Shown here piece by piece: positions 1-64,000 of a DNA stretch of 64,000 nt; the first letter of the stretch is position 1, and the number at the start of each line of letters is the position of its first letter. The notes under the pieces were generated by a model that was not told the origin of the DNA, ran no database searches, and saw nothing but the letters and a program-made list of their open reading frames with translations. This stretch comes from an uncultured Bdellovibrionales bacterium. Lineage in GTDB: Bacteria > Bdellovibrionota > Bdellovibrionia > Bdellovibrionales > UBA1609. The stretch spans positions 175,027-239,026 of the forward strand of contig CAILEP010000006.1 in the NCBI GenBank assembly GCA_903833275.1. The letters run 5' to 3'. The translations under genes were made by a program, and so were the position numbers.

Positions 1-722
1 ACCCGTCAATCACTCGCGATGTGAGTGGTGAAGGCGTTCAGCAGGCCTTATTGAAAATTCTCGAAGGGACTGTTGCCAACTTGCCGCCTAAAGGTGGGCG
101 AAAGCACCCGCAGCAAGAATTTATTCAAGTTAACACCTCGAATATTCTCTTTATCGTGGGTGGGGCCTTTGTGGGTCTAGAAAAAGTGATCGAAAGCCGT
201 GTTTCTAATAAGAGCCTCGGCATCAGTGCTGAAATCAAGACTAAAGCCGAGAAAGAAGTGATCGGAAGCAACATTCTTAAGAAAATTGAGCCGGATGATT
301 TAGTGAGATTTGGTTTAATACCAGAGTTTATTGGTCGCTTGCCGGTTACTGCGGTGTTGGATCCTTTAACCGAAGATGCGTTGGTGGACATCTTAGTAAA
401 GCCGAAAAACGCACTCACCAAACAGTTTCAGCGTCTATTAGATTTCGAAAATTGCCGACTTACGTTCACCGATCAGGCTTTGAGAGAGATCGCGCGCGAA
501 GCAATTAAGCGTAACACCGGCGCACGAGGCCTTCGTAGTGTAATCGAAAATGCCATGCTGGATGTCATGTACGAAATCCCTAGCAAGGGTAATGTCAAAG
601 AATGTATAATTGATGAGAAGGTTATTTCTGGTAAAGAAAAACCTAAACTGGTCTACCGGACTGAGGCCGAAATGGTGCAGTTGGCGGCGTCAAAACCTGA
701 CGATTCAGCCGAAAGCGCTTAA
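1..722 (+). CDS. clpX: ATP-dependent Clp protease ATP-binding subunit ClpX (5' end outside window)
   Basis: This is the C-terminal part of ClpX, the AAA+ unfoldase that feeds substrates to the ClpP peptidase in the cytoplasm. The reading frame is open from the window edge ([14 protein letters not shown]), so the GTG at 21 is an internal valine codon and the true start lies upstream. Visible ClpX signatures are [29 protein letters not shown], the EFIGRLPV segment and the sensor-2 stretch [12 protein letters not shown] near the C terminus. The N-terminal zinc domain and Walker A box are not in the window. lon follows after 59 bases on the same strand, the common clpX-lon order of proteobacteria. 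Identification is secure; the missing part cannot be judged. Confidence 0.97.
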
Positions 723-729
723 AGGGTTG

Positions 730-776
730 CCTCTCTCAGGTTGGGCCAGTTAGCTCAACCCACATAGAGAGGAAGG
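730..776 (+). promoter_or_regulatory. 5' hairpin overlapping the lon ribosome binding site
   Basis: The clpX-lon gap can fold into a two-part hairpin. Bases 730-736 (CCTCTCT) pair with 766-772 (AGAGAGG) and 739-745 (GGTTGGG) pair with 754-760 (CTCAACC, one G-T wobble), leaving an 8-base loop. The outer 3' arm covers the front of the purine-rich Shine-Dalgarno stretch at 768-776, and lon starts at 782. Seen: the complementarity. Inferred: it may limit lon translation, for example as a thermosensor, or be a terminator remnant of clpX. There is no U-run, which argues against a simple intrinsic terminator. Confidence 0.45.
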
Positions 777-781
777 CCCTC

Positions 782-3235
782 ATGAGTTCGACAAGCCATC
801 AAAAACTACCATTACTTCCATTGCGAGATCTCATCATATTTCCGCATATGATGATGCCGCTGTTTGTGGGTCGCGAAAAAAGCATCAACGCTCTTGAAGA
901 GGCGATGACAAAACAAACGGATATCGTATTGGCGGCGCAAAAAGATCCGAAGGCCAATTCGCCTCAACCTGAAGAAATTTATAAAATCGGCACTATCGGC
1001 ACGATTATTCAGCTTTTGCGTTTGCCCGACGGCACTGTCAAGGTTTTGGTTGAAGGTAAAAAACGCTGCATGATCAAGAACTACACGCAGCACGAGGGTC
1101 ACTTCATCGTCGAAGTCGAAGAGATGAAAGAGGTGATTGAGAATGTAACTGAGGCTCGGGCACTTGTGCGCTCTATAAAGTCGACTTTTGAAACTTATGT
1201 GAAATTAAACAAGCGAATCCCGCCTGAAATTTTAATGCGAGTTTCGACGATTGAAGATATCGGCGAACTTGGCGACATTATTGTCGCACAACTAAATTTG
1301 AAACTTGAAGATAAGCAGCGCATTCTTGAGGTTACAGACCCAGGCAAGCGTCTTGAAGAGCTGCTCAACCTGATGACAGGTGAAATCGAAATTCTCGAGG
1401 TTGAGCGAAAAATTCGCGGCCGCGTAAAGAAGCAGATGGAGCGTTCTCAAAAAGAATACTATTTGAACGAACAAATGCAGGCCATCCAAAAAGAATTGGG
1501 TGAAAAAGACGACTATCAGGCCGAACTCGAAGAGCTGAGTGAGCGTCTCGAAGAAAAGAAAATGTCTGAAGACGCCAAGAAGAAAATTAAAAAAGAAATC
1601 AAAAAACTCAAAATGATGTCGCCGATGTCAGCAGAAGCCGCGGTTGTAAGAAACTACATCGATTGGATGCTAGATCTACCGTGGTATCAATATTCGAAAG
1701 AAAAACATGATTTAAAGGCTGCACAATCTATTCTTGATGACGACCATTGGGGTCTTGAGAAGGTAAAAGAAAGAATTCTAGAGCATTTGGCGGTGCAGGC
1801 GCTTAATAATAAGTTGCGTGGCCCGATTCTTTGTTTAGTGGGCCCTCCAGGGGTGGGTAAAACATCTCTGGCACGCTCAATCGCGCGCTCATTAAATCGC
1901 CCCTTTTCGCGTATTTCGTTAGGCGGGGTACGCGATGAAGCTGAAATTCGTGGTCACAGAAAAACGTACGTCGGCGCAATGCCGGGTAAAATTATTCAGG
2001 CGATGCGTAAGAGCGAATTCGGCAACCCGCTTATTTTATTAGATGAGATCGATAAAATGAGTATGGATTTTCGCGGCGATCCGAGCTCGGCACTTCTCGA
2101 GGTGTTAGACCCTGAGCAGAACTGTAATTTTCAAGATCATTATCTCGAGGTCGACTACGACTTATCACAAGTGATGTTTGTTACGACGGCCAATTCGTTG
2201 CACCCGGTGCCGCGACCGTTGCTCGATCGTATGGAAATCATCCAGCTCGAAGGTTATATCGAAGACGAAAAATTTCATATCTGCCAAAAGTATTTGGTGC
2301 CGAAGCAGATTGAAATGCACGGGTTGAAAGATTATAAAATATCGTTTCAACCACAGGCGATTCGTGAAGTTATTAAGTCTTACACACGTGAAGCAGGGGT
2401 TCGAAATCTTGAGCGTCAAATTGCAACTGTTTGCCGAAAATTGGCCAAAGAAATTGTGATTGAGAAATTGAAAGTCGAACAGAAGAGCGGAGGTAAGCGC
2501 TCTAAAGTTGTCAAAAAGAACATTCACCCGATCGTGGTTACTCCGAAAAAGGTTTCAGACCTTCTTGGGCCTGACAAAAATCGATTTGGTAAAATCGAGG
2601 CGCAGAGCGAAGTGGGCCTTACAAACGGGCTTGCCTGGACAGAAGTGGGCGGCGACTTGCTGGTGGTCGAGGTCTCAACTGTGCCAGGTAAAGGTAAGTT
2701 TACTATCACCGGTCAGCTTGGCGACGTAATGAAAGAGTCATGTGCGGCAGCCATGAGCTATGTGCGCTCTCGAGGCCCGCTGTTCGGCTTTGACAAAGAA
2801 TTCTATGCAAACATCGACGTGCACATTCACGTGCCAGAGGGCGCCATCCCTAAAGACGGCCCTTCTGCGGGTATCGCGATGACAACAAGTATTGTTTCGT
2901 CGATCACAAAAATACCGGTTAAAAAGACGGTGGCGATGACGGGCGAAGTCACCCTTCGTGGTCGCGTGCTTGCGATCGGCGGCTTGCGAGAGAAGATTTT
3001 GGCTGCACACCGTGGGGGCATTAAAATGATTATAATCCCGCGTGAAAACGAAAAGGATCTTAAGGATGTTCCGAAGCAAGTTCTTAAGGATATAAAAATA
3101 ATTTTGGTGGACCATGTTGATCAAGTGCTCGTAAATGCACTTGAAATTAAAAACCCCAAAGAGTTATTTAAATCACGGGGCGAAAGAGCCTCTGGTATTC
3201 GAGCTCAGTACACGGGCTCGTCTCTGCAGCATTAG
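782..3235 (+). CDS. lon: ATP-dependent protease Lon
   Basis: Lon is the cytoplasmic AAA+ serine protease that degrades damaged and regulatory proteins. At 817 residues it is full length for a LonA-type enzyme. In order it shows the N-terminal substrate-binding domain ([23 protein letters not shown]), a coiled-coil helical region near residues 190-300, the AAA+ module with Walker A GPPGVGKT near 354 and the ILLDEIDKM Walker B segment, and the protease domain. The catalytic serine is in DGPSAGIAM (Ser695) and the lysine in GGLREK (Lys738). The ATG at 782 follows a strong AGGAAGG site. A basic insert ([13 protein letters not shown]) near residue 570 is longer than in E. coli Lon. Confidence 0.98.
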
Positions 3236-3245
3236 GGCATATTGG

Positions 3246-3273
3246 CCGGGCGGTCGCAGCCCGGACAATTTTT
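3246..3273 (+). terminator. intrinsic terminator after lon
   Basis: A GC-rich 6-bp stem CCGGGC (3246-3251) and GCCCGG (3259-3264) with a 7-base loop lies 10 bases after the lon stop. It is followed by AATTTTT. This is a plausible rho-independent terminator for the clpX-lon transcript. Confidence 0.7.
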
Positions 3274-3373
3274 GTAACAAATAAAAGTTTGCGGCAAAGC
3301 GAATTATTAGATTGACCCCTGCTTGACAGTTTCTGTAAGAAATTTGCTCAAAGCGGGGAGCATTGCATTTAGT

Positions 3374-4489
3374 ATGCATTCTACATTAGTTAACGACAGT
3401 TTAGATTCAGTTATAGAAGTAGGTAAGCTCTACGCCGATCGTTGTGATTTTAAGGCGGCGGAAGTCTATTTTCGCCGCGCTCTCGACCAATATTTAAAAG
3501 AAAAAGACTACTCGAATTATTTGAAAATTGTGAACCGTCTTATGCGTATTTATGCCGAGATGGAGTCTTACGAGAAAATTGAAGAGCTCAAAGAAAAGAT
3601 TCAAGAGCTTGTTGTTAAAGAAAAGGTCGCCATTGACCCCAAGACCTATTACAGCCTTGGGCTATGCGCCTCTTATCGCGGACAACACAAGACGGCATTG
3701 GAGTTTCTTGAAAAGTCATTGGCTGTGGCTCTCGCCGCCGATGACAAAGAGGCCCTTTGCTACGCAATTAGCGGTATCGCGATTATTTATACAAGTCTAA
3801 AGCGCTATGAAGATGCGCTCAAAGAAATCTACAATCTGCAGGTTTTCTTTCAGGTATTGCCGCTGCCAGAATTGCGCCTTTCGAGCCAAATTATGAATGG
3901 CCACATCTTGCGAGAGATGGGCAAATATGATCAAGCTCTCGAAATTTTCTGGAAGTGTTATGAAGAAATTCGTGAACAAAAAAATCTTTATACTTTTATT
4001 TGTCTTCTCTACGCCATGGGCATTACTTATCTTGAGTCGGGCAACCCTGATCTTGCGCGCCTTTATTTAAAGCTCGCACTCAGTAGCGCTGACCCTGAGA
4101 ATTTAAAATATTCGGTTAAGAAAATTGAAAAACGCCTGGCGGAACTCGGTGAAACTCACACCAATGATTACGACTTGGTTTTTGATGCTGTAAACAAACA
4201 AATTATTGAGAAAAAGAAGGGCAAGGTCGATTTTAAAAATCAATTTATCTTGCTCGATTTGTTGCGGCTGTTTGTGAAGACTCCGGGTGAAGTTTATTCG
4301 AAAGAAGCCATTGTCGAAAAGATCTGGAAGCAATCTTATGACCCAAGCGTACATGACAATAAACTGTATGTGACGATCAAACGGCTTCGTAAAATGATTG
4401 AGCCAGACTTTGAAAAGCCAAAATATATTTTTAGAGCGAAAAATGGCTATTACTTGAATAAAAATGCTCGGGTATTGCTGCAAAAATAG
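3374..4489 (+). CDS. TPR-repeat protein with C-terminal OmpR/PhoB-type winged-helix DNA-binding domain
   Basis: About 371 residues from the ATG at 3374; an open frame reaches back to a TTG at 3323 but has no better ribosome binding site. Residues about 10-275 are all-helical and repeat every ~40 residues (YFRRALDQYLKEKDYSNYLKI, ALEFLEKSLAVALAADDKEA, ALEIFWKCYEEIREQ, LARLYLKLALSSADPENLKY), as in tetratricopeptide repeats. The last ~80 residues (LLDLLRLFVKTPGEVYSKEA, VHDNKLYVTIKRLRKMIEPD, YIFRAKNGYYLN) match the Trans_reg_C winged helix. No receiver domain is present. Inference: a transcription factor whose TPR domain senses a protein or peptide partner. The target is unknown. Confidence 0.8.
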   Translation: MHSTLVNDSLDSVIEVGKLYADRCDFKAAEVYFRRALDQYLKEKDYSNYLKIVNRLMRIYAEMESYEKIEELKEKIQELVVKEKVAIDPKTYYSLGLCASYRGQHKTALEFLEKSLAVALAADDKEALCYAISGIAIIYTSLKRYEDALKEIYNLQVFFQVLPLPELRLSSQIMNGHILREMGKYDQALEIFWKCYEEIREQKNLYTFICLLYAMGITYLESGNPDLARLYLKLALSSADPENLKYSVKKIEKRLAELGETHTNDYDLVFDAVNKQIIEKKKGKVDFKNQFILLDLLRLFVKTPGEVYSKEAIVEKIWKQSYDPSVHDNKLYVTIKRLRKMIEPDFEKPKYIFRAKNGYYLNKNARVLLQK

Positions 4490-4499
4490 AGGGGGCCGT

Positions 4500-5048
4500 A
4501 TGAAAAGAATTTTAATTATTTTAATCACCGCTTTTGTTGGCGTTTCGGTTGTTAATCAGCTGAAGGCGCAGGCTAAAAATAAAGTTATAGCGGTGACGGC
4601 CCATAAATATTTGGCAGGCCCCGGTGGCGACGGCGACGACCTATTCCCATGGCCGTGGGGGAGCGAATGCCCCTTTCCGTGGCAAGAAATTCGCGGGCAA
4701 TACGTTGTTCGAAGCCAAAAGCCCGGCCCCTATTCGGGTCACTACCTAACTATTTCGGTAAGTCAGAAAGATTCATCTGACATTGAGTTTCTTGATATTA
4801 AAGAATTTGACCGAAATGGCGCTCTTTACGCATCGGGTCAGGGCTTTGCTCAGGTAAACGACCGTATTGTTAAGGGTCTTCTTACTAATGAAGATTCGGG
4901 TCGCACCTTTACTGTAATGGTTCGTACTTACGTTAAAGATAAGCATTCGGCGTGCACAGGCAAAAACCTGGTTACGGCCATAACTTTTTGCCCACTTCGC
5001 GGTAAAAAGTGCCAGTCGCAGCCGAATTATCTTTTAGAACGAATGTAG
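4500..5048 (+). CDS. secreted protein of unknown function
   Basis: 182 residues from the ATG at 4500, preceded by GAGGGGG. An upstream in-frame ATG at 4464 lies inside the previous gene and lacks a ribosome binding site. The N terminus KRILIILITAFVGVSVVN followed by QLKAQA looks like a Sec signal peptide cleaved by signal peptidase I. The mature part starts with a W/P-rich stretch (FPWPWGSECPFPW), has four cysteines that could form two disulfides, and a predicted beta-rich middle. It follows the TPR regulator after 10 bases, so the two are probably cotranscribed. I do not recognise the family. Confidence 0.75.
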   Translation: MKRILIILITAFVGVSVVNQLKAQAKNKVIAVTAHKYLAGPGGDGDDLFPWPWGSECPFPWQEIRGQYVVRSQKPGPYSGHYLTISVSQKDSSDIEFLDIKEFDRNGALYASGQGFAQVNDRIVKGLLTNEDSGRTFTVMVRTYVKDKHSACTGKNLVTAITFCPLRGKKCQSQPNYLLERM

Positions 5049-5051
5049 GTC

Positions 5052-5089
5052 TGGACAACCTAGGCGCCTTTATGTGATAAAGTGCGCCT
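5052..5089 (+). promoter_or_regulatory. candidate tRNA-Val promoter overlapping a hairpin
   Basis: TGGACA (5052-5057) and TGATAA (5075-5080) are 17 bases apart and fit a sigma70-type promoter about 33 bases before the tRNA. The same bases contain an inverted repeat: AGGCGCCTTTAT (5062-5073) with ATAAAG-T-GCGCCT (5077-5089). This could instead be the terminator hairpin of the upstream gene. It lacks a clear U-run, so I favour the promoter reading with modest confidence. Confidence 0.5.
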
Positions 5090-5112
5090 CGTAATAGCGC
5101 TAGCGTCGTTAC

Positions 5113-5188
5113 AGGGGCTTAGCTCAGTTGGTAGAGCGCTACCCTTACAAGGTAGATGTCGTGGGTTCGAATCCCCCAGCCCCTACCA
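5113..5188 (+). tRNA. tRNA-Val (anticodon UAC)
   Basis: 76 bases that fold as a tRNA with encoded CCA. The acceptor stem pairs AGGGGCT with AGCCCCT, the D stem GCTC with GAGC, and the anticodon stem CTACC with GGTAG around the loop CTTACAA, giving anticodon TAC (reads GUA valine codons). The T arm GTGGG-TTCGAAT-CCCCC has one T-C mismatch. The 3' end from AGCCCCTACCA onward is shared with the right border of the repeat element that starts immediately downstream. Confidence 0.96.
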
Positions 5189-5498
5189 AAACTTTTTAAT
5201 CACCTTTCATGCTTCGTTGCCCCGCCGTTCGCTTCGCTGCGACGTACGTTTACGTACGCCTCACTCGCTTCGTCGGTAACGCCTCGCCTGAAAGGTGATT
5301 AAAAAGTTTTGTGATAGTGCTTCGGGCTTGGGCTTGACGAGCGGCTGAGCGAGGCAAGGCCTCGCGAGCGAGCGGTCGTGTGGTTCGACCGAAATAGCAG
5401 GATGCTATTTCGGAGTGAGCGCAAAGTGCGAACCCGTAGCGATGCGAAGGGCTAGGCGCAGGAAGCGCCGAAGCATTCCCCAAGCCCCTACCAAACTT
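5178..5498 (+). repeat. structured non-coding repeat, copy A, joined to the tRNA-Val 3' end
   Basis: A GC-rich ~300-bp element starting in the last bases of the tRNA. It has four parts. (1) A perfect 23-bp inverted repeat, 5187-5209 with 5289-5311. (2) Between its arms, a region with a self-complementary hairpin CGTACGTTTACGTACG (5243-5258) and CTTCGTTGC-type motifs. (3) A 64-bp core, 5315-5378, identical to copy B, with an internal GCGAGGC-AAG-GCCTCGC hairpin. (4) A variable segment with a perfect 10-bp inverted repeat (CCGAAATAGC / GCTATTTCGG, 5389-5413), ending in CCGAAGCATTCCCCAAGCCC (5468-5487). AGCCCCTACCAAA(A)CTT occurs at both borders (5178-5194 and 5483-5498). The frame open on the minus strand across it has no gene-like features, so I treat it as non-coding. 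Confidence 0.85.
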
Positions 5499-5601
5499 CA
5501 CGAATTTATTTAAGCGCTATCCAAAATTTAGTAAGACCGGAGTCGCCTAAAGCATCCATAACTTGATTGTTTAGATTGCGAAGTGGAAGTGTTTCGCGAA
5601 T

Positions 5602-5949
5602 CTAAAAGCTGTCCTTATCGACTTCATGGACCCATATACGAAATAGTTTTGGATAGTCTTTAAAAACAACTAAAGCGAAAAAACCTCCGAAACTATTTTG
5701 TTCGGTTTCTAATAGCAAAAATTTAGTCTTTTTAGTGGCTATTATTTGCTTGAGCTCATTAGAGATTTTGTCTTTATACAATTGAACATCCAGGCCCTTT
5801 TGTATGGCTAATGCTTCTGGTGACGACTGCTATTTGGATAAGCAGCTTGCTTGGAGGGAAATTGGGCGCTCATCTTGAGCGCGACAAAATCCAATAATTG
5901 AATATGTATTTACGAAAAAAAATAGAGCTAAGATTAATGCAACTTTCAT
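5602..5949 (-). pseudogene. secreted-protein gene interrupted by an in-frame TAG
   Basis: The ATG at 5949 opens a signal peptide (KVALILALFFFVNTYSIIGF) that stops at a TAG (5830-5832) after 39 residues. The same frame continues past the TAG for another 75 codons with ordinary protein-like composition (SSPEALAIQKGLDVQLYKDK, FGGFFALVVFKDYPKLFRIW) to a TAG at 5602-5604. The joined product would be about 115 residues: signal peptide plus a small exported domain. A single C-to-T type change or similar would explain the break. A hairpin-like repeat (AGATTGCGAA / TTTCGCGAATCT) lies just beyond the end and could be its terminator. The family is not recognised. Stop-codon readthrough is possible but less likely than decay. 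Confidence 0.6.
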
Positions 5950-5962
5950 ATCGACTAATCCT

Positions 5963-6088
5963 CTATAAAAATATGGTTGCCATGAAGAGTAATCCAGTGG
6001 CCTCCGACGGCGAGGTGGTTTCGCTTTTAATCCAGGCATCTACATTCGATGTTTTTTTTGAGGGCTTTGCAGCGGTTTTTTTACCCAT
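5963..6088 (-). CDS. small basic protein of unknown function (41 residues)
   Basis: Too short for most gene finders but has a good start: ATG at 6088, five bases after AAGGAG. The product begins with a lysine-rich, alanine-rich segment (GKKTAAKPSKKTSNVDAWI) and ends with a short hydrophobic tail (TGLLFMATIFL). That layout could be a tail-anchored small membrane protein, or the C-terminal remnant of something larger. It lies 31 bases downstream of the antitoxin-like gene on the same strand and 13 bases before the broken secreted-protein gene. Support is limited to the ribosome binding site and composition. Confidence 0.4.
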   Translation of the reverse strand: MGKKTAAKPSKKTSNVDAWIKSETTSPSEATGLLFMATIFL

Positions 6089-6119
6089 TTGTGCTCCTTG
6101 TTTATGATCAGAGTAGAAA

Positions 6120-6425
6120 CTACCGCGCGATCTTAAATTCAACCTTGGGGTTAATGGTCTCATTATAAGCAATGAGTTTGTCAGTCGAGACTTTGTCGAT
6201 TCGATGATTAACGACTTCGCTGACGCGAGCCTGGTCAATGCCAAGCAATTTTGCAAACTCAACTTGCGATAAGTTTTTTTGAGCCATAAACCGCACCAAG
6301 TTTTGGCAGAGCTCCCAGCGGAATTTCTCTGCCGAAGTTGAGCTGGGGCCGACCATTAGAGTGCCCTCAATTTTGTTTAATTTGGCGTCCATCTCTTTTA
6401 GTTTACTTTTGCTAGGGTAGCCCAT
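6120..6425 (-). CDS. XRE-type helix-turn-helix protein, probable antitoxin
   Basis: 101 residues. Residues about 45-95 hold a classic helix-turn-helix: NLVRFMAQKNLSQVEFAKLL, GIDQARVSEVVNHRIDKVST, DKLIAYNETINPKVEFKI. This resembles the XRE/HTH_37 antitoxins paired with HigB- or RelE-like toxins, which are encoded second in the pair. It begins two bases after the stop of the 97-residue gene at 6428-6721, so the two are cotranscribed and likely translated together. Inference: it binds the partner toxin and autoregulates the operon. The N-terminal 40 residues (SKLKEMDAKLNKIEGTLMVG) look like a short coiled coil, unusual for the family. Confidence 0.75.
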   Translation of the reverse strand: MGYPSKSKLKEMDAKLNKIEGTLMVGPSSTSAEKFRWELCQNLVRFMAQKNLSQVEFAKLLGIDQARVSEVVNHRIDKVSTDKLIAYNETINPKVEFKIAR

Positions 6426-6427
6426 TT

Positions 6428-6721
6428 TTATCTCCTATAGGCATTTACAATGCCGACAAAAATCTCGTTGTCGTGCAGCAGCCAAATGAGTTTATAAAAC
6501 AGCCCATCTTGCTCCATATGATCATTCACAAAATAAAGGTAACCGTTTTCATCCTTGTCGATTGGCCCAAATGTTTTGCCGTCAAGCTGATTGACCAGCG
6601 CAAGAATCGTTTCATCCGTTACAGAGTCTGCGTGCTTTTCTTCATAATGCGGGTCAATGACAACTTTCTGAAGATCCCGACCATTGACGTTTAATTTTAC
6701 CAGATACTCACGCCGACTCAT
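6428..6721 (-). CDS. small protein paired with an XRE antitoxin, probable toxin
   Basis: 97 residues, ATG at 6721 overlapping the stop of the upstream gene (ATGA). The product has the size and mixed alpha/beta pattern of RelE/HigB/BrnT-like toxins: HYEEKHADSVTDETILALVN, YLYFVNDHMEQDGLFYKLIW, LLHDNEIFVGIVNAYRR. The final NAYRR with nearby histidines would fit an RNase-type site, but I cannot assign it to a named toxin family. The strongest argument is context: a gene of this size directly followed by an XRE protein. It could also be a non-toxic partner of the regulator. Confidence 0.6.
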   Translation of the reverse strand: MSRREYLVKLNVNGRDLQKVVIDPHYEEKHADSVTDETILALVNQLDGKTFGPIDKDENGYLYFVNDHMEQDGLFYKLIWLLHDNEIFVGIVNAYRR

Positions 6722-6981
6722 AAATCAGAAGGTACATCATCTTGCAATATATTGCAAGATTTAAGTGGGTTTATTGTTGAACGTTTGCCGCGGACGAAGT
6801 TTGTGGATGTGCCGATGTGGGCCGCGACCCGTTTATTGGTGCCGAGCTTTAGGTATAAGGCTTTTAAATCATCAGGTGACAGCGATTTGGGTTCAGGATA
6901 TGCCTCTAGTTCGAATATAACGGTAGTTGAGCCTCGGTAGGGCGGTTCGTCTACTTGAGTGAGTTCCCTACCAAACTTCAT
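6718..6981 (-). CDS. putative helix-turn-helix protein coupled to the toxin/antitoxin pair
   Basis: 87 residues from the ATG at 6981; its TGA overlaps the ATG of the next gene, so translation is coupled. Residues about 33-60 (SLSPDDLKALYLKLGTNKRV, AAHIGTSTNFVRGKR) look like a helix-turn-helix that reads DNA or another partner. The start codon and first five codons (MKFGR) lie inside the left border of repeat copy B, so the original N terminus may have been replaced or lost when the repeat arrived. A longer minus-strand frame through the repeat to 7284 exists but is non-coding in character. Function unknown; a third component of the toxin/antitoxin operon is inference. Confidence 0.45.
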   Translation of the reverse strand: MKFGRELTQVDEPPYRGSTTVIFELEAYPEPKSLSPDDLKALYLKLGTNKRVAAHIGTSTNFVRGKRSTINPLKSCNILQDDVPSDL

Positions 6982-7229
6982 ATCCACTTCGCCATACTTC
7001 GTTACTCGCCACTCGGGCTTGGTCATGTGCCTTGGGCACACTCCCTTCGCCGCTCGTGACTCGCGCCTCGTCTGGCTCGCGTCTATGAAGTTTGGTAGTG
7101 CTTCGGGCTTGGGCTTGACGAGCGGCTGAGCGAGGCAAGGCCTCGCGAGCGAGCGGTCGAGCGGGAAATGCGTCGTGTTCGACGCGTGGGGCCCGCCGAC
7201 CAGGATGGCCCGAAGCAGTCCCCCAGCCC
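6966..7229 (+). repeat. structured non-coding repeat, copy B
   Basis: The second copy, not next to a tRNA. Its border CCCTACCAAACTTCA (6966-6980) is identical to the right border of copy A (5486-5500). A perfect 15-bp inverted repeat, 6968-6982 with 7084-7098, occupies the position of copy A's 23-bp arms but has a different sequence. Between the arms a GTGCC-TTG-GGCAC hairpin (about 7026-7038) replaces copy A's CGTACG hairpin. The 64-bp core at 7096-7159 is identical to 5315-5378. The variable part folds as nested stems GGTCG/CGACC, GCGGG/CCCGC and GCGTCG/CGACGC. The right end (7210-7229) matches copy A at 18 of 20 bases. It cuts off the sulfurtransferase pseudogene. Confidence 0.85.
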
Positions 7230-7647
7230 ACGCGTGGCTCGGGGCCGCGTCCAAGAAAAAGACCTTCGGATCTGGCATCAACAATTAAGGTACTATTGCG
7301 AATGGCGCCCTCAAGCGCAGACTTGTCGTAAATAACAATTGTGCTGTTTTGATGCGCGCCAAAGGCCTGAGGCTCGCTGGCAAAGTTTTTACCTGCGGGC
7401 ATCATGTGCGGCAACGGTGAGTCGAGGCCGCACATTTTTTTTCAAAATCGAAAAATTGCGTTCTTGAGATCGGGACTTCTAATTTCGAACTGGGCGGACG
7501 AACATTTACCGAAACAAAAGTGGCATCCAGAATTACAAGATCAGGAAGCCAAAAGTTTTCGTTGAGCCAGTCAGCAGTAACGATCGGGCCGGGAAGTTGT
7601 CCTGAGCGCATTAATCTGTTGCGCGTGGCTAAGCGCTTTTCTATCAT
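7230..7647 (-). pseudogene. rhodanese-type sulfurtransferase (SseA-like) remnant
   Basis: The N-terminal part (GPIVTADWLNENFWLPDLVI, LDATF) is typical of 3-mercaptopyruvate/thiosulfate sulfurtransferases. There are three lesions. The frame breaks in a run of eight A near 7436-7443 (FFDFEKK continues as CGLDSPLPHMMPAGKNF in the next frame; one extra A would restore it). After STIVIYDKS about 80 expected residues are missing and the text jumps to the second-domain motif LIVDARSEGLFLGRGPEPR. The gene then stops matching at EPRVG, exactly where repeat copy B begins. The catalytic cysteine region is absent. The start is probably the ATG at 7611 rather than 7647. Confidence 0.75.
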
Positions 7648-7656
7648 CGCCTGATT

Positions 7657-8979
7657 ATGCGTATTCGAGACATTTGGTTACTGAGTCTAATTGTAAAGCT
7701 TTTGATTTCAGCGTTTATACCGATAAACGCTGACGAAGCTTATTATTGGGTTTGGTCGCACCATCTTCAATTAAGTTATTTTGACCACCCACCAGCAGTT
7801 GCCTGGCTCTTTTATCTTGGTCATTTTCTTGAGCCCTATGCAAATCTTGTTCGATGGCCGGCCGTGATTGTCGGCCATTTAACACTGGCGATATGGATTA
7901 AAATTCTCGCTGATTTTTTACCAGTCGCGAATGTTCGGTGGTTTATTTGGCTAATGCTATTTTCGCCGCTTTTGGGGCCGGGCTCGCTTATCATTACACC
8001 CGATGTGCCCGTTGTATTTTTCTGGTCGGCCGCGACTTATTTTTTTCTCAAAATCGATCGCGAGCAAAGGCTGCGAGACTATCTATTGCTCGGGGTCGCG
8101 CTGGGTCTCGGTTTTTGTTCGAAATATCACATCGTACTTTTCTTACCCCCGCTTTTTATTTATCTCGTTGCTGAAAGACGCTGGCGCGAAATTCGCTGGG
8201 GCTTTGTGCCGCTGACGATTTTCGCGGGCCTCATTTTTAGTTTGCCCGTTTTGATTTGGAATTATCAGCACGACTGGGCGTCGTTTCGTTTTCAACTCGG
8301 CCACGGTCTTGAAGCGCAGGTGAATAAGCCTGAGTGGATCGTTCGCTATGTCGTCGGCGAAATCATGCTGCTCTTTCCGCTGGTCGTTTGGGCGGCGTTG
8401 CGCGCGAAGCCGGTGCGCGAGTTGCGGGCGTTGATGTATTTTGCGTGGTTTCCATTTTTATTTTTCTTTCTGACATCATTTAAAGGGTTTGTTGAGGCCA
8501 ATTGGCCGATCATCGGCTTTCCGGCAGTGTTGGCGTTGGCCGTCAGTGATGCGAATACAAAAATGCGCCAGTGGGTTAAGTATTACGTCGGGTTTTGGGG
8601 CGCGGTGCTTGCGATTGTCTTGAGTGCTTTATTTATGCCTGGCCTTCGGCAGATGAGTGCGCACCTTATCAATATTTATGAATATGAAAAGCTCGCACAA
8701 ACACTGACCCCCTATCGGCCACTGTTTGCCCAAACGCACCAATGGGCTTCGACATTAACCTATATTTCGAAAGAGCCAATTTACAAATTGCGCGGCATTA
8801 ACCGCCTCGATTTTTTTGATTTCATAGAAGAATCAAAGCCAGGTGGCGACCACTTCTATCTCGTTGCGAGACCAAACGAGCCGATGCCCGAATGGCTGGC
8901 AAAAGAGAATTGGACCTGGGTGGTCATTTCTAAAATATCTGATAAATTTGAATTGCTAGAATTTAAGCGGCAACGTTAA
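7657..8979 (+). CDS. GT39-family membrane glycosyltransferase (ArnT/PMT-like)
   Basis: 440 residues with about ten hydrophobic segments. The N-terminal loop INADEAYYWVWSHHLQLSYF followed by DHPP is the signature of family 39 glycosyltransferases (Pfam PMT_2), which move a sugar from a polyprenyl-phosphate donor to lipid A or another periplasmic acceptor. The acidic pair in ADEAYY is the usual catalytic/metal site. Its stop overlaps the stop of the convergent GT9 gene by 3 bases, and both could act on envelope glycans. The start lies only 9 bases from the divergent sulfurtransferase remnant start, so its promoter must lie inside that remnant. The acceptor cannot be told from sequence. Confidence 0.88.
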   Translation: MRIRDIWLLSLIVKLLISAFIPINADEAYYWVWSHHLQLSYFDHPPAVAWLFYLGHFLEPYANLVRWPAVIVGHLTLAIWIKILADFLPVANVRWFIWLMLFSPLLGPGSLIITPDVPVVFFWSAATYFFLKIDREQRLRDYLLLGVALGLGFCSKYHIVLFLPPLFIYLVAERRWREIRWGFVPLTIFAGLIFSLPVLIWNYQHDWASFRFQLGHGLEAQVNKPEWIVRYVVGEIMLLFPLVVWAALRAKPVRELRALMYFAWFPFLFFFLTSFKGFVEANWPIIGFPAVLALAVSDANTKMRQWVKYYVGFWGAVLAIVLSALFMPGLRQMSAHLINIYEYEKLAQTLTPYRPLFAQTHQWASTLTYISKEPIYKLRGINRLDFFDFIEESKPGGDHFYLVARPNEPMPEWLAKENWTWVVISKISDKFELLEFKRQR

Positions 8980-10187
8980 AGCTGCGGCTGAATAATTTTG
9001 TAAACACTCTCTGGAGTAATCACCTGTAAGCACTTGTTGTCTTGGCACGGCGTCTTGCGGTGATTGAAGGCACTTACACAGGGTGAGCACGCGTAGTCGG
9101 CATAGAGCGCGGTGAACTGCCCGAGAGAGCCATAGAGCTTGGGTGATTCAGGGCCAAAGAAAACATAAGTCGGCAAATCGGTGAGGCTCGCGAAGTGGGC
9201 AGGGCCAGAATCGTTTGAGACCATTAGTTTTGATAGCGAATAAAGTGCTGTCAGATCTTCAAAGCGAATGCGGCCGGCAAAATTAAAACAGCGATTGCGT
9301 GAGGCAACGACCCGAATGGGGTCGACTTCATTGAACTCATCCGGCGAACCCGTGAGAATAACGGCTGTGTCGGGATGGCGCTCAAGAATAATTTGCGCGA
9401 GCTTGGCAAAGTGCATCGTGGGCCAGCGGCGTTGTGGCAAAAACTCTCCGCCTGCGCAATTAAAGATCACCCATTTTAGACTGCCACCTGCAGTTGCCGG
9501 GCTGGCCCCGAGCTTGTTGAGCTCGGCTAAAACGCGAGCGCGAGCTTCGGGGGTAACAGTGACTTTAGTTGGCTGAATTTCGTCGTCGCGAATCTCGCCT
9601 TTGAAAAAAGGCAGATCAAGATCGCTAGAGAGCAGGCTTTTAACCAGCGCCATAAAATTCTTAGCAATATGAATATGGGTATTGTAGCTCACTCGGCGAG
9701 TGAGAATTTCGCCCCGATAAAGACCTTCGGCATGAAACTTGTGAAAGCCAACGCGCTCACGAGCGCCGCTGAACGCCGTCAACAATGCCGAATAGCGCGA
9801 GAACAATTCAAAATCGATGACAGAGTCGATTTTGTTCTGGCGACTCCAGAAAAGTAGGCGAAGAGAGTCATAAGCCAGCACCAAAAAATTATGGTCACGA
9901 ATGCGGTAAATGCGTTCGTCGGGTACCGTGCCGACCAGGCGCAGGCTCGCGGCATTTTTCTTAAATATGGCGTAGTGTATGTCGAGCCCCTTGGCGCGGG
10001 CATGCCGAAGAGCCGCATCGCCGATTATGGCGCTGCCCATCTCTGACAATTGCAGAAACAGCACGCGGTGAGGCTTTGCTGAAGATTTTGGGGTGAAGAG
10101 CTTTACGATCTTCAGCCAAATAGTGGCGATAAAACAAAGCGGTACCCCGACGTAAAAATCGATGGTCCGCATGGTGTCAACAGTCAT
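8976..10187 (-). CDS. GT9-family glycosyltransferase (heptosyltransferase-like)
   Basis: 403 residues. A short hydrophobic N-terminal segment is followed by the GT-B fold of ADP-heptose:LPS heptosyltransferases (Glyco_transf_9): an N-terminal Rossmann part (RVLFLQLSEMGSAIIGDAAL), VIFNCAGGEFLPQRRWP, DTAVILTGSPDEFNEVDPIR, and the donor-site region SKLMVSNDSGPAHFASLTDL with PTYVFFGPESPKLYGSLG. These transferases build the inner core of lipopolysaccharide on the cytoplasmic membrane face. A cysteine cluster near the C terminus (YACSPCVSAF, CQDNKC) is typical of family members from deltaproteobacteria-like lineages. The exact sugar is not predictable. Confidence 0.88.
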   Translation of the reverse strand: MTVDTMRTIDFYVGVPLCFIATIWLKIVKLFTPKSSAKPHRVLFLQLSEMGSAIIGDAALRHARAKGLDIHYAIFKKNAASLRLVGTVPDERIYRIRDHNFLVLAYDSLRLLFWSRQNKIDSVIDFELFSRYSALLTAFSGARERVGFHKFHAEGLYRGEILTRRVSYNTHIHIAKNFMALVKSLLSSDLDLPFFKGEIRDDEIQPTKVTVTPEARARVLAELNKLGASPATAGGSLKWVIFNCAGGEFLPQRRWPTMHFAKLAQIILERHPDTAVILTGSPDEFNEVDPIRVVASRNRCFNFAGRIRFEDLTALYSLSKLMVSNDSGPAHFASLTDLPTYVFFGPESPKLYGSLGQFTALYADYACSPCVSAFNHRKTPCQDNKCLQVITPESVYKIIQPQL

Positions 10188-10235
10188 AAAGCAAGTCTAA
10201 CCAAGCTGAGATTAAATGACAACCTATCGCGGGGC

Positions 10236-10904
10236 ATGTTACTTCTCGCGTTTATGGCATTTTCAACTGATCTAAATTCATTGCTGAAGTGTGAGTTCGC
10301 GGCGCGCGACCTCGAGTGGGAGAAAGCCTTCTTTCACGCCTTCGCTCACGGCAAACTCAAGGTACTAAATGACACCCCCGTGTCGGGCCCAGACGGCTGG
10401 CCCTATCTTGTTTGCGAGGCCTCAAACGAGGGCACCGAGCCAACGACAAAGGTGCTCTCTTGGCTATCAGACAAGGGCATTGGTCTCGTGGTGAACCCTG
10501 GCAAAGAGACCCCCGACTACGTTTTTTCATACGGTATGATTTGGAATTTTCGCGAGCGTGGCGAGTTTTTGACGGCCCAAGAGTCACAGGTCAAAAATGA
10601 AAAGGTCGAATTTTCGAAAGAGCAGAAAGTTTTGGCCGGCCCGCCAGATGAAAAGTACCTGCCGGTTTATGCCCGCCACATATTGAAGTCATTTTTTAAA
10701 GACAATGGCGTGACGGCGATGAAGATTTTGGTCATGAGTGAAGACCAAAAGCAGTTTGATCTTTGTTTTTCGATAGAAGCCCTTGGGCGCCCCGCGCCCG
10801 AAGAGCACAAGGGGATACTAGAAGCCCTTTCGTGGTTTTTGCCGGCTCACTACTCGCTGCTTTTAATCAGCGAGCAGGGTTTGCCGGCATTTGCCGAGCT
10901 TTAA
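10236..10904 (+). CDS. conserved-type cytoplasmic protein of unknown function
   Basis: 222 residues from the ATG at 10236; the ATG at 10254 is an alternative. No signal peptide or membrane segment is convincing. The middle (GPDGWPYLVCEASNEGTEPT, KVLSWLSDKGIGLVVNPGKE, YVFSYGMIWNFRERGEF) has the look of a compact alpha/beta domain rather than an enzyme with an obvious active site. It converges with the metalloprotease lipoprotein gene, their stop codons overlapping by 3 bases. I do not recognise the family. Confidence 0.7.
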   Translation: MLLLAFMAFSTDLNSLLKCEFAARDLEWEKAFFHAFAHGKLKVLNDTPVSGPDGWPYLVCEASNEGTEPTTKVLSWLSDKGIGLVVNPGKETPDYVFSYGMIWNFRERGEFLTAQESQVKNEKVEFSKEQKVLAGPPDEKYLPVYARHILKSFFKDNGVTAMKILVMSEDQKQFDLCFSIEALGRPAPEEHKGILEALSWFLPAHYSLLLISEQGLPAFAEL

Positions 10905-13900
10905 GGGGCCAGCGCTCTTAACACCATGCTATAGAACGGGCGCTCGTCGAGCACTCCACCCACATACTTCTGAAGAACTGATGCCTTTAGAGCGTAAGCA
11001 GCCTTTTCATCACCCACAGTCTTAGGCGGCGCCTTTTTACCGGCAGCTACGTCTTTTGCGATGGCGATCACCTTGGCGGGTGAAATCTTATCAAGTAAAT
11101 CAATCGCCGCCGCATCTGAAACTAGAGCCAAAGCGACCGTCGATTTCTTATTCACCACCAGCGTCGAAAGGCCAAGTTGCGTCGACACATACTGAGCCGG
11201 GTCGTCACCAAAGTTAAGCGAAGACTTAACCGTGATTGCATTCAGCAGCGACGTCGGGTCGTCGAGCTGAGACTGTGACGGCAAGTAGCCCTTTAGCATC
11301 TTGGCGATTTGAGCCTGAAACTCAATATTGTCATTCGGCAAGCCAAAGATGCGACGAGTGTCTGAGCTCAGTGGGTTCATGATCATGTGCGAGTTTAGCG
11401 AGGGTGAAGCGTTGTACATTTTCACTGGCAATTGGGCGACGAGGGTCTGGCCGGTGACGGTAAAGATAGGCACCGAAGCAACGACTTCATCGAGCAGAAG
11501 GTCGGTTAAAGCCTTTTGAACCAGCGGTCGCAAATCGGTGATGTCCAAAAAGTTGTCGGTGTAGACGTCAAAGGGCTCAACGCCCGTTTGGCGTAGGGTC
11601 AACATTCTGAGGGCGAGCAGCTTGTTAATCCAGACCCCTCGCACGTCGACTTGATCGAGGTAGGCATTTTCAGATGCCGGGTCTTTTTTAGATTGAAACG
11701 ATTTGCCGCCCTGGCCCACCACCGCATAGCCAGCCTTCAGCTGAATATTGGCTGAGTCAAAGCAACTGATCGCATTGGTCGAAAGCTTACGAATCGGCAC
11801 CGCTGCAATAATTTTATCAGGAGCAGACGTCTGAGCCACAGCACAGAGCGTGTCGGGCGTCTGAAGTATCGAGATATAAAAATTTGCCGCGGCCGTGGTC
11901 GCAGCCTTTAGGTCTTTTAAGAAATCATATTTTTGCCATTCGGGCGCGTTGTCGGCCAAGTTATAAGTCTGTTTTATGTCGTCGTAGCGCTCAAAGATCA
12001 TACGCAAATTGAACATAACGGTTTTCAGGCGACTTGCGGCGGCGGCGTCATCGGCAATGCTAAAATCCTGAAGGCCGTTTCTAAAATTTCGATGAGCATA
12101 GATATCTTCGTAGTAATTCATCCAGTGAGTGGCAATTTCAGTCAGCGTCGTGCCTTCATCAAAGCGTTTGCAGTTCGGGTTTACGTCTACGTTTTCGTCT
12201 GTGCAGTATTTGTAGGCCTTCAATTTGGCCGACGCATCTGCGCGGTATTGTGCGAGAGGTATAATCTGAACCTTATCGTCCTTTTGAACTTCAACTTGTT
12301 CAGCATAGCCAAAGCGAAGGGCTGCGATGTCGTATTTGCCCATAATCTGCAGCTCTTTGTTAGAGTGGTAGCCGTAATCCATTACTGAGCTATAAGAAAA
12401 TTGGCGAGTGAGGCCCATCGCTTTAAGTTCGTCGGCCGAATAGAAGTTATCTTTATCTTCTGAACCGGCAAAATTGTGGCGAAGCCCGAGGTTGTGACCC
12501 ATTTCGTGTGTAAGTGTTGGTATCCACAAAAAGGGCATAAGCGTGTCGATAACTTTTGTGCGTTCAGCATCGCTGAGATCAGCCCAAGCTTTGTAGTCGA
12601 CAGATTTTAAAACAGCCCCAATTTCGTCTTCGATTGCCCCTTCAACGTTTGCGGCATCGGCGTCATAATAGCAGTGCAGTGACATAATCTGATCGCGCGC
12701 AAGAGAGTTGTCGTCGATGTTTAAGATTTCTTGCATGCTGACTTTGTGAACATTCAAGCGCTCAGCTCGCGCAGCCATCGACAGAATTTGCTGCGAGAAA
12801 TCAGCGGGGCTAACGGTCGCCTGCGATGCTGGCGTGGCATCGGCCACGGCTAAGTCAGATGCGCGAACCAATTCGGGAGCTAATGACATAGGCCCCATTG
12901 AACTATTGGCGATAGAAATGGCGCCGCTCGACGAGTCGACCGTTTGCTTAGTTGATTTTTGAATTGGCGCAGCGCCCGGCTTTCTTTCGGCAAGTTGATC
13001 TTCGTAAGCGCGTTGTATGGTTGTTTTCATAACACCCAGGTACATGGCGACGTGGCCGTTTACGATTTCACCGGTGCGGGGGTTGGCCGCGGTCGGGCCG
13101 TAGCCAAGAATGCCGTAGTTGAGTGGCTCTTCGACCATAATAATCGAGTTGCTGCGCAAATCGCCCGGGTTGAAGTCAGCTGGGGCATCTTGCAATACGA
13201 TCTGAAAAGCGGCGTTTGCCTTGGCCAGCGAATTGTTAATGCTCTGAACAGCAGCCAATGTGGCTGTTTTAATTTTTGCATTTTCAGGTTTATTGAAATT
13301 CGCAGTCAAATTATAGACCAGAGATTTTTTGGCTGGGTTCCAGCGATTCAGAAATAGCTTTTCGCCGGTCTGTAGCTGGTTGCCATCGACCCCGAGCTTA
13401 AGTGTGTCGGTATCGAAAAAGCCAAAGGTCGACTCTTCTTTGCGACTATAGCTGAAGCTTTTATAGTTGGGCGAGGCGAGGGTGTTCAACTTCACAAGCG
13501 AATAGTGATAAACAACACTGAACACAATATCAGAAGGGGTCTTAATCGTGCTCGAGCATTTTTTATCACTTACGTTCGTGTGATAGACTTTTTCTACGTC
13601 GATATTGATGGCGTCTTTCTCAAGCTTGTAGCCAATGAAATTTGAGTCAACCACCTGATAGCAGGGGTAAAAGGTATTTGAAATGTCGACTGGCAGAAAA
13701 TTGATTTCTTGCACCGCGAACCGGTCAGGCACAATTTGCATATAACTTCGATCAGCCCAGGGTCTTGAATTATCGACTTCCTGATGATTGGTGCAATTGC
13801 CGTAAGCATCGATCGAGCACTTGTAGTCGACGTTATTGATCGGTATCGAAAGAACTGGCTTGTTGTTGACGGGGTTGCCGGCAAACTGCGACTCGGTGTC

Positions 13901-14185
13901 GATCTCGCTCACCTGAATATTGTTCTCGTCAAAGCCGAGACGAACTATTTTAGCTTCGCCCATATACATCGGGAAGGTCGCATTCGTCGTTCGCGACGAA
14001 TACAAACTTGAGGGTACATAAAGATAATCCGCCTTCGTGTCGATCAGCGATTTGGCCTCTGGCCGCAATAACGAGGTGGCGTCGGTCTCGACGTTTTGTT
14101 TAAATAGCGGCTTGGTGCAACCGACGGCAAGCGATGCCAAAACCAAAAAGCTCAGGCCGCTTGTTATTGTTTTTATTTTTCTCAT
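10901..14185 (-). CDS. large zinc metalloprotease lipoprotein
   Basis: 1094 residues. The N terminus MRKIKTITSGLSFLVLASLA is followed by a lipobox (AVGC), so the protein is a lipoprotein probably facing the periplasm or cell surface. The metzincin zinc-site HEMGHNLGLRH begins at His560, giving three histidine ligands and the catalytic glutamate; a likely Met-turn (YSSVMDY) follows about 40 residues later. The arrangement resembles the DUF5117/DUF4953 zinc-protease families, though I cannot fix the family. The gene follows the barrel gene at 14220-15152 on the same strand after 34 bases. A role in degrading prey or environmental protein is inference. Confidence 0.82.
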   Translation of the reverse strand: MRKIKTITSGLSFLVLASLAVGCTKPLFKQNVETDATSLLRPEAKSLIDTKADYLYVPSSLYSSRTTNATFPMYMGEAKIVRLGFDENNIQVSEIDTESQFAGNPVNNKPVLSIPINNVDYKCSIDAYGNCTNHQEVDNSRPWADRSYMQIVPDRFAVQEINFLPVDISNTFYPCYQVVDSNFIGYKLEKDAINIDVEKVYHTNVSDKKCSSTIKTPSDIVFSVVYHYSLVKLNTLASPNYKSFSYSRKEESTFGFFDTDTLKLGVDGNQLQTGEKLFLNRWNPAKKSLVYNLTANFNKPENAKIKTATLAAVQSINNSLAKANAAFQIVLQDAPADFNPGDLRSNSIIMVEEPLNYGILGYGPTAANPRTGEIVNGHVAMYLGVMKTTIQRAYEDQLAERKPGAAPIQKSTKQTVDSSSGAISIANSSMGPMSLAPELVRASDLAVADATPASQATVSPADFSQQILSMAARAERLNVHKVSMQEILNIDDNSLARDQIMSLHCYYDADAANVEGAIEDEIGAVLKSVDYKAWADLSDAERTKVIDTLMPFLWIPTLTHEMGHNLGLRHNFAGSEDKDNFYSADELKAMGLTRQFSYSSVMDYGYHSNKELQIMGKYDIAALRFGYAEQVEVQKDDKVQIIPLAQYRADASAKLKAYKYCTDENVDVNPNCKRFDEGTTLTEIATHWMNYYEDIYAHRNFRNGLQDFSIADDAAAASRLKTVMFNLRMIFERYDDIKQTYNLADNAPEWQKYDFLKDLKAATTAAANFYISILQTPDTLCAVAQTSAPDKIIAAVPIRKLSTNAISCFDSANIQLKAGYAVVGQGGKSFQSKKDPASENAYLDQVDVRGVWINKLLALRMLTLRQTGVEPFDVYTDNFLDITDLRPLVQKALTDLLLDEVVASVPIFTVTGQTLVAQLPVKMYNASPSLNSHMIMNPLSSDTRRIFGLPNDNIEFQAQIAKMLKGYLPSQSQLDDPTSLLNAITVKSSLNFGDDPAQYVSTQLGLSTLVVNKKSTVALALVSDAAAIDLLDKISPAKVIAIAKDVAAGKKAPPKTVGDEKAAYALKASVLQKYVGGVLDERPFYSMVLRALAP

Positions 14186-14219
14186 AAAACCCCCGTGATT
14201 AAGATCAAATATTTTTTAA

Positions 14220-15152
14220 TCAAAAACTAATTGTGGTCCCAGCCTTAAAGATGCTCGTGTAGCCATCGTAAAGGCTGATGTTTGAGTCGATACCGTTATT
14301 TTGAAGCGCATTGGCCTCGTTCGAGTGCCCAATGTAAAAACTGATTTGTTTATTTAACGCAAAGCTAAGAGTCTCATCGACGTGAAAGAAAGTTTTGAGT
14401 TCATTTTGGTAAGTCCACCCAGTTTGGTAAAAGGCTACGACACTTAACGAAAGGGCTTGAGTCAGGTCTTGCGAAATAACGATCAATTCGCGAGCACGGT
14501 GGCTCACGTTAGGGATGTATTGGCTGGTGAGTTCATATTGGTGAAAGTTTTTAAGCCCAGACAGGCTCAGTTGCGCTTGGCCCTTTTGGCGAAGCCCGAA
14601 AGTGAAGTAGCGCTGAGTGAATTCAAGGCTTGCGCCAAGGCCACCTTCGAAAGAGTTTTCGAGGCGATTCACTTCGCTAGTGGGCAGTACGCCGGTAAGA
14701 CCTATTTTAAGATCGCGGCTGTCATCAGTTACGAATGGAGAAAGAGTGATTTTAAGGGTCGAATCGGCAAGATCGGTGCGCTGATCTTCGTTTAGTTTTT
14801 GATCGACGCCAACACGGCCGGATATCGATACGGTGTTTGATATTTTGTAGTTCGGCATAATGGAGAAATAGGCGTCCGAGGCAAAAGCGGGGTCGCTTTG
14901 AGAGCGAAAATTTGAATCGCTTGAAAGATCGACATCAATCGAAAGTTTCTTTTCAGGCGCTGCAGTTATCATTTTAACCTGTGTGTTAGTTTTGGTCGTC
15001 GTATCAGGCGCGGTCATTTCATCTGGAGTTGTTGACGGGCCGCTGACCGCAGATTGCGCTTGAGAAATCGTCAGCTCTTCAGCCATTAAATTGTCTGATA
15101 ACAACGATAAAAAGCAAAATGTCACCAGCTGTAGGCGCGATTTAAAGCGCAT
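14220..15152 (-). CDS. exported protein, probable outer-membrane beta-barrel
   Basis: 310 residues with a signal peptide (RLQLVTFCFLSLLSDNLMAE). After a Thr/Pro-rich linker (TPDEMTAPDTTTKTNTQ) the rest is a series of alternating strands (YKISNTVSISGRVGVDQKL, LGASLEFTQRYFTFGLRQKG, LSLSVVAFYQTGWTYQNELK) ending in FKAGTTISF. A C-terminal phenylalanine on an amphipathic strand is the usual signal for outer-membrane insertion. It is directly upstream of the metalloprotease lipoprotein and probably cotranscribed with it, so the two may work together. No specific function is recognised. Confidence 0.75.
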   Translation of the reverse strand: MRFKSRLQLVTFCFLSLLSDNLMAEELTISQAQSAVSGPSTTPDEMTAPDTTTKTNTQVKMITAAPEKKLSIDVDLSSDSNFRSQSDPAFASDAYFSIMPNYKISNTVSISGRVGVDQKLNEDQRTDLADSTLKITLSPFVTDDSRDLKIGLTGVLPTSEVNRLENSFEGGLGASLEFTQRYFTFGLRQKGQAQLSLSGLKNFHQYELTSQYIPNVSHRARELIVISQDLTQALSLSVVAFYQTGWTYQNELKTFFHVDETLSFALNKQISFYIGHSNEANALQNNGIDSNISLYDGYTSIFKAGTTISF

Positions 15153-15363
15153 TTGTCACCCTTCATCGACCGCGAGGGGCCGATGACACTTACGTATCAA
15201 GAAAGGTGCCAAGAGTTTCGGGGCCGAATTGGCCTCGGCAAGATTATTCAAATAGACATAAATTTATAAATCGCCGACAACTTTCTGTCGGACTTTACGA
15301 CTGAGCTAGATGGGATATTGGGGTCGGTTTCGAGGTGGGCTTCGCAGAAGCCAGAAGAAGACG

Positions 15364-15765
15364 TTACTCTTCTAAACTATCAATTTCTCCAGGCGCAGGC
15401 AGCAGGTCGATAAGGCAAGCGCGCCAGTACTCGGGCACATCAAAAGAAAAATCGATAGCAATTGCAAAGCGGCCTTTACCCATGTGGGTAGCGCGAGTGA
15501 TTGTGCCGTCGAGATCGAGATTCATTTGTGGAAGATAAAGCGCCACCTGCTGGCCGAGGGTGGCCTCGAGACTTAAATTTTCGCGAAGCTCATCCGGCAC
15601 CAGATCTTTTCGTTCAATCTCGATCAGAAATCCGCTTATAGAGGCATCGACGATGCGGCCGCATCGGGCTAAAACGGCATAGTTCGTTATAGAAGTGAGA
15701 TCGTTGAATTTAACGCCTTCGATTTTTTTTCGGTTGGCGAAGCGGCGGTCACTTTTCATATGCAC
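15364..15765 (-). CDS. PilZ-domain protein (c-di-GMP receptor candidate)
   Basis: 133 residues. The N-terminal RRFANR and, about 30 residues on, DASISGF match the two cyclic-di-GMP contact motifs of PilZ domains (RxxxR and D/NxSxxG). The rest is a six-stranded barrel pattern (VALYLPQMNLDLDGTITRAT, GRFAIAIDFSF). It is a stand-alone PilZ protein, so it should relay c-di-GMP levels to a partner rather than act as an enzyme. The start may be the ATG at 15765 or the one two codons later. Neighbours give no hint of the partner. Confidence 0.85.
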   Translation of the reverse strand: MHMKSDRRFANRKKIEGVKFNDLTSITNYAVLARCGRIVDASISGFLIEIERKDLVPDELRENLSLEATLGQQVALYLPQMNLDLDGTITRATHMGKGRFAIAIDFSFDVPEYWRACLIDLLPAPGEIDSLEE

Positions 15766-15828
15766 TCACTTTCTCTAAGAGCTCAAATAAGCCCTTGTGA
15801 TATTTATCGGGTGCAACTAGACCAAAGT

Positions 15829-16407
15829 TTAAGAAATAAGTGTGGCGAATCCCATAATCGTACTTGGTGAGCAATTGAGACGGCCCTCGCCGCTCGCGAG
15901 GGTTTTTCTGCCGCGTTTGAGCTTGAAGAAAAACCGAAGATTCTCATTTTGAGACGATCGCCGACAGCGGCTAATTTGCACGTGGCGAATGGTGGCTGGC
16001 TGAAGTGGCCCGCGCAGCGCCTTAAAAGCCGCCTCTTTCATCACCCAAAGTTTGAGTCGTGAACGGGCGCGCTCAATTTCGCCTGTGCGGGCATACCATT
16101 TTAGCGCCTTGGCCGAAATTTTTCGGCCGCGCGGCTCAAGATCAAAACCAACCGGGGCGCTCGAGAGGGCCCAGCCACCCAAGTGCAGAGTGTGCGAAAT
16201 TGAAGCGTGCTTGAGCGCCTTATTGCGCTTCTGCGCTTTTTTAAGATCGGTGTGCAATTTGGTGCGGCGGCTCGAGCGATCGAGGTCTTCGGTGCCAGCA
16301 GCAGGGCCAACGGTGCCCGCTGGGCCAGCAGCGCCGGCACTCCAGGCGGGTGACACCTTATATATGATGGCCTGGCCTGCAATCGTCACCACTGCGCTCG
16401 TCACCAT
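15829..16407 (-). CDS. 4'-phosphopantetheinyl transferase-like protein
   Basis: 192 residues from the ATG at 16407, which overlaps the 3' end of nadA by 7 bases. The motifs VGFDLEPRGR (metal-binding aspartate and glutamate) and LKLWVMKEAAFKAL correspond to the two hallmark boxes (GxD and WxxKEA) of Sfp/AcpS-type transferases, which attach the phosphopantetheine arm of CoA to carrier proteins. The N-terminal 60 residues are low in complexity (AGAAGPAGTVGPAAGTE) and unlike the family, and may be a linker. Active-site boxes are intact, but spacing is compact, so activity should be treated as likely, not certain. Confidence 0.75.
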   Translation of the reverse strand: MVTSAVVTIAGQAIIYKVSPAWSAGAAGPAGTVGPAAGTEDLDRSSRRTKLHTDLKKAQKRNKALKHASISHTLHLGGWALSSAPVGFDLEPRGRKISAKALKWYARTGEIERARSRLKLWVMKEAAFKALRGPLQPATIRHVQISRCRRSSQNENLRFFFKLKRGRKTLASGEGRLNCSPSTIMGFATLIS

Positions 16408-17357
16408 TCGACCTTTTGGCCCACGCTCAGCTGAAGCATTCGGCGGAGTGGCACACGCGCTTTTTCGATAATATCGAGCGGCACTTGCACTTGCGTGGTG
16501 AGGGTGCGTAGTGAGGTTGCTATTTTTTCGAGAGTGTTGAGCTTCATGTAAGGGCATTCGTTGCAGGCGCACGAGCCTTCGGCCGGTGCCTGAATCAGTT
16601 CCACCTCGGGTCGCGCTTTTTGCATCTGGTGAAAAATGCCGGGTTCTGTGGCGACGATAAATCTCTTGGCCTTTGTGTTGGTCTGTACTTCTTCGAGTAG
16701 GCGCGAAGTTGAACCAATGACATCGGCATATTGCAAAACGGCCTCGGGGCACTCGGGGTGAGCGAGCACCGGCGCATCTGGGTTTGACGATTTTAATTCG
16801 AAGAGCCGGCGTGCTGAAAAAAGCACGTGCACTTCGCACGCGCCCGGCCAAAGAAGCATTTTGCGCCCGGTTTTTTTCATCAAATAGCGCCCGAGGTTGT
16901 AGTCGGGGCCAAACAGAATTTCGCGATCTTCAGGTATGGCTCGAATGATTTTCTCAGCATTCGATGAGGTGCAAGTGACATCGGTGATGGCCTTAACGGC
17001 CGCTGACGAGTTGACGTAGGTGACCATAACGGCGCCCGGGTGTTGCGCCTTCCAGGCGTTGTACTTATCGATCGGCGAGTGATCGACCAGCGAACAGCCG
17101 GCGTTCATATCGGGCATCAGCACCGTCTTGGTCGGCGAAAGAATCTTCGCGCTTTCAGCCATAAAGATGACTCCAGCCAATAAAATAACCGGGTTGGGCG
17201 CGCGCTCACCCCATTGTGCCAGGGCCAACGAATCGCCAACGAAATCGGCGATATCTTGAATTTCGCCGTCTTCATAATAGTGCGCCAGTATCAAAGCGTT
17301 GTGTTGGGCCTTGAGCTCGTGAATTTCAGCGCGCAATGTATCGCGACGGGTTTTCAT
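16401..17357 (-). CDS. nadA: quinolinate synthase NadA
   Basis: 318 residues. NadA condenses iminoaspartate with dihydroxyacetone phosphate to quinolinate in de novo NAD synthesis, using a [4Fe-4S] cluster. Cys88 (MPDMNAGCSLVDHSP), Cys174 (WPGACEVH) and one cysteine of the CACNEC group near 263-268 are the expected cluster ligands. The motifs LAHYYEDGEIQDIADFVGDS and GVIFMAESAKILSP are standard. The extra closely spaced cysteines at 263, 265 and 268 resemble the CxxCxxC tail seen in some NadA proteins. nadB and nadC are not in the window. Confidence 0.96.
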   Translation of the reverse strand: MKTRRDTLRAEIHELKAQHNALILAHYYEDGEIQDIADFVGDSLALAQWGERAPNPVILLAGVIFMAESAKILSPTKTVLMPDMNAGCSLVDHSPIDKYNAWKAQHPGAVMVTYVNSSAAVKAITDVTCTSSNAEKIIRAIPEDREILFGPDYNLGRYLMKKTGRKMLLWPGACEVHVLFSARRLFELKSSNPDAPVLAHPECPEAVLQYADVIGSTSRLLEEVQTNTKAKRFIVATEPGIFHQMQKARPEVELIQAPAEGSCACNECPYMKLNTLEKIATSLRTLTTQVQVPLDIIEKARVPLRRMLQLSVGQKVEW

Positions 17358-17408
17358 GGGGCGAGGTATAGCACAACACTAGGGTGGGCGCCAGCGAGCC
17401 CAAAAGTG

Positions 17409-17430
17409 GAAAAAAGTTACGGCGTACCTT
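17409..17430 (-). terminator. hairpin with TACGGCGTACC loop region after mglA
   Basis: Just downstream of the mglA stop, AAAGTTAC-GGC-GTACCTTT forms an imperfect 8-bp stem (one mismatch) flanked by A- and T-rich arms, as in a bidirectional terminator. The central TACGGCGTACCTTTT is shared with the perfect hairpin at 25237-25267. Confidence 0.5.
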
Positions 17431-18021
17431 TTAGATCTCGCCGCCCTTTAGGGTGGTGATAATGGCTTTTGAGGTGGTTTTGAGGGCTTCGAATACGCCT
17501 TGGCCTTCGCGGGCGGTGCCTTCGAAATCGGGGGCGTTGAAGCGGTTAAGGGTATTACGCAATTGCGAAAGTGGCAGAGCGTTCGGTAGGTCGCGCTTAT
17601 TATATTGAATGCAAAGCGGGACATTTCGAATGTCATAGCCCTGCTGCTCAAGATTTCGCTCGAGATTGTTGAGCGACTGAACGTTTTCTTCCATACGCTC
17701 AGACTGCGAATCGGCGACAAAAATAATGCCGTCGAGCCCCTTTAGGATGAGTCGTCGGCTGGCATCGTAAACCACCTGGCCGGGCACGGTGTAGAGGTGA
17801 AAGCGGGTATGAAAACCGCGAATTTCGCCAATGTCCATGGGCAAGAAATCAAAAAATAAAGTGCGCTCAACGTCGGTCGGCAGCTGCTGAAGCTCAGATT
17901 TGTCAGGCGACAAAGTCTTTTGATAAATCCACTGTAAATTAGTGGTTTTGCCGCCAAGAGACGGCCCGTAGTACACGACCTTGCAGTGAATTTCTTTGGC
18001 ATTGTAGTTGATAAACGACAT
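17431..18021 (-). CDS. mglA: MglA-type Ras-like GTPase
   Basis: 196 residues. It carries the GTPase P-loop GPSLGGKTTNL, TLFFDFLPMDIG, the switch region LYTVPGQVVYDASRRLIL, DGIIFVADSQ and the guanine-specificity motif YNKRDLP. This is the MglA family that controls gliding polarity in Myxococcus and prey invasion in Bdellovibrio, where GTP-bound MglA marks a cell pole. The cognate GAP gene mglB is not adjacent. It follows recR after 17 bases and may be read from the dnaX-ybaB-recR transcript. Confidence 0.93.
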   Translation of the reverse strand: MSFINYNAKEIHCKVVYYGPSLGGKTTNLQWIYQKTLSPDKSELQQLPTDVERTLFFDFLPMDIGEIRGFHTRFHLYTVPGQVVYDASRRLILKGLDGIIFVADSQSERMEENVQSLNNLERNLEQQGYDIRNVPLCIQYNKRDLPNALPLSQLRNTLNRFNAPDFEGTAREGQGVFEALKTTSKAIITTLKGGEI

Positions 18022-18038
18022 TCAGCCTTAATCCTAAA

Positions 18039-18641
18039 TTAGAGTTCAATCCTGTTTTCGAGTGCGCGCCCAAGCGTTCTATGGTCGATATAGTCTATAT
18101 CCCCGCCGATCGGAATGCCATGGGCAATTCGACTGACCTTCAAGTTTTTACCCTGTAACTGTTTGGCGATATATAAGACCGTGGTGTCGCCCTCAAGATC
18201 GGCATCAAGAGCTAAAATAACCTCTTTGAAGTTGCCAGAGTTGAGGCGGTCAAGAAGCGGCTGAATGCGAATATCTTTCGGCCCGATGCGATCAAGCGGT
18301 GAGATGGCTCCATGCAAAACATGATAGCGGCCACGAAAGGCCCCTGACGAATCAATGCGAGAAATATCGGCCGGGTCTTCAACTATGCATAAGGAGTCAT
18401 CTGTGCGGCTGGGGTCGATGCAATAGTGGCAGAGTCCGTCGTTTTCGGTGAAGGCAAAACACTGTGGGCATTCGTGAACGGCCTCTTTGACCTTCTCAAG
18501 AACCAAGCGAAGGTTGTCGCTGTAGGTCTTGGGGCTTTTCAAAATGTAGTAAGCAAGCCGCTGTGCTGTTTTGGGGCCAACCCCCGGCAGCTTCGCAAGC
18601 TCAGTGACTAATCTTTCAAGAGACGGGACGTGTTGAAGCAT
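18039..18641 (-). CDS. recR: recombination protein RecR
   Basis: 200 residues, full length. RecR works with RecF/RecO to load RecA at gaps. Visible parts are the N-terminal helix-hairpin-helix (LAKLPGVGPKTAQRLAYYIL), the C4 zinc finger CPQCFAFTENDGLCHYC, and the Toprim domain (LCIVEDPADISRIDSSGAFR, VILALDADLEGDTTVLYIAK). The C-terminal TRLAHGIPIGGDIDYID-like stretch (here ISRIAHGIPIGGDIDYID) is conserved. It is the last gene of the classical ffs-dnaX-ybaB-recR block. Confidence 0.98.
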   Translation of the reverse strand: MLQHVPSLERLVTELAKLPGVGPKTAQRLAYYILKSPKTYSDNLRLVLEKVKEAVHECPQCFAFTENDGLCHYCIDPSRTDDSLCIVEDPADISRIDSSGAFRGRYHVLHGAISPLDRIGPKDIRIQPLLDRLNSGNFKEVILALDADLEGDTTVLYIAKQLQGKNLKVSRIAHGIPIGGDIDYIDHRTLGRALENRIEL

Positions 18642-18658
18642 ATTTTTGGGTCGCCTGG

Positions 18659-18988
18659 TTAGAACATGCCAGGCATTCCGCCTGCGCCGCCGGTGATTTT
18701 GCTCATTTCTTTTTCGCTGGTCTCGCGCGCGATTTTGAGGGCTTCATTAGCCGCCGTCACAACGAGATCTTGTAGCATTTCGACATCGCCCGCTGACATC
18801 ACATCAGGTTTGATTTGCACAGAAACAAGTTTGTAGCCGCCAGTGACTTTTACTTTCACCGCGTCGCCGCCTGCGCCACCCTCAAATTCTTGGGTTGCGA
18901 GGTCTTCTTGGGCCTTCTTCATTTTCATCTGCATTTGATTGGCTTGTTGCATGATCTTCTGTAAGCCGCCGCTGCCGAAACCCTTCAT
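18659..18988 (-). CDS. ybaB: nucleoid-associated protein YbaB/EbfC family
   Basis: 109 residues. The helical start (GGLQKIMQQANQMQMKMKKA, QEDLATQEFEGGAGGDAVKV) and the following VTGGYKLVSVQIKPDVM are typical of YbaB/EbfC, a small dimeric DNA-binding protein. The glycine-rich tail (KITGGAGGMPGMF) is usual for the family. Its ATG overlaps the dnaX stop (ATGA) and recR follows after 17 bases, the standard order. Confidence 0.96.
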   Translation of the reverse strand: MKGFGSGGLQKIMQQANQMQMKMKKAQEDLATQEFEGGAGGDAVKVKVTGGYKLVSVQIKPDVMSAGDVEMLQDLVVTAANEALKIARETSEKEMSKITGGAGGMPGMF

Positions 18989-20769
18989 GATTGACTCCCG
19001 CGAATAGATTTTATTTGTGTATTAAAGATCGACTTTGCTTCTCTGACAAGGGGGTGGTCTTCAACTTTTTTGACCAGGGCTGCGTGATCGTCTTGCTTCT
19101 TCTTTTCTTGTAAAGCCACCGGATTCAAGCTGGTCGCCTTTTCTGTAGAAAGGGCGTTGGCAGTCTGCACTTTCACCGAATGGCCCGGGCCCCAAAAAGT
19201 ATTAAGATAGTTGACCAATTTCTTTTGAAAATTCACGTCATTAACTTGGCCCTGTAAAAACTGGTGCTTTTCAGACACGCCGATTAACAGCTCTTGGCCG
19301 TTGAGACCCATAAGGTGCAGTTGATCGAGCTGGGCCGCAATCAGGCCGTTTACTTTGCGAACGCGATCGACAAAGTCATTCCAGCGTTCATTAAGTGCGC
19401 CCTGGGCGGTTGCGGGTGCTGCTGCGCCTGAGGTTGATGTCGTAGCCACTGGAGCATGATTAACTGGAGCATAATTTTTAATCGGGGCGGGCGACGAAGC
19501 CGTCGGTGCCGCGGCCGTCGGTGCCGTGGCCGAGGTCGTAGAGGCTGCCGAAGTCTGCGCGGGCTTCGCGGGTGAAGTCTCGGCCGCCAAAGCTTGAGCT
19601 GCCGGTGCGTGATAAGTTGGCGCAACGGTAGAATTGGCGACAGCACCTGTGGCCACAAGTTTCGCTAAATCTTGCACTCGCGGTGCGATCGACATGCGTA
19701 GCAAAATCATTTCAAGTACGACGCGGGTATCTTGGGCGCGGTGTAAATCGCCCGCACCTTTGAGAGCCATATCGAATAGAAGGTGCACATCTTCAGCACT
19801 CAGGCCTTGCGCCAGTTCTTTTAAGCGCACAATCTCTTCATTTGGCAGATCGACGAGATCTTCGGCGCGGGTCGGGGCTACCTTTACCAGCAGCAAATGG
19901 CGAAGTTCTTCTAAAAGATCCTTCATGTAAATCAACGGGTCATAACCCGACTCAAATATTTTTTCGATAACTGCGACGATCGCTTTGGTGTCGCGGGTCG
20001 AGAGACCGCGTAAAGTTTCAGTAAGCAAAGTGCGATCGGTGAGGCCAAGAGCATCGGTGACTTTCGTTAAAGTCAGTTCGCCGTCGCAAAAACTAATGAC
20101 CTGATCGAGCAAACTTTGGCTGTCGCGCATCGAACCTTCGCCTTGGCGGGCAATAGCCCAAAGCGCCTCGGGTTCGGCTTTCACTTTTTCACCGCGACAG
20201 ATTTCAGTGAGATGATCCGAAATCAAACGGGTTGAGATTTTTCGAAAATCGTAGCGCTGACAGCGCGACAAAATTGTATTGGGGATTTTTTGAACTTCAG
20301 TCGTCGCCATGATAAAAACCACGTGCGCCGGCGGCTCTTCGAGGGTTTTTAATAGCGCATTAAAGGCACTGCTCGAAAGCATATGAACTTCGTCGATAAT
20401 ATAAACTTTGTAACGGCCTGATGACGGCATAAAGCCGACACTTTCACGCAATTCGCGAATGGCATCAACGCCGTTATTGCTGGCACCATCGATTTCAACC
20501 ACATCAAGGCTGCGCGATTGGGCGATATCTTCGCACTCGCCGCATTTACCACATGGCACGAAATCGATCGCCTTCGGGCAGCGCAAACTTTTTGCCAAAA
20601 TTCTTGCAGTTGAAGTTTTGCCTGTACCGCGTGGGCCGGTGAATAAAAGCGCATGGGGAGTGCGATCATTTCGAAGCGCATTGAGTAGCGTTTGACTGAT
20701 ATGCAGCTGCCCAACAAGTTCGTCGAAAATTTGCGGACGCCATTTGCGTGCTAAAACTTGATAAGCCAA
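18985..20769 (-). CDS. dnaX: DNA polymerase III subunits gamma and tau (DnaX)
   Basis: About 594 residues if the TTG at 20769 is the start (product begins with the family-typical AYQVLARKWRP); the longer frame to 20829 adds low-complexity sequence from an A-rich tract and is unlikely. The clamp-loader ATPase has Walker A GPRGTGKT (45-52), a four-cysteine zinc knuckle (Cys64, 73, 76, 79), DEVHML and the SRC sensor. An Ala/Pro/Thr-rich linker of ~90 residues separates it from a C-terminal domain that would contact the polymerase. Whether the short gamma form is made by frameshifting is not visible. A GGGGA site sits upstream of the TTG. Confidence 0.96.
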   Translation of the reverse strand: MAYQVLARKWRPQIFDELVGQLHISQTLLNALRNDRTPHALLFTGPRGTGKTSTARILAKSLRCPKAIDFVPCGKCGECEDIAQSRSLDVVEIDGASNNGVDAIRELRESVGFMPSSGRYKVYIIDEVHMLSSSAFNALLKTLEEPPAHVVFIMATTEVQKIPNTILSRCQRYDFRKISTRLISDHLTEICRGEKVKAEPEALWAIARQGEGSMRDSQSLLDQVISFCDGELTLTKVTDALGLTDRTLLTETLRGLSTRDTKAIVAVIEKIFESGYDPLIYMKDLLEELRHLLLVKVAPTRAEDLVDLPNEEIVRLKELAQGLSAEDVHLLFDMALKGAGDLHRAQDTRVVLEMILLRMSIAPRVQDLAKLVATGAVANSTVAPTYHAPAAQALAAETSPAKPAQTSAASTTSATAPTAAAPTASSPAPIKNYAPVNHAPVATTSTSGAAAPATAQGALNERWNDFVDRVRKVNGLIAAQLDQLHLMGLNGQELLIGVSEKHQFLQGQVNDVNFQKKLVNYLNTFWGPGHSVKVQTANALSTEKATSLNPVALQEKKKQDDHAALVKKVEDHPLVREAKSIFNTQIKSIRGSQS

Positions 20770-20814
20770 TGAATCCCCAAAAAAAGAATACCCCAAAAAA
20801 AGCGCAAAAAAAGT

Positions 20815-20910
20815 GGCCAGGCACCCCATATCACATGGGTTCTCGAGTACCGTTGCTCCCTTTCGGGCCTAGCGGGGTTCGTCAAAAGCACCATTGTACG
20901 GGACCTGGCC
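20815..20910 (-). ncRNA. ffs: signal recognition particle RNA (small, 4.5S-like)
   Basis: On the minus strand, GGCCAGG (5', ending at 20910) pairs with CCTGGCC (3', 20815-20821) to form the terminal stem. The apical part reads ACCCCGCTAGGCCCGAAAGG then GAGCAACGGTA, which matches the conserved SRP RNA tip (GUCAGG..GGAA..AGCAGC) in layout, with a GAAA tetraloop and several substitutions. A run of seven T follows the 3' stem. Its position immediately before dnaX-ybaB-recR is the same as in many bacteria, which supports the call. About 96 bases, within the 4.5S size range. Confidence 0.85.
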
Positions 20911-20916
20911 GCCGAG

Positions 20917-20945
20917 ACCATATCAAGGCCGCATTGCGTTGTAAA
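20917..20945 (-). promoter_or_regulatory. promoter of the SRP RNA gene
   Basis: On the minus strand TTTACA (20940-20945) and TATGGT (20917-20922) are separated by 17 bases. The predicted start falls 6-7 bases further on, at the first base of the SRP RNA terminal stem, a good mutual check of both calls. Confidence 0.7.
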
Positions 20946-21003
20946 GCTACATAAAGTCGAGAGAATTCTTGAACCGGCGGGCGCTCGTTGTCATCTTTCT
21001 GGT

Positions 21004-21540
21004 ATGGAAGAATCTGAGTCACCCACCGAGCATCTGCAAGAAGAAATACAGCACGCCGCCACCCATGGCGGGGGCCATAACGAATCTGCGGAGTCTCGCG
21101 CCAAACTGATCAGCACCAGCGCCCTTCTATCGGCCATCGTTGCCGTGCTTGCCGCGATTTCATCATTGATGTCGGGCCGCTATGCCAACGAAGCCATGAT
21201 TGAGCAAATTAAAAGTTCGGATCAGTGGGCACACTACCAAGCAAAAAGCATCAAGGCGTCGATTGCCGAATTAAAAGAAAATTTAGGGCACGATACTAAA
21301 TCCAAAGAGGACTATCGGCGAGACCAAGAAGCGATTCGCGAAAAAGCCGAAGAAGCCCAACGAGCGTCAGAACATAATTTGCGTCAGCATGAATCTTGGG
21401 CCGGGGCCGTCACCTTCTTTCAGGTTTCGATTGCCCTTATTGCCATCACCATTCTCACCCGTCGTCGTCGGTTTTTCGCCCTCGCCATTTCACTAAGCGT
21501 CGTCGGGCTTGTCATGATGGTGCGCTCTTACTTTCTTTAG
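21004..21540 (+). CDS. DUF4337-family membrane protein
   Basis: 178 residues. An acidic, His-rich N terminus precedes a transmembrane segment (LISTSALLSAIVAVLAAISS), a charged helical region with coiled-coil character (SIKASIAELKENLGHDTKSK, REKAEEAQRASEHNLRQHES), and two more membrane segments at the C terminus separated by RRRR. This three-segment layout with the long middle helix fits DUF4337, a family of unknown role. It stands alone between the ffs promoter and a metalloprotease gene. Confidence 0.8.
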   Translation: MEESESPTEHLQEEIQHAATHGGGHNESAESRAKLISTSALLSAIVAVLAAISSLMSGRYANEAMIEQIKSSDQWAHYQAKSIKASIAELKENLGHDTKSKEDYRRDQEAIREKAEEAQRASEHNLRQHESWAGAVTFFQVSIALIAITILTRRRRFFALAISLSVVGLVMMVRSYFL

Positions 21541-21684
21541 TCACATTTGGCGTCCGAGAAGTGCCAATATTTGGCATTAAATTATTGATTTTATAAACCT
21601 CGACAATTCGCACTCTGATTCGGCTCTAGCTCGCATATACTGCGGCGGGTTCACCTATTAAATCTCTTCAGTCGAGGGTCGAAT

Positions 21685-22881
21685 ATGAAATCTGCGTTAA
21701 CGTACTTAGTTTTACCTGCGCTCTGCCTAACGCTCACAGCGTGCCCGCCTAAAAAATCAGAAGTACACAGTGACCCGCAATTTCGAACCGTGGTTATGGG
21801 CGACCCGATGATGGTGGTAAAAGGGGCTCAGTTTAACCGGCTCACGAATTTGTCGTATTTCTCTAACGTGCAATCGGTTGAATTATTTTCGATAGTTCAA
21901 TTTGTTCAAAAAGCATCGGCAAATCTGTCTCAGCCAGTAAGTCAAGAAACTCTTCAAAAAAGCGAAGCCCCCAGAGAGACCGTCGCGAGCGGCCCAAAGA
22001 CAATACATTTTGAAGTGAGTCTTCTAAAAGACACTTTTGAAGACAAAAGTTATCAACTTAAGAATGACAAATTGACGATTGTCCTTAGCAATAAGGGCGA
22101 CGCCTTAAAGGGTGTGACTTCGACAGCGACAATTTTTCGAAATGGCACTGAAGAGACGGCTGAAGTGTTGCACTTTAGCCAGTCAGAAGATGTAAAGAAA
22201 ATGAGCATTTTGCTGCACACTGAAGGTAAGCACGACCAGCAGGGCGAGAGCTTAATTGCACTTTATTTTGCTAAAAATGCGAAATTGGTGAGCCCGCCGG
22301 TGATCACACCTAAACTTGAAATTAACAGCTACGTTAAATTCAATTATCTGTTGGGGCCGAATGCCAAATTGCCGTGGGCACCTTATGGCCCGATTGTTCT
22401 CAATATTTGTGGCGCTGATGCTGAAGGGTTTCGCTCTCAAATTAAATCGGCCGTTGATAAATGGAATACGGGGCTCAATTCGCTTCAAAAAATAAACCTT
22501 TTTAGTGCGAAAAAATATTTTCCGTTTAGCGATTTGTCGCAACATTGCGTTTATTACGTAGAGAGTTTTATCGTTAATCCTGACCCTCGATTAGCAATGT
22601 ATGGCCTCACCTTTGCGGTGCCTGATCTCGAAAATTCAAATATTTTAGATAGCGATGTGTTCTTATTCGATGGTGAGTTTCAAAAAGCAGCTCGCTGGAA
22701 TTCAGCTGAAGTTATGGTCGAGAAATTAAAATTTGCAATCGTGCATGAGCTCGGCCATTTTTTGGGCCTTGATCATCAGTTTGACCCGGCGATACCCAGT
22801 ATTATGGGCTATGATTTCAGAATTGGCCTCGATTTAACCGCGTACGACTTAGCGGCGATTCGAACGCTTTATCAACAGTAG
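21685..22881 (+). CDS. matrixin-like zinc metalloprotease lipoprotein
   Basis: 398 residues. Signal peptide KSALTYLVLPALCLTLTAC ends in a lipobox (LTAC), so the protein is lipid-anchored. The C-terminal domain has the zinc site HELGHFLGLDH (His354 first) and, 15 residues later, SIMGYD as a Met-turn, the layout of M10/M12-type metzincins. The N-terminal ~200 residues are a separate domain without recognisable motifs. It is the second metzincin lipoprotein in the window and differs from the 1094-residue one outside the zinc site. Start ATG preceded by GAGGG. Confidence 0.85.
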   Translation: MKSALTYLVLPALCLTLTACPPKKSEVHSDPQFRTVVMGDPMMVVKGAQFNRLTNLSYFSNVQSVELFSIVQFVQKASANLSQPVSQETLQKSEAPRETVASGPKTIHFEVSLLKDTFEDKSYQLKNDKLTIVLSNKGDALKGVTSTATIFRNGTEETAEVLHFSQSEDVKKMSILLHTEGKHDQQGESLIALYFAKNAKLVSPPVITPKLEINSYVKFNYLLGPNAKLPWAPYGPIVLNICGADAEGFRSQIKSAVDKWNTGLNSLQKINLFSAKKYFPFSDLSQHCVYYVESFIVNPDPRLAMYGLTFAVPDLENSNILDSDVFLFDGEFQKAARWNSAEVMVEKLKFAIVHELGHFLGLDHQFDPAIPSIMGYDFRIGLDLTAYDLAAIRTLYQQ

Positions 22882-23192
22882 TTATCGACGGTTTGGTAGA
22901 GCGCACTGATTGCATTTAAGATCGTCGCTTGGTCAAACCTTGCAGTCAGGTTTCGAACTAAGCCTTCGGCCGCGCCATTGTTACGTAAAATCAATCGCCA
23001 TCTTTTCTCTCGCGCATTGTAAAGCGCGATAATCATAAAATGAGTGGGTGCTGAGCTTTCATGCACGCAAAGCACTTGGTCTTCAAAGGTAAACCAAAGT
23101 ATCAACCGATCGGCCGGCGTTTTGGTCCGTGTTTTATCGATAAATTCGGATTTTAGATCCGAAAAACCGGCGACAACTTGGTGCGTACGCAT
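22872..23192 (-). CDS. small protein of unknown function
   Basis: 106 residues, no signal peptide. It is a mixed alpha/beta sequence (RLILWFTFEDQVLCVHESSA, HFMIIALYNAREKRWRLILR) followed by a helical tail. It overlaps the 3' end of the metalloprotease gene by 10 bases on the opposite strand. A ribosome-binding-site-like GGAG lies seven to nine bases before the ATG. I do not recognise the family. Confidence 0.65.
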   Translation of the reverse strand: MRTHQVVAGFSDLKSEFIDKTRTKTPADRLILWFTFEDQVLCVHESSAPTHFMIIALYNAREKRWRLILRNNGAAEGLVRNLTARFDQATILNAISALYQTVDNYC

Positions 23193-23246
23193 GTGATGCT
23201 CCTGGTGAAAACCAGAAGCACCTAAAGCAGGTATTGTGCCAAGTGC

Positions 23247-24311
23247 CTAAAGCATGCGCGCCAGTTTTTCGAGCGACTCGGCTTCTCCGGCCCAATAATT
23301 AAAATCAGTGAATTGCGGAAACAGTCGCGGAAAGGAGGGGTCCTCCCACCGGCGTGCGATCCAGGCGGCATAATGAATCAAGCGCAGGCCACGCAGGGCC
23401 GGTATCAAGGCGAGATCTGATTCGTCGAAGCGACGAAATTCGGCGTAACCCTCGAGGAGGGCCTCTAATTCGGCGGCGCCCTCGTCGGTGTCTTCACCGT
23501 CTGAAAGCAGCATCCAAAAATCTTGCACCGGCGGGCCCATGCAGAAATCATCAAAGTCGACAAAGAAAAACTCAGAGGCCGCCGCCGTGGTGACCCCAGC
23601 GGGGGCCGTCATGTCGGCGCGAAAATCGGTGCGCAAAATATTGCCGCGGTGGCAATCGCCGTGAATTCGTATAAAGCTTCGCGCACGATTTTGATCGAGT
23701 TCGTAATCGAGAAAATCTAAGATCTCTTCGGCCGCCGCGAAATAGCGTTGGGCCACTTCGGGCGCCACCACACGCTCAAGAATTGATAGATTTTCGTAGC
23801 CGTAGGTTTCTGCAGTTAGCACGGGGCGTGTTGGCGCTGACTTCTGCTCGCCAATATTGTGCATGCGCGCAAGAGTGCGACCGAGCCGCTTCAAGTCGGC
23901 GAGATTCAACTCATCCACCATGCGCCCTACCGCTTTCGGAAACACCGTGAACCAGATATTCTCATGTAGCGCCAACGTGTGGCCGGCAATTACGGCGGTG
24001 GTGCGACGGCCCAACCCATCAAGTTGAAGGGGGGCTACGGCAGGTAAACCATTTGAGACTAAGTCGGCCAAAAACTCGTGTTCGGCCAGAATGGTTTCTT
24101 TTGACCAGCGCCCCGGACGATAAAATTTGGTTACGACACGCGGGGATACTCGGTTCGTCGCGTCACGGGTTGGGCTTTCAAGCCGTATATCAAATACGCG
24201 ATTTTCATAGGAATTGAGCTGAGTAAACTCACCTGTGGGCTGCAAGCCAACGGTTTCGAGAGCGCTCATCACTCCGTCGGGGGTTAAATTATAAAAGTCT
24301 TCTTTTGACAT
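23247..24311 (-). CDS. srkA: SrkA/RdoA-like stress response kinase
   Basis: 354 residues, close to the usual ~330 of SrkA (YihE), a Ser/Thr kinase of the aminoglycoside-phosphotransferase fold that counteracts stress-induced death in E. coli. Motifs: LNSYENRVFDIRLE (nucleotide-binding loop), VVTKFYRPGRWSKETILAEH (lysine and glutamate), IRIHGDCHRGNIL (catalytic loop) and FFVDFDDFCMGPPVQDFWML (metal-binding aspartates). All key residues are present. It is divergent from the TIGR02147 gene next to it with a 32-base gap. Confidence 0.9.
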   Translation of the reverse strand: MSKEDFYNLTPDGVMSALETVGLQPTGEFTQLNSYENRVFDIRLESPTRDATNRVSPRVVTKFYRPGRWSKETILAEHEFLADLVSNGLPAVAPLQLDGLGRRTTAVIAGHTLALHENIWFTVFPKAVGRMVDELNLADLKRLGRTLARMHNIGEQKSAPTRPVLTAETYGYENLSILERVVAPEVAQRYFAAAEEILDFLDYELDQNRARSFIRIHGDCHRGNILRTDFRADMTAPAGVTTAAASEFFFVDFDDFCMGPPVQDFWMLLSDGEDTDEGAAELEALLEGYAEFRRFDESDLALIPALRGLRLIHYAAWIARRWEDPSFPRLFPQFTDFNYWAGEAESLEKLARML

Positions 24312-24343
24312 TCAAAAATCTCGCGTGAAATCATACTGAAACT

Positions 24344-25237
24344 ATGCAAGTTCAAACACCTTTGCCCATACCTGAAGCGAATGTCAAAGCACCAGTCATT
24401 GGAGTCTATTCAGACTTCCGTCAATATCTTCAGGATTTTTTTAAATTTAAATTATTTGAGCACCGCAATTCGTTCAGCACCTATTCTTATAAGACCTTCA
24501 GCGCGGCCGCCGACATTAAGTCGCCGAACTACCTAAAGCTTATAATTGACGGTGAACGCAACTTGTCGCCCGAGACGGCTCGAAAATTTGCTCGTGCGTT
24601 AGGCCTCGATCGTGAGGGCGCCGATGAGTTTTTGCTTTTGGTTGAATATGGCCAAGCCCATGACCCACTTGAGCGCAACCGCCATCTTAAGACCTTAAAT
24701 GAATTTCGAGTGCGCCGACGCATTAAGCACGGTGAGATCACCGAAGAGAAGATGGATCGAGCCCCGACTTGGGTGAGCTGGGTCATTCACACACTTGTTG
24801 ACCAGAAGAACGCTAATTTTTCAGTCGAGAGTTTGCGAGATCTTTTGCAAGGGCGAGTCAGTTCAGACGACATTCGTCGAACACTTCAACAACTTTTTGA
24901 TACCCAAGCCCTACAGCATGATCATGAAACGGGTAAATTAAAGAAAGGGCTTGTGCCGCCAAGCCAAGAAGATATGTCGCCCGAGATGATTCGAAAGATT
25001 CAGTCAGAGCTTATGTATCTTGGCATGGAGTCTCTGATCAACGGCCGCCCGTCAGAGCGTGAAATTGGCACCTTGACCGTTTGTTTGACTGAGGCCGAAT
25101 TTGAAAAACTTAAGTTTGAGTTTCGTCATCTTCGCAAGCGCATCCTAAAAGATGCGCTCATCGCCCGAGAACAAGCGCCAGGCGATCGCGTATATCAATT
25201 AAATATCCAGCTTTTTCCGTTGACCAAAAAAAGCTAA
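24344..25237 (+). CDS. TIGR02147-family protein
   Basis: 297 residues. The N-terminal DFRQYLQDFFKFKLFEHRNS, FSTYSYKTFSAAADIKSPNY and LKLIIDGERNLSPETARKFA are the signature of TIGR02147, a family expanded in Bdellovibrio and Fibrobacter. That part contains a helix-turn-helix (residues ~40-85), and the second half resembles the DUF4423 region. A transcriptional role is usually presumed but not proved. The gene ends at a strong bidirectional terminator. Confidence 0.9.
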   Translation: MQVQTPLPIPEANVKAPVIGVYSDFRQYLQDFFKFKLFEHRNSFSTYSYKTFSAAADIKSPNYLKLIIDGERNLSPETARKFARALGLDREGADEFLLLVEYGQAHDPLERNRHLKTLNEFRVRRRIKHGEITEEKMDRAPTWVSWVIHTLVDQKNANFSVESLRDLLQGRVSSDDIRRTLQQLFDTQALQHDHETGKLKKGLVPPSQEDMSPEMIRKIQSELMYLGMESLINGRPSEREIGTLTVCLTEAEFEKLKFEFRHLRKRILKDALIAREQAPGDRVYQLNIQLFPLTKKS

Positions 25238-25267
25238 GGAAAAAAGGTACGGCGTACCTTTTTTCCT
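25237..25267. terminator. perfect bidirectional terminator hairpin
   Basis: AGGAAAAAAGGTAC (25237-25250) and GTACCTTTTTTCCT (25254-25267) are perfectly complementary around GGC. With A-runs on one arm and T-runs on the other, it can terminate both the TIGR02147 gene and the convergent XRE gene. Confidence 0.85.
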
Positions 25268-25268
25268 C

Positions 25269-25592
25269 TTAAACTGCGAGACCCATTGGCAGTGCCATCA
25301 TTTCGTCACCGGTGGAGCCCCCCCGATACTTCAGGGCGTCGTCGATCGATGAAGTGGGGCCATTCATTTGCTTATCGATGGCTAGATCGATGAGCTGCTC
25401 CAGGTCAATGCCAAGCGTCTGTAGCAGATGGCTGAGGTCGCCAGCTCGAATCTCCGTGTGCTGGCGAAAGAACCGATTGACCGAAATTCGCGACATCGCG
25501 CATTCACGTGCAATCTGCTCCTGCGTCATGCCTTTCAATTTGGCAAGGATCGCGAGCTTTCGGCCTAAACTTGATTCTGATGATTCGCTCAT
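25269..25592 (-). CDS. XRE-family helix-turn-helix regulator
   Basis: 107 residues from the ATG at 25592, chosen because AAGGGGG lies five bases upstream; an open frame extends to 25646 without support. Residues ~10-65 form the helix-turn-helix (LAILAKLKGMTQEQIARECA, MSRISVNRFFRQHTEIRAGD, LSHLLQTLGIDLEQLIDLAI). The C-terminal 40 residues are unlike known sensor domains. An inverted repeat sits 17 bases upstream of the start and could be its own operator. Confidence 0.85.
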   Translation of the reverse strand: MSESSESSLGRKLAILAKLKGMTQEQIARECAMSRISVNRFFRQHTEIRAGDLSHLLQTLGIDLEQLIDLAIDKQMNGPTSSIDDALKYRGGSTGDEMMALPMGLAV

Positions 25593-25608
25593 AATTACCC
25601 CCTTAGGT

Positions 25609-25631
25609 AGTGGAGTCACATATTCTCCACT
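25609..25631. promoter_or_regulatory. candidate operator upstream of the XRE gene
   Basis: AGTGGAG (25609-25615) and CTCCACT (25625-25631) form a 7-bp inverted repeat with a 9-base spacer, centred 28 bases upstream of the regulator's ATG. Size and place suit a dimeric XRE repressor binding its own promoter. Confidence 0.5.
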
Positions 25632-25697
25632 AAACAAGAGTAGCAAAGACTATACCAACTTATCTGGGGCCAAACAGGTACCGGGCATAAGCTGCGC

Positions 25698-26957
25698 TTA
25701 GGTTTGACCAAATTCTTTATCGAGGGTGCCAACGCGGATTTTATTGGCGAATAATGAAAAGGCGAGATATGCGCCTAGCGTCGGCACTTGGGCGAGCCAC
25801 GGAGGCAGATATTTTGGGGGCAAAATTAGCCCAGAGTCATAAAAGCTTGAAAGCTTCTCGGCGTCATCAAAGGTCATCCGGCCGCTAAAAAGAACACGTG
25901 CGAGGCCCAATTTTTGGTTTTTCATGGCCCATCTAAAGAAGCCATGGGCGCGGAGCAGCCCATCGAGATAAACAGAGTCTTTCGTAAAGGCAATACTGCC
26001 CTTCGGGTCGCCGCCGCGAAAAATTCGTTGCGTCGAGCTGTAGCTTTCATTTTCGCTCTGCTTGTTTTGCATAAAGTATTCGAAAACCTCGACAAAGTTG
26101 GCCCCCTTTAGGGCCATGTCGACGGCCAGAACGCGCAAGGCGATGCGCTTAAGTCTATCTAGGTCAATCGCGCCAGTGATCAGTTCTGCGAACGTGGCGA
26201 GGCCTTCTTGCGTGCTGGTGGTGCGAGGGGCACCAAGGCCGAGCGATGACAGGTTCTTTTGATATTTACCGTTGATCGCGGTCAGGGTGTGAACAAAAAC
26301 CTCGTGTTCAAGCAGTTGTTTAAAATCAAACGGAGAAAAACAGGTGCCTGAACGTAAACGAATGCGGGTCACCCCGGCAGCAGCCTTCGGAACGAGATTT
26401 TCATCGACGATGACATTGATTTTATCGCTCGTGATGACCTGTTTGATCGCTTCTTCGAGCTGCACCTTAATGGTATCGGCCAAAACACAAACTTCATGCT
26501 CAGCGAGATTAAAGAACTCATTGAACTGATCGGCAATTTCGATAAAAAACTTCGCCGCTTCAACGCTCGAGATCTTGCCGCCGGCCACCATGTCTCCAGG
26601 CTTTCCGTACATCTCAATCGAATATTTAACCATTTCGGGCTTGCCGAGGCTCTCAACTAATTTGTGGCCAAGCCAATAACTGTGGGCCGTATCATGAATA
26701 AATTGGGCGACAGGGTGCCCGGTTTTAGTGCCGGCGATAACACGATCAAGACGTTTCAGAGGCTCAATAAATTGCCGTTCGGGATATTCAATAACAGGGG
26801 GAGTGCGCTCGCCCTTCCGGTAGCTTGCTAAAAATTTCTCCTGAGTGTCTTTGGGCCACTCCACGAGGTTTAAAATTTTAAATTGGCCCGCCACCTCGAC
26901 AAGTTCGCGGTCAAGGCTGAGATAATTTTGAATTTCTGGGTCTATAACGGCCGTCAT
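25698..26957 (-). CDS. DUF1704 (QEGLA motif) metallopeptidase-like protein
   Basis: 419 residues. The motifs HEVFVHTLTAINGK and TSTQEGLATFAELITGAIDL identify the DUF1704 / TIGR02421 family, in which HExxxH plus a downstream glutamate (QEGLA) bind a metal. The animal relatives (MATCAP, formerly KIAA0895) are tyrosine carboxypeptidases acting on tubulin; bacterial roles are unproved. The predicted zinc ligands are intact. It follows the AP2 gene after 12 bases, probably one transcript. Confidence 0.85.
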   Translation of the reverse strand: MTAVIDPEIQNYLSLDRELVEVAGQFKILNLVEWPKDTQEKFLASYRKGERTPPVIEYPERQFIEPLKRLDRVIAGTKTGHPVAQFIHDTAHSYWLGHKLVESLGKPEMVKYSIEMYGKPGDMVAGGKISSVEAAKFFIEIADQFNEFFNLAEHEVCVLADTIKVQLEEAIKQVITSDKINVIVDENLVPKAAAGVTRIRLRSGTCFSPFDFKQLLEHEVFVHTLTAINGKYQKNLSSLGLGAPRTTSTQEGLATFAELITGAIDLDRLKRIALRVLAVDMALKGANFVEVFEYFMQNKQSENESYSSTQRIFRGGDPKGSIAFTKDSVYLDGLLRAHGFFRWAMKNQKLGLARVLFSGRMTFDDAEKLSSFYDSGLILPPKYLPPWLAQVPTLGAYLAFSLFANKIRVGTLDKEFGQT

Positions 26958-26969
26958 GTTTTTAGCGGT

Positions 26970-27527
26970 CTACTTTTTTTTGCGAGTATCAACGACTCGG
27001 CGTACGAACGAAACTTTAACCTGGTTTTGATAAGCATCTTTACCAAAGTATTGGAGGGCCGCATGGTTGTAAGCAGCGGCCGCCTGTTCTTCGCTTTTAA
27101 AAAGACCAAGCGAAACTGATTTCCCTTTGTGTTTAATAGCTGCGCGCCAACGACGGCGGCTATTGATATAACTGACGCCTTTAAACTTTGAAGAGCCAAA
27201 GCGCCGACTGGGCGGCAAAATTCGCTGCCGCTCTTGCATGGTGCAAACCACAAGGTTTTCTTTTCGGTAATCAAAGCCTTCCATAAAGCGACGGGGGTAA
27301 ACCATTTTGCCTTTTGGCGGCTTCATTAAAAATTGCCCCAAAGAAATTTGGCGGTTGCGCCCCTGCTTATCGATGATATTTGTCACAACTTTTTTTCGGC
27401 CCGAGTCTTTGGTAAGAACGCGCCAAGTGTGTTTAGAAACGCGCGCGAGATCTGACTTGTCTATTTTGGCTTTTGAATCTGGGTTTACCTTTACGAAGCA
27501 CCAATTATTATCCATTTTTGAACCCAT
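26970..27527 (-). CDS. AP2-domain protein
   Basis: 185 residues. Residues ~110-165 (FGSSKFKGVSYINSRRRWRA, AIKHKGKSVSLGLFKSEEQA, AAAYNHAALQYFGKDAYQN) match the AP2 DNA-binding domain: KGV, WxA, LG-F, AAxAY and FG motifs in order. In bacteria AP2 usually sits behind an HNH endonuclease domain. The first ~100 residues here resemble the numod/HNH neighbourhood (MVYPRRFMEGFDYRKENLVV) but I see no complete HNH active site. The start may be at 27527 or 27515. Strongly basic overall. Likely a DNA-binding protein; a domesticated homing-endonuclease relic is the best guess. Confidence 0.8.
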   Translation of the reverse strand: MGSKMDNNWCFVKVNPDSKAKIDKSDLARVSKHTWRVLTKDSGRKKVVTNIIDKQGRNRQISLGQFLMKPPKGKMVYPRRFMEGFDYRKENLVVCTMQERQRILPPSRRFGSSKFKGVSYINSRRRWRAAIKHKGKSVSLGLFKSEEQAAAAYNHAALQYFGKDAYQNQVKVSFVRRVVDTRKKK

Positions 27528-27604
27528 TCGGTGGCCCCAGACTTTGGTCGAGTTGGTTGAAAGAAAAGACGACGCTCTCTTAACCGCTAGATTACGCTAC
27601 AGTT

Positions 27605-28033
27605 ATGGAAAAGCACAATCACAAGGCCATTGCATCGGCCGTTTTTCTACACCAAGTACTGGGTATGGTTTGGTATTCGCCGCTTTTGTTTGGTCCAGAA
27701 TGGGCACTTGGTATTAGTAAAACAGAAACCCAACTCGACAAAAATAATCCGTTGCCATTTATTGCCTCGGTGTTCGCTGCCATTTTGGCCTGCTATTTAA
27801 TGTCTTGGTTATTTAAAGTTTTGGTCATTGATGATTGGAAGCGCGGTCTCGCCATCGGCTTATTGATAGGATGTGGCTTTGTCGCTCCGGCACTGACGAT
27901 GCACTATATGTTTATTGGTTTGCCATACAGTGTGATTTTAATTGATACGGTGAAAGAGATCGTCGGAGCAGGGCTCACCGGTTTTTTACTTTCAACCTGG
28001 CGAGCCGATCACTCCGACGAATTTGCTAACTGA
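27605..28033 (+). CDS. DUF1761-family membrane protein
   Basis: 142 residues with four hydrophobic segments. The start HKAIASAVFLHQVLGMVWYS followed by PLLFGPEW is the hallmark of DUF1761 (the SxxLGxxWYSPxxFGxxW pattern), a small integral membrane family of unknown function. Converges with hppA. Confidence 0.85.
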   Translation: MEKHNHKAIASAVFLHQVLGMVWYSPLLFGPEWALGISKTETQLDKNNPLPFIASVFAAILACYLMSWLFKVLVIDDWKRGLAIGLLIGCGFVAPALTMHYMFIGLPYSVILIDTVKEIVGAGLTGFLLSTWRADHSDEFAN

Positions 28034-28049
28034 TACCTCTTAGTGAGGG

Positions 28050-30503
28050 CTAGGCTTTCGCAGCCACTCTTTTGGCTGCGATTTCACCTTGAATAGTCTG
28101 ATGGCTAATGCGCATCCCGTAGAATGAGCGCCATACGAAGAACAATCCAACTAGAAAGAACGCCGCGCCGATGTAAACAGCGACGCTGCCAGCTGAGTGT
28201 GCGATCTCAACGGCCAATAGACCAAAGAGAGTCGTGAATTTAATAATCGGGTTCAATGCCACTGAGCAAGTGTCTTTGAAGGGGTCACCGACGGTGTCGC
28301 CGACAACAGTAGCGGCATGAAGGGCTGAGCCCTTTTCGCGCAAATCAACTTCAACAACTTTCTTCGCATTATCCCAAGCGCCACCAGCGTTGGCCATGAA
28401 CATAGCCTGGTACAAACCGAATACGGCGATCGAAATCAAGTAAGCCGCGAAGTAGGTGGCATCAAAACAAGCAAACGCCAATGTGAAAGAGAAGATCACA
28501 GCAAAGATGTTGATCATTCCGTTTTGAGCGTAGCGAGTGCAAATGCGCACAACTTCTTTTGAAGATTCGACCGAGGCTTTCTCCGTCGAATCAAGCTTGA
28601 TGTTTTGTTTGATGTACTCAACCGCGCGATAAGCGCCAGTTGTCACAGCTTGCATTGATGCGCCGGTAAACCAGTACACAACTGCTCCGCCAGTGATCAA
28701 ACCAAGAAGAACGCGAGGGTCCATCAAATCAAGTTTGATGTGCATCAACAAAATGATTGAGAAAATCATAGTGGTCGCACCGATCACAGCCGTACCGATT
28801 AACACAGGCTTTGCAGTTGCCTTAAAGGTATTGCCGGCTGAATCGTTCTCTTCGAGATACGCTTTGCCACCGTGAAAATCAGGTTTGAAGCCGAATTCTT
28901 TTTCGATTTCAGCCGCCACACCAGGTGTAGTTTCGATTTGCGAAAGCTCGAATACTGACTGTGCATTGTCTGTTACGGGGCCATAGCTATCGACCGCGAT
29001 TGTTACCGGGCCCATGCCCAAGAAGCCGAACGCCACGAGACCAAATGCAAACACGGCCGGAAAGACCATGAAATGCTCAAGGCCCAATTGGCTGGTTAGG
29101 TAGGCAATCAACATAAGGCCGACAAGAGTCATGCCCTTCCAGAACGCAGAGAAGTTACCTGCGACAAGACCTGAAAGAATTGTCAACGAAGCGCCGCCTT
29201 CACGAGAGGCCGATACGATTTCGGCTACGTGGATTGACTTTGCTGAAGTAAATATCTTTGTAAGTTCTGGGATTACGGCTGCTGCAATGGTACCGCAGCT
29301 AATAATCGTTGAAAGCTTCCACCACATGTCGCCCCAGCTCTCTAGAAGAACGTAGCTTGTCGAGTAGGTGACAACAATTGAGATAATTGAAGTGAGCCAA
29401 ACCAAAGTGGTTAGGGGTGTTTCAAAATCGAAATGCTTTGAATCGCCGAACATTGCTTTCGCAATGCCGTTATTGATCCAGTAAGAAACGATTGAGGTGA
29501 TGACCATCAAGGCGCGCATAGCAAAGATCCAGACAATCAATTGTGACTGCATCACGCTGCCGTTAGTTGTGCCAACAAGATCACCATTCGGGCCATGGGC
29601 TTTGCCCACAGCAAGAATGATAAAGCTGATCAACGCAACGCCAGTTACTCCGTAAGTTTCGAAACCGTCAGCGGTTGGGCCAACAGAGTCGCCAGCATTG
29701 TCGCCGGTACAATCTGCAATAACACCTGGGTTACGGGCGTCATCTTCTTTAATGTTGAAAACAATCTTCATCAAATCTGAACCAATGTCCGCGATTTTTG
29801 TGAAGATACCGCCGCAAATTCGAAGGGCAGAAGCGCCGAGTGATTCACCGATTGCGAAACCGATAAAGCATGCGCCAGCACTTTCTCTTGGTATAAAGAG
29901 CAAGATGAAAATCATCATCGCCAATTCAACGCAAATGAGAAGAACGCCGATCGACATACCAGCTTGTAGCGGGATTGCCATTACGCCGAATGGTTTGCCA
30001 TTCAATGAAGCAAATGCTGTTCGGCTATTCGCATAGGTATTGATTCGAATACCGAACCAAGCCACGCCGAATGAACCAAGAATGCCGAGCACCGACCATC
30101 CAAGAATGAGCGCAACTTTCGCTGCGGGGTAACCAAGCAAGAAAGAGAAGTAATAAACCATGCAGCTGCCGATAAGAAGCTCAAGCACGATTAGAAATTT
30201 ACCTTGAGTGATCATATACGTTTTGCACGTCTCATATATAAGGGCTGATATATCAAGCAGCGCCTTGTGGGCCGGTAGATTACGTACCCGTACGAACTCG
30301 ATTAGTCCGAAAACGGAGCCGGCGAGGGCGATTAGTAGGCCCCAGGTCAGTAGCGTTGTGCCCTGAACTTGTGAACCTAAAATGTTGAACGGTGTGCTGA
30401 GGTCAGGCACAACCAAGTCGGCTTCGCTGGCAAACGCCAAGCTGCCAAAAAACGACGTGAACGCAATAGCGGCCCACACCTTAGTTTTTTTAATGAGACT
30501 CAT
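28050..30503 (-). CDS. hppA: membrane-bound ion-translocating pyrophosphatase (HppA-like, divergent)
   Basis: 817 residues from the ATG at 30503 (AGGA seven bases upstream); a frame to 30575 is less likely. About 16 membrane segments. These pumps couple pyrophosphate hydrolysis to H+ or Na+ export. Conserved elements: EDDARNPGVIADCTGDNAGD, GADxxETY-like region (ADGFETYGVTG), DSYGPVTDNAQSV, GAWDNAKK and GDTVGDPFKDT. The segment usually written GNTTxA reads AGNTFKATAK; the lysine there is a mark of K+-independent enzymes. Two features are unusual: an N-terminal signal-peptide-like segment ending VLASEAD-like (here FASEAD), and several substitutions in normally invariant motifs. Confidence 0.88.
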   Translation of the reverse strand: MSLIKKTKVWAAIAFTSFFGSLAFASEADLVVPDLSTPFNILGSQVQGTTLLTWGLLIALAGSVFGLIEFVRVRNLPAHKALLDISALIYETCKTYMITQGKFLIVLELLIGSCMVYYFSFLLGYPAAKVALILGWSVLGILGSFGVAWFGIRINTYANSRTAFASLNGKPFGVMAIPLQAGMSIGVLLICVELAMMIFILLFIPRESAGACFIGFAIGESLGASALRICGGIFTKIADIGSDLMKIVFNIKEDDARNPGVIADCTGDNAGDSVGPTADGFETYGVTGVALISFIILAVGKAHGPNGDLVGTTNGSVMQSQLIVWIFAMRALMVITSIVSYWINNGIAKAMFGDSKHFDFETPLTTLVWLTSIISIVVTYSTSYVLLESWGDMWWKLSTIISCGTIAAAVIPELTKIFTSAKSIHVAEIVSASREGGASLTILSGLVAGNFSAFWKGMTLVGLMLIAYLTSQLGLEHFMVFPAVFAFGLVAFGFLGMGPVTIAVDSYGPVTDNAQSVFELSQIETTPGVAAEIEKEFGFKPDFHGGKAYLEENDSAGNTFKATAKPVLIGTAVIGATTMIFSIILLMHIKLDLMDPRVLLGLITGGAVVYWFTGASMQAVTTGAYRAVEYIKQNIKLDSTEKASVESSKEVVRICTRYAQNGMINIFAVIFSFTLAFACFDATYFAAYLISIAVFGLYQAMFMANAGGAWDNAKKVVEVDLREKGSALHAATVVGDTVGDPFKDTCSVALNPIIKFTTLFGLLAVEIAHSAGSVAVYIGAAFFLVGLFFVWRSFYGMRISHQTIQGEIAAKRVAAKA

Positions 30504-30845
30504 GCGGCATCCTTTGAGTTGATTGTTTGTGGAATTATTCCAAGCGGTTGAGAGATAATGGGACGCCGCTTTCAAGTCAATTACTATGAAATAATGCTTC
30601 GCGTTTTGGGTTTTCGCTGGCCCGGACTATCATGAAATTAATCGGACGGGCTATTTACTTAAAGCCTTCACAATATCCGGCAATTTGTCCGGATAAATTT
30701 CAGTAATTTCAGTAATTTCAGATAATTAAACCACTTGGCTTTGTTCGCAACTCCAGATTATTGGAGTTTGTGACAATAATCTGGAGTTGGAGAAAAGGCC
30801 ATGTTCGTGGCCAAAAACGACGCCAGCTAAACAGGTGAGAAAATC
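30504..30845. promoter_or_regulatory. intergenic region with direct and inverted repeats
   Basis: This 342-base gap between divergent hppA and the XRE gene holds three structures. A 7-bp inverted repeat TATCCGG / CCGGATA lies near 30674-30695. Three tandem copies of ATTTCAGTA-like 9-mers follow (about 30697-30724). A perfect 15-bp inverted repeat (AACTCCAGATTATTG 30749-30763, CAATAATCTGGAGTT 30774-30788) lies 58 bases before the XRE start. No gene or ORF with a ribosome binding site is seen. The long inverted repeat could be the operator of the downstream regulator. Confidence 0.6.
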
Positions 30846-31430
30846 TTGGCGAATAAATATGACGATGAAACCACTGAAGTTTTTAGACAGGTGGCGAAAA
30901 CATTGTGGCTGCTGAGAAATCAGAGCGGGCTAACCCAAGAGGGTTTGGCCGAAAAGGCTCGAATAAAGCGCACGACAATCAGCTACATAGAACAAGGGCG
31001 CTGGAATTTTTCAATCGCCACATTGGCGATGCTGGCAAAATATTTTGAGGTTCCGATCTTTCGGTTTTTTCAACGTGGAAACATCTCTTCGCGGCCGCTC
31101 GAAGAAGAGGCTCTGATATTGGGCAAAAATAGAAAGAAATTGTTTGCGAACCTGCCCGCGGGTGTCTCGTGCGAATTGCTACGTCTTCCGAAAAACCAAG
31201 TAATTGATCTTGAAATAGGATCGGTGAGTCAGTTGGCCATATATTTAGATCGTGGCGAAATAGTTGTTAATGGTCGCGATTCTTATGCGCATTTGTTGGC
31301 TGGCCAGACAACGACAATATCCGGGCCCGATATTATCAGAATTAACAATGTTGCCGGGGAGGTTCGAGTAAAGCAGAAAGCCAAATCTGCGCGGATTTTA
31401 ATTATGAAAGCTTACAAGTCTGAATGCTGA
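30846..31430 (+). CDS. XRE-family regulator with C-terminal sensor-like domain
   Basis: 194 residues from a TTG at 30846, preceded by AGGTGAG. Residues ~12-70 hold the helix-turn-helix (LLRNQSGLTQEGLAEKARIK, RTTISYIEQGRWNFSIATLA). The C-terminal ~100 residues are strand-rich (VIDLEIGSVSQLAIYLDRGE, IVVNGRDSYAHLLAGQTTTI) and could be a cupin-like barrel, a common partner of XRE domains, but no metal ligands stand out. The large inverted repeat upstream is a candidate binding site. Confidence 0.85.
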   Translation: MANKYDDETTEVFRQVAKTLWLLRNQSGLTQEGLAEKARIKRTTISYIEQGRWNFSIATLAMLAKYFEVPIFRFFQRGNISSRPLEEEALILGKNRKKLFANLPAGVSCELLRLPKNQVIDLEIGSVSQLAIYLDRGEIVVNGRDSYAHLLAGQTTTISGPDIIRINNVAGEVRVKQKAKSARILIMKAYKSEC

Positions 31431-31449
31431 TGTTCGCGATGGCGCGAGG

Positions 31450-32688
31450 CTATTCGACTCGCAAAAACCAAGATTGCAAATAGCGACCTTCGTTAAAGCC
31501 GAGGGCTGGTTGGTGGTCAGGCGGGGCTTCTTTCATATCGATAACTTCAAATTTGCGATCGGTGGCCTTGGCGGCCCTCGCGAGGACTTCTTTATAGGCC
31601 GCCGTTGAGATGTGATGCGAGCAAACACAGCTGATGAGCAAACCGGGTCTGGCGAGGCATTGAAAGGCCAGCGTATTGAGTTCGGTGTAGCCCTTAATTG
31701 CGCTGGCCACGCCTTCACGACTTTTTACGAAGCTCGGCGGGTCTAATACAATGAGGTCGGCTTGATTTTTTGCCGCAACTTGAGCAGTGAGCCATTCGAA
31801 AGCATCGGCTTTTTCGACGGTAAGGTGGGCCCGATCTATTTGCGGGTTCAGCGCGACATTTTTTGCAAGCACATCGAGGGCTGCGGCCGATTGATCGACG
31901 GCCGTCACTTTGAGGCCAGCGGCGAGCAGATGAAGAGAAAAGCCGCCTTGGTAGCTGCAAATATCCCAAGCGTTTCGGCAAGCAAATTTTTCGGCGAGCT
32001 CGCGCGCACGGCGGTGATTTTCGCGCTGATCGAGGTAGGCGCCGGTTTTTTGTGATGAGGCGGGGGTAAAAAGCCAGTTCAGGCCATTCCATTTAAGTGG
32101 GCGTGGCTCGATGGCCTCGGGCTCGATGATCTCGAGGCCTTCGCGTTTTCGAACCGTGGCGGTACGAAGTTCGACAATTTTCGGGGGGCGCTTAAAATGT
32201 GCCTCGAAAACATTTGAAATAATTTTTCGCAACACAAACCAAAAGCTCTCAATCGGAGCAGTCAGCAGTTGAACAACTAAAATATCGGCCCCGAAGATAT
32301 CAACGATAAGGCCGGGCACAAGATCATTTTCTGAAAAAATCCATCGAAGACAAAGATCTTCATCTTTTGAAAAATTGAGGGCGGCAATTTTGCGCTGCAA
32401 GGTCTCTTCAAAATGTGCGCTCAGCCATTGGCCAAAGTAGGCCCCAAAATGATCGGCGTTTGTGAAGCGTTCAAGCCTTGGGTTTTTCATCCAGCCGGCT
32501 TGGTCGGGGCCGATGCGTCTCAGCCGCAAATAGCTTTCAGGCGAATAAAACCACCAGCGATCGGCAAAATAGATGGCGCTAGGGCGATTCGGCAGCAATT
32601 TGCGGTCGACGACTTCGTCGGCGCGAAGCCAGGGGTGGCCTGCTTTGAAGTGCGCAAAAGCGCGCGGAGTGATAATGCCCTTTTTCAT
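31450..32688 (-). CDS. rlmI: RlmI-like class I rRNA methyltransferase
   Basis: 412 residues. An N-terminal PUA-like domain (GHPWLRADEVVDRK) precedes the SAM-dependent methyltransferase domain. The SAM site is AWDICSYQGGFSLHLLAAGL, followed by VTAVDQSAAALDVLAKN, and the catalytic region shows LIVLDPPSFVKSR and SCVCSHHIS. This matches the RlmI/RlmL-K group that makes 5-methylcytosine in 23S rRNA. The QPALGFNEGRYLQSWFLRVE tail is a close variant of the family end. The exact target base is inferred from family only. Confidence 0.88.
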   Translation of the reverse strand: MKKGIITPRAFAHFKAGHPWLRADEVVDRKLLPNRPSAIYFADRWWFYSPESYLRLRRIGPDQAGWMKNPRLERFTNADHFGAYFGQWLSAHFEETLQRKIAALNFSKDEDLCLRWIFSENDLVPGLIVDIFGADILVVQLLTAPIESFWFVLRKIISNVFEAHFKRPPKIVELRTATVRKREGLEIIEPEAIEPRPLKWNGLNWLFTPASSQKTGAYLDQRENHRRARELAEKFACRNAWDICSYQGGFSLHLLAAGLKVTAVDQSAAALDVLAKNVALNPQIDRAHLTVEKADAFEWLTAQVAAKNQADLIVLDPPSFVKSREGVASAIKGYTELNTLAFQCLARPGLLISCVCSHHISTAAYKEVLARAAKATDRKFEVIDMKEAPPDHQPALGFNEGRYLQSWFLRVE

Positions 32689-32721
32689 AGTCCAACTGCT
32701 TGTTTTCTTAATGTTTTGCTG

Positions 32722-32750
32722 TTCACAAAGACCGATCGTGACCCTATACT
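32722..32750 (+). promoter_or_regulatory. promoter for the 32763 membrane-protein gene
   Basis: TTCACA (32722-32727) and TATACT (32745-32750) with 17-base spacing lie 12 bases before the ATG at 32763. No Shine-Dalgarno is present between them, so the transcript would be leaderless or nearly so. Confidence 0.6.
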
Positions 32751-32762
32751 AAAATCACATTT

Positions 32763-33395
32763 ATGACACCATTTATCGTTTCTCTCACGGATTTTTTGAT
32801 TACAGCCCTCTGCATGGTTTTTTGTTGGAAGCTATGGACTCAGCCAGCCGACAAAAAAAAGCTGAACTATAATTTTTTCGGTCTTTTTTGCTCTATCGGG
32901 ATCGCCGCTCTTTTGGGCGGCATCGTGCACATTTACGGCGAAATAAAGGGCGATGTTTTAAATGTGCTCTGGATGTTGACCATTATCAATGTTGGTATTT
33001 CTTCTTATAATCTGTGGATCGTAAACATGCGGTTGATGTTGCCCGATTCGCTTTTTCGTTATGGCTCGCTGATTGGCCGCAGCTTTTTTGGGCTTTACGT
33101 GCTGTTCGTTTTATTTATTAATCACGAATACTATGTCGCAATTGTAAGCTATATCCCCGCGGCGGCGCTTTTGTTTTTCATTTTGCTAATGCGTTCGATT
33201 CGAGAGCGAAATCGTTACTATCTTTTCGGGCTCGGCGGGCTTCTGCTCACGTTTGTGGCGGCTGTTATTCAACACTATCGGCTTGAGGTCGTGGCGTTAT
33301 ATCTCGATCACAATTCGCTCTATCATATCGTTCAGGCCGTAGGGCTTTGGGGTCTTTACCTTTTTGGAAGCAGGGTTTCTCGATGGAATATATAG
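32763..33395 (+). CDS. polytopic membrane protein of unknown function
   Basis: 210 residues with about seven hydrophobic segments. It may belong to DUF6962, but I am not sure. Conserved-looking polar residues sit near segment ends (GGIVHIYGEIKG, QHYRLEVVALYLDHNSLYHI), a pattern also seen in ceramidase-like hydrolases; that is only a resemblance. The start codon lies 12 bases after a good promoter, implying leaderless translation. The last 13 bases overlap the next gene, so the two are translationally linked. Confidence 0.7.
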   Translation: MTPFIVSLTDFLITALCMVFCWKLWTQPADKKKLNYNFFGLFCSIGIAALLGGIVHIYGEIKGDVLNVLWMLTIINVGISSYNLWIVNMRLMLPDSLFRYGSLIGRSFFGLYVLFVLFINHEYYVAIVSYIPAAALLFFILLMRSIRERNRYYLFGLGGLLLTFVAAVIQHYRLEVVALYLDHNSLYHIVQAVGLWGLYLFGSRVSRWNI

Positions 33396-34180
33396 ATCAA
33401 CAGAGTTTAGTACTCGCTTCACTTTTAATATGTCTTGGCATCATGGTTATCGCCTTTATGGCAGCGGTTCGACTCAATTTCTATTCTCTGGTCGATGTCG
33501 TTTGGGCATATCTGTTTTCGATAATCGCGGGCGTCTATGTGTTTCTGCCTGAGGGCTGGGCGCCGAGGCGCTGGGTGTTAATTGGCACCGTCACATTCTG
33601 GAGCTTTCGGCTCGGCACGCACTTGCTTACACGCCTCGCGAAACATTACCCAGTCGAAGACGGTCGATACAGCGACCTCCGGGCCAAATGGGCCAAAAAT
33701 CTCAAGCTCAACTTTTTTTTATTTTTTTTATTTCAAGGGTTGAGCGTCGTGATTTTAGCGCTGCCCTTTCTGGTGGTGGCGTTAAATAACGAACCAGAAT
33801 TTTCGGGGCTTGAATTTTGCGGGTTGTTGGTTTGGCTTGTCGGCGTAGTTGGCGAATCGGCAGCAGACCTGCAATTGCAAGTGTTCAGAGGTGATGAGAA
33901 AAATCGCGGCCAAGTTTGTGACGTGGGGCTATGGCGCTATTCGCGCCATCCAAACTACTTTTTCGAACTCGTTATTTGGGTTGGCTACGCGCTTTTTGCG
34001 TTGCCTGCGCCGAACGGTTTTTTGGGTCTAGCGAGCCCAATGCTCATGGCCTATCTCCTAATCAGAGTGACGGGCGTACCTTATGCTGAGGCGTCATCTT
34101 TGAAATCTCGAGGCGAAAAATATCTGGCTTATCAGAAACGGGTCAGCGTGCTTATACCTTGGTGGCCAAAAAAATCTTAA
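33383..34180 (+). CDS. DUF1295 membrane protein (steroid 5-alpha-reductase-like)
   Basis: 265 residues from the ATG at 33383. Five to six membrane segments plus the DUF1295 signature near the C terminus: GLWRYSRHPNYFFELVIWVG, with preceding QLQVFRGDEKNRGQVCDVGL and ending KYLAYQKRVSVLIPWWPKK. The family has the fold of NAD(P)H-dependent isoprenoid and sterol reductases or methyltransferases; the substrate is unknown. It overlaps the upstream membrane-protein gene by 13 bases and converges on the bufferin operon. Confidence 0.85.
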   Translation: MEYIDQQSLVLASLLICLGIMVIAFMAAVRLNFYSLVDVVWAYLFSIIAGVYVFLPEGWAPRRWVLIGTVTFWSFRLGTHLLTRLAKHYPVEDGRYSDLRAKWAKNLKLNFFLFFLFQGLSVVILALPFLVVALNNEPEFSGLEFCGLLVWLVGVVGESAADLQLQVFRGDEKNRGQVCDVGLWRYSRHPNYFFELVIWVGYALFALPAPNGFLGLASPMLMAYLLIRVTGVPYAEASSLKSRGEKYLAYQKRVSVLIPWWPKKS

Positions 34181-35013
34181 AGCTTTCGATTTAGCTCAAC
34201 GCCAGAAATAAGATTCAACTTTGTCCACTCGCCAAACCAAAGCATCAGATGTTCGCCTACTTCGGGCTGGGCAGTGATTAAAGAACTGAGAGATGATAAT
34301 GAGCCTTTATTTTTGAGCGTGTTAAGCGCCGCCATCTCTGCTCGCGAAAGGTCTCGTGCGCGCATTTCTCCGCCGACACACCAAAGGGCGATAGAATTAT
34401 TAGATTTCAAAATGCCAGCTTCGGTTTCGCAAAATACTTCGTTAGGCTGATGGCGTGCATTCCACATATCGGCAATGGCCCACTGGGCGTAGTAGAAACG
34501 AAGTGAGGGCTGAAGTTTAATTTGCGCCTCTGCCCAGTCAGATTCGGAGAAATTGGCGAGAATAGTAAAATCAAAAGGTGGGGCACTATCTGAGTAGAAC
34601 GATTCGACAGCAGCCCATTCGAAAGCAATGACATCAGCAAGATAGGGGATTTCGGTGGCGTACGGGTGGCCCAGAATAAATTTTGGCAATTGTCGACCGA
34701 CTTCGCCAATATTGGCCGAGCGCGATGGGTGCTCAATTAAATAGTCGGCTATAAGTTGCCGAAAGGCATCGTCGCCGACGATTTGCTGAGTGGTTTTAAA
34801 ATCAGCTTCAAGGCATTCGACGATTCGAGAGAAGTAAGCTTCGGCGTAAACATTAAGCCGAGATAACGCGTCGATCTCGGTTGAATGAATATATTGCTCA
34901 GGTTTAATGGTAGATTCGCTCAACGCGTGCCCCGCGCCGTGGGGGTCGGTAATGACGGTGCTCAGCCAGTTTTGAATTTCGCCCAGAGTTGTTTTGTTCG
35001 GTCGGTTAAGCAT
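34177..35013 (-). CDS. bufC: bufferin biosynthesis partner protein (DUF2063, BufC/HvfC-like)
   Basis: 278 residues from the ATG at 35013, which overlaps the bufB stop by 8 bases; the longer frame to 35202 runs inside bufB and is not real. The N-terminal DUF2063 domain is recognisable (LGEIQNWLSTVITDP, LNVYAEAYFSRIVECLEADF, LIADYLIEHPSRSANIGEVG, YLADVIAFEWAAVESFY). In known systems this subunit docks the precursor peptide onto the MNIO enzyme. The C-terminal half is a second domain seen in BufC-type partners. Confidence 0.85.
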   Translation of the reverse strand: MLNRPNKTTLGEIQNWLSTVITDPHGAGHALSESTIKPEQYIHSTEIDALSRLNVYAEAYFSRIVECLEADFKTTQQIVGDDAFRQLIADYLIEHPSRSANIGEVGRQLPKFILGHPYATEIPYLADVIAFEWAAVESFYSDSAPPFDFTILANFSESDWAEAQIKLQPSLRFYYAQWAIADMWNARHQPNEVFCETEAGILKSNNSIALWCVGGEMRARDLSRAEMAALNTLKNKGSLSSLSSLITAQPEVGEHLMLWFGEWTKLNLISGVELNRKL

Positions 35014-35914
35014 TGATATCACCAATATAACCGGTTGGGGCTCGCTCTGATTTCTTAATTTCGGGCCAATAATGGCGGGCTTTAAATATTTCAGCCTCAA
35101 GCTCTTGATAGGACGGAATGTTGGCGTCCCATTCGACCATTGTTGAAAGCGGCCCAAAGAGCTTAACGGCGTGTGCGTAGAGACCCCATACTTCTGGGGC
35201 AACGGGTTGGTCGTGAGTGTCGATTAGTATTTCGCCCTCGATAGAGTGCCCGGCCAAGTGAATTTGTGCCACGCTCTCGCGGGGTAGGCCGCGCAAGAAG
35301 TCGAGCGGATCAAATTTGTGATTGTGAGAGCTAACAAAAATATTATTAACATCAACGAGTAGCCCGCAGCCCGCGCGGTGGGCGATTTCGCTTATAAATT
35401 GCCACTCGGTCATTTCAGAGTGTGAGTAGGTCAAATAACTCGATACATTTTCGAAGACCATGCGGCGGCCAAGATAATCTTGGCAGAATTGAATTCGTTC
35501 GCAGAGATGATCGATTGTGCCGCGGTTGTAAGGCAGAGGTAGGAGGTCATGCAGATTATGATTATTAACGCCTGTCCAACAAAAGTGATCAGAGACCCAT
35601 GCGGGCTCAATTTGGCGATCGAGCGCCTTAAGATTCTTTAGGTATTCGAGATTGAGCGCGTCTGTTGAGCCGATATTGAGAGAAACTCCATGAAGAACAA
35701 TCTGGTAGTTCTCACGTACTTTTCTAAGTTTTTCAAGAGGAGGGCCGCCCGTGCCACCAGCAATACCCAAGAAGTTTTCAGTGACCACTTCAAACCACGA
35801 AACATTTGCTTTGCCGGCGGTGGCGATAGAAAAGTGCGGTGCCCTTAACCCAAGGCCCAAACCTAAGTTTCTAAAAACCATTGGGTTAGAAAGTGGGGCA
35901 CCGTCAGTAGACAA
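35006..35914 (-). CDS. bufB: MNIO-family enzyme (DUF692), BufB-like
   Basis: 302 residues. It is a multinuclear non-heme iron oxidative enzyme. Family motifs in order: GLGLRAPHF, WFEVVTENF, IVLHGVSLNIGS, SDHFCW, LVDVNNIFVSSHNHKFDP, IHLAGHS, IDTHDQPV and MVEWDANIP. The histidines, aspartates and glutamates in these are the iron ligands of the family. MNIO enzymes convert cysteines of small precursors into thiooxazoles or related groups. Together with the small cysteine-rich gene upstream and the DUF2063 gene downstream it makes a complete bufferin cassette. Confidence 0.92.
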   Translation of the reverse strand: MSTDGAPLSNPMVFRNLGLGLGLRAPHFSIATAGKANVSWFEVVTENFLGIAGGTGGPPLEKLRKVRENYQIVLHGVSLNIGSTDALNLEYLKNLKALDRQIEPAWVSDHFCWTGVNNHNLHDLLPLPYNRGTIDHLCERIQFCQDYLGRRMVFENVSSYLTYSHSEMTEWQFISEIAHRAGCGLLVDVNNIFVSSHNHKFDPLDFLRGLPRESVAQIHLAGHSIEGEILIDTHDQPVAPEVWGLYAHAVKLFGPLSTMVEWDANIPSYQELEAEIFKARHYWPEIKKSERAPTGYIGDINA

Positions 35915-35940
35915 TTTAAGACCTCAAAGTAAAAGTCAGA

Positions 35941-36213
35941 TTACATTTTTGCCGTATCGAAATGAACGGCTTTATTTTTCTTAGCGAGCTTGTCGCACTT
36001 TGCTTTTGTGGTTTCGGTATAGCCCTGGCCTTTGCAGCCATTCTGACCCTTGCAAGAGCTTGCGTCAGTTTTACATGCGCTCTTGCCTTTGCAGCTATTA
36101 GCAGCCATGCAATGGCCTTTTTCAGCAGCCGATGCCGTCGTCGCAGTTGTTAAGCCAGCGCCGATAATGCCCATCATTGCGGCGGCCACCAGAAGCTTGT
36201 TTGTATTTGTCAT
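35941..36213 (-). CDS. bufA: bufferin-type precursor peptide with signal peptide (BufA-like)
   Basis: 90 residues from the ATG at 36213, with a perfect GGAGG four bases upstream (an ATG at 36249 has none). The N terminus (NKLLVAAAMMGIIGAGLTTA followed by TTASA) is a Sec signal peptide. The mature part has six cysteines in the repeating pattern CMAANSCKGKSACKTDASSC, KGQNGCKGQG and AKC, as in bufferins (DUF2282-type). After oxidation of cysteines by the MNIO enzyme, such peptides bind copper in the periplasm. It is first in the bufA-bufB-bufC operon, 96 bases after fabH. Confidence 0.88.
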   Translation of the reverse strand: MTNTNKLLVAAAMMGIIGAGLTTATTASAAEKGHCMAANSCKGKSACKTDASSCKGQNGCKGQGYTETTKAKCDKLAKKNKAVHFDTAKM

Positions 36214-36309
36214 AAAATCCTCCGTGTCAGGTTTTGCGGCGCTCATCATGAGGGCCGATCAAGTTCTTTATTTTCACAGAGGTGATCGCGTATTGTCAGC
36301 TAAAGAGTG

Positions 36310-37317
36310 TTAGAATTTAAGTAGATTTGCGCCCCACGTAAAGCCCGCACCAAAGGCCACGAAAACAACGGTTTGGCCGCGTTTAACTTTGCCCAGCAGT
36401 ACGGCTTCGTCAAAGGTGATTGGGATGGTGGCCATTGTCGTATTGCCGTAGCGGTCGAGCGTATGATGGGTCTTTTCAAACGGAATCTCAAGTTGATTGA
36501 GAACCATTTGGTTGATGCGCATATTGGCCTGGTGGGCAATTACGAAATCCAAATCTTTCGGAGTCATATTATTGCGACCCAATATTTCATGTATGACCTC
36601 GACCATTCGAGTGATCGCGTTCTTAAATACTAATTTACCATCCATCTTTGGGTAGATAGAAAGATCATTTGGTTTTTCAAGCGCAAGGCGTGGATGATCG
36701 TTTGAACTGGGCTTCGCAAGAGTCAGCGCCTCGGCATACTTGCCTTCGCTGTGTAAAACGCTGTCGATAATGTGGGCCGATTTTTCGTCGCAGGCTTCAA
36801 CGATAGCTGCGCCGGCGCCATCACCAAAAAGCACACTGATATCTCGGCCGCGGGTTGAAATATCAAGACTAGTTGAGTGAACCTCAGAGCCGACGATGAG
36901 AATGCGCTTATATTGGCCCGAGCGAATCCAGGCGTCGGCGAGCGAGATTGCATAGACAAAACCTGAGCATTGATTGCGAATGTCGAGTGCTGGCACGGGC
37001 GACGAAAAGCCAAGTTCGCGCTGTAGCAAAACCCCAGTGCCCGGAAACACGTAGTCCGTCACCAGGCCGCCAAAAATAATCAAGTCGATATCGTCAGCTT
37101 TTAATTTGGCGCGGTCGAGAGCTTGTCTTGCGGCCGTGACACCCATGTTCAAAGTGGTGTCAGTATCGGTGACCCAGCGTCGTTCTTTGATGCCCGAGCG
37201 CTGTTGAATCCACTCGTCAGTGGTGTCCATAATTTTCTCGAGGTCTTTATTGGTGACCACGCGCGAGGGCACGTACATTCCAGTCGAAACGATTCGAGTT
37301 CTGGGGCTTGTGGCCAT
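36310..37317 (-). CDS. fabH: beta-ketoacyl-ACP synthase III (FabH)
   Basis: 335 residues. It starts fatty acid synthesis by condensing an acyl-CoA with malonyl-ACP. The Cys-His-Asn triad is visible: Cys117 in LDIRNQCSGF, His262 in FVIAHQANMRI and Asn292 in RYGNTTMATIP. The glycine-rich GAGAAIVEA and C-terminal VAFGAGFTWGA are standard. It is separate from any fab cluster in this window and lies upstream of the bufferin genes. Confidence 0.95.
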   Translation of the reverse strand: MATSPRTRIVSTGMYVPSRVVTNKDLEKIMDTTDEWIQQRSGIKERRWVTDTDTTLNMGVTAARQALDRAKLKADDIDLIIFGGLVTDYVFPGTGVLLQRELGFSSPVPALDIRNQCSGFVYAISLADAWIRSGQYKRILIVGSEVHSTSLDISTRGRDISVLFGDGAGAAIVEACDEKSAHIIDSVLHSEGKYAEALTLAKPSSNDHPRLALEKPNDLSIYPKMDGKLVFKNAITRMVEVIHEILGRNNMTPKDLDFVIAHQANMRINQMVLNQLEIPFEKTHHTLDRYGNTTMATIPITFDEAVLLGKVKRGQTVVFVAFGAGFTWGANLLKF

Positions 37318-37354
37318 AAAGACTCCTTAGTATTGGGCGCAAACCGTCATATTA

Positions 37355-39508
37355 CTATTCGGTAATGCCTTCAAGCATTAAAAAGAACGCAAAATCGAGT
37401 GCATCTTCTTTAAGTGATTCGAAGCGTCCAGTTGTGCCAGAGTGCCCAGACGACATATCCGTTTTAAATAAAATTAAATTTGAACTTTTATTTTGGGTCC
37501 GTAGTTTCGCCACCCATTTTGCGGGCTCCCAGTATTGCACCTGTGAATCATGATAGCCGGTTGTAACAAGAATGTTGGGGTAGGCGGCCGCCTTTACGTT
37601 GTCATAGGGCGAATATGTTTTTATGTATTGATAGTCACCTTTGACGTTGGGGTTGCCCCATTCTTCGTATTCGTTTGTCGTCAGCGGGATTGTGTCATCA
37701 AGCATCGTTGTCAGCACGTCGACAAACGGGACCGCGGCAATTGCCCCATGATAAAGGTCGGGTCGTAGGTTTAGAACGGCCCCCATCAAAAGCCCACCGG
37801 CGCTGCCGCCCATCATGTAAACATGACCCTTTTGGCCGTAGCCGTGCTTCAAGCAGGTTTCGGTGGCCGAGACGAAATCGGTAAATGTGTTTTTCTTTTT
37901 TCGCAGCTTTCCGCTTTCATACCAAGCGCGGCCCATTTCGCTGCCGCCGCGAATGTGTGCAATAGCAAAAACAAAACCGCGATCAAGTAGACTTGTCACC
38001 GTTCTTCGAAAATAAGGGTCGGAGCTTAAGCCATACGAGCCATAGCCATAAATGTAGAGAGGGTTCTTGCCCTTTTTGAACAAAGATTTGTTGTAGACAA
38101 TCGAAATCGGCACTTTGGTTTTGTCTGCGGTCGTCGCCCAGAGACGCTCAGAGCGGTAATTGCCTGACTCGTATGTTGGCACGCTCGCAATTTTTACCAC
38201 CGCAGATTTTCTAGTTTTAAAATCGTAATCAAAAGTTGTTTCGGGCGCGGTTAGAGACTGATAGTCGTAGCGAAATGAGTTGGCTTCATACTCAGCGTTG
38301 GAGCCCAAGTTGCACGTGTATGTTGGGTCTGGAAACCGAATGCTCGTCAATTTCTTATCTGAGGCTTTCTTGCCGGAGCTTTTTTTCACACCGTCTACCG
38401 GGCGCTTTAGGTACGAAAGCTGAGTGAGGCCATTGCTGCGCTCTTCGAGCACAATATAATTTTTAAGCACCATGGCCTCTTCGACCAATACCTTTTCGCG
38501 GTGCTCAATGACTGAGCGCCAAAATTTGCGATCTGTCTTGTCTTTGGCCGTTTGCATGAGGCGAAAATTTTTAGCTTTGTAATTGGTTAAAATAAAATAG
38601 CGATCGTCGCCATCCATTACAGTATATTCATGCTTTGGCGAGCGTTTAAAAATAAGTTTAAACTGGGCTTTCGAACTATTTGCATCAGTAACGCGCACCT
38701 CTGATGACGAATTGCTGACGGCGGTCAGGTAAATTTCATTTTGAGTGAGCGACTTTTGAACATAAACGTAGAACTGAGAGTCTTTTTCTTCGTACAGCAA
38801 TTCGGGTTTTTTAGTGCCAAGAGTAAATTTAAAAACTTGATTGCTGCGAAGTGTTTCGGGGTCTTGGCGAGAGTACAAGATCGTTCGGTTGTCATTCAAC
38901 CAAACCGCATTGCCTGAAACGGAAGTAATCGCATCGGGTAAGGCAGTTCGGGTTTTCAGGTTAACAAATCTAAGATCGTAAAATCTTCGCCCCACGGTAT
39001 CGATGGCGTACATCAGATAGTTCTGGTCATATGAAACGGCCACGCGACTTACATCGAAATACTTTTGGCCTTTTGCTAAAGAATTTACATTCAAAATAAT
39101 TTCTTCTTTGGCGGCGAGGTCTCTGTATTTTCGACAGTAGACCGGGTATTCGCCACCTTTTTCGAATCGAGTGTAGTAATAGTAGTCACCCTTTCGATAA
39201 GGCGCGCTCGAGTCATCTTCTTTTATGCGCGCCCGAATTTCTGAAACTAAAGTCTCTTGCAACTTTTTTGTCGGTGCCATCACGTTTTCGACGTAGTCAT
39301 TTTCAGAGTTAAGATAATCTAGGACCGGTTTCGCGTCTCGTTCGCGCATCCAAAAATAGGGGTCAATTCGAGTGTCGCCGAATTTTACAAGTTTCTTGGC
39401 TTCGGTCTTTGCGGTTGGGGCGGTCGGTTTTGAAGGGCTTGACATGCAAGTGGCTCCTAGCAATTGAGAGAAGATGATTGCACTCGCCAGGTTGTTACGC
39501 AAGTGCAT
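37355..39508 (-). CDS. oligopeptidase B (S9A), probable lipoprotein
   Basis: 717 residues from the ATG at 39508 (GGA five bases upstream). The start MHLRNNLASAIIFSQLLGAT is followed by a cysteine (LLGATC), a plausible lipobox, so this copy may be exported and lipid-anchored, unusual for oligopeptidase B, which is generally cytoplasmic. The beta-propeller covers the middle and the catalytic domain shows YIYGYGSYG, GGSEMGRAWYESGKL, the nucleophile motif GGSAGGLLMG, and DSQVQYWEPAKW and SGHSGTTGRF for the Asp and His. The enzyme cleaves after basic residues in peptides. Confidence 0.9.
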   Translation of the reverse strand: MHLRNNLASAIIFSQLLGATCMSSPSKPTAPTAKTEAKKLVKFGDTRIDPYFWMRERDAKPVLDYLNSENDYVENVMAPTKKLQETLVSEIRARIKEDDSSAPYRKGDYYYYTRFEKGGEYPVYCRKYRDLAAKEEIILNVNSLAKGQKYFDVSRVAVSYDQNYLMYAIDTVGRRFYDLRFVNLKTRTALPDAITSVSGNAVWLNDNRTILYSRQDPETLRSNQVFKFTLGTKKPELLYEEKDSQFYVYVQKSLTQNEIYLTAVSNSSSEVRVTDANSSKAQFKLIFKRSPKHEYTVMDGDDRYFILTNYKAKNFRLMQTAKDKTDRKFWRSVIEHREKVLVEEAMVLKNYIVLEERSNGLTQLSYLKRPVDGVKKSSGKKASDKKLTSIRFPDPTYTCNLGSNAEYEANSFRYDYQSLTAPETTFDYDFKTRKSAVVKIASVPTYESGNYRSERLWATTADKTKVPISIVYNKSLFKKGKNPLYIYGYGSYGLSSDPYFRRTVTSLLDRGFVFAIAHIRGGSEMGRAWYESGKLRKKKNTFTDFVSATETCLKHGYGQKGHVYMMGGSAGGLLMGAVLNLRPDLYHGAIAAVPFVDVLTTMLDDTIPLTTNEYEEWGNPNVKGDYQYIKTYSPYDNVKAAAYPNILVTTGYHDSQVQYWEPAKWVAKLRTQNKSSNLILFKTDMSSGHSGTTGRFESLKEDALDFAFFLMLEGITE

Positions 39509-39509
39509 G

Positions 39510-42500
39510 TTATCCGGGTCTCTGCTTGCCGCTCGGTGCCTGAGATGAAAAAGTTCGCTTTGCAAGGTTAAGTGACCAAACTCGAAAGCGATCAATAAAC
39601 GTGTAAGCGGCGGGCACTACAACGAGTGTCAACAGAGTCGAGCTGATGAGGCCGCCGATGATGGCGATGCCCATGCTCGTTCGCTGTTTCGAAGCCTCGT
39701 TGAGGCCAATGGCGAGAGGCGTTGTGCCCGCGATAAGCGCGAATGTTGTCATCAATATCGGTCGTAGGCGAGCCCGGCCCGCAGCGAGAAGCGCCTCTGC
39801 GCGATCGACGCCTTTAGCGACCTGCTGATGGGCATAATCGACCAGTAGAATTGAATTTTTAGTCGATACGCCGAGAAGCATGATAACGCCAATCCATGAA
39901 AAAATATTTAGTGACTCGTGTGAAATATAAAGTGCAAAGAAGCAGCCGCAAATCGCCATAGGTAAGGCCAACATAATAGTCAGAGGCGTGATAAATGATT
40001 CATAAAGGCTTGCGAGCACAAAATAAATAAACAAAATGCCCAGGCCCATCGCCATGGCCATGTTCTCGCCCATTTCTTTAAAATTTTCAGCTTGGCCGAC
40101 GAAATCGTAGGTCAGGCCTTCTGGGATTTTTGTGTCATCTTCTTCGACCATCATCTTCTCGGCGTCACGAAGGATGTCAGAGAAGCCGGCTCCAGGGGTA
40201 ATGTCGGCCGTAAGGCGAATGTAGCGGCTGCGGTCGCGTCGATTGACTTTTGATGGCCCCTCCGAATTAACGGGCTGCGCGATTCGATTTAGCGGCACAA
40301 GGCTACCATTTATATTCGGAACAAAAGTGGAATTAAAATCTTGGCGAAGGTCACGCTGGTCTTCTTGCAGACGCACGCGAATGTCGTACTCGCGATCGTT
40401 TTCTCGAAATTTTGCCGGCGTCGCGCCGTCGATCAGCACGCGCATTTCTTGGCCAGCAACCACGCTCGAAACGCCGAGGGCTTCTTGTTTTTCTTTAATG
40501 TACTGCACTTGAAATTCAGGCTTGCCGGGGCGAAAACTAACATCGACGTCGCGCAGGCCAGGATATTTTTTTAATTTTGCGAGCAGTTTAAGGCCGTATT
40601 TTTCTAGGCTCTGAATGTCACTGCCCACAATATCTAAATTAAATGGTCGTTCGCCGGCGCCGATTGGGTCAAAGTCCTTTACTTGGGGGTTGGCGTAGGC
40701 GAATTCTTTAAGTTGCTCGCGCAAGTGCTCCTTAAGTTCGCTTGTATTCATTTTTCTTTTTTTATACGGCACTAGGTGGACATAAGAATTCGCGACACTG
40801 GCGTCACCATCACTGTTGCCGACAGTAAATGCGCTGAGGGCGACTTCGGGGTTAGAGCGAATGACTTTGTCGACCTGCATGGCGACGTCATTCATTTTTG
40901 ATAGGCTCGTGCCAGGGGGCAGATCGATGCTAACGGTGAATTCGCCGGCGTCTTGCGGAGGCAAAAAGGTTTTCGTTACACGACCGGCAACGATGAGACT
41001 TAGGCCAAAAATACTAAAACTAATAAAAAGAGAAAGAAGGGGGCGAGCCAATACGACAGTCAGTAGTCGCGAATAATTGGTCTCAAGAGAAACTTGTAAA
41101 GTTTCGAAGGGCGCCAAGAGGTATTTCTGCATCAGAGACTTTTTGCCCTCATGATCGCTGATGCCGGCGAAGTAGGCCGACAGCATCGGTGCCACGGTTA
41201 GCGCATCGAATAACGAAATTAACATAGCAAAGCAAACAGTGAGGCCAAACTCTTTAAAAAACTGACCGACGATACCATGCAGAAAGCCAACGGGGCCGAA
41301 CACGGCGATGACAGTAAAGGTCGTCGCTATAACGGCAAGGCGAACTTCGCCGGTGCCTTCGAGCGCTGCGGCCAGCGGCGTTTTGCCCATTTCTAGGTGC
41401 CTAAAAATATTTTCGCGTACGACGATGGCATCATCGATAAGAAGACCGACCGACAGGCTCAGCGCGAGAAGGGTCATAATGTTAATTGAAAAGCCTGAAA
41501 CGGCCATTAAGATGAAGGCGCCAATGATCGAGTTTGGCAAAGCGAGGGCCGTGATAAACGTTGAGCGGCCACTGCCCAAAAACAGAAAGACCACAACGAC
41601 GGCCAGAACGATACCAATGAGAATGGTTTCGCGTACGTCGGTGATGTTGCTTTGAATCCAAACAGAACCGTCGCGAACAATTTCAATTCGGCCCTTGTGT
41701 TTGGCCTTTGCGAATTCTTCGTTTATCTTACTAATTTTAGTCTCGAGCGCGTGCACAACCGAAACGGTGTTTGACCCCGATTGCCGAAAGACGTTTACAA
41801 ATAGGCTTTGCTCGCCATTTATATAGGTGCGAGATTTTTCTTCTTTAAGGTCATCGACGACATCGCCCACATCGCCGACAGTGACCGGTACATCATTGCC
41901 GAGAAAATTTACTACGACAGATTTGATATCAGAGATTTTTTGAAATTGCCCAAGACTGCGAAAAACAAGTTCGCTAGACTGATTTTTAGATTTACCGAGG
42001 GGTATATTCTCACCTGAGGCCTGAATTCTCTGGGCAACTTGAAGCGCGGCGACCTCATAAGATTTAAGCTTCTTGCGATCGAGATAAACCTGGATCTCGC
42101 GTTTGCGCCCGCCCAATATTTCAACCTGCCCGACTTGGTTAACCTGTTCGAGTTTTGGTTTCAAAACTTCGTCAGCGAGATCGAATAAGCCCTTTTGATC
42201 AAGATCAGCTTTAATCGCCAGTGTAAGAACTGGTTGATCAGCAGGGTCGACTCTTCGAATAATTGGCTCGTCCACGTCTTTGGGCAGTTTCGTGCGGGCG
42301 CGAGTAACGGCCTCACGCATTTTGTCTTCGGCGTACTTGATGTCGGTTTCGAGTGTAAACTCACCAACGACGGTACTAACACCCTCTTGATTGATCGAGG
42401 TTAGGCGTTTAAGGCCGGAGATTGTGCTGATTTCATCCTCAAGGGGTTTGGCGACCAGCGTTTCAACTTCAGCCGGGCCAGCCCCGGGGTAGGGCACGGC

Positions 42501-42641
42501 CACCACCACAACCGGAAAGGTTATATTCGGAAATAGGTCGACCGGCAATCGCCTTAGCGAAATATAGCCGGCAACGAGAATGAGAGTGAGAATGCTCGTG
42601 ATAAATACGGGTCGGCGTATTGAGAGGTCAGCGAAATTCAC
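39510..42641 (-). CDS. RND-family efflux transporter (AcrB/MdtB-like, HAE1)
   Basis: 1043 residues, full length. It is a proton-driven inner-membrane pump with two halves of six membrane segments each plus periplasmic loops. The N terminus (FADLSIRRPVFITSILTLIL, VAGYISLRRLPVDLFPNITF, PVVVVAVPYPGAGPAEVETL) and LSLSVGLLIDDAIVVREN with the paired aspartates of the proton relay are diagnostic. Its start overlaps the stop of the TolC gene by 4 bases. No periplasmic adaptor gene lies in the block. Confidence 0.94.
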   Translation of the reverse strand: MNFADLSIRRPVFITSILTLILVAGYISLRRLPVDLFPNITFPVVVVAVPYPGAGPAEVETLVAKPLEDEISTISGLKRLTSINQEGVSTVVGEFTLETDIKYAEDKMREAVTRARTKLPKDVDEPIIRRVDPADQPVLTLAIKADLDQKGLFDLADEVLKPKLEQVNQVGQVEILGGRKREIQVYLDRKKLKSYEVAALQVAQRIQASGENIPLGKSKNQSSELVFRSLGQFQKISDIKSVVVNFLGNDVPVTVGDVGDVVDDLKEEKSRTYINGEQSLFVNVFRQSGSNTVSVVHALETKISKINEEFAKAKHKGRIEIVRDGSVWIQSNITDVRETILIGIVLAVVVVFLFLGSGRSTFITALALPNSIIGAFILMAVSGFSINIMTLLALSLSVGLLIDDAIVVRENIFRHLEMGKTPLAAALEGTGEVRLAVIATTFTVIAVFGPVGFLHGIVGQFFKEFGLTVCFAMLISLFDALTVAPMLSAYFAGISDHEGKKSLMQKYLLAPFETLQVSLETNYSRLLTVVLARPLLSLFISFSIFGLSLIVAGRVTKTFLPPQDAGEFTVSIDLPPGTSLSKMNDVAMQVDKVIRSNPEVALSAFTVGNSDGDASVANSYVHLVPYKKRKMNTSELKEHLREQLKEFAYANPQVKDFDPIGAGERPFNLDIVGSDIQSLEKYGLKLLAKLKKYPGLRDVDVSFRPGKPEFQVQYIKEKQEALGVSSVVAGQEMRVLIDGATPAKFRENDREYDIRVRLQEDQRDLRQDFNSTFVPNINGSLVPLNRIAQPVNSEGPSKVNRRDRSRYIRLTADITPGAGFSDILRDAEKMMVEEDDTKIPEGLTYDFVGQAENFKEMGENMAMAMGLGILFIYFVLASLYESFITPLTIMLALPMAICGCFFALYISHESLNIFSWIGVIMLLGVSTKNSILLVDYAHQQVAKGVDRAEALLAAGRARLRPILMTTFALIAGTTPLAIGLNEASKQRTSMGIAIIGGLISSTLLTLVVVPAAYTFIDRFRVWSLNLAKRTFSSQAPSGKQRPG

Positions 42642-44053
42642 TTGGTCTCGCTTTCGTAAAGCTCGAGCTGATTAACGGCAGTTCGGTACTCAAGCTCGGT
42701 GTTGATGCGATTGAGTTGGGCTGAGACGTGGTCTTGCTCAAATTGCAACACTTGAAATAGTGTCGTGCGCCCTCGGCGGTGGCGTTCGCGCTCACTCTCA
42801 AGTTTGGTGGTTTGCGAGGCCTCTATTTTCTCGGCGAGCCGCAAACGATCGCGCGCATTGCCGATCTGCCGAATCAAAATATCAAGATCGCGAGTTTCAT
42901 CAATTTTTTGCTTTTTCAATTTAAACTCTGTCGACTCGATTTCTTTGGCAAAACTGTTTGCCACGCGATCAGCTTTCGTAAACGCGAGCGGGGTCGTAAA
43001 TTTCACGCCGTAGGCATAGACCGGGTGTTGGCCGAAATCTTCGGCCTGCTGAAGGGTTATGTCATTTCGGGTGTAAGCAAAGGAGGCGAAGATATCGAGG
43101 GTCGGTTTCGCGCTTTCTTCGTTCATTTTACTTTTTGCCTTCGTGGCCGCCAGCGACTTTTCAGTGGCCTTGGTGTCGAGGCGAGAGAGCGTGAACTTAT
43201 TAATGGCGACCGGCTCATTCAAGGGTTGGGGTGCGAGTTCGTCACTGACGACATCTGAGTCGATGCCGCGCAGTGAGTTGAAGCGGAGGGCTGTGCTTCT
43301 CAAGTCATTTTCGTTTTTCATTAACTCGAGATCGCGTTGTTCAAAAACGGCTTCGGTTTGCAGAAAATCAGATTTATCGGCGAGCTCGTTTTGAGCGCGG
43401 GCCCGTGCCCAATCGCGAAGCTTGCCGGCAAAATCACGACTTGCGCGTAGGGCAATCAGAGCTTTTCTCAAAAAATACAATTCTAGAAAGGTATTTTTGG
43501 CTTCAACAACTGCGGCGAGATAGTGAAATTTTTCAGCATAGAAGTTAGCTTCAGCTCCAGACCTAATTAGAACTTCTTGCGCGCGGCTTTCGGCGCCCCA
43601 GCCGTTTCTCCATAGAGATTGAGTCAGCTCAACACCTGGTTCGGTCGAATAGTACTTCGGAACAGGCACGAAATTGGGCGCGGCACCTGTAATGTCGACT
43701 GATTTGAGGTCGTAATACACATCGCCCTTCAAACCAAAATTGGTCATTTCTTGAACGGCAATTTTATAATCTTCACCCACTGTTTTCGAGCCGTAGAGCA
43801 TGGGTACGTAAGTGTCCTGTTCGCTCACTTTTCGCTGTGCCGACAATTCAAGCTGAGGTAAAAAAAGAAGGTTCGCGTCATTAATTTGCATTTTCGCGGA
43901 GGTTTGCCCGATCTCGGCGGCGCGTATCGCGGGGTTTAGTCGACTAACCTGTTCGAGATATTCTGAAAGGGCGAGCTCATTGGCTTGAGCTGTCGAAACC
44001 AGTAGAAGTGTCACGAAAAATATCGCTGTGAATTTGCATTGATGAGGTCGCAT
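42638..44053 (-). CDS. TolC-family outer-membrane efflux protein
   Basis: 471 residues with a signal peptide (KFTAIFFVTLLLVSTAQA). Two internally repeated outer-membrane-efflux units (OEP): LSEYLEQVSRLNPAIRAAEI, EVLIRSGAEANFYAEKFHYL, and ATKAKSKMNEESAKPTLDIF, KLESERERHRRGRTTLFQVL. Long coiled helices separate them. It forms the exit duct with the RND pump encoded immediately downstream (4-base overlap). The HxlR regulator is encoded just upstream on the same strand. Confidence 0.9.
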   Translation of the reverse strand: MRPHQCKFTAIFFVTLLLVSTAQANELALSEYLEQVSRLNPAIRAAEIGQTSAKMQINDANLLFLPQLELSAQRKVSEQDTYVPMLYGSKTVGEDYKIAVQEMTNFGLKGDVYYDLKSVDITGAAPNFVPVPKYYSTEPGVELTQSLWRNGWGAESRAQEVLIRSGAEANFYAEKFHYLAAVVEAKNTFLELYFLRKALIALRASRDFAGKLRDWARARAQNELADKSDFLQTEAVFEQRDLELMKNENDLRSTALRFNSLRGIDSDVVSDELAPQPLNEPVAINKFTLSRLDTKATEKSLAATKAKSKMNEESAKPTLDIFASFAYTRNDITLQQAEDFGQHPVYAYGVKFTTPLAFTKADRVANSFAKEIESTEFKLKKQKIDETRDLDILIRQIGNARDRLRLAEKIEASQTTKLESERERHRRGRTTLFQVLQFEQDHVSAQLNRINTELEYRTAVNQLELYESETK

Positions 44054-44116
44054 AGGTGTCTTTCTTAAACTTGGATTGTCTAAGTATTCTACGCGACTTA
44101 AAATGTATGGTCAGAA

Positions 44117-44641
44117 TTAAATGCAGTCAGCTGGGGCTTGGTCTGATCCAGAAATTGTAGCGTTGGCAGTCACCGAATTATCACCGGTACCGGCCAAAAG
44201 TTGTGCGCGAAAATCTTTACCCCAAATGCTGAGTTCTTTCATCGCCGGGGCTAGACTGCGGCCGAGTTCATTGAGCGAGTATTCTACTCGTGGCGGCACT
44301 TCGTAATACATTTTTCGCTGAATCAAGCCATCGGCCTCGAGCTCGCGCAACTGTTGAGCGAGCATTTTTACGGTGATGCCCTTGATTTCTTTTTTCAACT
44401 CGCCAAATCGTTTTTTGTTGTCTCTTAAGTGCCAGATGATCACCGGCTTCCACTTGCCGCCAATAATTCGAATCGCCAGTTCGACAGGGCAATTTATTGA
44501 AGCGAGGGCGCGCTTTGAGCCTTTGGTTTTTGCGGTGGTAGATGGCGCCGTCGTAGGCTGGGTATCGTCTGCTGGTGAGGTCTCAGTATTAAATGAGGTT
44601 TCGCTAGTTGTGCTTGAGGTATTAGGATCAAGTTCTTGCAT
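44117..44641 (-). CDS. HxlR-family regulator with a Ser/Thr-rich N-terminal extension
   Basis: 174 residues. The HxlR winged helix covers residues ~45-150: CPVELAIRIIGGKWKPVIIW, HLRDNKKRFGELKKEIKGIT, KMLAQQLRELEADGLIQRKM and PPRVEYSLNELGRSLAP. The conserved early cysteine (INCPVE) that senses aldehydes or thiols in some relatives is present. The first ~40 residues are almost only S, T, D, P and A, not seen in typical HxlR proteins. It precedes the tolC-RND pair by 63 bases on the same strand and probably regulates it. A near-palindrome lies about 40 bases upstream of the start. Confidence 0.88.
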   Translation of the reverse strand: MQELDPNTSSTTSETSFNTETSPADDTQPTTAPSTTAKTKGSKRALASINCPVELAIRIIGGKWKPVIIWHLRDNKKRFGELKKEIKGITVKMLAQQLRELEADGLIQRKMYYEVPPRVEYSLNELGRSLAPAMKELSIWGKDFRAQLLAGTGDNSVTANATISGSDQAPADCI

Positions 44642-44911
44642 GTTGGTCCCCTTTCAGTGAGGCAAATTTAATTCATAATTATGATGATCGTCATGATATA
44701 AAATAGCCAATATTTAAGACGCTAGAATGTATTAATATTTACTGATTGGCTAGTATGTTCTTTAGTAACCATAGTATTCAAATGGAAACCTAAAGGTTAG
44801 TGAAAACAGCTGTTAAACTATAGATTTAGGTTGGTAATTATATGTTGCCGCATCGCCCCCATCTGAACTATAGCTAAAAATTCAAATTAAACACTAACTT
44901 GCGAGGGGTAT
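44642..44911. promoter_or_regulatory. divergent intergenic region between hxlR-like and peptide-transporter genes
   Basis: 270 AT-rich bases. A near-palindrome, ATGATGATCGTCAT (44681-44694), lies before the HxlR gene and could be its operator. AACTATAG occurs twice (about 44814 and 44868) in front of the transporter. I see no riboswitch fold and no gene. Confidence 0.4.
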
Positions 44912-46315
44912 GTGCGGGGAGCAATTGCAGAAAAGTTTAAGGGTAAAGAGTACTTCGGCCATCCTGTTGGCTTGTTTGTTTTATTTTTAACAGAAATGTG
45001 GGAGCGCTTTTCTTACTACGGCATGCGCGCGCTGCTCGTTATGTATATGGCAAATTATCTATTATCCGACCCAGTCAGAGCCAAGGCTATATTGGGATAC
45101 CCGCACCTCGAGTCTTTGTTGACCAGTATGTATGGTGCGCTGACCGCCCAACAAATGAGCTCGCAAATATACGGGCTTTACACGGGCCTTGTTTATATGA
45201 CTCCGATCTTAGGTGGGATGCTCGCGGACCGGTTGCTCGGCCAGTACAAAACCGTTTATTTGGGCGGGACTTTAATGGCCATCGGCCACTTTCTTATGGC
45301 CAGTGAACAAATGTTTTTGCTCGCGCTTATCTTTTTGATCGCCGGCAATGGTTGCTTTAAGCCCAATATTTCGACCCAGGTCGGCAGTTTGTATGCCCCC
45401 GGTGACTCTCGTCGTGACGGTGCTTTCACAATTTTCTATATGGGCGTTAATCTCGGCGCCTTTCTGTCGCCGCTTATTTGCGGAACTCTTGGCCAAAAAG
45501 TTGGCTGGCATTGGGGTTTCGGCGCGGCTGGCGTGGGCATGATTGTCGGCCTTGTTATGTATTGGCTTGGTTCGGGGCTTGTTCCGCAAGGGGTGAACTC
45601 TCAGCTGAGCCCGGCCGACAAGAAAGCGAATGCTAACTCGAAGACGCCAGTTTCGAAAATAAAAATGACTGCGGCCGAATGGCGAGCTGTTGCTGTGATC
45701 GGCATCTTGGTTGTTTTCAATATGGTTTTTTGGGCTGTCTACGAAGAGCAAGGCAATGTTATGCAGCTCTGGGCCGACCAGCGTACGAATTGGAATCTAT
45801 TGGGCTGGGAAGTTCCGTCAGCTTGGTTTCAGTCGCTCAACGCCGCAATGATTTTTCTATTCGCCCCATTGTTAGATATGTTTTGGCGTCGTCAGGCGAG
45901 TAAGGGCGCCGAGCCGTCAACCGTTAGTAAAATGGGTCTTGGTTGTATATTACTCGGCGTTGGCTACATCGTGATGATCTTTGCGGCGCGCTACACCCCG
46001 GATGGCGGCCGCGGTTCGGTGATGTGGCTTGTAGGCGCAACTTTTCTTTACACAATTGGTGAGCTTTACTTTTCGCCCGTCGGTCTGTCGTTTGTAACAA
46101 AAGTAGCGCCCCCCCGTTTGGTTTCAACCATGATGGGTGTGTGGATGCTTTCGATGGCGTTTGGTAATTATGGCACTGGCGTAATTGGCATGTATTACGA
46201 GAAAATGTCACCGGACAAATTTTTCTTGATGCTTACATTAATGGGTGTCGTGACCGGTTCGATTTATTTCTTGATTAAAAAACCGATCATGCGTGCAATA
46301 GCAAAAGAAGTTTAA
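44912..46315 (+). CDS. POT-family proton-dependent oligopeptide transporter
   Basis: 467 residues from a GTG at 44912, preceded by GAGGGG. The POT hallmark TEMWERFSYYGMRALLVMYM (ExxERFxYYG in helix 1) is intact, and GNGCFKPNISTQVGSLY and FTIFYMGVNLGAFLSPLICG correspond to the FYxxIN-type second motif. Twelve to fourteen membrane segments. It imports di- and tripeptides with protons. It is in tandem with the amino-acid permease 17 bases downstream, a sensible pairing for an organism living on protein. Confidence 0.92.
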   Translation: MRGAIAEKFKGKEYFGHPVGLFVLFLTEMWERFSYYGMRALLVMYMANYLLSDPVRAKAILGYPHLESLLTSMYGALTAQQMSSQIYGLYTGLVYMTPILGGMLADRLLGQYKTVYLGGTLMAIGHFLMASEQMFLLALIFLIAGNGCFKPNISTQVGSLYAPGDSRRDGAFTIFYMGVNLGAFLSPLICGTLGQKVGWHWGFGAAGVGMIVGLVMYWLGSGLVPQGVNSQLSPADKKANANSKTPVSKIKMTAAEWRAVAVIGILVVFNMVFWAVYEEQGNVMQLWADQRTNWNLLGWEVPSAWFQSLNAAMIFLFAPLLDMFWRRQASKGAEPSTVSKMGLGCILLGVGYIVMIFAARYTPDGGRGSVMWLVGATFLYTIGELYFSPVGLSFVTKVAPPRLVSTMMGVWMLSMAFGNYGTGVIGMYYEKMSPDKFFLMLTLMGVVTGSIYFLIKKPIMRAIAKEV

Positions 46316-46332
46316 AGAACCTCTGGAGTAAT

Positions 46333-47679
46333 ATGACAACGACGAATAATGAAGCCACATCAGGCACTCAACTGATCCGTCAGTTGGGTCTTTGGTCAGC
46401 CGTTTTTATGTGCATGAGCAGTGAAATCGGCTCGGGTATTTTCTTGGTCGCCACGGATATTGTAAATCAGCTTTCGTCGCCGCTCATGGGCCTGCTCGTC
46501 TGGGTCGTGGGCGGGTCGATAACTTTGACCGGGGCCCTGATTTTTGCCGAGCTCGGCACAATGTTTCCGCAAGCTGGCGGGCAATATGTGTTTCTTCGCG
46601 AAGCCTTTCACCCCCTCGTGGCGTTTCTATTTGGCTGGACTTTAATTTTCGTCATTCAGACCGGCTCTATCGCGGGCGTCGCAGTGGCCTTTGCAAAATT
46701 TGTGACCCCATTTATGCCAATGAGCGATATTGAAAAAAATATTGCGGCAACACTGATCATTGTGGCGCTCACAATGTTTAATTTCTTTGGCATCAAGCGC
46801 GGTTCACAGCTGCTCGATTCGATTACCGTCGTGAAGATCGTCGCCCTTGTTGGTTTTATCGCTTACGTTTTGTTGATGGCCCCAGCGGCCACGGCTTCGC
46901 CAATCCATTTTGAGGTCGGCAACCTTTCGATTTCTCATTTCGGTGTAGCGCTGCTTGCTGCTTTTTGGGCCTTTGATGGTTGGTATTCGATAACGTTTAT
47001 AGCGGGTGAAATGAAAAAGCCCGAACGTGATATACCAATATCGTCTTTGGTCGCCATTATTGGCACGACCACGCTCTATGTTTTGGCCTCGTATTGTTAT
47101 TATCGCCTTCTCAACCATGATCAAATCGCAGGGTCGACTTTTGTCGCCGGCGATGCCATTCATGTTTTGGCTGGTGAATTTGGCGTCAAATTGATCGGAG
47201 TTATGGTTATTATCTCCGTGTTGGGCTGCCTAAACGCCATGGTGATATCAGGCGCTCGCGTGGTTTACGCTATGGCCAAAGATAAAGTATTACCGCCTTC
47301 TCTGGCCGTCTTAAATCATAAGTCACACTCGCCGAATCGCGCACTCGCCTTACAAATGGTTTGGAGCATAATTCTCGTCTGGAGTGGTAAGTACGACGAA
47401 CTGTTCACCTACGTTATTTTTGGCGCCTTCATATTCTACGGCCTCACGGCCTTCGGGGTTTTTTGGTTGCGTAAGAAAAGACCGAATGTCCCGCGGCCGT
47501 ACAAAGTGCCGTTCTACCCCTGGTTACCAGGCCTTTACGTGTTGTTTACAATTTGCTTCACGGCGAACTCACTATTTGAAAAACCAAAAGAGTCTGCGGC
47601 CGGTTTGCTTATTATTGCTCTTGGTCTGCCGGCTTACGCGATCATGAGAAAAATGACGGCGAAGCATCGTTCGGAGTAG
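46333..47679 (+). CDS. APC-family amino acid permease
   Basis: 448 residues, twelve hydrophobic segments. The N-terminal FMCMSSEIGSGIFLVATDI is the GSGIF substrate-site motif of the APC (LAT-like) superfamily, and AFWAFDGWYSITFIAGEMKK matches the FDGW/ExxxP segment of L-type permeases. It sits 17 bases after the POT peptide transporter and is probably cotranscribed. Amino acid specificity is not predictable. Confidence 0.9.
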   Translation: MTTTNNEATSGTQLIRQLGLWSAVFMCMSSEIGSGIFLVATDIVNQLSSPLMGLLVWVVGGSITLTGALIFAELGTMFPQAGGQYVFLREAFHPLVAFLFGWTLIFVIQTGSIAGVAVAFAKFVTPFMPMSDIEKNIAATLIIVALTMFNFFGIKRGSQLLDSITVVKIVALVGFIAYVLLMAPAATASPIHFEVGNLSISHFGVALLAAFWAFDGWYSITFIAGEMKKPERDIPISSLVAIIGTTTLYVLASYCYYRLLNHDQIAGSTFVAGDAIHVLAGEFGVKLIGVMVIISVLGCLNAMVISGARVVYAMAKDKVLPPSLAVLNHKSHSPNRALALQMVWSIILVWSGKYDELFTYVIFGAFIFYGLTAFGVFWLRKKRPNVPRPYKVPFYPWLPGLYVLFTICFTANSLFEKPKESAAGLLIIALGLPAYAIMRKMTAKHRSE

Positions 47680-47687
47680 ACGTATTT

Positions 47688-47714
47688 GTGACCATCGCTT
47701 GGCATGGTCACTTT
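47688..47714. terminator. bidirectional terminator between permease and ABC-F gene
   Basis: GTGACCAT (47688-47695) and ATGGTCAC (47704-47711) form a perfect 8-bp stem with an 8-base loop, followed by TTTAAAAA. It lies between convergent stop codons. Confidence 0.65.
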
Positions 47715-47719
47715 AAAAA

Positions 47720-49354
47720 TCAACCTCGTTTAGCGACCTTACTTAGATAATAGTTGTAGTCACCGTCGTAGGTATTGAGGTGATTGCGATCGAGCTCAAA
47801 CACGCGAGTGGTGATTGCGCGTAGAAAATAGCGATCATGCGAAACGATCATCACAGTGCCCGGAAAGCGCTTGATCGACTCGAGCAAAACCTCACGTGAT
47901 TTTATATCGAGATGGTTGGTTGGCTCATCGAGAACTAAAAAGTTAATCGGCTGACACAAAATTGTGGCCAGAACCACGCGGCTCTTTTCGCCGCCCGAAA
48001 GAATCGAAATTTTCTTCTCAACCTCGTCGCCGCTAAAGCGAAGGGCGCCGAGTAGGGTTCGAACATAGCCAAGATTGGCATTTGGTATTCGATCATGAAC
48101 CTCTTCGAGAACAGTTTTGTTTGGGTGTAAGACGTCGAGAGAATTTTGGCTAAAATATCCAAGTGAGGTTGACGGCCCCATTTGAAATTGCCCCTCACTG
48201 GCCTCAGTCTCGCGCGCAATAATTTTGAGCAGGGTTGATTTGCCTGCACCATTGACGCCAACAACCGCCACGCGGTCGAGTCGACGAACGAGGGCCGTGG
48301 CGCCCGAGAAAACCAATTTCTCGGGTGACCCTTCGGATTGCCAGACTTTCTTAAGGTTGGTGAACTTCACAACCTCATCGCCACCACGCGGGGGCACGGG
48401 CCAGGTAAACGACATGGCCTGTTCTTCGGGTGGGATTTCAATTCGATCGATCTTTTCAAGTTTTTTAACTCGAGACTGCACTTGAGCTGCATGCGAAGCG
48501 CGGGCCGCGAAGCGAGCGATAAACTCTTCTTCTTTTGCGAGCATATCTTGTTGGCGTTTTTGCGATGCAATGAGCTGTTCGAGGCGAATATCGCGCTCGC
48601 GTTCGTAAAAATCGTAGTTGCCGGTGTAGCTGGTGATAGTTTTATGGGCGACGTCGACAATGCGCGAGACAAGGCCATTCATAAATTCGCGATCATGGCT
48701 CGTCATAAGAAGCGCGCCCTTAAAGTTGCGCAGCCAACTCTCGAGCCAAATAATCGATTCGATGTCCAAATGGTTTGTCGGCTCGTCCATTAACAGAAGC
48801 TCGGGTTCGATGGCGAGAACCTTGGCGAGGGCGATTCTCATCTTCCATCCGCCACTGAAGGTTTCTGTCATACGGTTGTAGTCGCTGGGGCCGATGCCGA
48901 GCCCCGTGAGTATTTCTTGGGCGCGCGCTTCAAGGGTGTAGCCGCCGAGAAGTTCAAATTCGGCCTGAGTCTCGCCGTATTTTTCTAATAGAGAGGCCAT
49001 AGCGTCTTCGGAGATTTCATTGATCGCCGAATCTTCAAGTTTCTTTTCGTAATCACGTAATTTTTCGGCAAGGGCTTCAACCGGAAGGTCGGCGCTCATG
49101 ACTTCGTGAACGGCCGTGCGCCCGCGCATGTCTTCAATATTTTGCGAGAAATAGGCAATCTTAAGTTTGCTCGGGACTGTAACATAACCGTCGTCAATTT
49201 TTTCTTGGCCAACAATAAGGCGAAAAAGCGTGGTCTTACCCGCGCCGTTTTGGCCCACTAGGCCCACCTTTTCGCCAGGATTTATTTGAAAGTCGGCGCC
49301 GTCAAATAGAATGCGCGAACCATAATGCTTCGTAATATTAGTTAATCCAACCAT
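47720..49354 (-). CDS. ABC-F family ATPase
   Basis: 544 residues with two ATPase domains and no membrane segments, hence ABC-F rather than a transporter. Walker A motifs are GQNGAGKTT and GVNGAGKST; signature motifs TFSGGWKMRIALAKVLA and LSGGEKSRVVLATILC; both are followed by LLMDEPTNHLDIESI or LVLDEPTNHLDIKS. The linker carries the long helices of the P-site interaction motif (QLIASQKRQQDMLAKEEEFI). ABC-F proteins act on the ribosome. The subgroup looks YheS/Uup-like but without Uup's C-terminal coiled coil. Confidence 0.92.
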   Translation of the reverse strand: MVGLTNITKHYGSRILFDGADFQINPGEKVGLVGQNGAGKTTLFRLIVGQEKIDDGYVTVPSKLKIAYFSQNIEDMRGRTAVHEVMSADLPVEALAEKLRDYEKKLEDSAINEISEDAMASLLEKYGETQAEFELLGGYTLEARAQEILTGLGIGPSDYNRMTETFSGGWKMRIALAKVLAIEPELLLMDEPTNHLDIESIIWLESWLRNFKGALLMTSHDREFMNGLVSRIVDVAHKTITSYTGNYDFYERERDIRLEQLIASQKRQQDMLAKEEEFIARFAARASHAAQVQSRVKKLEKIDRIEIPPEEQAMSFTWPVPPRGGDEVVKFTNLKKVWQSEGSPEKLVFSGATALVRRLDRVAVVGVNGAGKSTLLKIIARETEASEGQFQMGPSTSLGYFSQNSLDVLHPNKTVLEEVHDRIPNANLGYVRTLLGALRFSGDEVEKKISILSGGEKSRVVLATILCQPINFLVLDEPTNHLDIKSREVLLESIKRFPGTVMIVSHDRYFLRAITTRVFELDRNHLNTYDGDYNYYLSKVAKRG

Positions 49355-49409
49355 GCGCCGTTATAGCAGGCAAAAGTGCTTTCTTCTAGATCTGAACTCA
49401 AGTTAAAAT

Positions 49410-49754
49410 GTGAAAGTGATCTACCATATCACCACATTAGCAGAATGGGCCGACGCGCAGGCCGCCGGGGTTTATAAGCCCGAGAGTTTGTTGCGCGAAG
49501 GGTTTATCCACTGTTCGCCAGCCGAATTGTTGCTTCATGTGGCAAATTTTTACTTTAGCGGCCGTAAGGGGCTGGTGGTGCTCGAAATTGATGAAGAGAG
49601 GTTAGCGGCCGAGGTGAAGTGGGAGGGCGAGGGGCACGCAAAGTTTCCGCATATTTATGGGCCACTTGAGTTGAGTTCGGTTGAGAATGTTGCTGCGCTC
49701 AAGGCCAACGAGGCGGGCGAATTTGAGTTCCCGTTTAAGCCAACAATACATTAA
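49410..49754 (+). CDS. DUF952-family protein
   Basis: 114 residues. The sequence VIYHITTLAEWADAQAAGVY, LLREGFIHCSPAELLLHVAN and KFPHIYGPLE is the DUF952 signature (conserved Y-H, GFIHCS and PHIYG/PLxL). Function unknown; the fold has been linked to ADP-ribosyl or RNA-phosphate transfer folds but I cannot support that here. It converges on the App1-like gene with no gap. Confidence 0.88.
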   Translation: MKVIYHITTLAEWADAQAAGVYKPESLLREGFIHCSPAELLLHVANFYFSGRKGLVVLEIDEERLAAEVKWEGEGHAKFPHIYGPLELSSVENVAALKANEAGEFEFPFKPTIH

Positions 49755-50543
49755 TTATTTTGGAGAGAAATGCTTTAGGCAGGCATCAACGATGGCCGTC
49801 GTTACGCGCATTGCAGTCGGCTTAAAGGTCGGCTTCAGGGCAGCAACGGCCTCGAAATACTGAGGCGATAATTCGTCGATCGATTTGGGGCACACGGCAA
49901 ATTTCGGAAAAAGATATTCGACTCGAGTTAGATTTAAAATAGCATTGGCCGAGCGGCTGAGATCGGAGTCGGAAATTCGACCTGCGACATTTTCAAACAC
50001 GGCAACTTCAAAATCGGTATAGTAAGGCTGAACATTTGGCGGCAGAGTGCGCCCGGTGATTTTGTGAATATACGCAGCTACGAAACGATTTGAATTATTT
50101 TTTCGCAATTGCGAATAGACATCAAAATCAGATTGAGTGTCGTCGCCGATCAACACATATTTATCGAGATTACGTTTTGCAAGAATCGAAATCGTCTGAA
50201 GTTTAAAATCATAGATTGTGATGCCGAGAGTGGGTCTTTCATATAGACCCAAAAAAGGTATCAAATTGTAGTTCAGGTCTCGAGTCGTAAAACTAGAAAG
50301 CGCCGAGAGGCCGCCACTTACAATATTTATTTGTGCGCCCGAACGCGCCCAACTGCGAAATAATTCGGTAGAGCCGGTGAAAAATGCGGGCGAGAAAAAG
50401 GTATTCCAACCGGCGGCGGTGGTGTCGAGAGCGTTAGTGATTTTTAGGGTGTCGTCGTTATCCGAAATGACCTGAAAATTGGCCCGAGCCGATTGAGTCA
50501 GAAATGCTACTATCATCGCGAAAACTATTCGATTTTTGAGCAC
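49755..50543 (-). CDS. exported App1-like (DUF2183) HAD phosphatase
   Basis: 262 residues from a GTG at 50543, chosen because GGAGG lies five bases upstream; it gives a signal peptide (LKNRIVFAMIVAFLTQSARA). The catalytic motif VISDNDDTLKITNALD (DxDDT), WARSGAQINIVSGGLSALSS and YVLIGDDTQSDFDVYSQLR match the App1 catalytic domain, a HAD-type phosphatidate phosphatase in yeast. Two aspartates of motif 1 and the GDD of motif 4 are intact, so the protein is likely active in the periplasm, perhaps on phospholipid. Confidence 0.85.
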   Translation of the reverse strand: MLKNRIVFAMIVAFLTQSARANFQVISDNDDTLKITNALDTTAAGWNTFFSPAFFTGSTELFRSWARSGAQINIVSGGLSALSSFTTRDLNYNLIPFLGLYERPTLGITIYDFKLQTISILAKRNLDKYVLIGDDTQSDFDVYSQLRKNNSNRFVAAYIHKITGRTLPPNVQPYYTDFEVAVFENVAGRISDSDLSRSANAILNLTRVEYLFPKFAVCPKSIDELSPQYFEAVAALKPTFKPTAMRVTTAIVDACLKHFSPK

Positions 50544-50609
50544 CGCAGCCTCCAAAAAAGGCAAAGTAACACGATGCGCAAATCTGTCAAGAGTGTTTGT
50601 ATTATCTAC

Positions 50610-50693
50610 CTAGAATGGCATTGAGAAATTCTGATAAAGCAGAAAGAGCGAGCTGAGTACCAGAATGACTAAGTAAAACATCGAGCGCTGCAA
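50610..50693 (-). CDS. possible 27-residue hydrophobic peptide
   Basis: Between the App1-like gene and rnpB the minus strand has a short frame: TTG at 50693 preceded by AAAGG five bases upstream, or ATG at 50681. The peptide is essentially one membrane helix (FYLVILVLSSLFLLYQNFSM). Small hydrophobic ORFs like this can be chance, and no homology is claimed. Confidence 0.25.
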   Translation of the reverse strand: MQRSMFYLVILVLSSLFLLYQNFSMPF

Positions 50694-50766
50694 AGCGAGC
50701 CTTTCATTAAGGGGTCAGCGGGCGACGACTCGCCCTTAGTCTCGTATCGGTTTTTTCTAACTCGAC

Positions 50767-50795
50767 TTGAGTCGGGTGCCTCATTTTGATATAAA
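50767..50795 (+). promoter_or_regulatory. promoter of rnpB
   Basis: TTGAGT (50767-50772) and TATAAA (50790-50795) are 17 bases apart. The expected start, about 50802, coincides with the 5' strand of the predicted P1 helix of RNase P RNA. Confidence 0.75.
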
Positions 50796-50801
50796 AGCGC
50801 A

Positions 50802-51191
50802 GTTGAACGTTTAGGCTATCGCTGGGTTTCAGAAGAGCAATCGACTGAGGCCGAGAGGAAAGTCCGGACTCCATCGGGCAGCACAAGGGGTAACGCCCCT
50901 CCGCCAAAAAATAGTATCTGAAGGTCGAAAGACAAGACGACGCTTAATAATTGGTGAGGAACAGTGGAACAGAGAGAATGTCTGGCGCTATGATCGACGA
51001 ACGCGGGAACGGGAGCCTCGTCGGGAGTGGCCAGAGTGAAAACAGCCAAACTCTGTGCGGAGCAAGATCAAATAGGGGAGCGCTAAGTGTGGCCCACACA
51101 TGCTCCCGGGTAGATCGCTTGAGGGTGTCAGCAATGGCGCCCCTAGAGGAATGATAGTCCACGACAGAATCCGGCTTATCGAGCGGGCAAC
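50802..51191 (+). ncRNA. rnpB: RNase P RNA (bacterial type A)
   Basis: The catalytic RNA that trims tRNA 5' ends. The universal 5' block GAGGAAAGTCCGGACTCC (from ~50858) and its 3' partner ACAGAATCCGGCTTATCGAG (from ~51164) are both present and pair as P4, about 300 bases apart. The P1 helix can be drawn between GTTGAACGTTT (50802-50812) and GAGCGGGCAAC (51181-51191), with two mismatches. Length ~390 bases fits type A. A strong terminator follows directly. Confidence 0.95.
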
Positions 51192-51195
51192 ATGT

Positions 51196-51235
51196 GGGGC
51201 TGATTGGCTTAAAGGCTGATCAGCCCCTTTTTTTT
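51196..51235 (+). terminator. rnpB terminator, overlapping the end of the convergent gene
   Basis: GGGGCTGAT (51196-51204) and ATCAGCCCC (51219-51227) form a 9-bp stem followed by eight T. The stop codon and last three codons of the convergent methyltransferase gene lie inside the 3' arm and T-run. Confidence 0.85.
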
Positions 51236-52275
51236 GCGTAAATCACCAGTTCGCGGCCAAGGCGATCGGGTGTCGAATGGCGCCAGCGCGTCCAAAATAA
51301 AAATTCAAAATGCGGGCGAAGGCTTTCGCGAAGCTCCCACTCGGTCACTCCAAAAGGGGGAGAGCCGCCAGTTTGGTCGAGAATGAAAAATATGGCGAGA
51401 AGGTGGCCTTCAGGAGTGAGCATACGCTTCCAGGCTTGAATCAAGGCTTCACGTTTCGAAGGTTCAATGGCGCAGAAAAAAGTATGTTCGAAAACAAGGT
51501 CAAATTCAGTTGGGTGCGATTTCGCGAAATCGAAGGCTTCTTCGTGGGCGAATCGCAATTGCTTGTTCTCACCATATTTTTCGCGACCAAGGGTGATGGC
51601 TTCTTCGCTCCAATCGACTCCGGTGACGATATGGCCTTGTTCAGACAGGTAAGCGGCGTCGTGGCCTGAGCCACAGCCAAGATTGCAAATGCGTTGGCGG
51701 GGCAATTTAATTTGGGTTAAAATTGAGGCTAATGGCGCGGCCGGGGCATTGAGCTCCCAGCCGGGCTTTTCGGCAGTGCCCGCTTGCCACTGTCCATACT
51801 TCTCTGACCAAAAATTGGGGTTTTCGACATCGTCTTTTGAGCCCTGAAGGCCCTGAATTTTTATCTGATTCTTTTGGATTGTGATTGAGTCATCGTCGAA
51901 CGAATCGGCGACGTTAAAAAGCTCCATCTGTGCGGTTCGAGAGAGCACAAGCGGCACGTCGTTTTCAGCTGTGCGGGCGTGAAAGCGATCCCACATATCG
52001 GCGCGAAGTGTTTGCAGGGCAAAAGTTTGAGCGTGGCCATAGGCAAAATGAGCACGCGCCTTTTCGGGGTTGAGAATCTCGATATGGCGAGCGACCAACG
52101 GCTGATCGAAGGCTTCGACAATGATTTTCTCGTCTTGAAATACAGTTACAAAGCCACGGCCTTCAACGCGCAAATTGTCGAGAAGGGCGAGGCCGTAATT
52201 TTCATCTGTTACCCGTAGCCCCGAAGAAGAAAAAAAGCCTTCTTCGTCAATTTGAACAAAACGCTGTTGGCTCAT
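51220..52275 (-). CDS. DUF4505 domain fused to a TPMT-like methyltransferase
   Basis: 351 residues with two parts. Residues 1-~145 resemble DUF4505 (UPF0598): FVQIDEEGFFSSSGLRVTDE, FVTVFQDEKIIVEAFDQPLV. Residues ~160-351 are a thiopurine-S-methyltransferase-like domain: PNFWSEKYGQWQAGTAEKPG, the SAM site ICNLGCGSGHDAAYLSEQGH, VTGVDWSEEAI and VFEHTFFCAIEPSKRE. Members of this branch methylate small thiol, selenium or halide compounds. I know both domains separately; the fusion is unusual. Its ATG overlaps the stop of the upstream gene. Confidence 0.82.
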   Translation of the reverse strand: MSQQRFVQIDEEGFFSSSGLRVTDENYGLALLDNLRVEGRGFVTVFQDEKIIVEAFDQPLVARHIEILNPEKARAHFAYGHAQTFALQTLRADMWDRFHARTAENDVPLVLSRTAQMELFNVADSFDDDSITIQKNQIKIQGLQGSKDDVENPNFWSEKYGQWQAGTAEKPGWELNAPAAPLASILTQIKLPRQRICNLGCGSGHDAAYLSEQGHIVTGVDWSEEAITLGREKYGENKQLRFAHEEAFDFAKSHPTEFDLVFEHTFFCAIEPSKREALIQAWKRMLTPEGHLLAIFFILDQTGGSPPFGVTEWELRESLRPHFEFLFWTRWRHSTPDRLGRELVIYAKKRG

Positions 52276-52772
52276 TCGGCGTGGTCTTCTTTTTTGTTTT
52301 CACTGCTAGGTGGGCTGGTCTTTGAGTCACTTGCCGCGGCCGGGCTCGAAACAACGGCTGAGCCGTCTTTAAATATAATATGATTATTTTCAACATTGAG
52401 TTCGTCGAGACTCCAAACGTCATATTCGCTGTTTTCTTGTTTTGAATGGTTCAATATTGCGTAGCCCGCAACGCCGACTGTGGCGGCTGATTTACTTGTG
52501 GCAGTGGCACCTGTCTGGTCAGTGCCATCATCGTCAAAAGTGTAGGAAAAGACCGCTTTAACGCGGTTTTCTTCGAGGGTTTGGGTCCAAAATTTATTGA
52601 ATTTTACTTCTTTGACGTTGGGAAGGTTGTCTTTGACGTACTCAGTTATCACGCGCTTGAGATCCTCTTGAATGCCAACATGAGTGTCTTCGGGTATCAA
52701 ATTGGGGTTTTTGGTGGCCGACCAGGACCACCACATGAAAAACACGATCACAATGAGGCTTAAATAACGCAT
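52272..52772 (-). CDS. membrane-anchored protein of unknown function
   Basis: 166 residues from the ATG at 52772; a frame to 52799 is possible. One N-terminal hydrophobic segment ([18 protein letters not shown]) probably anchors a periplasmic domain. The mature part is acidic and mixed alpha/beta ([40 protein letters not shown]), ending in a Ser/Pro/Lys-rich tail. It is translationally coupled to the DUF4505-methyltransferase gene (4-base overlap). Family not recognised. Confidence 0.7.
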
Positions 52773-52841
52773 ATTTCTATTCTCTTTTGCCGTATACATT
52801 TTGTCGTATACATATTTCTTAAGCTAAGTTTGGATAATAGA

Positions 52842-54449
52842 ATGAGCTTGATAGAGTCAAAAGTCAATTTACAGAGTTCGAGCTTTGGCGAGAATCGCGC
52901 GGCCATGATGGCGTTCGTTGAAGAGCTTCGATCACAACTAAAAAAAGCGGAGAGCGGCGGTGGTCTCGACGCGCGCGATAAACATAAATCGCGCGGCAAA
53001 CTTCTCGCGCGAGAGCGCATCAAGGCCTTGGTTGACCCGGGCACACATTTTCTTGAGCTGTCATCTCTTGCCGCAAATGATCTGTACGGTGGCGACGCCC
53101 CGTGCGCCGGAGTGATTACGGGTGTCGGAAGTGTTCATGGTCGAGAGTGTATGATTGTTGCCAATGATGCGACAGTAAAAGGCGGCACTTACTTTCCGAT
53201 GACGGTGAAGAAGCATTTGCGGGCGCAAGAAATTGCTCTTGAAAATGGGCTGCCATGCATTTACCTCGTCGATAGCGGTGGGGCCTTTTTACCGATGCAA
53301 GACGAGGTCTTTCCGGATCGAGACCATTTTGGTCGAATTTTTTATAATCAGGCTCGATTGTCAGCGATGGGGGTCGCCCAAATTTCGGCAGTAATGGGTT
53401 CTTGTACTGCCGGCGGCGCTTACGTGCCGGCAATGAGCGATGAGAACGTAATTGTAAAAGGCAACGGCACAATATTTCTCGGTGGCCCACCACTGGTCAA
53501 AGCGGCGACCGGTGAAGTTGTTTCTGCAGAAGAGCTTGGTGGGGCAAAAGTGCATTGTGAGAAAAGTGGAGTCACCGATCATTTTGCCGAAAATGATGAG
53601 GAGGCTCTCGCCCTTGTACGCGAGATTGTTTCGCATCTAAACCGACCTCCCAAAATTTCTATCGAGCAGAGGCCAGTGCGTGAGCCGAATTATTCGCCGA
53701 ATGAAATTTATGGAGTGATCCCGAAAGACGTGCGCACTCCGTATGACGTGCGCGAGGTTATCGCGCGAATTGTAGACGCTAGCGAGTTTCATGAGTTTAA
53801 AGAGCGATTTGCGACAACTCTTGTTTGTGGTTTTGCTCATATCTGGGGTTACCCTGTCGGTATTGTTGCAAACAACGGCGTGCTTTTCAGCGAATCGGCC
53901 CAAAAGGCCGCGCACTTTATTGAACTGTGTGATCAGCGCGCGGTTCCACTGGTATTTCTGCAAAACATCACAGGTTTTATGGTGGGCAAAAAATATGAAA
54001 ATGAAGGCATTGCCCGTCATGGCGCCAAGATGGTGATGGCCGTGTCAAACGCGCGCGTGCCCAAATTTACGGTTGTTATCGGTGGGTCTTATGGCGCCGG
54101 CAATTATGGTATGTGTGGGCGGGCTTTTCAACCCCGTCAACTCTGGATGTGGCCGAACGCCCGCATCTCGGTGATGGGCGGCGAGCAAGCGGCAAATGTT
54201 TTATTAACCGTGAAGCTTGATCAGTTGGCAGCAAAAAATCAAACGATGACTCAAGAAGAGCAAATTGAATTTAAACGGCCCACGCTTGATAAGTACGGGC
54301 GCGAGAGCTCGGCCTATTATTCGACCGCGCGACTTTGGGACGACGGGGTCATTGACCCCGCAGACACTCGCAAAGTATTGGCCCTGGGTTTAAGCGCGAG
54401 TTTAAATCGTGAATGGCCCTCTCAAACTAAGGGCGTTTTTCGAATGTGA
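52842..54449 (+). CDS. mccB: 3-methylcrotonyl-CoA carboxylase beta (carboxyltransferase) subunit
   Basis: 535 residues from the ATG at 52842. It transfers carboxyl from biotin to 3-methylcrotonyl-CoA in leucine breakdown. The combination [60 protein letters not shown] and [20 protein letters not shown] separates MCC beta from propionyl- and acetyl-CoA carboxylases. It is the first gene of a five-gene plus-strand operon with a hydratase, biotin carboxylase, biotin carrier protein and HMG-CoA lyase. Confidence 0.93.
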
Positions 54450-54533
54450 ATTCAGCAAGGGCGAGTAGATAGGTTTAATAAAAACGCAAATATTAAGTGC
54501 ATCAACAAGTGCGGTAAACAAAGGTGAGATCAC

Positions 54534-55313
54534 ATGAGTGAGATAATAATTCAAAAAGAGGTGGATCATTTTTCAGTCCGATTGAATCGCCCGGATAAGC
54601 ACAATGCGTTTACTCCAGAGATGATTAGCGAGTTGACCCAATTTTTTCAAAAGGCTGCCGACAACAAATTTGCTCGCGCCGTGGTTCTGACTGGCGCCGG
54701 CCCAAGTTTCTGTTCTGGGGCCGACATCGATTGGATGAAGTCGATGGTGAATTTCACATTCGAACAAAATCGTCATGATGCCGACAATCTTTATGACATG
54801 TTTGCGGCCGCTGAACGTTGCCCGCTGCCAATTATTGGTTATGTACAGGGCAATGTGTTTGGTGGTGGCCTTGGCTTGGTTTCGATATGCGACATTGCGA
54901 TCGCCGAAGCCAACGCGAAGTTTTGTTTTAGCGAGGCTAGATTAGGCTTGGTGCCTGCGATTATTAGCACGTTTGTTCTTAAGAAAATGCGGGCCAGTAA
55001 AGCTAAAGAATTGATGATAACGGCGGCGGCCTTCAGTGCCCAGGTGGCCTACGAAGCGGGGCTTATTGAGTACTTTGAGCGCGAGCTTGAGGCGAAAGAA
55101 TATCTCACCCACACACTGAAAAACATTTCAAATAATGGCCCAATGGCGGTGCAGGAGATTAAACGGCTAGTGCGTTTTAGTCATACCGCGCCAGAGGATC
55201 AGGTCAGAATCGAAGCAGTTCGAACCATTGCCGAGCGCCGCGTGAGTGACGAGGGGCAAGAGGGCCTGGCCGCATTTACCCAAAAACGAAAACCCGCATG
55301 GGTAAGGCAGTAA
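54534..55313 (+). CDS. enoyl-CoA hydratase family, likely methylglutaconyl-CoA hydratase
   Basis: 259 residues, crotonase fold. The oxyanion-hole motifs FARAVVLTGAGPSFCSGADI and IGYVQGNVFGGGLGLVSICD and the catalytic glutamates (SEARLGLVPAIIS) are present. Placed between mccB and the biotin carboxylase gene, it most likely hydrates 3-methylglutaconyl-CoA to HMG-CoA (AUH step). Sequence alone gives the superfamily; the substrate comes from the operon. The next gene starts 16 bases before its end. Confidence 0.88.
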   Translation: MSEIIIQKEVDHFSVRLNRPDKHNAFTPEMISELTQFFQKAADNKFARAVVLTGAGPSFCSGADIDWMKSMVNFTFEQNRHDADNLYDMFAAAERCPLPIIGYVQGNVFGGGLGLVSICDIAIAEANAKFCFSEARLGLVPAIISTFVLKKMRASKAKELMITAAAFSAQVAYEAGLIEYFERELEAKEYLTHTLKNISNNGPMAVQEIKRLVRFSHTAPEDQVRIEAVRTIAERRVSDEGQEGLAAFTQKRKPAWVRQ

Positions 55314-56815
55314 GATTGAGAAAAATCGAAAAGGTGGCCATTGCCAATCGAGGCGAGGTGGCGGTTAGAATCATCCATGCTTGTCGAGACCTTGGGCTTG
55401 AGACTGTGCTTTTGCACTCTGAAGCTGACGTCGACACATTGGCATTCAGAATGGCTGACGAGCGTGTTTTAATTGGGCCGGCCGAAAGCGCGAAATCCTA
55501 TCTTGATATCGAAAAAAACATTTTGGCGGCCGTCGGCTCTGGGGCTGATGCAATTCACCCGGGCTTTGGTTTTTTGTCAGAGAACGCTGATTTTGCGGAG
55601 GCCTGTGAGAAGAAACATTTGATTTTTATTGGCCCGTCGCCCGAATCGATTCGCTTATTTGGCGACAAGGTTTCAGCAAAGCAGCTGGTTAAGCGTGCGG
55701 GTGGGCCGGTGATACCCGGGTATGAGGGCGATGACCAAAGCGAAGAGCGATTGCTCGCCGAAATTGAAAAAATGGGCCCGCCCGTCATCGTTAAGGCAGC
55801 GGGTGGCGGCGGTGGTCGTGGTATGCGTGTGGTGCGATCAATGCCAGAGGCACTTGAGTCGATTCGCTCTGCGCGTCGAGAGGCAAAGAGCGCATTTGGG
55901 TCTGAAAAAGTATTTCTTGAAAAATATCTCGATCATGCAAAACACATTGAGTTTCAAATCTTCGGCGACTCGAGTGGTCGCATTTTTAACCTTTTCGAAC
56001 GCGAGTGCTCGGTTCAGCGGCGCCACCAAAAAATAATTGAAGAGGCCCCGGCGGCCAAGCTTGACCCGACAGTTCGTCGTCGAATGGCCAAGGTGGCTGT
56101 CGAAATTGCCGAGACCGCAAAGTACAGTGGTGCGGGTACAATTGAATTTCTATATCAAGACGGCGAATTTTATTTTATGGAGATGAACACTCGTCTTCAG
56201 GTCGAACACCCCGTCACCGAGCTCGTGCTTGGCGTTGATCTGGTAAAAGCGCAGATTTTAACGGCGCAGGGGCAAGGGCTTTTGTGGGCACAGAATGAGT
56301 TGGCTCCGCGCGGGCATGCTATTGAATGCAGAGTTTATGCCGAAGACCCTTTTCGCGGGGGAGTGCCCTCCACCGGTACAATTCAATATTTGCACTTTGA
56401 GCCGGGCCCAGGTCGGCGCTATGAATGCGGCCTCGAAGTCGGCGATAAAGTTTCTTCGCATTATGACCCAATGATTGCAAAAGTAATCGTTTGGGACGAG
56501 TCGCGCCCACGCGCCCTTCGTAAGATGGTTGAGACTTTGCGTGAGTGTGTGATTTTTGGAGTGCGCACGAATATCCCTTACCTTATTAAGATTTTGCAAA
56601 ATACAGAGTTCGTCGAAGGCAAGATGTCGACCCAGTTTATTGACACCTATTTTAAAAATGGCTTGGTCGATGTTGAGACGAGCAACGACATTCGTGAACT
56701 CGCGAAGCGGCTCGAGTCGGCCAATGCGCTTGGTGAGTTGGCGCCAAGTGGTGGCGCGGGAGTGAGTGGCGGTCGGGCAGCAGAAAAAAGCCCGTGGTTA
56801 ATATCCAAAAGTTGA
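55298..56815 (+). CDS. mccA: biotin carboxylase subunit of 3-methylcrotonyl-CoA carboxylase
   Basis: 505 residues. Biotin carboxylase domain: KVAIANRGEVAVRIIHACRD, the ATP-grasp glycine-rich loop KAAGGGGGRGMRVVRS, ECSVQRRHQKIIEEAPA, FYFMEMNTRLQVEHPVTELV and the C-terminal domain GHAIECRVYAEDPFRGGVPS. Most MccA proteins are ~660 residues with a C-terminal biotin domain; this one ends soon after the carboxylase part (short Gly/Ala tail), and the biotin domain is encoded by the next gene. The ATG at 55298 overlaps the hydratase gene; a TTG at 55316 is an alternative. Confidence 0.92.
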   Translation: MGKAVRLRKIEKVAIANRGEVAVRIIHACRDLGLETVLLHSEADVDTLAFRMADERVLIGPAESAKSYLDIEKNILAAVGSGADAIHPGFGFLSENADFAEACEKKHLIFIGPSPESIRLFGDKVSAKQLVKRAGGPVIPGYEGDDQSEERLLAEIEKMGPPVIVKAAGGGGGRGMRVVRSMPEALESIRSARREAKSAFGSEKVFLEKYLDHAKHIEFQIFGDSSGRIFNLFERECSVQRRHQKIIEEAPAAKLDPTVRRRMAKVAVEIAETAKYSGAGTIEFLYQDGEFYFMEMNTRLQVEHPVTELVLGVDLVKAQILTAQGQGLLWAQNELAPRGHAIECRVYAEDPFRGGVPSTGTIQYLHFEPGPGRRYECGLEVGDKVSSHYDPMIAKVIVWDESRPRALRKMVETLRECVIFGVRTNIPYLIKILQNTEFVEGKMSTQFIDTYFKNGLVDVETSNDIRELAKRLESANALGELAPSGGAGVSGGRAAEKSPWLISKS

Positions 56816-56828
56816 TTGAGAGAAAAAT

Positions 56829-57203
56829 TTGAAAGAACAGAGATTTGAATTAAATGGTCGTGTGCACAAAGTCAGGTCGATGAAGATCGGCGCTGACGTA
56901 TGGCTGCACGTCGATGGGCGCACCTATGTGGTTGCCCCAGAGGCCAAAAAGAAAAGCGCGAGCGCAGGCGGGGTCGAATCAGCAACAGATTCGGTCGAGT
57001 CGCCTATGCCTGGTAAAATTTTGAAGATCAATGCGAAGGTCGGCGATTTAGTTGAGGCCAACCAAGTCTTGATCGTAATGGAAGCTATGAAAATGGAGTA
57101 CAGTCTGACTTCGGCTATTAAGGGAAAAGTGAAAATCGTAAAGGCCAAAGAGGGCGAGCAAGTTGAACTCAACCAAGTTTTAATTGAGGTTGAAAAGATA
57201 TGA
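56829..57203 (+). CDS. biotin carboxyl carrier protein (biotinyl-lipoyl attachment domain)
   Basis: 124 residues from a TTG at 56829. The C-terminal ~75 residues are the biotinyl domain: SPMPGKILKINAKVGDLVEA, NQVLIVMEAMKMEYSLTSAI with the biotin-accepting lysine in EAMKM. The N-terminal ~45 residues may link it to the carboxylase subunits. Its gene lies 13 bases after the biotin carboxylase gene. It does the job of the biotin arm that is fused to MccA in most species. Confidence 0.9.
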   Translation: MKEQRFELNGRVHKVRSMKIGADVWLHVDGRTYVVAPEAKKKSASAGGVESATDSVESPMPGKILKINAKVGDLVEANQVLIVMEAMKMEYSLTSAIKGKVKIVKAKEGEQVELNQVLIEVEKI

Positions 57204-58120
57204 GCAAGAAAATTCAGATCGTTGAAGTCGGCCCGCGTGATGGTTTGCAAAATGAGAAGAAAGTTTTAGATCACAACGCTAAAATTGAATTGATTAAAAA
57301 ACTTGCCGAAACCGGCCTCAAGAGAATCGAAATCGGTGCCTTTGTTTCGCCAACTTGGGTGCCGCAAATGTCGGGTAGCATTGAACTCGTGCGAGATATT
57401 TTAAAGCTTCAGTCTCAAGGGGCAATTGCCCGTAACATTCAATTGTCCTGCCTTGTGCCGAATGCCCGCGGGATGGAAGACGCACTTAAGTCAGGCATCA
57501 CCGAAGTCGCTATTTTCGGCGCCTGCAGCGAAACATTTTCTAAGAAAAACATCAATTGTTCGATCGCGGAGAGCTTCATTCGATTTCGGCAAGTGATGGA
57601 AATGGCTAAGTATCATAAAATTAAAGTTCGAGGTTATCTCTCGACCGCGTTTGGTTGCCCCTATGAAGGTAAAGTGGCCGAAACTCGAGTCGTAAGGCTC
57701 GTGCGTGCGATGATCAAAATGGGCGCCTATGAAGTTTCGGTCGGAGATACGATTGGTGTGGCGACCCCGAAACAGGTGAACAGTCTTTTGAAAAAAGTGT
57801 TACACGTCGCAAAGCCAGGCCAGATTGCCATGCATTATCATGATACACGTGGCACCTCACTTGCCAATGTTTGCGCCAGTTTAGAGTTTGGGGTTCGAAC
57901 TTTCGATTCGAGCATCGGTGGTTTGGGCGGCTGCCCCTATGCCAAGGGTGCAACTGGCAATTTGGCCACCGAAGATCTCGTCTATCTTTTAAAAGGCATG
58001 GGTTACGATGTGCCGATTGACCTTGAAAAGCTGATCCAAATAAAGAAATGGACTGAAGAAAAGCTGGGTCGGGAGCTGCCTTCGCGGGTGGGTAAGGCCG
58101 GAGCCTGGAATATCGAATAA
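57200..58120 (+). CDS. mvaB: hydroxymethylglutaryl-CoA lyase
   Basis: 306 residues. It splits HMG-CoA to acetoacetate and acetyl-CoA, the last step of leucine catabolism. The DRE-TIM metallolyase signature VEVGPRDGLQNEKKVL, IEIGAFVSPTWVPQM, the MHYHDTRGTSLANV metal histidines and the catalytic-cysteine loop GGLGGCPYAKGATGNLATED are all present. It overlaps the carrier-protein gene by 4 bases. This gene completes the pathway segment from 3-methylcrotonyl-CoA to acetoacetate. Confidence 0.95.
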   Translation: MSKKIQIVEVGPRDGLQNEKKVLDHNAKIELIKKLAETGLKRIEIGAFVSPTWVPQMSGSIELVRDILKLQSQGAIARNIQLSCLVPNARGMEDALKSGITEVAIFGACSETFSKKNINCSIAESFIRFRQVMEMAKYHKIKVRGYLSTAFGCPYEGKVAETRVVRLVRAMIKMGAYEVSVGDTIGVATPKQVNSLLKKVLHVAKPGQIAMHYHDTRGTSLANVCASLEFGVRTFDSSIGGLGGCPYAKGATGNLATEDLVYLLKGMGYDVPIDLEKLIQIKKWTEEKLGRELPSRVGKAGAWNIE

Positions 58121-58172
58121 AGTCAAATAGGCCCACCAATTAACCTGGCTCTCATTTTGCTAGGTCATCTTA

Positions 58173-59615
58173 TTGATGATGCGTTTTCTCGGGATTTTCT
58201 CTTCAATTATCAGTTTATTTACACTCAGTTGGTGCCTAAGCCGTTGGCTAGGCCCGCAGCACTGTATTAATTCTAGCTTGGTTAGTAAAGTTGTCATGGA
58301 GCCAGGTCACGAGATCACCCAAGCCTGCGACCCAATGGTGCAATTAACGGCCCCTGCTGTGACCTATGATTTGATTAAAACTGGGTTGGTTGAGCGGCTT
58401 GATCACTTAGAGACCATGAGGGCTTACGTCGGCGCGACCGACGCGCGCACTCAAATCACCATCAATCGCCAAGCTCAAAATCAAGTTCTATTTCAACCGG
58501 GCGAAATCGTTGTGAGCTACGACCAAGCGATGGTCCCGGGGTTAGTTGAGCGCGCCCTTTTGTATCAGCATTTTTCGGGCGAGACTGATTTTGCGGCTGC
58601 TGTTAAATCAGATTTTTTGTGGGGGCAATTTGTAACCCATGGGCCGATCGAGTCACAAATGTGGACCTCGGCGTTAAGTGGGATGAATGGCTATTGTCAC
58701 TCAGATCACGTTCTCTTGGCTCACCGTGCTTATTGCACGGCCCACAATGAGTACAACGATAGTTTCATTACCGACTACGAACTGGGCCCGACACCGTGGA
58801 GTCTCGTGCCCTACTTTGTTTCGACAATTCGAAGACTCTATGAAGAGCAGCCGCTCGATAAAAAAGATGAATTTCTCAAGAATCTAATTTTTCTCAGCGA
58901 ACCTGAAAGTTCAGCCTTCGATCATTGGCCCCAAATATCGAGTTTAAAAAAGCTCGATGATGTGTTTTTGGTTCAGGCTAAGAATTTTTTAATCCCGCTA
59001 ATGTTGCCGGCGATTCAAGTTGATCGAGCAATCGGTGAGACTCTTTTTAATAAGAAAGACTCGATTGATTATGTGGTGATTGGCCGCTCGGCGCGTGAAA
59101 CATTCGCTAGCGACATTTGGCAAGGCCAAGTCGCGAAGCAAGTGGCGCTCGCGCAGACACCGACCATTATCGAGTTGGGTTTGCAGAAATATTTCTACCC
59201 GAGCGACATCGGCTTCAATATAGGTCGCTCTGAAATTGTTAAGCAGCACAAAATTCGAAATCTTGCCTATATTTCGTGCGAGGTACCAGAAATTGATAAT
59301 CTTCTTGATCTGCAAAGTGTTTCTGCTCACGTCACTTACGTGCGCGATTGCGACAGTCACATCGATTGGTCGGCCGCCTTCTCGCAGGGCTTGCCCAATT
59401 ATCTCTCACATCATCTCGAAATTGAATTTATTGAATTTAATATCTCGGCGTTGAGGCTTGCAAAGCGCCTCAACGGTACGCTTCGCGATGTCGAGAATAT
59501 TTCGGCGTGGCAGCGTTGGTTAAAATGGCAAAAGGTTGTGGCCGACGATGAGCCAACTATTTCACGCCCGCTCGCCGTTATCGACGGCGTACGTCGATTT
59601 CGAATTACTCACTAA
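58173..59615 (+). CDS. exported or membrane-anchored protein of unknown function
   Basis: 480 residues. The N terminus ([20 protein letters not shown]) is hydrophobic, a signal peptide or anchor. The body is a globular sequence of ordinary composition with several conserved-looking segments ([55 protein letters not shown]) and a pair of closely spaced cysteines. No motif I know fits. It stands alone between the leucine operon and the convergent pantothenate operon. Confidence 0.7.
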
Positions 59616-60007
59616 AGTACAAGTTCGCGGTCTAACACACTTGGTAAATCAAACGTGTGATGCACTTCGAGGGGTTCGTTGAGACGATTGACGCGAACGA
59701 GTTTTGGTTTATGTTGGGCGGCCTCGGCTTCAGTATAACTCGCGTAGGCGCAGATTATTACGATATCACCAGCGTGAACTTTGCGAGCGGCAGCGCCATT
59801 GAGGCAAATCTGACCCGGCTTACCAAGAATAACGTAAGTCGTAAAGCGTTCGCCGTTGTTGCAGTTGTAGATGTCGACTTGTTCGAACGGAATTAACCCG
59901 GCCAACTGACAAAGCGTAGGGTCAATCGATATCGAGCCCTCATAATTAAGATCGGCCTCGGTCACTGTGGCACGATGGATTTTACATTTAAGCATTTGCG
60001 TGAGCAT
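59612..60007 (-). CDS. panD: aspartate 1-decarboxylase PanD
   Basis: 131 residues. It makes beta-alanine from aspartate with a self-generated pyruvoyl group. The self-cleavage site Gly24-Ser25 (NYEGSISID) and Lys9 are in the canonical places, and [14 protein letters not shown] is the expected C-terminal block. The start overlaps the coaX 3' end by 20 bases. Last gene of the pantothenate/CoA operon. Confidence 0.96.
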
Positions 60008-60797
60008 GAGCCCTCCGTTCTTTTTTTACATTCATACTTAGAGCAAGATAAAGACCTTTTAGAACCAAGTCAGAAACTTCGACATCAAATAGATTGGTGC
60101 CATGAAACAGGCTGGCAAAGCCACCGGTGCCGACAATCCTGGCCGGCGCGCCATCGAAGCATTCTGAAATCATTCGGCTCGATAATTCTTTTACTGCCCC
60201 AATTGCGCCGAAGTAGAGGCCTGATTGAATCCCCTCGACCGTCGAGCGCCCAAGTGCTTTTTCGGGCTGCACAATTTCAACCGAAGGCAGTTTTGAGGTG
60301 TTGGTCTCAAGCGCCGCCATCGAAATTCGAAGCCCAGGGATAATGGCCCCTCCCAAAAACTCATGTTTGTGGCTGATAGCGCAAATCGTGGTGGCAGTGC
60401 CCATGTCGACAATGATCAAGTTCTCATTCGGAAAGAGGTGGGTGGCAGAAATTGCATTGGCGATTCGGTCAGAGCCGAGCTCGACCGGGTTAAGGTAGCG
60501 AATATTGAGGCCGGTTTTGACACCTGCTTGAAGTACGAATGGCTCAAGATTATTAAAGTATTTTCGACAAGCATTTTTCAGAGAGTGCAAAATTTCGGGC
60601 ACAACGGTGCAAACCGCAATTTGAGCAATCTGATCTGGGTCGATTTCATTTTCTCGCAAAACCGAGCGCAAGAAAACTCCGATTTCGTCGGAGCTTGATG
60701 CGGTTTTTGATGAGCGGCGAAATTGAAAAAGCAGATTGTCTTGATCGAAGACGCCGCCGTAGATTTGGCTATTGCCGATATCAAGGCAAAGGATCAT
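59988..60797 (-). CDS. coaX: type III pantothenate kinase CoaX
   Basis: 269 residues, full length. It phosphorylates pantothenate, the first CoA-specific step. ASKHA-type motifs: [15 protein letters not shown] (phosphate 1), [33 protein letters not shown] (phosphate 2) and [15 protein letters not shown]. No coaA-type kinase is seen. The start overlaps the coaBC stop by 4 bases. Confidence 0.96.
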
Positions 60798-62128
60798 AAG
60801 GGCCCCTTGTTAAGATCAGTTGAATTGGATAACTTTGGTAAGTCGCGAATAATCTCAGTCAGTTTCAATGCAAGGTCGGTTGTCGAGCTCAGCGATTCGC
60901 CCCGACCATCCGCCGATAACAATCGAAAAGGGTGCTCGCCGCGGGTGCGGTCGATTTCGGTCTCGTCATTGTGGACGACGAAATCAACCATTGGAGTTGA
61001 CGCTTGGTTTTTTAGAAAGAGTTTCTGCGCCGCCTGGAGGTTGGCTTCCTGGTCTTTCGATTTAGTCAGTTTAAAGGCAATCACCGGCAGCATCGGGTTA
61101 TGTGCATATTCTTTTATAGAATGAAGGATTTTTTTTGCGGGCTTCAACACAATTGTAAGCGGCTCGGTCGAACTCAACTTTAAGTTTTCACTGGGTTGAT
61201 ATTTTTCACCCTTGGTTTCGAGATGATCGACCGCAAAGTCGCTGATCGCCGCAAGGTGGATAACTGCGTTGAATTTGTGGGCAACTAACGTTTCGCGAAG
61301 TGTTTGATCAAGATCTTGGGCCGTAGTGAATGGCAAAAGCTGCAGGCGGCTCGCTGCGCCAGCCGTTTTCGGCAGTTCAGCATCCTGGCTGTGTAGGCCC
61401 ACAACATCAAAGCCTTTGGCGACCAGCGCGTCGCAAATGAGCGCGCCGGTATGACCTGTGCTGGTGTTGGCAAGAGAGCGTACTCCGTCGATAAGTTCTC
61501 GCGTGCCGCCAAAGGTGACGAGAACTTTTGTGTTCGCCTGAGTTGGGCGAGATAATTCTGGCGACGGGCTCGTCGCGGTGGGGGCTTCGGTTAGCGAGGC
61601 ATTGATTGCAGCTAAGATTTGTTCGGGCTCCTGCATTTTGCCGACACCCTCTTCGCCACAAGCCAGAACGCCTTCGTTCGGCCAGAGAATTTTGAAATTG
61701 CGTTGTCGAAGAGCGGCTATATTTTGTTGCACAATCGGGGCCTGCCACATCACCACGTTCATGGCGGGCGCGACAATTATAGGTTTGTGAGGCTCATAGG
61801 CGAGCACGAGAGTTGAAATAAAATCGTCGGCCAGCCCGTGAGCCAAAGCGCCAATATGATGGGAAGTCAGGGGCGCGATAACAAAAAGATCGGCCTCGCG
61901 CGCGAGACGGATGTGATCCATCATGTGGCCGCGCAAAAATGAATTCGAAATTACGGGTTTGCCAGTGAGCCCCTCAAGAGTCGCTTCGCCGACAAATTTC
62001 AGTGCCGAATCGGTTGCCACGACCTGCACCTCGTAGTTCGCCTTTATGAGTGCCGAAATAACAGTGCAAGCTTTGTAACAAGCAATCGAACCGGTGAGGC
62101 CAAAAAGAATTTTTTTCTGCTTAGTCAT
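60794..62128 (-). CDS. coaBC: bifunctional phosphopantothenoylcysteine decarboxylase/synthase CoaBC (Dfp)
   Basis: 444 residues. The N-terminal flavin decarboxylase domain (CoaC) shows GSIACYKACTVISALIKANY, LTSHHIGALAHGLADDFIST and VAPAMNVVMW; the ACGEEGVGKM stretch holds the active-site cysteine. The C-terminal CoaB domain shows VTFGGTRELIDGVRSLANTS and VIHLAAISDFAVD. Both halves are complete. It turns 4'-phosphopantothenate plus cysteine into 4'-phosphopantetheine. Directly follows panC after 3 bases. Confidence 0.95.
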   Translation of the reverse strand: MTKQKKILFGLTGSIACYKACTVISALIKANYEVQVVATDSALKFVGEATLEGLTGKPVISNSFLRGHMMDHIRLAREADLFVIAPLTSHHIGALAHGLADDFISTLVLAYEPHKPIIVAPAMNVVMWQAPIVQQNIAALRQRNFKILWPNEGVLACGEEGVGKMQEPEQILAAINASLTEAPTATSPSPELSRPTQANTKVLVTFGGTRELIDGVRSLANTSTGHTGALICDALVAKGFDVVGLHSQDAELPKTAGAASRLQLLPFTTAQDLDQTLRETLVAHKFNAVIHLAAISDFAVDHLETKGEKYQPSENLKLSSTEPLTIVLKPAKKILHSIKEYAHNPMLPVIAFKLTKSKDQEANLQAAQKLFLKNQASTPMVDFVVHNDETEIDRTRGEHPFRLLSADGRGESLSSTTDLALKLTEIIRDLPKLSNSTDLNKGPL

Positions 62129-62131
62129 AGA

Positions 62132-62905
62132 TTAGCTCCTTGCCTCAATCGCCATGTTATCGATGAGTCGAACGCCCTCGAGGTTGGCTGCGATCAATCG
62201 GCGGCCCCAATGCTCTTCGCAATATTCAACTTCAAACCCAGAGTCGGTAAGAACGCGACGGGCCTCTTCGCAGCTCGTAGAGTTTTCGAGTGCGCGGTAA
62301 ATAAGAGCCGCTTTTTCGCGACCGGCGGCGCTCAGCCGCTCGTTTCTTGAACTCATCGCGAGGCCACTTGGTTCACGCACAGTGGGGCAGCCCACAATAC
62401 GAGTCGATAGAAAAAAACTTCTTGCTAGTTGGTCGACGAGTCTAAATTGCTGAAAGTCTTTCTCGCCCATATAGCAAGCCTCGGCGCGGGCCAGACCGAG
62501 AAGTTTGGTCATGACCGTTAATACTCCGTCAAAGTGGCCGGGGCGATGAGCGCCACACAAGATTTTACTTTCGTCAGATTCAAGCACCTTGAATTTATTC
62601 TGGTCGGCATAAATTTGCTTCTCTAGGGGTAAAAGCACAAAGTCCGTATTCGCTGAAGAGAGCGTCGCCAGGTCGCGGTCGAGAGAGCGGGGGTATTTCT
62701 CAAGATCATCTTTGTTATTAAACTGAGTGGGGTTTACAAAAATACTGACCAATACGTGGTCATATTTCTTTTGAGCCGCCTGTACTAAAGAAAGGTGGCC
62801 ACTGTGTAGAGCGCCCATGGTTGGCACAAATGCGAGCGTTTGACCGTGATGGATCATTTCATCGCGAAAACGGCGCCAGTCTTCGATGTTTTCAAAAGTT
62901 TTCAT
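62132..62905 (-). CDS. panC: pantothenate synthetase PanC
   Basis: 257 residues. It joins pantoate and beta-alanine using ATP. The nucleotide-binding HIGH-like motif (PTMGALHSGHLSLVQAAQK), VSIFVNPTQFNNKDDLEKYP, GHFDGVLTVMTKLLG and the KMSKS-equivalent GLAMSSRNERLS are present. Slightly shorter than the usual ~280. The ATG overlaps the panB stop by 4 bases. Confidence 0.96.
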   Translation of the reverse strand: MKTFENIEDWRRFRDEMIHHGQTLAFVPTMGALHSGHLSLVQAAQKKYDHVLVSIFVNPTQFNNKDDLEKYPRSLDRDLATLSSANTDFVLLPLEKQIYADQNKFKVLESDESKILCGAHRPGHFDGVLTVMTKLLGLARAEACYMGEKDFQQFRLVDQLARSFFLSTRIVGCPTVREPSGLAMSSRNERLSAAGREKAALIYRALENSTSCEEARRVLTDSGFEVEYCEEHWGRRLIAANLEGVRLIDNMAIEARS

Positions 62906-63705
62906 TCATAGCTCTCTTTTGGTGACGGAAAGGTTTGCTCTCTCACATCGTGAACATAACTATCGATCGCGGCGCGAATAACATCGGCGCCATTGGCATA
63001 GGTTCTTACAAATTTAGGAGTGAAGTCTGTATTGAGGCCAAGTAGATCTTGCCAAACTAGAATTTGCCCGTCGGTATCGGGCCCAGCGCCTATCCCAATG
63101 GTGGGTATCATAAGATTTGCGGTGATCTCTCGCGCCAGAGCGCTCGGCACGCATTCAAGCACAACCGAAAAACAACCGGCGGCTTCAAGATCAAGTGCGG
63201 CTTTAGTGATGGCTTGAGCCGCCGAAGCTTCGCGACCCTGAACCTTATAGCCACCCAGCTGATTGACAGATTGTGGAGTCAAACCAAGGTGGCCCATGAC
63301 CGGGACGCCTGACTGCACCAAGTGTTGCACAAGTTCGCAATTGCCGGCGGCCCCTTCGAGCTTTACCGCGTGGGCGCCGGCCTGCATGAGCAGGGCAACG
63401 GCGTTTACATTGTCTGAGAGAGATTTTCGAAAACTGAGAAACGGCAAATCAGCGATCACCATTTTATCGCCGGCGCCTCTTACAACAGCGGCAGTATGGG
63501 CGGCCATTAATTCTAAAGTCGCGGGTAATGTTGACGAGTGACCGTACATTGTCATGGCGAGACTGTCGCCCACAAGAAGAGCGTCGATACTGGTTTGGCT
63601 GGCGAGGCAGGCGCTCGTGTAATCATAGCAGGTGATGAGAGACAATTTTCGAACGCGTTCGCTTTTGTCGCCGGTCTTGCGATTTTTAAATTCGAGAATG
63701 TTCAT
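62902..63705 (-). CDS. panB: ketopantoate hydroxymethyltransferase PanB
   Basis: 267 residues. It adds a hydroxymethyl group to 2-ketoisovalerate. Motifs: SLITCYDYTSACLASQTSID, LLVGDSLAMTMYGHSSTLPA (metal site), AVKLEGAAGN, GHLGLTPQSVNQLGGYKVQG and IGIGAGPDTDGQILVWQDLL. All standard. The start overlaps the end of the DUF2520 gene by 20 bases. Confidence 0.97.
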   Translation of the reverse strand: MNILEFKNRKTGDKSERVRKLSLITCYDYTSACLASQTSIDALLVGDSLAMTMYGHSSTLPATLELMAAHTAAVVRGAGDKMVIADLPFLSFRKSLSDNVNAVALLMQAGAHAVKLEGAAGNCELVQHLVQSGVPVMGHLGLTPQSVNQLGGYKVQGREASAAQAITKAALDLEAAGCFSVVLECVPSALAREITANLMIPTIGIGAGPDTDGQILVWQDLLGLNTDFTPKFVRTYANGADVIRAAIDSYVHDVREQTFPSPKESYE

Positions 63706-64000
63706 AAGTTAACTCTCCAATTGATTTTTTCTGTTCAAGGTAAAAATTTAGAAAGGCATAGTAAAGTTTTTGGTCTGGCTGGCCGGCGAGTGCGTCGAGG
63801 TGCTGAATGAGCGTGCTGACATCCCCGCGCACGAGAGGCCCCGTTAATGCAGATTCTTGAGCATGGCCTAAATTATAAGTGATTTGCTCTAAATATGGCG
63901 TCAGTACTTCGCGAGGCAAGCCGAGATCAGCCTCAAAGCGGGCCATCACGTGCTCCCAAAGTAGAACTGAAAAGTTGCCGCTCATCGAGCAAAGTGCGTG
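63686..64000 (-). CDS. DUF2520-domain protein, possible ketopantoate reductase (5' end outside window)
   Basis: The visible 104 residues are the C-terminal DUF2520 domain of a Rossmann-fold dehydrogenase-like protein: FSVLLWEHVMARFEADLGLP, LTPYLEQITYNLGHAQESAL and TGPLVRGDVSTLIQHLDALA (the TGPxxRGD motif is diagnostic). The frame stays open to the window edge, so the ATG at 63985 is internal and the NADP-binding domain is missing from view. Some proteins of this architecture serve as alternative ketopantoate reductases (PanG). Its place just before panB, and the absence of panE here, make that role likely but unproved. Confidence 0.8.
   Translation of the reverse strand, partial: HALCSMSGNFSVLLWEHVMARFEADLGLPREVLTPYLEQITYNLGHAQESALTGPLVRGDVSTLIQHLDALAGQPDQKLYYAFLNFYLEQKKSIGELTYEHSRI

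Follow-up and report, generated by a model that had tools for sequence, protein, structure and literature searches.

A small structured unit behind a tRNA-Val gene suggests a hitherto undescribed family of miniature mobile elements in Bdellovibrio-like bacteria

The window, i.e., the whole stretch of 64,000 nucleotides analysed here, comes from an uncultured Bdellovibrionales bacterium (assembly GCA_903833275.1, contig CAILEP010000006.1). It carries a tRNA-Val(TAC) gene followed by a compact, structured unit (Table 1). The initial annotation had recorded at this place a repeat of the tRNA 3' end after some 300 bases, a perfect 23-bp inverted repeat and the absence of a convincing open reading frame, and all three observations were confirmed. 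The direct repeat, TCCCC(C/A)AGCCCCTACCAAA, lies at 5172-5190 and 5477-5495, with 18 of 19 bases identical and a spacing of 305. The inverted repeat belongs to the hairpin H1, whose 26-nt arms (5187-5212 and 5286-5311) are complementary at 25 of 26 positions, 23 bp of them perfect. Pfam matched no ORF within 5082-5501, and the unit contains neither an integrase gene nor an ORF assignable to a family.

The copy of the tRNA end is present as had been described, but it is not a simple one: it reproduces the T-arm and the acceptor end, and its T-loop is interrupted by an insert of ~85 bases, referred to below as E. Further features also go beyond the earlier description, among them a second, degraded unit (Table 1). 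A reverse-complement copy of the tRNA end (R) sits between H1 and the direct copy, weak at tRNA-Val and clear at Leu and Arg loci, and the direct copy extends back to the 5' strand of the T-stem (5374-5388). R1, a model of the first E hairpin, scores 56.1 bits at 5382-5415. The 3' half of tRNA-Val, from the T-loop to the CCA, is presumed to be the left attachment core.

Table 1. Features at and downstream of the tRNA-Val(TAC) gene, in positions of the window.
Feature	Position	Strand	Basis or remark
tRNA-Val(TAC)	5113..5188	+	ARAGORN and Rfam
H1 hairpin, first bp at CCA, 23-bp perfect stem	5187..5311	+	repeat alignment
Dispersed 'B' repeat filling the H1 loop	about 5208-5290	+	B copies aligned; hairpin stems vary among loci
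R, imperfect reverse complement of T-arm and acceptor end	5312..5345	+	sequence comparison
D5' (GGTCGTGTGGTTCGA), copy of T-stem 5' strand plus TTCGA	5374..5388	+	sequence; also at other tRNAs
E, conserved insert splitting the T-loop of the tRNA-end copy	5389..5474	+	model R1 and hairpins
E hairpin h1, loop AGGAT	5389-5413	+	hairpin listing
E hairpin h3, loop AGGAA	5455-5469	+	hairpin listing
D3', direct copy of the tRNA 3' end, T-loop A through CCA	5475..5493	+	repeat alignment
HTH_37 protein, antitoxin-like, between the two units	6120..6425	-	Pfam PF13744, E=1.5e-10
97-aa partner of the HTH gene	6428..6721	-	patchy in the order, 46/141 genomes
Third, short tRNA-end copy (TTCCCTACCA) ahead of the second unit	6964..6973	+	sequence
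H2 hairpin, arms ACTTCATA / TATGAAGT running on into CCTACCA / TGGTAG	6974..7099	+	
Second, degraded unit: R-like segment, CCAGGATGG hairpin, tRNA-end remnant CCCCCAGCCC at 7220-7229	7100..7229	+	

The whole second unit, including the short tRNA-end copy, spans about 6964-7229, and the segment 5312-5378 of the first unit is 99% identical to 7093-7159. Four tRNA-end copies thus lie within 2.1 kb at tRNA-Val, so that successive insertion events have probably stacked at this site. Between the two units, the HTH gene and its 97-aa partner probably form a toxin-antitoxin pair. Abutting the second unit on the minus strand (7240-7647) is a degraded sulfurtransferase (SseA/rhodanese-like) gene, an apparent pseudogene that is truncated there, according to ORFs read by eye.

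A search with the whole element returned same-genome matches beside tRNA-Met, tRNA-Pro and tRNA-Gly, and given these further copies the arrangement at tRNA-Val is no chance product. The 37 tRNA matches in the source genome were located and the DNA 3' of each was inspected; reading of this genome covered the surroundings of tRNA genes and a few further stretches. The same or a related layout was found 3' of Val, Met, Glu, Pro (two), Gly, Arg (two), Ser, Leu and other tRNA genes, each with its own tRNA end. Overall, ~30 tRNA or tmRNA loci show the layout, with units of about 180-310 bp, in a sample that includes many draft genomes assembled from metagenomes and in which the contig ends at several of the tRNA loci. 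Whether copies lie next to different tRNAs, whether the tRNA-end copy tracks its host and whether empty sites exist were the questions raised by the initial annotation; the first two received a positive answer, and orthologous sites lacking the element were found. Different tRNAs are used both within one genome and across other genera and several families of the order, and tmRNA also serves as host.

Using tRNAs from four to five genomes, we found a downstream copy scoring at least 12 for 14 of 125, compared to 0.9 expected when the tRNAs were swapped, indicating that the copy follows its host. Moreover, the AGGA-loop hairpin and the tRNA-end copy co-occur (copy present at 23 of 33 loci with the hairpin versus 9 of 156 without it), figures that express an association and not a frequency, as the loci were partly fetched for having E. 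The copied block starts in the T-loop, mostly at positions 57-60, and stops 0-5 nt past the CCA at 21 of the 23 loci that retain the CCA; at a few loci the copy continues through the terminator. Attachment cores in tRNA genes usually have this form, with a start in the T-loop and an end at the CCA. As in tRNA-integrating islands, the tRNA-end repeat stands at the far end of the element and its block of identity ends at the mature 3' end.

The element at tRNA-Val is absent from all 28 relatives read. In most of the order the neighbours upstream of this tRNA gene are retained, and in same-genus genomes other DNA lies downstream, with glycosyltransferase genes in a different order. Orthologous sites without the element were found in a same-genus genome for the Glu, Leu and Arg tRNAs, where the upstream genes are conserved, and tmRNA loci are occupied in 4 of 22 Bdellovibrio genomes. 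The DNA behind the Bdellovibrio tmRNA 3' end differs in nearly every genome (L254-L275) and looks like an insertion hotspot. As the downstream DNA differs among genomes, the right boundary at tRNA loci is unfixed. The only precise empty site concerns E alone, away from tRNAs, and no pair of tRNA loci has both flanks identical. In the interval that separates a response-regulator gene from an ABC-transporter gene (both named by reading the sequence), genome G049 has GCCCGACAC[E]GCAGTCGG, genome G062 has GCCCGACACGCAGTCGG, and genome G064 has the G062 sequence but for small changes. At this one site the filled and empty states differ cleanly by ~60 bp, with a direct repeat of 2-4 bp, (A)CAC, and the simpler reading of the three sequences is that E was gained in G049 rather than lost from G062 and G064. 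This site and the T-loop had suggested a general rule by which E enters hairpin loops, an idea that flank permutation did not support (p=0.40 and 0.16).

Using R1 at a strict threshold, E was detected in 23 of the 141 genomes of the order, and an exact 21-base pattern occurred in 27 stretches among 84,980 species, all labelled Bdellovibrio-like or unplaced Deltaproteobacteria; the counts of E rest partly on loci selected for matching it. The best reading is that the element is specific to Bdellovibrionota. E carries two hairpins with GGA in the loop and lies on the tRNA strand at nearly all loci, and its stems differ among copies while the loops are conserved. For the first hairpin (h1), 96.8% of cells were paired, with 38 double-changed cells versus 8.3 in shuffles and less than 50% pairing in slid controls, in a set that is biased toward h1 pairing because R1 includes it. 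The second GGA-loop hairpin, outside the search model, was present in 40 of 55 copies, with 43 GGA loops compared to a shuffle mean of 3.6 and a maximum of 11. No terminal inverted repeats common to E copies were seen by eye. Rfam searches at gathering and permissive thresholds returned tRNA only and no match for the element; likewise, phage and plasmid collections gave no match to the element, and viral contigs gave none to the 21-base E hairpin pattern, a 16-base piece being matched 14 times. That no element with such a layout had been described, as initially stated, is consistent with the empty Rfam searches and with the literature found. A second core type occurs at Leu, Asp and Asn tRNAs (L041, L045, L168 and L223), with hairpins like AAGTCAGACAGGATGTGTGACTT in an E-like layout that R1 missed or barely scored. 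In Bdellovibrio bacteriovorus kdesi (L117:1740-2330), a reverse-oriented E copy lies behind tRNA-Glu and adjoins a second AGGAT hairpin.

Among the 51 ORFs neighbouring the units, no recurrent integrase or transposase was found. RAYT genes are present in 96 of 141 genomes and were considered as mobilisers of E; this candidate was rejected, as E adjoins none of 20 RAYT genes and RAYT presence fails to separate genomes with and without E. The B repeat adjoins 2 of the 20, apparently at one orthologous locus in two Bdellovibrio genomes, where the RAYT gene encodes 188 aa. This B-type repeat, ~100 bp long (L101:1525-1630; many places in G049, G062 and G064), is related to the repeat in the H1 loop of the window and reaches >15 copies per Bdellovibrio genome. 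In at least one place, convergent genes are separated by a terminator-like hairpin that has this repeat in its loop.

The case for mobility is made of many different tRNA hosts, a copy that follows the host, patchy occurrence, a block ending at the CCA and the clean gain or loss of E at one site. Taken together, the data suggest that Bdellovibrio-like bacteria harbour a family of miniature mobile elements not described before. The explanation towards which we lean, with modest confidence, is a protein-less, non-autonomous element of tRNA and tmRNA 3' ends that would be moved by a recombinase encoded elsewhere. Its layout runs from the host tRNA through a terminator-like hairpin, the reverse tRNA-end copy and the core E to a copy of the host's T-loop-to-CCA segment. 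Recombination would take place inside the T-loop; the incoming element would supply a replacement tRNA 3' end and displace the old one downstream, which would position E at the right end of the element. Mobilisation would occur in trans. E may be recognised as a folded single strand, given the covariation of its stems and the constancy of its loops.

The earlier interpretation offered two options, a mobile unit and a gene for a structured RNA sharing a transcript with the tRNA. The checks described above favour its mobile part, although nothing was found in favour of the retro-type variant that it had also named, and its RNA-gene alternative stays a rival because the core keeps two GGA-loop hairpins. 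According to that alternative, E would be made as RNA, either by transcription reading through from the tRNA or from a promoter of its own. The two hairpins would bind and titrate CsrA, the tRNA-end copies being by-products of landing. We regard such a sponge as possible without being probable, and it may be either the main rival to the mobile element or an added function of it. The CsrB repeat is CAGGA(U/A/C)G (PMC7652899), which the h1 loop, C-AGGA(U/A/C/G)-G, equals, and the best CsrA sites have ANGGA-type loops placed directly on a stem (PMC4005645). Like CsrB/RsmZ-type RNAs, E carries several GGA motifs in hairpin loops. The strong covariation of h1, the second GGA-loop hairpin found independently of the search model and the location of E on the tRNA strand agree with this alternative, as does csrA itself, which was found in 57 of 60 relatives and looks canonical in the source genome. 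However, csrA also occurs where E is absent, E matches no Rfam family, its 10-bp stem exceeds the usual length of CsrA SELEX sites (PMC7652899), and a terminator-like hairpin stands between the tRNA and E. Titration of CsrA also leaves unexplained why the copy follows the host, and fixed loops with free stems would be expected as well if a recombinase were to recognise a folded single strand. The two readings could be combined: a mobile family of CsrA-titrating RNAs might spread via tRNA and tmRNA 3' ends, each insertion repairing the tRNA with the 3' end it carries and setting a two-site sponge under or next to tRNA transcription, a proposal that we consider doubtful.

The reverse copy R raises a difficulty for integration, since it is no part of a classical integration product. 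A local fold-back duplication (tandem inversion duplication) accommodates it better than simple integration does: template switching at the terminator hairpin would produce X, X', X without site-specific recombination, with R between two direct copies, and E would enter the spare T-loop later and harmlessly. At Leu-gag, Leu-tag and Arg-acg the palindrome indeed continues beyond H1 into the tRNA end, some third copies take in the trailer and the terminator, and at Arg-acg R is present while D and E are absent. Nevertheless, most copies stop at the CCA and not in the terminator, E-less copies are rare (the locus L230 being the one clear case), and a shared core at the same T-loop position in several families is left unexplained, which makes fold-back duplication unlikely as an account of the family. 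The readings as a mobile element, an RNA sponge and a fold-back product overlap in part and are not fully exclusive. Integron-like cassettes would be a further account, the hairpin unit serving as an attC-like site on toxin-antitoxin gene cassettes that stack at tRNA ends. A homologous toxin-antitoxin-like pair does lie between the tRNA end and the E unit both in the window and at tRNA-Ser (L130), where it is part of a gene-bearing 1.7 kb, and at L123 copies of a tmRNA-like end flank gene-bearing segments. Against this, the window's 97-aa-type protein occurs at 29 loci with E or a tRNA nearby at only one, and the other neighbouring genes are ordinary and diverse; we rejected the toxin-antitoxin cassette on the former count and hold integron-like cassettes in general to be highly improbable.

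The favoured mobile element can be compared with several known systems. It resembles the tRNA/tmRNA 3'-end islands and satellites of tyrosine recombinases in its direct T-loop-to-CCA copy, its intact host tRNA, its use of many tRNA types and tmRNA, and its patchiness, but it is only about 180-310 bp long, lacks genes, and has an inverted copy and a conserved two-hairpin core. With REP/REPIN sequences and their RAYTs it shares a short, non-coding, palindromic, dispersed and intergenic nature, as well as a B repeat beside RAYT in two Bdellovibrio genomes, whereas E has no RAYT neighbour, is tied to tRNA ends and copies its host. MITEs are likewise non-autonomous, and the ~60-bp E, cleanly missing from the empty site and accompanied by a direct repeat of 2-4 bp (at one site), recalls them; E copies, however, lack obvious shared terminal inverted repeats (by eye) and combine variable stems with conserved loops. 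CsrB/CsrC and RsmX/Y/Z have CAGGA(U/A/C)G-loop hairpins like the two of each E, in contrast to which E, known from sequence, has two sites only, no Rfam match, a junction with tRNA genes and a patchy distribution. Finally, integron attC sites and cassette arrays also show a structured site, variable stems and arrays bounded by repeated sites, but here the site is a copy of the tRNA end and there is no general association with cassettes.

Such an element would be far smaller than any integrative island and would work at tRNA ends free of genes, in predatory bacteria about whose small RNAs very little is known. Two questions become testable, namely the identity of the enzyme that recognises a core whose loops are fixed and whose stems are free, and a possible connection between tRNA loci and CsrA through the GGA hairpins. 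The many orthologous filled and empty sites offer natural experiments. If the combined reading were true, a selfish element would be plugged into a global regulator through tRNA genes.

Other short repeats were also observed behind tRNA and tmRNA genes. Palindromic ATACCGGATATC-like or GATATC-rich short repeats occur immediately after the CCA of tRNA or tmRNA at L018, L039, L192 and L254. Another repeat, with GGTTCTACTCGGTTCGTAGTGGGTAATTT or close variants, lies shortly 3' of tRNA or tmRNA at L010, L029, L036, L255 and L265, several of them at contig ends, and is probably the end of an insertion sequence.

Follow-up and report, generated by a model that had tools for sequence, protein, structure and literature searches.

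A palindromic repeat with a conserved core and locus-specific paired arms behind tRNA genes in Bdellovibrionales, and a neighbouring element with CsrB-type hairpin loops

Introduction

Behind a tRNA-Val gene of an uncultured Bdellovibrionales bacterium lie two palindromic repeats, copies A and B, whose arms and apical hairpins differ in sequence but still pair. What keeps them paired? The preliminary description, made from the letters of the window alone (the whole stretch of DNA that was analysed, 64,000 nucleotides), regarded changed sequence with kept pairing as the mark of selection on secondary structure. Here, we address this question with additional copies of the repeat, which we call R1, and we describe a second element, R2, located just downstream of copy A.

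Results

Copies A and B and their loci

Re-checking of the sequence confirmed the arms, hairpins and coordinates of both copies as first read (Table 1). Copy A begins within the CCA end of tRNA-Val, at its CA, and extends to 5311; copy B spans 6968 to 7098. The arms of copy A pair perfectly over 23 bp (25 of 26 when extended), and those of copy B, also perfect, over 15 bp; by our own arithmetic, a 23-bp perfect inverted repeat within ~130 nt has a chance of the order of 1e-7 in 64 kb. In both copies, 64-65 nt separate the start of the arm from the apical centre, and on the minus strand the apical hairpin of copy A is lengthened by one G.T and one G-C pair. Compared with shuffles, the tRNA together with the copy A hairpin and trailer folds with z = -4.9, and the copy B region with z = -2.6.

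Table 1. Features of the tRNA-Val locus, in window positions.
Feature	Position	Strand	Basis
tRNA-Val (UAC), CCA encoded	5113..5188	+	ARAGORN; Rfam tRNA 71.4 bits
Copy A left arm CAAAACTTTTTAATCACCTTTCA, start within CA of CCA	5187..5209	+	sequence
R1 conserved core between copy A arms, TGCTTCGTTG...TGCGAC...GCCTCAC...CGCCTCGCC	5210..5288	+	alignment A2
Copy A apical hairpin CGTACG-TTTA-CGTACG	5243..5258 (CGTACG 5243-5248 / CGTACG 5253-5258)	-	
Copy A right arm TGAAAGGTGATTAAAAAGTTTTG	5289..5311	+	sequence
Linker, common to copy B locus	5312..5374	+	repeat comparison
GTCGTGTGGTTCGA, copy of tRNA-Val variable loop and T-stem 5' strand	5375..5388	+	sequence
R2 element, T-loop position, two hairpins with CsrB-type loops	5389..5475	+	R2 match 78 bits (training sequence); z = -3.95
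R2 hairpin H1 CCGAAATAG-CAGGATG-CTATTTCGG	5389..5413	+	
R2 hairpin H3 GGCG-CAGGAAG-CGCC	5455..5469	+	
tRNA-Val 3' end, second copy (T-stem 3' strand, acceptor strand, CCA)	5476..5493	+	18/19 identical; direct score 29
15-bp direct repeat CCCTACCAAACTTCA, left copy	5486..5500	+	repeat comparison
15-bp direct repeat, right copy; copy B begins here	6966..6980	+	
Copy B left arm	6968..6982	+	
Copy B apical hairpin GTGCC-TTG-GGCAC	7027..7039 (GTGCC 7027-7031 / GGCAC 7035-7039)	+	
Copy B right arm	7084..7098	+	
Degenerate R2-like remnant behind copy B	7150..7217	+	weak match, E 0.23

The clearest tie between the two loci follows the hairpin: 72 nt that are 96% identical (5312-5383 and 7093-7164). 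Outward of the arm, copy A has the tRNA end (CTACCA-AAACTT), and copy B has CTACCAAACTTC there. The arms had been called unrelated, which holds for their differing inner parts but not for the outer CTACCAAA(A)CTT that they have in common. Direct comparison of the two cores gave no alignment above chance (score 18; null 95% = 21). The core of a further copy, behind tRNA-Ser(cga), aligns with both A and B (scores 42 and 39; null maxima 29 and 27), and for this reason we consider the cores of A and B related. The 15-bp repeat consists of the tRNA-Val end and trailer, and the ~1.47 kb that its two copies enclose (window 5501-6965) hold an HTH protein (PF13744, 6120-6425, minus strand) beside a 97-aa ORF without assignment (6428-6721, minus strand). 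This segment, which parts copy A from copy B, resembles a small cassette of toxin-antitoxin type that would have entered at the tRNA 3'-end copy.

R1 copies in the genome, in relatives and in other phyla

We built a covariance model from 19 copies and also collected further copies by BLAST. With the model, the copy number of the 3.08-Mb genome comes to 11; most of these copies were training sequences, among them copy A, matched at window 5194-5304 with 104 bits (E 7e-29). Matches occur in eight of the 47 family genomes, own genome included, with 27 in G060, 10 in G005, six each in G043 and G015, two in G055, and one each in G053 and G004. An exact-pattern scan of 84,980 species genomes returned 22 loci, from Bdellovibrionales, Thermodesulfobacteriota/Desulfuromonas/Desulfobacterales, a Nitrospirae bin and Ezakiella. 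The arms of the deltaproteobacterial R1-like copies differ again and mostly pair. Throughout, the R1 core is conserved and the arms are locus-specific, yet paired in nearly all copies. The apical motif TCGTTGCGAC..GCCTCACTC is also frequent in the Firmicute Ezakiella coagulans, where it sits in a different palindrome (L122-L139); these copies share the motif with R1 but lack long arms, and descent from a common ancestor is at most a possibility. The apical motif was not found in viral contigs, and an Rfam search of the region and 22 further loci gave no relevant family.

R1 copies cluster at tRNA 3' ends

Six of the 11 own-genome copies are located beside tRNAs: five abut 3' ends (Val, Met, Met, Pro ggg and Ser cga) and the sixth lies between the Lys and Glu tRNAs. 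By our own arithmetic, chance alone falls far short of placing five of 11 copies within ~10 nt of the 37 tRNA ends of a 3.08-Mb genome. There is also a copy behind tRNA-Leu in G004 (same genus) and behind a tRNA in G055 (same family), and G005 retains a truncated left half of R1 behind tRNA-Pro(ggg). The remaining copies follow stop codons of protein genes or are intergenic. At the same position, own-genome tRNAs without R1 (Glu, Gly gcc, Pro tgg and Leu tag) have a long terminator-like hairpin, and the stem behind tRNA-Glu (CAAAACTTTTTTTAACGACC) is closely similar to that of copy A (CAAAACTTTTTAATCACC). The R1 stem thus occupies a terminator position, but with just 3-5 T at its base, which is weak for an intrinsic terminator. 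We looked for an empty tRNA-Val site in 38 relatives and found no homologue, the flanks being too diverged. The exception is G026, from another family, which has an analogous 126-nt hairpin behind tRNA-Val with 16-bp perfect outer arms and a different core (L077). Palindromic repeats of a further family, with GATATC units, lie directly behind several tRNAs (L097, L103, L109 and L092 in G005; L026 and L047 in the own genome).

Pairing is kept and the arms appear to change as blocks

As the preliminary description had proposed, we used the additional copies to compute covariation. In the 19-copy alignment, 89.5% of cells are paired, 14 of 16 pairs changed on both sides, and the covariation score is 0.640, compared with 0.185 +/- 0.023 for shuffles and 0.10-0.211 for slid alignments. 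Further copies with unpaired arms had been named as what would speak against a selected structure; we found instead that the locus-unique arms pair in nearly all of them. Among changed cells, 76 changed on both sides versus three on one side, so the arms look swapped or regenerated as blocks rather than changed stepwise.

When an RNA evolves by stepwise compensatory change, G-U intermediates are expected. Mismatches of R1 in the tRNA sense are mainly A.C, that is, G.T on the opposite strand (18 versus 5 in the 19 copies, and 60 versus 16 in 79 matches, where the cells are not independent), and copies folded in both directions fold better on the opposite (minus) strand. The structure, if it is used, would therefore act as DNA or on the strand opposite to the tRNA transcript. 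According to published work (PMC8794818), template switching can create, repair and maintain hairpins with such a signature. Hence, the original argument stands in so far as the pairing is kept, but selection on the structure of the tRNA-sense transcript is not supported, and the palindrome-forming mechanism that the preliminary description had itself named as its alternative is now at least as likely. Against the block-wise reading, strong selection could likewise explain the missing stepwise intermediates.

Two probable sources of arms

One G060 palindrome (AGTGACTGGCGCGAAA/TTTCGCGCCAGTCACT) is present both with an 11-nt loop (L218) and with the R1 core in its loop (L215, L222), and several G060 copies are flanked on both sides by 6-bp repeats, e.g. 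TAAATA-like. In addition, an inverted copy of the tRNA's own 3' end lies behind tRNA-Leu(tag), Leu(gag) and Arg(acg) (own versus other tRNAs, permutation p < 1/5000). Two arm sources are thus supported: the core may have entered a palindrome that was already there, and flanks may have been copied in inverted form. For the right arm of copy A, we rejected an inverted tRNA copy as the source, since nothing significant was seen beyond CA and 13 of the 37 other tRNAs score equally.

R1 compared with known repeat systems

Like the REP super-families GTAG and CGTC (Di Nocera 2013, PMC3733652), R1 is multicopy, non-coding, palindromic and mostly placed after genes. Its apical hairpin is conserved across phyla, and REPs inside larger palindromes are likewise known, from three species (PMC3733652). 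Unlike REPs, which are 20-40 nt long, R1 measures ~110-130 nt, its outer stems are unique per site and it has no GTAG tag; in alignment A2, no conserved GTAG flanks either the apical or the outer stem. CGTC REPs are defined by a CGTC tag, an 8-9 bp stem beginning with A-T pairs, a CCA tail and a length of 20-40 bp. In R1, the stem starts with G-C and G.T, the length is 110-130, CGTC is found in just some deltaproteobacterial copies, the other features are absent, and the repeat is linked to tRNA 3' ends. As to a link with RAYT genes, no R1 match was found within ~1.5 kb of the seven PF01797 (Y1-type transposase) loci. Shared terminal inverted repeats, a trait of MITEs, are present in G060 and absent among the tRNA-linked copies of G000, and candidate 6-bp target duplications, seen in several G060 copies, are not evident at tRNA-Val. 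The multicopy palindromic sequences of Geobacter (PMC2700814, PMC2996986) are palindromic intergenic families of deltaproteobacteria, where R1-like copies also occur.

R2 lies inside a copy of the tRNA 3' end

Downstream of copy A, the 3' end of tRNA-Val is repeated from variable loop to CCA (5375-5493) with its T-loop expanded by 87 nt, and this insert, R2, folds into hairpins with CAGGAUG and CAGGAAG loops (z = -3.95). The same arrangement is found behind Met, Pro, Gly, Glu and Ser tRNAs, and an altered form behind Leu and Arg. More generally, nine of 31 tRNAs have their own 3' end repeated directly downstream with a score above the 99% level for mismatched pairs, where 0.3 would be expected. 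With a model built from eight sequences, we found R2 in 35 of the 140 genomes of the order and in 45 of the 290 of the phylum (E <= 1e-4), often behind tRNAs. In three genomes from other, distant families of the phylum (L286, L287 and L288), R2 lies behind tRNA-Pro(cgg) and its terminator, inside the T-arm copy of that very tRNA. Across 46 matches, in an alignment fitted to the model, H1 is paired in 97.4% of cells, and both helices together show 102 double changes. The first loop retains GGA in 36 of the 46 matches and the third loop in 37. A wobble bias in R2 (5 G.T versus 23 A.C) was discarded as uninformative, since the H3 columns are poorly aligned.

In family f8, R2 is often away from tRNAs and sometimes inside unique 31-37 bp stems; at two loci, L265 and L275, the palindrome around it is unique and perfect over 31 and 37 bp. 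Four R2 loci of this family adjoin a weak R1-like match, indicating that R1 and R2 sometimes travel together. Two tRNA loci have more elaborate layouts. At tRNA-Leu(gag) in the own genome (L053), the tRNA 3' half and terminator are duplicated ~236 nt downstream with R2 between the two terminator copies, a dual-terminator layout, and at tRNA-Ser(cga) (L046/L245/L246) the R2 unit occurs twice behind one tRNA, 689 bp apart and with identical scores.

R2 carries CsrB-type hairpin loops

In 15,178 nt of tRNA 3' flanks, all 13 hairpins with a CAGGA(T/A/C)G heptaloop lie on the sense strand (the Lys/Glu one counted under both tRNAs). The 64-kb window, used for the background count, has just two, both in the R2 element at 5389-5475. 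In hairpin loops, CAGGA(U/A/C)G is the CsrB repeat recognised by CsrA (PMC7652899), and the genome has one csrA gene (PF02599, E 1e-24). Rfam gave no CsrB, CsrC or Rsm match at E up to 5 or, depending on the search, up to 1. By its motif, R2 looks like a candidate CsrA binding site.

Discussion

The reading that we favour, with a probability of roughly 0.55, is that R1 is a non-coding, REP/MITE-like core sitting in the loop of a locus-specific stem whose arms are kept equal at the DNA level. The recognisable part of R1 would be the ~80-nt core with its apical hairpin, and the stem around it would belong to the locus, which would be why the arms differ between copies. Behind tRNA-Val and several other tRNAs, this stem would be the hairpin that starts at CCA, in the ordinary position of a terminator hairpin. 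It could be made or refreshed as a unit at the DNA level, either when the core inserts into a pre-existing palindrome or when template switching during replication copies one arm onto the other, and a terminator requirement may help to keep the pairing, rather than a long series of compensatory base changes in an RNA. What we infer from these patterns is that the core entered the loop at tRNA-Val, that template switching took place and that the stem serves as a terminator. Several findings speak against this reading. The inner arm positions (...CCTTTCA) are partly common to copies, so that the stem is not purely host sequence; perfect stems as long as 31-37 bp, seen around related elements of other genera (L265, L275), are hard to picture as pre-existing targets; the searches gave no empty tRNA-Val site, no R1 copy near a Y1-type transposase gene and no significant inverted tRNA match of copy A beyond its arm; and the 3-5 T at the stem base are weak for a terminator.

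The strong covariation of arms and apical stem, the stem start exactly at CCA and folding better than that of shuffles would all suit a functional RNA of the tRNA primary transcript, in which selection for 3' processing, CCA-end protection or attenuation keeps the pairing by compensatory changes. Nevertheless, we hold this to be very doubtful, as one-sided changes on the transcribed strand are nearly absent (3 versus 76), the G.U wobbles fall on the opposite strand, copies occur away from tRNAs (e.g. after stop codons in G005, and the 27 copies in G060) and most relatives do without R1 (present in 8 of 47 family genomes). A different possibility is that the arms are fast-changing terminal inverted repeats of the element itself, an ordinary MITE with target duplications that is mobilised in trans. 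The 27 G060 copies agree with this, as their arms are largely the same in sequence and candidate 6-bp target duplications flank several of them, and so does a RRCNGTTGAAAA-like arm common to several copies in G000, G005, G043 and deltaproteobacteria. It seems unlikely all the same: the tRNA-linked arms have no terminal inverted repeat in common except for CAAA, arms that are different at every site would be difficult for a transposase to recognise, and we found no partner transposase.

More plausible, if still on the doubtful side, is a by-product of snap-back replication, in which the core hairpin is the turn-around point and the left flank is copied inverted, so that the arms are new at each site and functionless. 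Arms that are unique and perfect at most sites point this way, as do the unique perfect stems of 31 and 37 bp around related elements, the inverted tRNA 3'-end copies behind Leu(tag), Leu(gag), Arg(acg) and one Met, and the precedent of template switching (PMC8794818). Yet empty palindromes with the same arms are present in G060, the arms begin precisely at CCA at several tRNAs, and copy A itself has no detectable inverted tRNA sequence beyond CA.

For R2, mobility and regulation both come into question. Elements of the IS200/IS605 type and palindrome-associated elements have a hairpin near each end. R2 resembles them in its hairpin at each end and its single orientation in T-arm copies, but its stems vary freely between copies and no linked Y1 transposase was found, the best match near Y1 genes reaching just 9.9 bits. 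With CsrA-sponge RNAs of the CsrB/RsmZ type (PMC7652899), R2 shares the heptaloops, two per element; it differs from them in having no Rfam match and in lying in a T-arm copy behind tRNAs. The RrA/RrB/RrF sRNAs, located between the dual terminators of E. coli rRNA operons (PMC8144298), offer another parallel as CsrA-interacting RNA after the first terminator of a stable-RNA transcript, although R2 follows tRNA rather than rRNA, at many loci, and differs in sequence and structure. On sequence evidence, R2 may act as an RNA that binds CsrA, may be mobile as single-strand DNA with a hairpin at each end, or may do both. As far as we searched, it is undescribed.

Covariation is usually taken to prove a functional RNA. 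In R1, covariation is very strong, yet single-step intermediates are almost absent and the strand is the wrong one for the transcript, which would make the repeat a clean natural case of hairpin upkeep at the DNA level. The larger lead, beside R1, is R2: it is widespread in a phylum with predatory bacteria, tied to tRNA genes, and bears the motif of a CsrA sponge. We tentatively suggest, as a conjecture that is more likely to fail than to hold, that in Bdellovibrionales and relatives R2 is a mobile element in the T-loop of a tRNA 3'-half copy, that the read-through transcript would present CsrB-type hairpins titrating CsrA, and that R1 in the tRNA terminator would set the read-through, which would tie a global regulator to tRNA transcription.
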